The translations under genes were made by a program, and so were the position numbers. Source: JAUXIQ01 sp030620925 [NCBI: Nitrospinota bacterium] (GTDB lineage Bacteria > JAUXIQ01). Taken from it: 12,415 bases of DNA. Below the pieces are notes generated by a model. The model saw only the letters and a list, made by a program, of their open reading frames with translations. It did no database searches and was not told the origin of the DNA. Positions 1 through 12,415 of the stretch are shown piece after piece; position 1 is the stretch's first letter; each line of letters begins with the position of its first letter. The stretch covers positions 1-12,415 of the forward strand of contig JAUXIQ010000020.1 of the NCBI GenBank assembly GCA_030620925.1. The letters run 5' to 3'.

Positions 1-1
1 C

Positions 2-712
2 CTGCCCCCCTTCTGGATGGAGAAAGGTAATCTGACTTATTTCCTGGGGACAGACCATCAGGGGCGGGATATTTTGAGCCGGCTCATATTCGGGGCCAGG
101 ATTTCGGTAATCGTGGCCTTTACCCCCGCCTTCGTGGCCGGGGCCATCGGCACGGGGGTAGGGATACTGACCGGCTACCTGGGGGGCTGGGTGGACCAGA
201 TAATCATGCGCATCGTGGACGCCTGGATAGCCATCCCCGCCCTGGTATTAGCCATTTTCCTGGCCGTCCTCCTGGGGCCCAGTGAGACCAACCTCATCAT
301 CATTCTGGCCGCCGTGTTCTGGACCAGGTACGCCCGCGTCATCCGGGGGGAGGTGCTGAGCCTCAAAGAGCGTGAGTTCGTCCGCCTGGCCGTTGTGGCC
401 GGTTGCAGCAAAAGAAGAATAATGATCAAGCATATTTTGCCCAACGTGTTGAATACCGCCATGGTCATGGCCACCCTCATGTTAGGGGTGGTGATAATAG
501 CCGAAGCGTCGCTCAGCTTTCTGGGCGTGGGCGTGCCGCCGCCCAAGCCGGCCTGGGGGCTTATGCTCGCATACGGCAAGGATGGGCTCATGGCCGGTTA
601 CTGGTGGATGACGGTGTTCCCCGGCCTGGCCATCATGAGCGTGGTGCTGGCCGCCAACCTGCTGGGAGACTGGCTGCGCGTGCGGCTTGATCCCCAGTTG
701 AGGCAACTATGA
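2..712 (+). CDS. dppC: Peptide/dipeptide ABC transporter permease, DppC/OppC type (5'-truncated)
   Basis: This is an inner-membrane permease subunit of a peptide-type ABC importer. The reading frame is open to the left edge and the residues before the first internal ATG (position 17) already match the family (LPPFW then GTDHQGRDILSRLIFGAR), so the true start lies upstream and about a quarter to a third of the protein is missing. The remaining part has several hydrophobic segments. It also has a BPD_transp_1 coupling loop (AGCSKRRIMIKHILPN, about nt 396-441) followed by the conserved EASLSFLGVG stretch typical of DppC and OppC. The stop codon overlaps the start of the next gene (ATGA), which indicates translational coupling with the ATPases. 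The substrate could be dipeptides, oligopeptides or, in related systems, nickel. No solute-binding protein is in view to decide. Confidence 0.93.
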   Translation: MPPFWMEKGNLTYFLGTDHQGRDILSRLIFGARISVIVAFTPAFVAGAIGTGVGILTGYLGGWVDQIIMRIVDAWIAIPALVLAIFLAVLLGPSETNLIIILAAVFWTRYARVIRGEVLSLKEREFVRLAVVAGCSKRRIMIKHILPNVLNTAMVMATLMLGVVIIAEASLSFLGVGVPPPKPAWGLMLAYGKDGLMAGYWWMTVFPGLAIMSVVLAANLLGDWLRVRLDPQLRQL

Positions 713-1701
713 TGGAAGGACGGACAACTAATAGTACGATGCTCAAGATAGAGAACCTGAAGACCCACTTTTTCACCCAGAAAGGCAGGCGGGTGGTGAA
801 AGCGGTCGACGGGATCGATTTTTCACTTGCCGAAGGCGAGATTCTGGGGCTGGTGGGGGAATCGGGGTGCGGGAAGACGGTCACCTCCCTTTCCATACTG
901 AGGCTTCTGCCCGCCGCGGCCCGGATCGTCAGCGGTCGCATCATCCTGGGCGGGGAGAACCTGCTGGAGAAAAGCGAAAAGGAGATGCGCAAGGTCAGGG
1001 GGAAGAAGGTCTCTATGATACTTCAGGACCCCATGGTCTCCCTCAACCCGCTGTTCACCATCGGCGATCAGATCGCCGAGCCGCTCAAGCTGCACAAGAA
1101 ACTGGCCGGCACTGAGCTGATGGACAGGGTGCGGTCGCTCCTAAGTGCGGTGAATATACCCTCTGCGGAGATACGACGCAGGGAATACCCTCATCAGATG
1201 AGCGGAGGCATGAGGCAGCGCATAGTGGGCGCCATAGCGATTTCCTGCGAGCCCAAGCTCATCATCGCCGACGAGGCCACCACCAACCTGGACCTCACCA
1301 TCCAGGCCCAGTACCTGAAACTTCTCAAGGAAATACAGGAGAGGAACCGGCTCTCCATGATTTTTATCACCCATAACTTCGGGATAGTGGCCAGGATGTG
1401 CGACCACGTGGCGGTCATGTACGCGGGGAAGATCATGGAGAAGGCCCCGGTGAGAGAGATTTTCAACTCTCCGGCTCACCCTTACACCGAGGCGCTGCTG
1501 GGCTCCGTGCCCGGCGTGGATTATAACGAAGAGAGGCTGATAACCATCGAGGGCCAGCCGCCGGACCTGGCCGACCTGCCGGGAGGATGCAGTTTCCACC
1601 CCCGCTGCGAGAAAGCCACCGACCGCTGCAGGGTGGAGCTGCCGCCTGAATTCAAACTGGCGGAGAACCATCACTCGCGTTGTTGGCTCTGTGAGAAATG
1701 A
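709..1701 (+). CDS. dppD: Peptide ABC transporter ATPase, DppD/OppD type
   Basis: This 330-residue cytoplasmic ATPase powers the importer whose permease precedes it. Walker A is GESGCGKT at residues 50-57, the ABC signature SGGMRQR is at 165-171, and Walker B LIIADEA starts at 184. The usual DEPT after Walker B reads DEAT here, a mild departure from the consensus. The C-terminal oligopeptide-type extension carries cysteines at 294, 300, 307, 325 and 328 within GGCSFHPRC...C...CWLC. A comparable motif binds a [4Fe-4S] cluster in mycobacterial OppD, so a cluster is possible here but inferred. The start at 709 overlaps the dppC stop by four bases. ATGs at 712 and 739 are in-frame alternatives and the one at 739 (MLKIENL) also gives a normal N-terminus. 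The next gene starts three bases after the stop. Confidence 0.94.
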   Translation: MMEGRTTNSTMLKIENLKTHFFTQKGRRVVKAVDGIDFSLAEGEILGLVGESGCGKTVTSLSILRLLPAAARIVSGRIILGGENLLEKSEKEMRKVRGKKVSMILQDPMVSLNPLFTIGDQIAEPLKLHKKLAGTELMDRVRSLLSAVNIPSAEIRRREYPHQMSGGMRQRIVGAIAISCEPKLIIADEATTNLDLTIQAQYLKLLKEIQERNRLSMIFITHNFGIVARMCDHVAVMYAGKIMEKAPVREIFNSPAHPYTEALLGSVPGVDYNEERLITIEGQPPDLADLPGGCSFHPRCEKATDRCRVELPPEFKLAENHHSRCWLCEK

Positions 1702-1704
1702 GAT

Positions 1705-2682
1705 ATGGTAACCACCAACGAGCATCTCTTAGAGGTGCGTGATCTGGTAAAGTATTTCCCCGTCAGCAAGGGCCTCGTTCTGCAAAAAGTGACGGGATGG
1801 ATAAAGGCCGTTGACGGAGTGAACTTCTCCATTCCTAAAGGCGAGACGCTGGGGCTGGTGGGGGAGTCGGGGTGCGGCAAGACAACCACATCCAGGCTGA
1901 TACTCCTCCTTGAAAAGGCCACTTCGGGCAGCATCCTGTTCCAGGGTAAAGAGGTACAAACCCTGCGCGGGGAGGGTTTGCAGGAGTACAGGCGGTCGGT
2001 GCAGGTGGTTTTTCAGGACCCCTACAGCTCCCTGAACCCCCGGATGCGGGTGGGGGATATTATCTCCGAGCCCCTGGTGGTCAACGAACGGTTGCCCAAG
2101 TCCGCGGTCAGGGAAAGGGTGGCCGAGCTGCTGGAGATGGTGGGCCTCCGCGCAGACAACGCCTCCCTCTTCCCGCACGAGTTCAGCGGAGGCCAGCGGC
2201 AGCGATTGGCCATAGCCAGGTCGCTGTCTCTGCACACCGATCTCATCATTCTGGACGAACCGGTCTCCGCCCTGGATGTATCAATCAGGGCGCAGATAAT
2301 GAACCTGCTCATGGACCTCCAGACTCAACTGGGTCTGAGTTATCTGCTCATCGCCCACGACTTGGGGGTGGTCACCTGCATGAGCCACGTCATAGCCGTT
2401 ATGTACCTGGGGAAGATAGTGGAGCTTGCCCCGGCCGAGAAACTGGCTACGGACCCGCACCACCCTTACACTCAGGCCCTCTTTTCAGCCGCCCTCCCCT
2501 CTCACCCCGACGAGTACAGGGAGGAGATCATCCTCACCGGCGAAGTGCCCAGCCCGCTCAACCCCCCTGCCGGATGCCGATTTCATCCCCGCTGCGAGAA
2601 GGTCATCAATCTCTGTTCGGAAAAAGAACCCGTTCTAAAATCCATGGGGGAGAACAGAGAGATAGCCTGCCACCTTTTTTAG
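1705..2682 (+). CDS. dppF: Peptide ABC transporter ATPase, DppF/OppF type
   Basis: This 325-residue protein is the second ATPase of the importer and is expected to pair with the preceding one as a heterodimer under the permeases. Walker A is GESGCGKT at 53-60, the signature is FSGGQRQR and Walker B is LIILDEPVSALD, all canonical. The C-terminal oligopeptide/dipeptide extension has GCRFHPRC and further cysteines, at positions 291, 297, 304 and 322, the same spacing pattern as its neighbour. The gene follows with a three-base gap and a weak ribosome-binding site, consistent with translational coupling. It is the last gene of the operon, because the next gene runs convergently. I see no clear terminator hairpin in the 46-base gap at 2683-2728. 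Confidence 0.94.
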   Translation: MVTTNEHLLEVRDLVKYFPVSKGLVLQKVTGWIKAVDGVNFSIPKGETLGLVGESGCGKTTTSRLILLLEKATSGSILFQGKEVQTLRGEGLQEYRRSVQVVFQDPYSSLNPRMRVGDIISEPLVVNERLPKSAVRERVAELLEMVGLRADNASLFPHEFSGGQRQRLAIARSLSLHTDLIILDEPVSALDVSIRAQIMNLLMDLQTQLGLSYLLIAHDLGVVTCMSHVIAVMYLGKIVELAPAEKLATDPHHPYTQALFSAALPSHPDEYREEIILTGEVPSPLNPPAGCRFHPRCEKVINLCSEKEPVLKSMGENREIACHLF

Positions 2683-2728
2683 GTAACGACGGAGATCAGT
2701 TCGAGAAGTTTATCTTTTCCTGGCGTGT

Positions 2729-3211
2729 TTAGAGCTTGTAGCCTATTGCCCGCAGAAGCTCCTTCCTCTCGGCGACGTCCTTTTCTGTCTCGATGCCCTT
2801 CGATTTGTGGCCGTCTATGACGCCCAGGATACCGCGGCCCTGCTCGGTCTCGGCGATAACCACTTCCACGGGGTTGGCCGTGGCGCAGAAGATGCGGCAC
2901 ACTTCGGGCACGCTCTTCACCGCGTTCAGTATGTTTACCGGGAAGGCGTCTCGCAGGATGATGATGAAGCTGTGTCCGGCGGAAAGGTTGATGGCGTTAT
3001 CCTGGGCCAGCTTCACCAGCTCCTCATCCGTCCCGCTGGATCGCACCAGGCAGGGCCCCGAAGCCTCGCAGAAAGCCATGCCGAACTTTATCCCGGGGAC
3101 GGTGCCCACCAGGGCCTCGTGGACGTCCTCAACGGTTTTGATGAAATGGGATTGGCCGAGCACGACGTTCAACTCTTCAGGTTTTTCTATGCTTACCGTC
3201 TTTAACTCCAT
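2729..3211 (-). CDS. Adenosine-specific kinase family protein (PF04008/DUF355-like)
   Basis: This 160-residue soluble protein starts [20 protein letters not shown] and contains [43 protein letters not shown] and [25 protein letters not shown]. These stretches match the small family annotated as adenosine-specific kinase, known mainly from archaea and anaerobic bacteria. The length is normal for the family. Assignment rests on my recognition of these motifs, and the enzymatic activity has little direct support even for family members. The start is well fixed: a GGGAGGTG ribosome-binding site (3216-3223) lies just upstream of the ATG. The gene stands alone, convergent with the peptide transporter and divergent from the nitrogen cassette, with its own promoter-like sequence at 3325-3352. 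Plausible roles are purine salvage or nucleotide sensing, both inferred. Confidence 0.85.
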
Positions 3212-3215
3212 GTTT

Positions 3216-3223
3216 CACCTCCC
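3216..3223 (-). promoter_or_regulatory. Strong ribosome-binding site of the adenosine-kinase-like gene
   Basis: Read on the minus strand the bases are GGGAGGTG, near-ideal Shine-Dalgarno complementarity. They sit about 5 nt from the ATG at 3211, which fixes the start codon. Confidence 0.8.
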
Positions 3224-3324
3224 GTGTAGCCCGCCCATCTCCCGGATCAGGTTCTTGTAAAGCGAGCTAAAACCCCATCATCAATGCTTTAGTGATCGAT
3301 TGCCGGCATGAAAAATCGTGTCAC

Positions 3325-3352
3325 ATTATACCACCCTTGAGTCTTTTCTCAA
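3325..3352 (-). promoter_or_regulatory. Sigma-70-like promoter for the adenosine-kinase-like gene
   Basis: On the minus strand this reads TTGAGA (3347-3352), a 16-base spacer, then a perfect TATAAT (3325-3330). The predicted transcript starts near 3318 and leaves a leader of about 107 nt before the ATG at 3211. The -35 region lies inside an inverted repeat, TTGAG-N6-CTCAA (3337-3352), which could be an operator half-site pair. The promoter is seen in the sequence, but its use is inferred. Confidence 0.6.
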
Positions 3353-3490
3353 TGAAACCGAACTGTGCGGGAAATTTGAGCAGCCAGACACTACTTCTGC
3401 CTAATTTTTAAGCATGCCTGGTGATTTGTACTCTGCCCCGGTTTGACGCCCCGCCGCTCTAATCCTTTTGCAGTATTGGTTCGAGGTGAT

Positions 3491-3512
3491 TTTGTTTTCG
3501 AAATTAAACAAA
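3491..3512. repeat. 22-bp inverted repeat abutting the sigma-54 promoter
   Basis: The left arm TTTGTTT (3491-3497) and right arm AAACAAA (3506-3512) are exact reverse complements around an 8-base centre, TCGAAATT. The right arm ends immediately before the -24 element. The AT-rich palindrome could be an operator for a repressor, an activator or IHF-like contact site, or simply UP-element-like DNA. I found no canonical NtrC site (GCAC/GTGC dyad) in 3240-3490. Confidence 0.55.
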
Positions 3513-3528
3513 TGGCATGTGTTTTGCT
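3513..3528 (+). promoter_or_regulatory. Sigma-54 (RpoN) promoter of the porin-glnK-amt cassette
   Basis: The sequence TGGCATG-TGTT-TTGCT matches the -24/-12 consensus TGGCACG-N4-TTGCW with a single difference. The invariant GG (3514-3515) and GC (3526-3527) are separated by exactly 10 bases. The start site would be near 3539, giving a leader of about 98 nt before the porin ATG. The promoter type fits the downstream PII and ammonium channel genes, which are sigma-54/NtrC-controlled in many bacteria. A bacterial enhancer-binding protein would be required, and none is encoded in the window. Confidence 0.85.
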
Positions 3529-3637
3529 TTAAAGTACAGACGATCAACCATGATTACATCGATAAGGCATTACGTTGAGTCAGAGGCTTTTCAGCCGGGC
3601 CTGACAAGGCATGCAACCGAATAGAGGAGATTAAGGT

Positions 3638-4735
3638 ATGAGTAGACTGATGGTGTCAGTTCTGTTGTTGTCGTTGGTTTTCGCGAGTTTCGGCTATGCG
3701 GAAGATAAGGAGGAGGCGGGGTTCAGCCAGCGTCTGAAGATGCTGGAGGAGCAGGTGCAGGATATTAAACACGGGGCTGAAGGAGGCACCGGCCTTAGGG
3801 TAAGCGGCTTTGTGGATGTCAGTTTCTTTTACGATGACAACGCCGGCTCTTCCAGTTTCAGCCTGGACGAGGTGGAGATCAATATATTCAAGGAACTGTC
3901 GGCGGGTATTTCGGCCAGGACGGACTTGAACTTCAGAAACGTGGATGGCAACCTTAACGCTGACGATATTCTCGAACAGGGATACATAACCTTCAGGCTG
4001 CCCATCGCCGAGCCCCTCGATTTCACCTTCGGAAAATTCAACGCCCCTATCGGCTTTGAGCTCCTGGACCCTGTGGATATGTTTCAATTCTCGCACGCAC
4101 TGGTCTTTAATCTGGGCATTCCCACCAACGTCACCGGTGTCATGCTGACCTCCAAACCCACCGACGCTGTGGATTTAAACCTTTACCTGGTCAACGGCTG
4201 GGACCAGCTCAGCGACAATAATAGTAACAAGACCGTGGGTGGGCGAGTAGGGTTCACCGTTTCCGAAAAAGTCGGCTTCGGTGTGTCGTTTATTTACGGC
4301 GCCGAGAGAGACAATGAGAACAGTGATAAACGGTTCGTGCTGGATTTGGACGCCACATTTAATCCTTTAGAATCGACGGTGGTCGGTTTTGAATTCAACT
4401 ATGGAACCGAGGAGCGTGTTCCCATTAGCCTCCCCCTCCCTGATAAGGATGCCGATTGGTTGGGGTTTTTAATCATGGTGCACCACGATTTAACCCCCTC
4501 GGCCGGTGTGACCCTGAGATACGATTTCTTTGACGATAAGGACGCCGGGAGGACGGGTACGGTTCAAAAGCTGCAGGCGGTAGCTTTGGCCCTTACCTTG
4601 AGCCTGAGTGATGGGGCAGGGGTCCTGGCAGAGTATCGGCACGATTGGTCAGATGTTGATTCCTTTGTTCTGGCCGACGGCGGTATGGACGACAGCAACG
4701 ATTCTCTGGCCCTCGAATTTACCTACAGTTTCTGA
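3638..4735 (+). CDS. BBP2/OmpL-like outer-membrane beta-barrel porin
   Basis: This 365-residue exported protein has a signal peptide (hydrophobic VSVLLLSLVFASF, probable cleavage after GYA near residue 21) and then a charged, coiled-coil-like stretch (about residues 24-45, QRLKMLEEQVQDIKH). The remaining 300-odd residues show alternating amphipathic strands. The segment FGKFNAPIGFELLDPVDMFQFSHALVFNLGIP resembles the putative beta-barrel porin-2 family (PF07642). The last residues EFTYSF end in Phe with alternating aromatics, the usual signal for the BAM machinery. The ribosome-binding site GAGGAGA lies 7 nt before the ATG. It is the first gene after the sigma-54 promoter and lies 23 nt before the PII gene, so it is probably a nitrogen-induced channel for ammonium or small nitrogen compounds. 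The substrate is inferred from context only. Confidence 0.85.
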   Translation: MSRLMVSVLLLSLVFASFGYAEDKEEAGFSQRLKMLEEQVQDIKHGAEGGTGLRVSGFVDVSFFYDDNAGSSSFSLDEVEINIFKELSAGISARTDLNFRNVDGNLNADDILEQGYITFRLPIAEPLDFTFGKFNAPIGFELLDPVDMFQFSHALVFNLGIPTNVTGVMLTSKPTDAVDLNLYLVNGWDQLSDNNSNKTVGGRVGFTVSEKVGFGVSFIYGAERDNENSDKRFVLDLDATFNPLESTVVGFEFNYGTEERVPISLPLPDKDADWLGFLIMVHHDLTPSAGVTLRYDFFDDKDAGRTGTVQKLQAVALALTLSLSDGAGVLAEYRHDWSDVDSFVLADGGMDDSNDSLALEFTYSF

Positions 4736-4758
4736 TGTTAACGGTGGAGACTTAAGCG

Positions 4759-5097
4759 ATGAAAAAGATCGACTGTGTGATTAAGCCGTTCAAATTGGAA
4801 GATGTAAGAGAAAAATTGTTAAGTCTTGGTGTCTCGGGGATGACGGTTAGCGAGGTTAAAGGCTTCGGGCGGCAGCAGGGCCACAAAGAGTTGTACCGCG
4901 GTGCCGAGTACGAGGTTAATTTCGTGCCCAAGGTGCGCCTGGAGGTTGTGGTCCAGGATGAGATGCTCGACCAAGCCGTGGAAGCCGTGGTGGAGGCCGC
5001 TAAGACAGGTGAGATAGGCGACGGGAAAATTTTTATATTCCGGGTTGAGGAAGTAGTGCGCATTCGCACCGGTGAGCGGGGCCCGGCCGCCCTTTAA
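4759..5097 (+). CDS. glnK: PII signal-transduction protein, GlnK type
   Basis: This 112-residue, full-length PII protein is expected to form trimers that bind ATP/ADP and 2-oxoglutarate and to plug the ammonium channel when nitrogen is plentiful. The T-loop reads GHKELYRGAEYEVNF with Tyr46 and Tyr51, so the uridylylation site (Tyr51) is intact. Residue 54 is Asn, as in E. coli GlnK, where GlnB has Asp. Gln39, the B-loop TGEIGDGKIF (83-92) and the C-terminal RIRTGERG are conserved. The ribosome-binding site GGTGGAG lies 9 nt before the ATG. Its position directly before an amt gene supports GlnK, although GlnB cannot be excluded by sequence alone. It is probably co-transcribed with the porin from the sigma-54 promoter. 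Confidence 0.95.
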   Translation: MKKIDCVIKPFKLEDVREKLLSLGVSGMTVSEVKGFGRQQGHKELYRGAEYEVNFVPKVRLEVVVQDEMLDQAVEAVVEAAKTGEIGDGKIFIFRVEEVVRIRTGERGPAAL

Positions 5098-5155
5098 TCC
5101 ATCAACCATAGCTAAGGGTTGCAGGATGCCCGTAACGGTTTCTCGGAGATAGGAT

Positions 5156-6508
5156 ATGAGCGATTACAGAAAATTAGCGATAGCCGGTGTTTCAACCTTA
5201 ATAATGGTAGTGGGCGTCTTATTACTGCCTTTGCTGGCAGAGGAGGCTCAGCCCACTCTTCAATCGAATGCTGAAGGGATAAAGACGGTCCAGATCAACG
5301 CCAACTATGTATGGATGTTGGTGGCCGCCTTCCTGGTCTTTTTCATGCAGGCGGGTTTCGCCATGGTGGAAGCCGGATTCACCAGAGCCAAGAACGCCTG
5401 TAACATAATAATGAAGAACCTGCTGGATTTCTCCATGGGCTCCATCGGCTACTGGATGTTCGGCTTTGCCATCATGTTCGGGATTAACAGGACGGGGTGG
5501 TTGGGCACTTCCGGGTTCTTTTTCTCCGATTTCGGTTTGGATAAAGACCCCTGGGTCTTCGGTTTCTGGATGTTCCAGGTAGTTTTTGCCGCAGTGGCGG
5601 CTACTATAGTTTCCGGAGCCATGGCGGAGCGAACCAAGTTCGCCGCCTACCTCGTATATAGTTTCGTGATAACCGGGCTCATCTACCCCGTCTTCGGAAG
5701 CTGGGCCTGGGGCAGCTTGTATAAAGGTTCAGGCTGGTTGGAAAACCTCGGGTTCATAGATTTCGCCGGTTCAACCGTCGTACACAGCGTCGGCGGCTGG
5801 GCAGCGCTTGCAGGGGCCATGGCGCTGGGGCCGAGGATAGGTAAATATTCTAAGGCCGGAAAGCCGTTGCCCATACCGGGCCACAATATCCCCCTGGCTG
5901 CCCTGGGGGTTTTTATCCTTTGGTTCGGTTGGTATGGGTTCAACCCTGGAAGCACCACCGCCGCTTCTCCGGAGATTGCCTCTATAGCGGTCAACACTAC
6001 GCTTGCCGCTTCCGCCGGGGGGATACTGGCTATGGTCACCGCCTGGTTGAAATACCGCAAACCTGATATAGGGATGACCCTCAACGGCACCCTGGCGGGC
6101 CTGGTGGGTATCACCGCCGGCTGTGCGAACGTAACACCCCGAAGCTCCGTCTTGATAGGGGCCGCAGCGGGGATAATCGTGGTGTTCTCCGTGCTTTTCT
6201 TCGAGAAAAGGAAGATCGACGACCCGGTGGGAGCAATCTCCGTACATGCTATCGCAGGCGCGTGGGGAACCTTTGCCGCCGGGTTATTAAACGCAGAAGG
6301 CACAAGCCTGCACATACTGGGAGTTCAACTGCTGGGAATAGGCGCCGCCTTTGCCTGGGCTTTTCCCACCTCTTATCTTATGTTCAAGATAATAGACAAG
6401 ACAGTGGGTCTTCGGGTATCTGAAGAAGAGGAACTGGAAGGACTCGACTTCGGCGAACACAGGGCCACCGCCTATCCCGATTTCCAACAAACAACAATCA
6501 AGCTTTAG
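5156..6508 (+). CDS. amt: Ammonium channel/transporter, Amt family
   Basis: This 450-residue inner-membrane protein conducts ammonium and is normally a trimer. An N-terminal hydrophobic segment (residues 8-28), possibly a cleaved signal, precedes the Amt core. The core starts at NANYVWMLVAAFLVFFMQAGFAMVEAGF and has about eleven membrane spans. Hallmarks are SGAMAER, DFAGSTVVHSVGG (first pore His), LWFGWYGFNPGS, and DDPVGAISVHAIAGAWGTFAAGL (second pore His). The cytoplasmic tail GLRVSEEEELEGLDFGEH is the conserved coupling region that responds to PII. It follows glnK by 58 nt with a GGAGATAGGAT ribosome-binding region, in the classic glnK-amt order. No strong terminator is visible downstream. 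Confidence 0.96.
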   Translation: MSDYRKLAIAGVSTLIMVVGVLLLPLLAEEAQPTLQSNAEGIKTVQINANYVWMLVAAFLVFFMQAGFAMVEAGFTRAKNACNIIMKNLLDFSMGSIGYWMFGFAIMFGINRTGWLGTSGFFFSDFGLDKDPWVFGFWMFQVVFAAVAATIVSGAMAERTKFAAYLVYSFVITGLIYPVFGSWAWGSLYKGSGWLENLGFIDFAGSTVVHSVGGWAALAGAMALGPRIGKYSKAGKPLPIPGHNIPLAALGVFILWFGWYGFNPGSTTAASPEIASIAVNTTLAASAGGILAMVTAWLKYRKPDIGMTLNGTLAGLVGITAGCANVTPRSSVLIGAAAGIIVVFSVLFFEKRKIDDPVGAISVHAIAGAWGTFAAGLLNAEGTSLHILGVQLLGIGAAFAWAFPTSYLMFKIIDKTVGLRVSEEEELEGLDFGEHRATAYPDFQQTTIKL

Positions 6509-6600
6509 GATTAAGATATTCCGTAAAATGATTACCTGGAGATAGAAGTAATGTAAGGAAAAAAGAAAGTGCATAGGGTAAAAACCTTCTGGTTAATAGG

Positions 6601-6629
6601 TTGAAAAGTTTGCGTGCATCGGATAAGAT
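6601..6629 (+). promoter_or_regulatory. Possible sigma-70 promoter of the AOR cassette
   Basis: TTGAAA (6601-6606), a 17-base spacer and TAAGAT (6624-6629) form a plausible -35/-10 pair about 75 nt before the first AOR gene. The -10 box matches only four of six consensus bases. The surrounding 201-base gap (6509-6709) is AT-rich compared with the genes and shows no terminator for amt, so read-through from the nitrogen cassette is also possible. Confidence 0.4.
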
Positions 6630-6698
6630 TATACGCCTCAGTAGCTAGGGGTGATAATAAGGGAAAGATAAACAATCCTTTTTATTCAACGCACTACC

Positions 6699-6705
6699 GG
6701 GAGGG
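6699..6705 (+). promoter_or_regulatory. Ribosome-binding site fixing the start of the first AOR gene
   Basis: GGGAGGG lies 4 nt before ATG 6710. It favours this start over an upstream in-frame ATG at 6614, whose 32 extra residues have no resemblance to the family. Confidence 0.75.
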
Positions 6706-6709
6706 AATT

Positions 6710-8497
6710 ATGGCCTATGCTGGAAACATATTGAGGGTAAACCTCTCCACCGGCCAGGCGGCCAGCGAGGAGCTGGACGGAAAGAAAGCCTACGACTATA
6801 TCGGGGGCCGGGGCCTGGCGGCCAAGATACTCTACGACGAAATAGACCCCAAAACAGACCCCCTGGGGGCGGACAATAAAATCCTTTTCGCCACGGGCCC
6901 CCTCACAGGCACGCCCGTGCCTGCTGCTTCGCGCTACATGGTGGTGACCAAATCTCCACTGACCGGAGCCATCGCCTGCTCCAACTCGGGTGGTTTTTTC
7001 CCCGCAGAGCTTAAGTACGCCGGTTACGATATCGTGCTTGTAGAGGGGAAGGCCGCGGAACCGGTCTACATATGGATAAAAAACGGTGAGGTGGAGATCA
7101 GGCCCGCAAAGGATATCTGGGGCAAGACGACCCACGAGGCTGAGGATATTATCATCGCCGAGACCGACCCTGACGCCAAAGTCTGTTCCATCGGCCCCGC
7201 GGGGGAGACCATGGTGCGCATCGCCTGTGTGATAAACGACAAACACCGCTCTGCGGGCAGGAGCGGTGTAGGGGCGGTGATGGGTTCCAAGAACCTCAAG
7301 GCCATAGCCGTGCGGGGAACCGTGGGGCTCAAGCCCGCCGATAGTGAGGCGTTCAGGGCGGAATGCCTGAGGCTCGTAAAGCATGCCTCGAACCATCCCG
7401 CCGTCCTGGCCCTGCGCGCCAACGGCACCACCAACGGAGTCAACATCGCCAACAAGTTCGGCGTTTTCCCCACCAGGAACTACAAGAGCGGCGTCTTCGA
7501 AAAGTATCAGGAGATAGGGCCGGAGAAGTTGCACAGGACGGTTTTCGTGAGGGCGCGGGCCTGCGCCGGTTGTCCCGTGGCCTGCAAACGGGTAACCAGG
7601 CTGGATACTGATAAATACCAGGGTGCGGGCGAAGGCCCCGAATACGAGACCCTCTACTCTTTCGGGGGAATGACCGGCGTGGACGACATCTACGCCGTCA
7701 CCAAGGCGAACTACATTTGCAACGAGCTGGGGATGGACACCATCTCCGCCGGGGCCACAATAGCCTGCGCCATGGAGATGTTCGAAGAAGGCCACATTTC
7801 CGAGGAGCAGGTGGGGCGGAGCCTCAACTTCGGTGACCCGGAGGCCATGGTGGAAATGCTGGAAAAGATGGGGCGGCGCGAGGGCTTCGGGGACTTAATG
7901 GCCGAAGGCTCCTTCCGCATGGCGGAAGAGTTCGGCGTTTCTCATCTATCCATCTCGGTCAAGGGACAGGAGCTTGCGGGCTGGGGCACCAGGGGCTTCA
8001 AGGGCATGGGCCTCAATTACGCCACGGGGAACCGCGGCGCATGCCACACCAAGGGCAACACCATGGGGATGGAGCTGTTCGGTAAAATGGACGCCTTGGC
8101 CACAGAGGGCAAGCCCCAGTTGATCGCCGGAGCGCAGGATGCAACGGCCGCTCTGGATTCCACAGGCCTGTGCCTGTTCATAAACGGGGTTATTAAGCCG
8201 AAAGACGTCATCTCCCTGCTGAAGACCGGCACGGGAAACGAATACGACGAAGAATCGTACGCCAGGGCCGGAAGCAGGATATGGAACATAGAGCGCATGT
8301 TCAACATAGGGGCGGGGTTCACCGCCGATGATGATACCCTTCCCAGGCGCCTGTTGGAGGAGCCCATGCCGGAAGGTCCCGGCCAGGGCCAGGTGGTGGA
8401 GCTGGACGCCATGCTTCCTGAGTACTACCAGCAGAGGGGATGGGACGCTAAAGGAAAGCCGACCAAGGAGAAGCTCAAAGAATTGGGCATTAGCTGA
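6710..8497 (+). CDS. Tungsten-type aldehyde oxidoreductase large subunit (first paralogue)
   Basis: This 595-residue protein belongs to the aldehyde:ferredoxin oxidoreductase family, whose members carry a tungsten-bis-pterin and one [4Fe-4S] cluster and interconvert aldehydes and carboxylic acids. Cluster ligands are C285, C288 and C292 (CAGCPVAC) and C488 in DSTGLC. The cofactor motif NELGMDTIS spans 338-346 with D343. Candidate catalytic residues E313 (in PEYE) and H446 (NRGACH) sit at or near the positions of Glu313 and His448 in the Pyrococcus enzyme. The N-terminus MAYAGNILRVNLSTG is typical. The protein is clearly a paralogue of the product at 9111, sharing well over half its residues by eye. 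It lacks a dedicated small subunit and probably uses the ferredoxin encoded 128 nt downstream. The natural substrate is not readable. A BamB-type role is a less likely alternative. Confidence 0.93.
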   Translation: MAYAGNILRVNLSTGQAASEELDGKKAYDYIGGRGLAAKILYDEIDPKTDPLGADNKILFATGPLTGTPVPAASRYMVVTKSPLTGAIACSNSGGFFPAELKYAGYDIVLVEGKAAEPVYIWIKNGEVEIRPAKDIWGKTTHEAEDIIIAETDPDAKVCSIGPAGETMVRIACVINDKHRSAGRSGVGAVMGSKNLKAIAVRGTVGLKPADSEAFRAECLRLVKHASNHPAVLALRANGTTNGVNIANKFGVFPTRNYKSGVFEKYQEIGPEKLHRTVFVRARACAGCPVACKRVTRLDTDKYQGAGEGPEYETLYSFGGMTGVDDIYAVTKANYICNELGMDTISAGATIACAMEMFEEGHISEEQVGRSLNFGDPEAMVEMLEKMGRREGFGDLMAEGSFRMAEEFGVSHLSISVKGQELAGWGTRGFKGMGLNYATGNRGACHTKGNTMGMELFGKMDALATEGKPQLIAGAQDATAALDSTGLCLFINGVIKPKDVISLLKTGTGNEYDEESYARAGSRIWNIERMFNIGAGFTADDDTLPRRLLEEPMPEGPGQGQVVELDAMLPEYYQQRGWDAKGKPTKEKLKELGIS

Positions 8498-8503
8498 TTA
8501 TGA

Positions 8504-8566
8504 TGCACGATGCGCGAGAGGGGGCTTGGTTCATACCGCCCCTCACGATGTATCTAGCATCCTGCA
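8504..8566 (+). repeat. Long imperfect stem-loop between the first AOR gene and the ferredoxin gene
   Basis: Outer arms TGCACGATGC (8504-8513) and GCATCCTGCA (8557-8566) pair with one mismatch. Inner arms GAGGGG(G)C (8518-8525) and GCCCCTC (8538-8544) pair with one bulge, and a small GGT/ACC pair lies near the loop. There is no T-run after the stem, so it is not a classical terminator. An mRNA-processing or stabilising element within the operon is plausible. Confidence 0.5.
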
Positions 8567-8625
8567 GGGTGAATAAAACGTAAACTTTCAGGGACCAAAA
8601 ACCTTTAAGAGGGAGGCGATTAGAT

Positions 8626-9114
8626 ATGAGCAAGATTCTCTGGATGCATCCTGACAAGTGTACGGGGTGTAAGTTGTGTGAAGTAGCCTGTTCATTCAAG
8701 AAGTATGATGAGATCAATCCCTCCAAATCACGCATCAGCACGGTGATTTACGAGTCGCCCCCCTTCTACGTGGCCATGGCCTGCCCCCAGTGCGACGACC
8801 CCTGGTGCGCGAATGCCTGCCCATCTGCCGCCCTGGAGAAGAACCCCGAGGACGGCATAGTGCGGGTCAATGAAGACCGCTGCGTGGGCTGCAAGATGTG
8901 TGTGCTGGCCTGCCCCTTCGGTGCCATCGAGTATGCCCCCGAGGAGAAGATAGCGGTCAAGTGCGACTACTGCGAAGGCCAGCCCGAGTGCGTGGAGTTC
9001 TGCCCCACCGCCGCCCTGGAGTTCAAGGACGCCGACGAGGGCGGGGCCGGGCAGAAAAAGCGGAGTCTGGCCGATACGTTGAGGAAAGCTTACATGGAGG
9101 GGGGGTCGCTATGA
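8626..9114 (+). CDS. aorA: Four-cluster polyferredoxin, AorA-like electron-transfer subunit
   Basis: This 162-residue cytoplasmic Fe-S protein has 16 cysteines in four groups: C12, C15, C18, C22; C53, C56, C61, C65; C86, C89, C92, C96; and C113, C116, C122, C126. That is the HycB/DmsB-type arrangement for four [4Fe-4S] clusters. No Tat or Sec signal is present, so it works in the cytoplasm. A charged C-terminal tail (about 132-162) follows the clusters. The gene overlaps the next AOR gene by ATGA, so the two are translationally coupled, and the pair matches AorA-AorB of the Aromatoleum AOR, where the small subunit forms an electron wire. BamC-like or formate-hydrogenlyase-like ferredoxins are sequence relatives, but the neighbours favour AorA. 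A GGGAGGCG ribosome-binding site precedes the ATG. Confidence 0.9.
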   Translation: MSKILWMHPDKCTGCKLCEVACSFKKYDEINPSKSRISTVIYESPPFYVAMACPQCDDPWCANACPSAALEKNPEDGIVRVNEDRCVGCKMCVLACPFGAIEYAPEEKIAVKCDYCEGQPECVEFCPTAALEFKDADEGGAGQKKRSLADTLRKAYMEGGSL

Positions 9115-10901
9115 GTTACGCAGGAAAACTTTTACGGGTTGACCTGTCCAGCGGGAAGATTTCCACGGAGAACCTGAGCGCTTCTCTTCGAGACGAATAC
9201 ATCGGCGGGCGGGGGATGGCCTCCAAGATTCTCTACGACGAGATCGACCCTGCCGTCGATGCGCTGAGCCCTGAAAACAAACTCATTCTAACCACCGGCC
9301 CCCTCACCGGTACATCGATGCCCGGGGGGAGCAGATACATGGTGGTGGCCAAATCACCGCTCAGCAATACCGTTGCCTGTTCCAATTCCGGTGGTTATTT
9401 CGGCCCGGAGCTGAAATACGCCGGCTACGACATGATAGTGTTTGAAGGCAAGGCCGATAAACCCGTTTATCTTTTTATAAAGAACGACCAGGTCGAGATT
9501 CGGGACGCCGAACACCTGTGGGGAAAGTCCGTGCCTGAGACGGAGGAAGCCCTTCTTCAGGAGACCTCCCCCGACGCCAAAATCTCCTCAATCGGTCCGG
9601 CGGGTGAGAAGCTGGTGAGGTTCGCGGCGGTGATGAACGACAAGCACCGGGCCGCGGGCCGCAACGGCGTGGGTGCGGTGATGGGTTCCAAGAACCTGAA
9701 GGCGGTGGTGGTGCGCGGCACCAACAGCCTTAAAATGGCCGATACCAAGGCCATGAGAGAGGTGTCGCTTAGAACTCTGGCCGCCATCAAGGCCAGTCCC
9801 ATGACCGAGTTGTTCCAGTCTTTCGGCACCACCATGGCCGTGGACGTGAAAAATTCCCTGGGGCAGTTCCCCACCAGAAACCATCGAGAGACTGTCTTCG
9901 AAGGGGCCGGAAATATAAACTCTACCGCGGTCGGCGAGAAAGTGCTCGTCAGGAACAAGGCGTGTTTCGGCTGCCCCGTCGCCTGCGGGCGTGTGACCAA
10001 GGTGGACACCCCGCAGTATTCCGGTTCCGGGGAAGGCCCTGAATACGAGACCATCTGGTCCTTCGGCGCGGCTTGCGGGGTGGACGATATTGAGGTAATT
10101 ACCCAGGCCAACTACATCTGCAACGAGATGGGTATGGACACCATCTCCGCCGGGGCCACCATCGCCTGCGCCATGGAGTTGGCCGAGGAAGGGCATATAT
10201 CCGAAGACGTAGTGGGCAGAGAATTGCGGTTCGGGGATGCCGAGGCCATGTTGGAGCTTTTACAGAAGATAGTGGACAGAGAAGGTTTCGGCGACATACT
10301 GGCCGAGGGCAGCTATCGCATGGCACAGGAATACGGCCATCCCGAGCTGGCCATGACCGCCAAGATGCAGGAGCTGCCGGCCCATGGGAGCCGGGGCGCA
10401 AAAGGGCAGGGCCTGGCCTACGCCACTTCCAACCGCGGGGGCTGCCACCTGCGGGGCCCCATGTATTACATCGAGAGCTTCGGCAGGTTCGAGCAGCTGG
10501 ACGCCCTTTCCACTGAAAAGAAAGCCCCCTGGCTCAAGACCCTTCAAGACCAGGTGGGCATAACCGATTCCATGGGCCTCTGCCTCTTCGTCCCCCACGA
10601 GCCCGAAGACGTTTACGCCGCTTACGTCGCCGACACCGGCTCCAAGCTCAGCCCTGAAGACCTGAACAGGGTCGGGGAGCGTATCCATAACCTGGAGCGC
10701 GTGTTCAACCTCAAGGCGGGCCTCACCGGAGCGGACGACGCACTGCCTCCCAGGATCACCTCGGAGCCTGTGCCTGATGAGGGACCGGCCAAGGGGCAGG
10801 TGGTTGAGCTGGACCAGATGCTCCCCGAATATTACGATGTGCGGGGCTGGGATGCCAAGGGAGTGCCCACCAAAGAGAAACTGAAGGAGCTGGGTTTATA
10901 G
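9111..10901 (+). CDS. aorB: Tungsten-type aldehyde oxidoreductase large subunit, AorB-like (second paralogue)
   Basis: This 596-residue AOR-family catalytic subunit is predicted to bind tungsten-bis-pterin. Ligands for the [4Fe-4S] cluster are C285, C288 and C292 (CFGCPVAC) and C491 in DSMGLC. NEMGMDTIS (338-346) carries D343, and E313 (PEYE) and H446 (NRGGCH) are the candidate catalytic pair. The start at 9111 (MSYAGKLLRVDLSSG) overlaps the ferredoxin stop and has a GGAGG-rich ribosome-binding site. An open frame extends upstream to 8898 but lies wholly inside the ferredoxin gene and is not coding there. It differs from its paralogue mainly around 447-485, just before the GLC motif, where it carries a few extra residues (PMYYIESFGRFEQLD...). 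That region flanks the catalytic His and may tune substrate choice. Confidence 0.94.
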   Translation: MSYAGKLLRVDLSSGKISTENLSASLRDEYIGGRGMASKILYDEIDPAVDALSPENKLILTTGPLTGTSMPGGSRYMVVAKSPLSNTVACSNSGGYFGPELKYAGYDMIVFEGKADKPVYLFIKNDQVEIRDAEHLWGKSVPETEEALLQETSPDAKISSIGPAGEKLVRFAAVMNDKHRAAGRNGVGAVMGSKNLKAVVVRGTNSLKMADTKAMREVSLRTLAAIKASPMTELFQSFGTTMAVDVKNSLGQFPTRNHRETVFEGAGNINSTAVGEKVLVRNKACFGCPVACGRVTKVDTPQYSGSGEGPEYETIWSFGAACGVDDIEVITQANYICNEMGMDTISAGATIACAMELAEEGHISEDVVGRELRFGDAEAMLELLQKIVDREGFGDILAEGSYRMAQEYGHPELAMTAKMQELPAHGSRGAKGQGLAYATSNRGGCHLRGPMYYIESFGRFEQLDALSTEKKAPWLKTLQDQVGITDSMGLCLFVPHEPEDVYAAYVADTGSKLSPEDLNRVGERIHNLERVFNLKAGLTGADDALPPRITSEPVPDEGPAKGQVVELDQMLPEYYDVRGWDAKGVPTKEKLKELGL

Positions 10902-10910
10902 CCTGAGGTC

Positions 10911-10942
10911 ATGATGCGGAGGAAAAACGGGAAACGCATCAT
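10911..10942 (+). repeat. Perfect 8-bp inverted repeat in the aorB-aorC spacer
   Basis: ATGATGCG (10911-10918) and CGCATCAT (10935-10942) are exact reverse complements around a purine-rich 16-base loop that contains most of a GGAGG sequence. The stem ends 20 nt before the aorC ATG, so it could influence translation or mark a processing site. It shares the ATGATGC...ATGTATC pattern with the spacer after the first AOR gene. Confidence 0.5.
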
Positions 10943-10953
10943 GTATCGTGAAA

Positions 10954-10958
10954 GGGAG
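10954..10958 (+). promoter_or_regulatory. Ribosome-binding site fixing the aorC start
   Basis: AAGGGAG ends at 10958, 4 nt before ATG 10963. This favours that ATG over the in-frame GTG at 10948, which would add five unconserved residues and start inside the spacer. Confidence 0.65.
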
Positions 10959-10962
10959 CACC

Positions 10963-12228
10963 ATGACCGGTAAAACCAGACAGGTGATTATAGGGAACAG
11001 CGGGGCGGGCTTGAGCGCCCTGAAGGCCATAAGGCAGATCGACGCCGACTGCCCCATAACCGTCATCACCGACCAGACCGAGAGGGCCTATTCGCCGGTT
11101 CTCACTACGTATTACATCGCCGGGAAGGTCCCCAGGGAGAAGCTCTTCATAACCGATGGAGCGTTTTACAGCGACCTGGGAGTGGACCTCGTGGCAGGGA
11201 AAAGAGCGGAGGCCGTGGACACAGCCTCTCAGAAGGTCGTCCTCGAAGACGGTTCCAAAATAGATTACGATAACCTGCTCATAGCCACCGGAGCTTCCGC
11301 CAAGAAGCTCTCCATCCCCGGTGGTGATCTGCCGCAGGTGCGCACGCTGAGGACTCTGGAGGACGCCGAGGCAATAAGCGACCTGGCTCAGAAAGGGGTC
11401 AAAGATATTGTGGTGCTGGGCGCCGGGCTGGTCAGCCTTCAGACGGCCGATGCCGTTTATGCTGAGGGCATGAACCTCACCTTTCTGGTGGGCTCCAATC
11501 AGGTCCTCTCGCAGAACGTGGATAAGAGCTGCGCCGAGATAGTAAAGGCACAATTGGAATCGAAGAAGGCCGTCATACATTTCGGCACTGATGCGGAGGC
11601 CATCGAGGAGAACAAGGGCAGGGCGGTGGTCGTCTCCAAAACGGGAGAGAAATATCCGGCGGACGTGGTGATAGTCGGAAAGGGGGTGGACCCCAACGTC
11701 CAGCCGGCACAAGAGGGCGGCATCGCGGTTAACAGGGGCATCCTGGTGGATGAATACATGAGAGCCGGATCGCCCAACGTATACGCCGCCGGGGACGTCG
11801 CCGAAGGCCCCAGCTTTCATACCGGTCAGCCCGAGGTGATGGCCACCTGGTATAACGCATGCAATCAGGGCCGGATAGCGGGCATGAATATGGCCGGTAA
11901 AGAGGAGCCTTTCATAGGGGGCCTGAACCGCAATATCACCTCCGTTTTCGACACCACCGTGGCTTCGGTGGGCGCGGTCAAAAGGCTGGAAGGCGGTGAT
12001 GCGGAAGAAATCGTGATAGACAGGGCCGCCGAGGGTATATACAGGAAGCTGTTGCTGCAGGATGACGTGGTGCAGGGAGCGGTTCTCATGGGCAGGATAA
12101 ACGACGCGGGCATGGCCTTGAACCTCATACAGAAACGGGTCAAAATATCGCCCCGGAGAGAGATGCCCGATAAGTCCTTAATGGACCTGCGCCGGGTATA
12201 CTGTGCCGGTGTTAACCCCTCTGCGTAA
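10963..12228 (+). CDS. aorC: FAD/NAD(P)-dependent oxidoreductase, AorC-like
   Basis: This 421-residue flavoprotein of the pyridine nucleotide-disulfide oxidoreductase superfamily most resembles rubredoxin or nitrite reductase NAD-linked subunits. An FAD-binding Rossmann motif, VIIGNSGAGLSA, is at 8-19, the ATG motif (LLIATGASAKKL) follows near 105, a second Rossmann motif, VVLGAGLVSLQTA, begins at 150, and the second FAD motif, YAAGDVAE, is at 274. There is no redox-active CxxxxC disulfide, so electrons presumably pass from FAD directly to Fe-S clusters. The second Rossmann motif reads GAGLVS, with Ser158 replacing the usual last glycine. Following aorA and aorB, it matches AorC, which links the tungstoenzyme to NAD+. 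The 61-nt gap to aorB holds an inverted repeat. Confidence 0.88.
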   Translation: MTGKTRQVIIGNSGAGLSALKAIRQIDADCPITVITDQTERAYSPVLTTYYIAGKVPREKLFITDGAFYSDLGVDLVAGKRAEAVDTASQKVVLEDGSKIDYDNLLIATGASAKKLSIPGGDLPQVRTLRTLEDAEAISDLAQKGVKDIVVLGAGLVSLQTADAVYAEGMNLTFLVGSNQVLSQNVDKSCAEIVKAQLESKKAVIHFGTDAEAIEENKGRAVVVSKTGEKYPADVVIVGKGVDPNVQPAQEGGIAVNRGILVDEYMRAGSPNVYAAGDVAEGPSFHTGQPEVMATWYNACNQGRIAGMNMAGKEEPFIGGLNRNITSVFDTTVASVGAVKRLEGGDAEEIVIDRAAEGIYRKLLLQDDVVQGAVLMGRINDAGMALNLIQKRVKISPRREMPDKSLMDLRRVYCAGVNPSA

Positions 12229-12270
12229 AGTGAAAATTTCCAAGCTGTTTTGAGAACGTCTCAAGTCGAT

Positions 12271-12307
12271 GCCGCCCTCACCCTGGTGGGGGCGGCACCA
12301 GTTTTTT
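12271..12307 (+). terminator. Rho-independent terminator after the AOR cassette
   Basis: GCCGCCC-T-CACC...GGTG-G-GGGCGGC (12271-12296) is a very stable GC-rich hairpin, with six T residues at 12302-12307. Five bases separate this stem from the T-run. A second, overlapping hairpin, CTGGTG (12283-12288) with CACCAG (12296-12301), ends directly at the T-run, so the two folds are mutually exclusive. Confidence 0.75.
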
Positions 12308-12314
12308 AAGAGGG

Positions 12315-12333
12315 TATAATGGTTCTAAACCAT
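12315..12333 (+). promoter_or_regulatory. TATAAT box overlapped by an operator-like palindrome
   Basis: A perfect TATAAT (12315-12320) lacks a recognisable -35 box at the normal distance. It overlaps ATGGTT-CTA-AACCAT (12319-12333), an exact 6-bp inverted repeat placed where a repressor would block initiation. The assignment is tentative. Confidence 0.35.
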
Positions 12334-12351
12334 AAGGACAATTTAAATATC

Positions 12352-12415
12352 ATGCATGATCGAAAACCCCTTCACGGTATCCGCGTGATAGACCTTTGCG
12401 CGTTTCTCGCCGGGC
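12352..12415 (+). CDS. CaiB/BaiF-type (class III) CoA-transferase, N-terminal fragment
   Basis: Only the first 21 codons lie inside the window. They read MHDRKPLHGIRVIDLCAFLAG, matching the conserved start of class III CoA-transferases (typically PLxGIRVLDLxxxLAGP). Such enzymes move CoA between acyl-CoAs and free acids. The frame stays open to the right edge. The start at 12352 gives a typical N-terminal length, although its nearest AAGGA is 13 nt away. An in-frame ATG at 12319 has a better-placed GAGGG and would add eleven residues, so the start is uncertain. The gene follows the AOR cassette terminator and probably forms a separate unit, though related metabolism of organic acids is plausible. 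Confidence 0.8.
   Translation, partial: MHDRKPLHGIRVIDLCAFLAG

Follow-up and report, generated by a model that had tools for sequence, protein, structure and literature searches.

The AorABC enzyme of Aromatoleum aromaticum (PDB 8c0z) is a Class III WOR (WorLSN), and a classification of 4,064 WorL sequences describes this class as WorL together with WorS and WorN (PMC13328260). Its genes lie in the order aorA-aorB-aorC and encode a four-cluster AorA with a C-terminal tail, one catalytic subunit (AorB), and a flavoprotein (AorC); the tail of AorA is reported to form a helix needed for filaments (PMC10413684). The operon also has aorD and aorE (PMC6365974), and our comparison covers aorA, aorB, and aorC. 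Acetomicrobium mobile AmWOR1 (PDB 9mqx), a Class IV enzyme, is described with a three-subunit bifurcating module in place of AorC (PMC13328260), and in P. furiosus, WOR5/ASOR is described as pairing with a polyferredoxin in a heterodimer and WOR4 as a homodimer, neither with an AorC (PMC12096430). Class III WORs in the literature surveyed have one kind of catalytic subunit. A word search of the text of the WorL classification for two large subunits returned nothing (PMC13328260), and our searches of the open-licence literature showed no description of a double-AOR operon. Here we describe a locus that has the A. aromaticum gene order and subunit families but carries two AOR catalytic subunits.

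Results

The window, by which we mean the whole 12,415-nucleotide stretch of DNA analysed, is an entire contig of a draft assembly that totals 2.5 Mb over 445 contigs and is 89.5% complete. Its + strand encodes aorA (8626-9114, 162 aa), a polyferredoxin with four [4Fe-4S] motifs; aorB (9111-10901, 596 aa), an AOR large subunit; and aorC (10963-12228, 421 aa), an FAD/NAD(P)H-type flavoprotein subunit. Upstream on the same strand, an open reading frame with Pfam support encodes a second AOR large subunit of 595 aa with W-pterin and [4Fe-4S] binding (6710-8497), which we named AorB', the name AOR1 being taken in a review by a different Aromatoleum protein (PMC12096430). Both large subunits have full-length PF02730 (AFOR_N) and PF01314 (AFOR_C) domains, all above cut-off (E values from 3e-83 to 3e-143), and among PDB chains they match the bifurcating WOR of A. 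mobile best, with P. furiosus AOR and then A. aromaticum AorB next. AorA, with its four 4-Cys motifs, is assigned by Pfam to the 4Fe-4S dicluster proteins and best matches 9mqx_E (1.1e-38) and 8c0z_C (5.9e-38), making AmWOR1 the nearest solved enzyme in sequence for both the large subunits and AorA. Past its last cluster motif AorA continues in a C-terminal tail of about 25 residues, and 40/40 other aligned AorA rows also continue past this motif. AorC is a Pyr_redox_2 flavoprotein in Pfam; its best NCBIfam model is PadH, with a score below the PadH cut-off. The genes aorA-aorB-aorC thus comprise the Class III set of a WorL, an adjacent four-cluster WorS, and an FAD-binding WorN, and the reading frame positions, Pfam assignments, and PDB matches agree with the initial annotation, which had recognised the AorA-AorB-AorC architecture at 8626-12228. 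It had also described the upstream AOR as intact and lacking its own ferredoxin or flavoprotein, and this held: the domains are full-length, porin, PII, and Amt genes lie 5' of AorB', and no ferredoxin or flavoprotein gene belonging to AorB' itself occurs within the window.

An AlphaFold2 model of AorB' built from 36 sequences had a mean pLDDT of 95.0 and a pTM of 0.94. The nearest solved chain by fold was 9mqx_D (Z 61.4, rmsd 1.0, 591 aligned), followed by 9g7j_A (Z 60.1), 1aor_A (60.0), 1b25_A (54.2), and 8c0z_A (49.9); seven AOR-family entries stood out, and all other entries had Z < 4. Comparison of AorB' with AorB gave a dN/dS of about 0.23 (dN 0.38, dS 1.65, near saturation). The intact frame, the retention of all cluster cysteines, this dN/dS, and the confident fold led us to reject the possibility that AorB' is a pseudogene.

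We then considered how the four genes may be transcribed. An intrinsic terminator with a 12-pair stem and a TTTTTT tail follows aorC (12270-12297, + strand) and was the top match of a scan that returned 16 matches versus 8.9 expected by chance; weaker terminator-like matches on the + strand lie inside AorB' (6971-6994) and inside aorC (11463-11479). The 128-nt gap between AorB' and aorA (8498-8625) yielded no terminator-like or promoter-like + strand match in the sequence scan. It contains a + strand hairpin without a T-run (fold z -1.77); given this value and the lack of any Rfam match at gathering score, we rejected a known RNA element in the window. A promoter-like match before AorB' (TTGAAA-17-TAAGAT, 6601-6629, + strand) is no more than chance would give (5 in the region versus 3.5 expected). 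The start of aorB overlaps the stop of aorA by 4 nt, and GC3 is 0.73-0.79 in the four AOR genes versus 0.65 in the upstream porin, PII, and Amt genes. The terminator after aorC, the gap in which none was found, the aorA/aorB overlap, and the shared GC3 fit a single transcription unit, in which AorB' would be co-transcribed with aorABC.

An AOR family tree, suggested at the initial annotation, placed AorB' as the sister of AorB and outside a clade of AorA-less enzymes. The two proteins are 57.9% identical and were sisters in maximum-likelihood trees of 66 rows (SH-aLRT 97; drawn from 96, with near-duplicates and distant rows left out), 60 rows (bootstrap/SH-aLRT 100/96), and 47 rows (100/97), with long end branches of 0.44-0.59. 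Both fall inside a 58-row clade with the P. furiosus, C. autoethanogenum, and A. aromaticum AORs (100/99, 60-row tree), and the position of the pair among other AORs is weakly supported (88/51 in the 60-row tree, 88/28 in the 47-row tree). In the 60-row tree the pair lies outside a 16-row clade whose loci show no AorA beside the AOR, two of these loci ending within 1 kb upstream; for solved enzymes we took partner status from papers rather than gene context (1aor and 9g7j AorA-less, 8c0z and 9mqx AorA-partnered). AU tests on 51 rows, including 15 of these 16, rejected joining the AorA-less rows to AorB' (p=0.019) and to AorB (p=0.012), which rules out AorB' as a member of that clade. Grouping AorB' with the AorBs of genome G418 and family f191 instead of with AorB was not rejected (p=0.176); G418 provided the best outside match to AorB' that we found (60%). 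The G418 and f191 AorBs are encoded immediately downstream of an aorA, so under either grouping AorB' most likely descends from a subunit that had an AorA partner.

These placements bear on a reading that we consider somewhat unlikely, in which AorB' is an independent enzyme, either Class I-like with a soluble ferredoxin or served by a second AorA, that merely neighbours aorABC after a tandem duplication of aorB. Class I WORs are reported to function without a small subunit (PMC13328260), no AorA directly precedes AorB', and the 128-nt gap separates it from aorA. The genome, moreover, has several other AORs (nine PF01314 matches in all) and a second AorA (52%) on contig C36, 30 nt from the contig end, in which one Cys of the last motif is replaced by Gly with a Cys four residues further on; a second AorC-like protein (38%) lies on a contig with no AOR. 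Sharing of the window's AorA is therefore not forced, which leaves room for an independent AorB'. Against this stand the position of AorB' outside the AorA-less clade, the direct placement of its closest outside relatives (G418, f191) after an AorA, the gap in which no terminator was found, and the residues of AorB' itself. AorB' agrees with 8, and AorB with 13, of 43 columns that characterise the AorA-less clade, so residues of that type are not enriched and AorB' has not drifted towards an AorA-less enzyme, although its loss of conserved positions is slightly greater than that of AorB. Where at least 95% of rows agree (123 columns), AorB' keeps 115 and AorB 121. A second set of 181 columns, each conserved in 90% or more of the 40 rows that do not belong to the AorA-less clade, gives 164 for AorB' and 169 for AorB, against 165 for the lowest of the 40; 33 of these rows are partnered directly with an AorA, and seven are second copies of double clusters. 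Sixteen columns distinguish the rows that lie outside the AorA-less clade, a number too small to delineate an interface; AorB' matches seven of them and AorB five. The stretch containing Pro287, an AorC-contact residue of A. aromaticum, is absent from both window copies and from five other relatives compared.

To place the gene order in context, we surveyed 40 first-sampled genomes and a 386-genome set that includes the window's own; the first sample and the other genomes listed from the larger set are related to the window genome at domain level only. Within the larger set, 51 genomes (own included) match AorB at E <= 1e-120 among the best three or fewer candidates per genome, and the adjacent AOR pairs among the matches listed were those of the window and of three genomes of one genus. 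In the phylum of G111, two adjacent AORs occur in 14 of 16 genomes, all of family f112, and every f112 genome with a long enough locus (11/11; L084, L086, L088, L129-L135, L138) has the order aorA-aorB1-aorB2-aorC, one aorC being cut by the contig end. Also in this phylum, a contig of G398 begins with a truncated AOR followed by another AOR and aorC, and G397 has a single aorA-aorB-aorC. AorB' is matched at E <= 1e-185 in 14 of 95 genomes of the phylum of G355, once in each. A sample of 14 loci, some partial, contained no second AOR adjoining the first; L019, in this sample, has one about 6 kb away.

Like the window, the f112 clusters have a single AorA and a single AorC for two AOR large subunits, but their AORs lie between aorA and aorC and are not sisters: the B2 copies group with the single AorBs of family f85 (100/97, 60-row tree). 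Since the trees place B1 and B2 apart from the window pair, we rejected a common ancestral pair for the f112 and window clusters. That the f112 copies are not sisters and the window copies are indicates that, as judged from these trees, double-AOR clusters arose separately, at least twice. The gene order also counts against a shared AorA in the window, where AorB' precedes aorA with a 128-nt gap and is not, as both f112 AORs are, enclosed by aorA and aorC.

We next examined the residues of the two catalytic subunits. In the alignment, AorB' and AorB both keep the cluster cysteines (285, 288, 292, and 488/491), the W-pterin residues Arg75, Asn92, Gly94, Arg180, Asp343, and Asp483/486, and, in P. 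furiosus numbering, Thr243, Glu313, and His448 (His at 446 in the window copies). In both copies Leu replaces Ile508 and Val510 of A. aromaticum, and AorB' has Ser for the backbone ligand Ala182. Tyr427 is replaced in both, by Trp425 in AorB' and His425 in AorB, and the Asp that follows it is Gly in both. Neither copy therefore has the full set of four second-shell residues of AOR sensu stricto (Thr243, Glu313, Tyr427, His448); the initial annotation, which had listed the cluster cysteines, Asp343, and the candidate Glu and His as kept, was right on these residues but incomplete, the second-shell Tyr427 being lost twice. In a 101-row alignment this position is Tyr in 80/80 rows that share at least 46% identity with either copy, and in 19 more distant rows it is Tyr in 8, His in 7, and other residues in 4.

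The surrounding pocket has also changed. A. aromaticum AorB keeps Tyr443 (P. furiosus 427), Tyr468, and Phe514, whereas the latter two are Asn450 and Gly493 in AorB' and Pro450 and His496 in AorB. Both window copies have thus lost Tyr427, and two pocket aromatics are changed differently in each. Read as a quartet at positions 443, 468, 511, and 514 (A. aromaticum numbering), the pocket is WNFG in AorB' and HPFH in AorB; it is YYFF in 17/20 single aorABC enzymes, in 11/11 f112 B1 copies, and, unlike in either window copy, in AmWOR1. Fifteen B2 rows (14 of f112, one of f262) have YWFA in 13 cases and YWFT and YWFF in one each. Because the quartets differ within pairs, each double cluster combines heads with different pockets. 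In the f112 clusters both copies keep Tyr427 and one pocket is canonical, whereas both window heads depart from the norm. These second-shell and pocket differences make it most likely that AorB' and AorB serve different substrates.

Tyr427 has a part in positioning the aldehyde in a proposed mechanism (PMC12096430), and its two replacements have precedents in the same review. His, as in AorB, is found in WOR5/ASOR and in AOR Cf (PMC12096430). With this change reported in one AOR, the tree placement of the window pair stands, but aldehyde activity is not implied for it. Trp, as in AorB', is found in P. furiosus WOR4, for which the review gives no activity found. WOR5 and WOR4 belong to other clades, and WOR5 has lost the Thr and WOR4 a cluster Cys (PMC12096430). 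The WOR4 precedent would suit a further reading, unlikely in our judgement, in which the Trp-bearing AorB' is catalytically silent and purely structural, or in which the heads are swapped by growth condition to give homogeneous AorAB or AorAB' and never a mixture. WOR4 has also lost its Cys ligand, however, whereas AorB' keeps the four cluster cysteines and the Thr243, Glu313, and His448 equivalents and is under purifying selection relative to AorB, and so fits a working enzyme.

Discussion

We favour, with modest confidence, the reading that these genes specify a tungsten oxidoreductase of Class III type, linked to NAD, in which one AorA and one AorC serve two catalytic subunits that have diverged from each other. 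A duplication of aorB in this lineage would have produced the two catalytic subunits, both of which most likely dock on the common AorA polyferredoxin; electrons would pass from the heads through AorA to the FAD of AorC and on to NAD+, the presumed acceptor. The initial annotation had raised a two-headed or subunit-swapping enzyme on a shared AorA. The sister relationship of AorB' and AorB, their position outside the AorA-less clade, the GC3 values, the gap without a terminator, and the double clusters of other genomes are in keeping with that proposal, but the second AorA argues against sharing as a necessity. Such a two-headed enzyme may handle two substrates, and by analogy with A. aromaticum it may form filaments. 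A bolder version, which we think quite unlikely, is a mixed tungsten filament in which two different tungsten heads, each with an altered second shell, would sit on one AorA wire. One head would work oxidatively and its counterpart either reductively or on something other than an aldehyde, and AorC would make up the balance via NAD.

The f112 clusters provide a second, conserved double-AOR case. That two lineages independently joined a pair of diverged heads to a single wire and a single flavoprotein points to the wire as a modular platform. Lacking the Tyr427 used in a proposed mechanism of aldehyde oxidation, the two window copies would offer natural variants for the role of this residue.

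GC3 across window positions 3638-8497 rises from 0.65 in the porin, PII and Amt genes to 0.77 at AorB', the upstream AOR large-subunit gene, a step in codon composition that may mark either a separate origin or a different expression level of the AOR genes. Past the terminator at the other end of these genes (12270-12297), a further gene start lies at 12352-12415 (first residues MHDRKPLHGIRVIDLCAFLAG), which we take to resemble a CoA-transferase family III protein.

The window's own genome (G000) encodes a second AorA polyferredoxin, 52% identical to the window AorA, at the end of contig C36 (L159 3178-3660), in which Gly replaces one Cys of the fourth motif. It also encodes a second AorC-like flavoprotein, 38% identical to the window AorC (L160 1883-3196, contig C385), and no AOR was found on that contig.

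In the second AORs of genomes G320, G041 and G187 (L143, L144 and L145), the motif AGYHP places His, not Asp, after Tyr427 (P. furiosus AOR numbering), another altered second shell.

Two Pseudomonadota MAGs carry a DAO-type FAD oxidoreductase with an AorA-like domain fused at its C end (L011 6208-7977 and L013 6105-7976), directly followed in each case by an AOR gene. On Azospirillum plasmids, aorA-aorB-moaD precedes genes for NuoL, NuoB, complex-I subunit 1 and NuoC (L090 7513-16707, L091 7489-16745 and L092 5512-13789), with Ni-hydrogenase large-subunit genes after NuoC at L090 and L091 (the L092 sequence extends only to NuoC) and hypA close by. The Azospirillum plasmid AOR seems to be wired to a membrane hydrogenase-like module instead of AorC.
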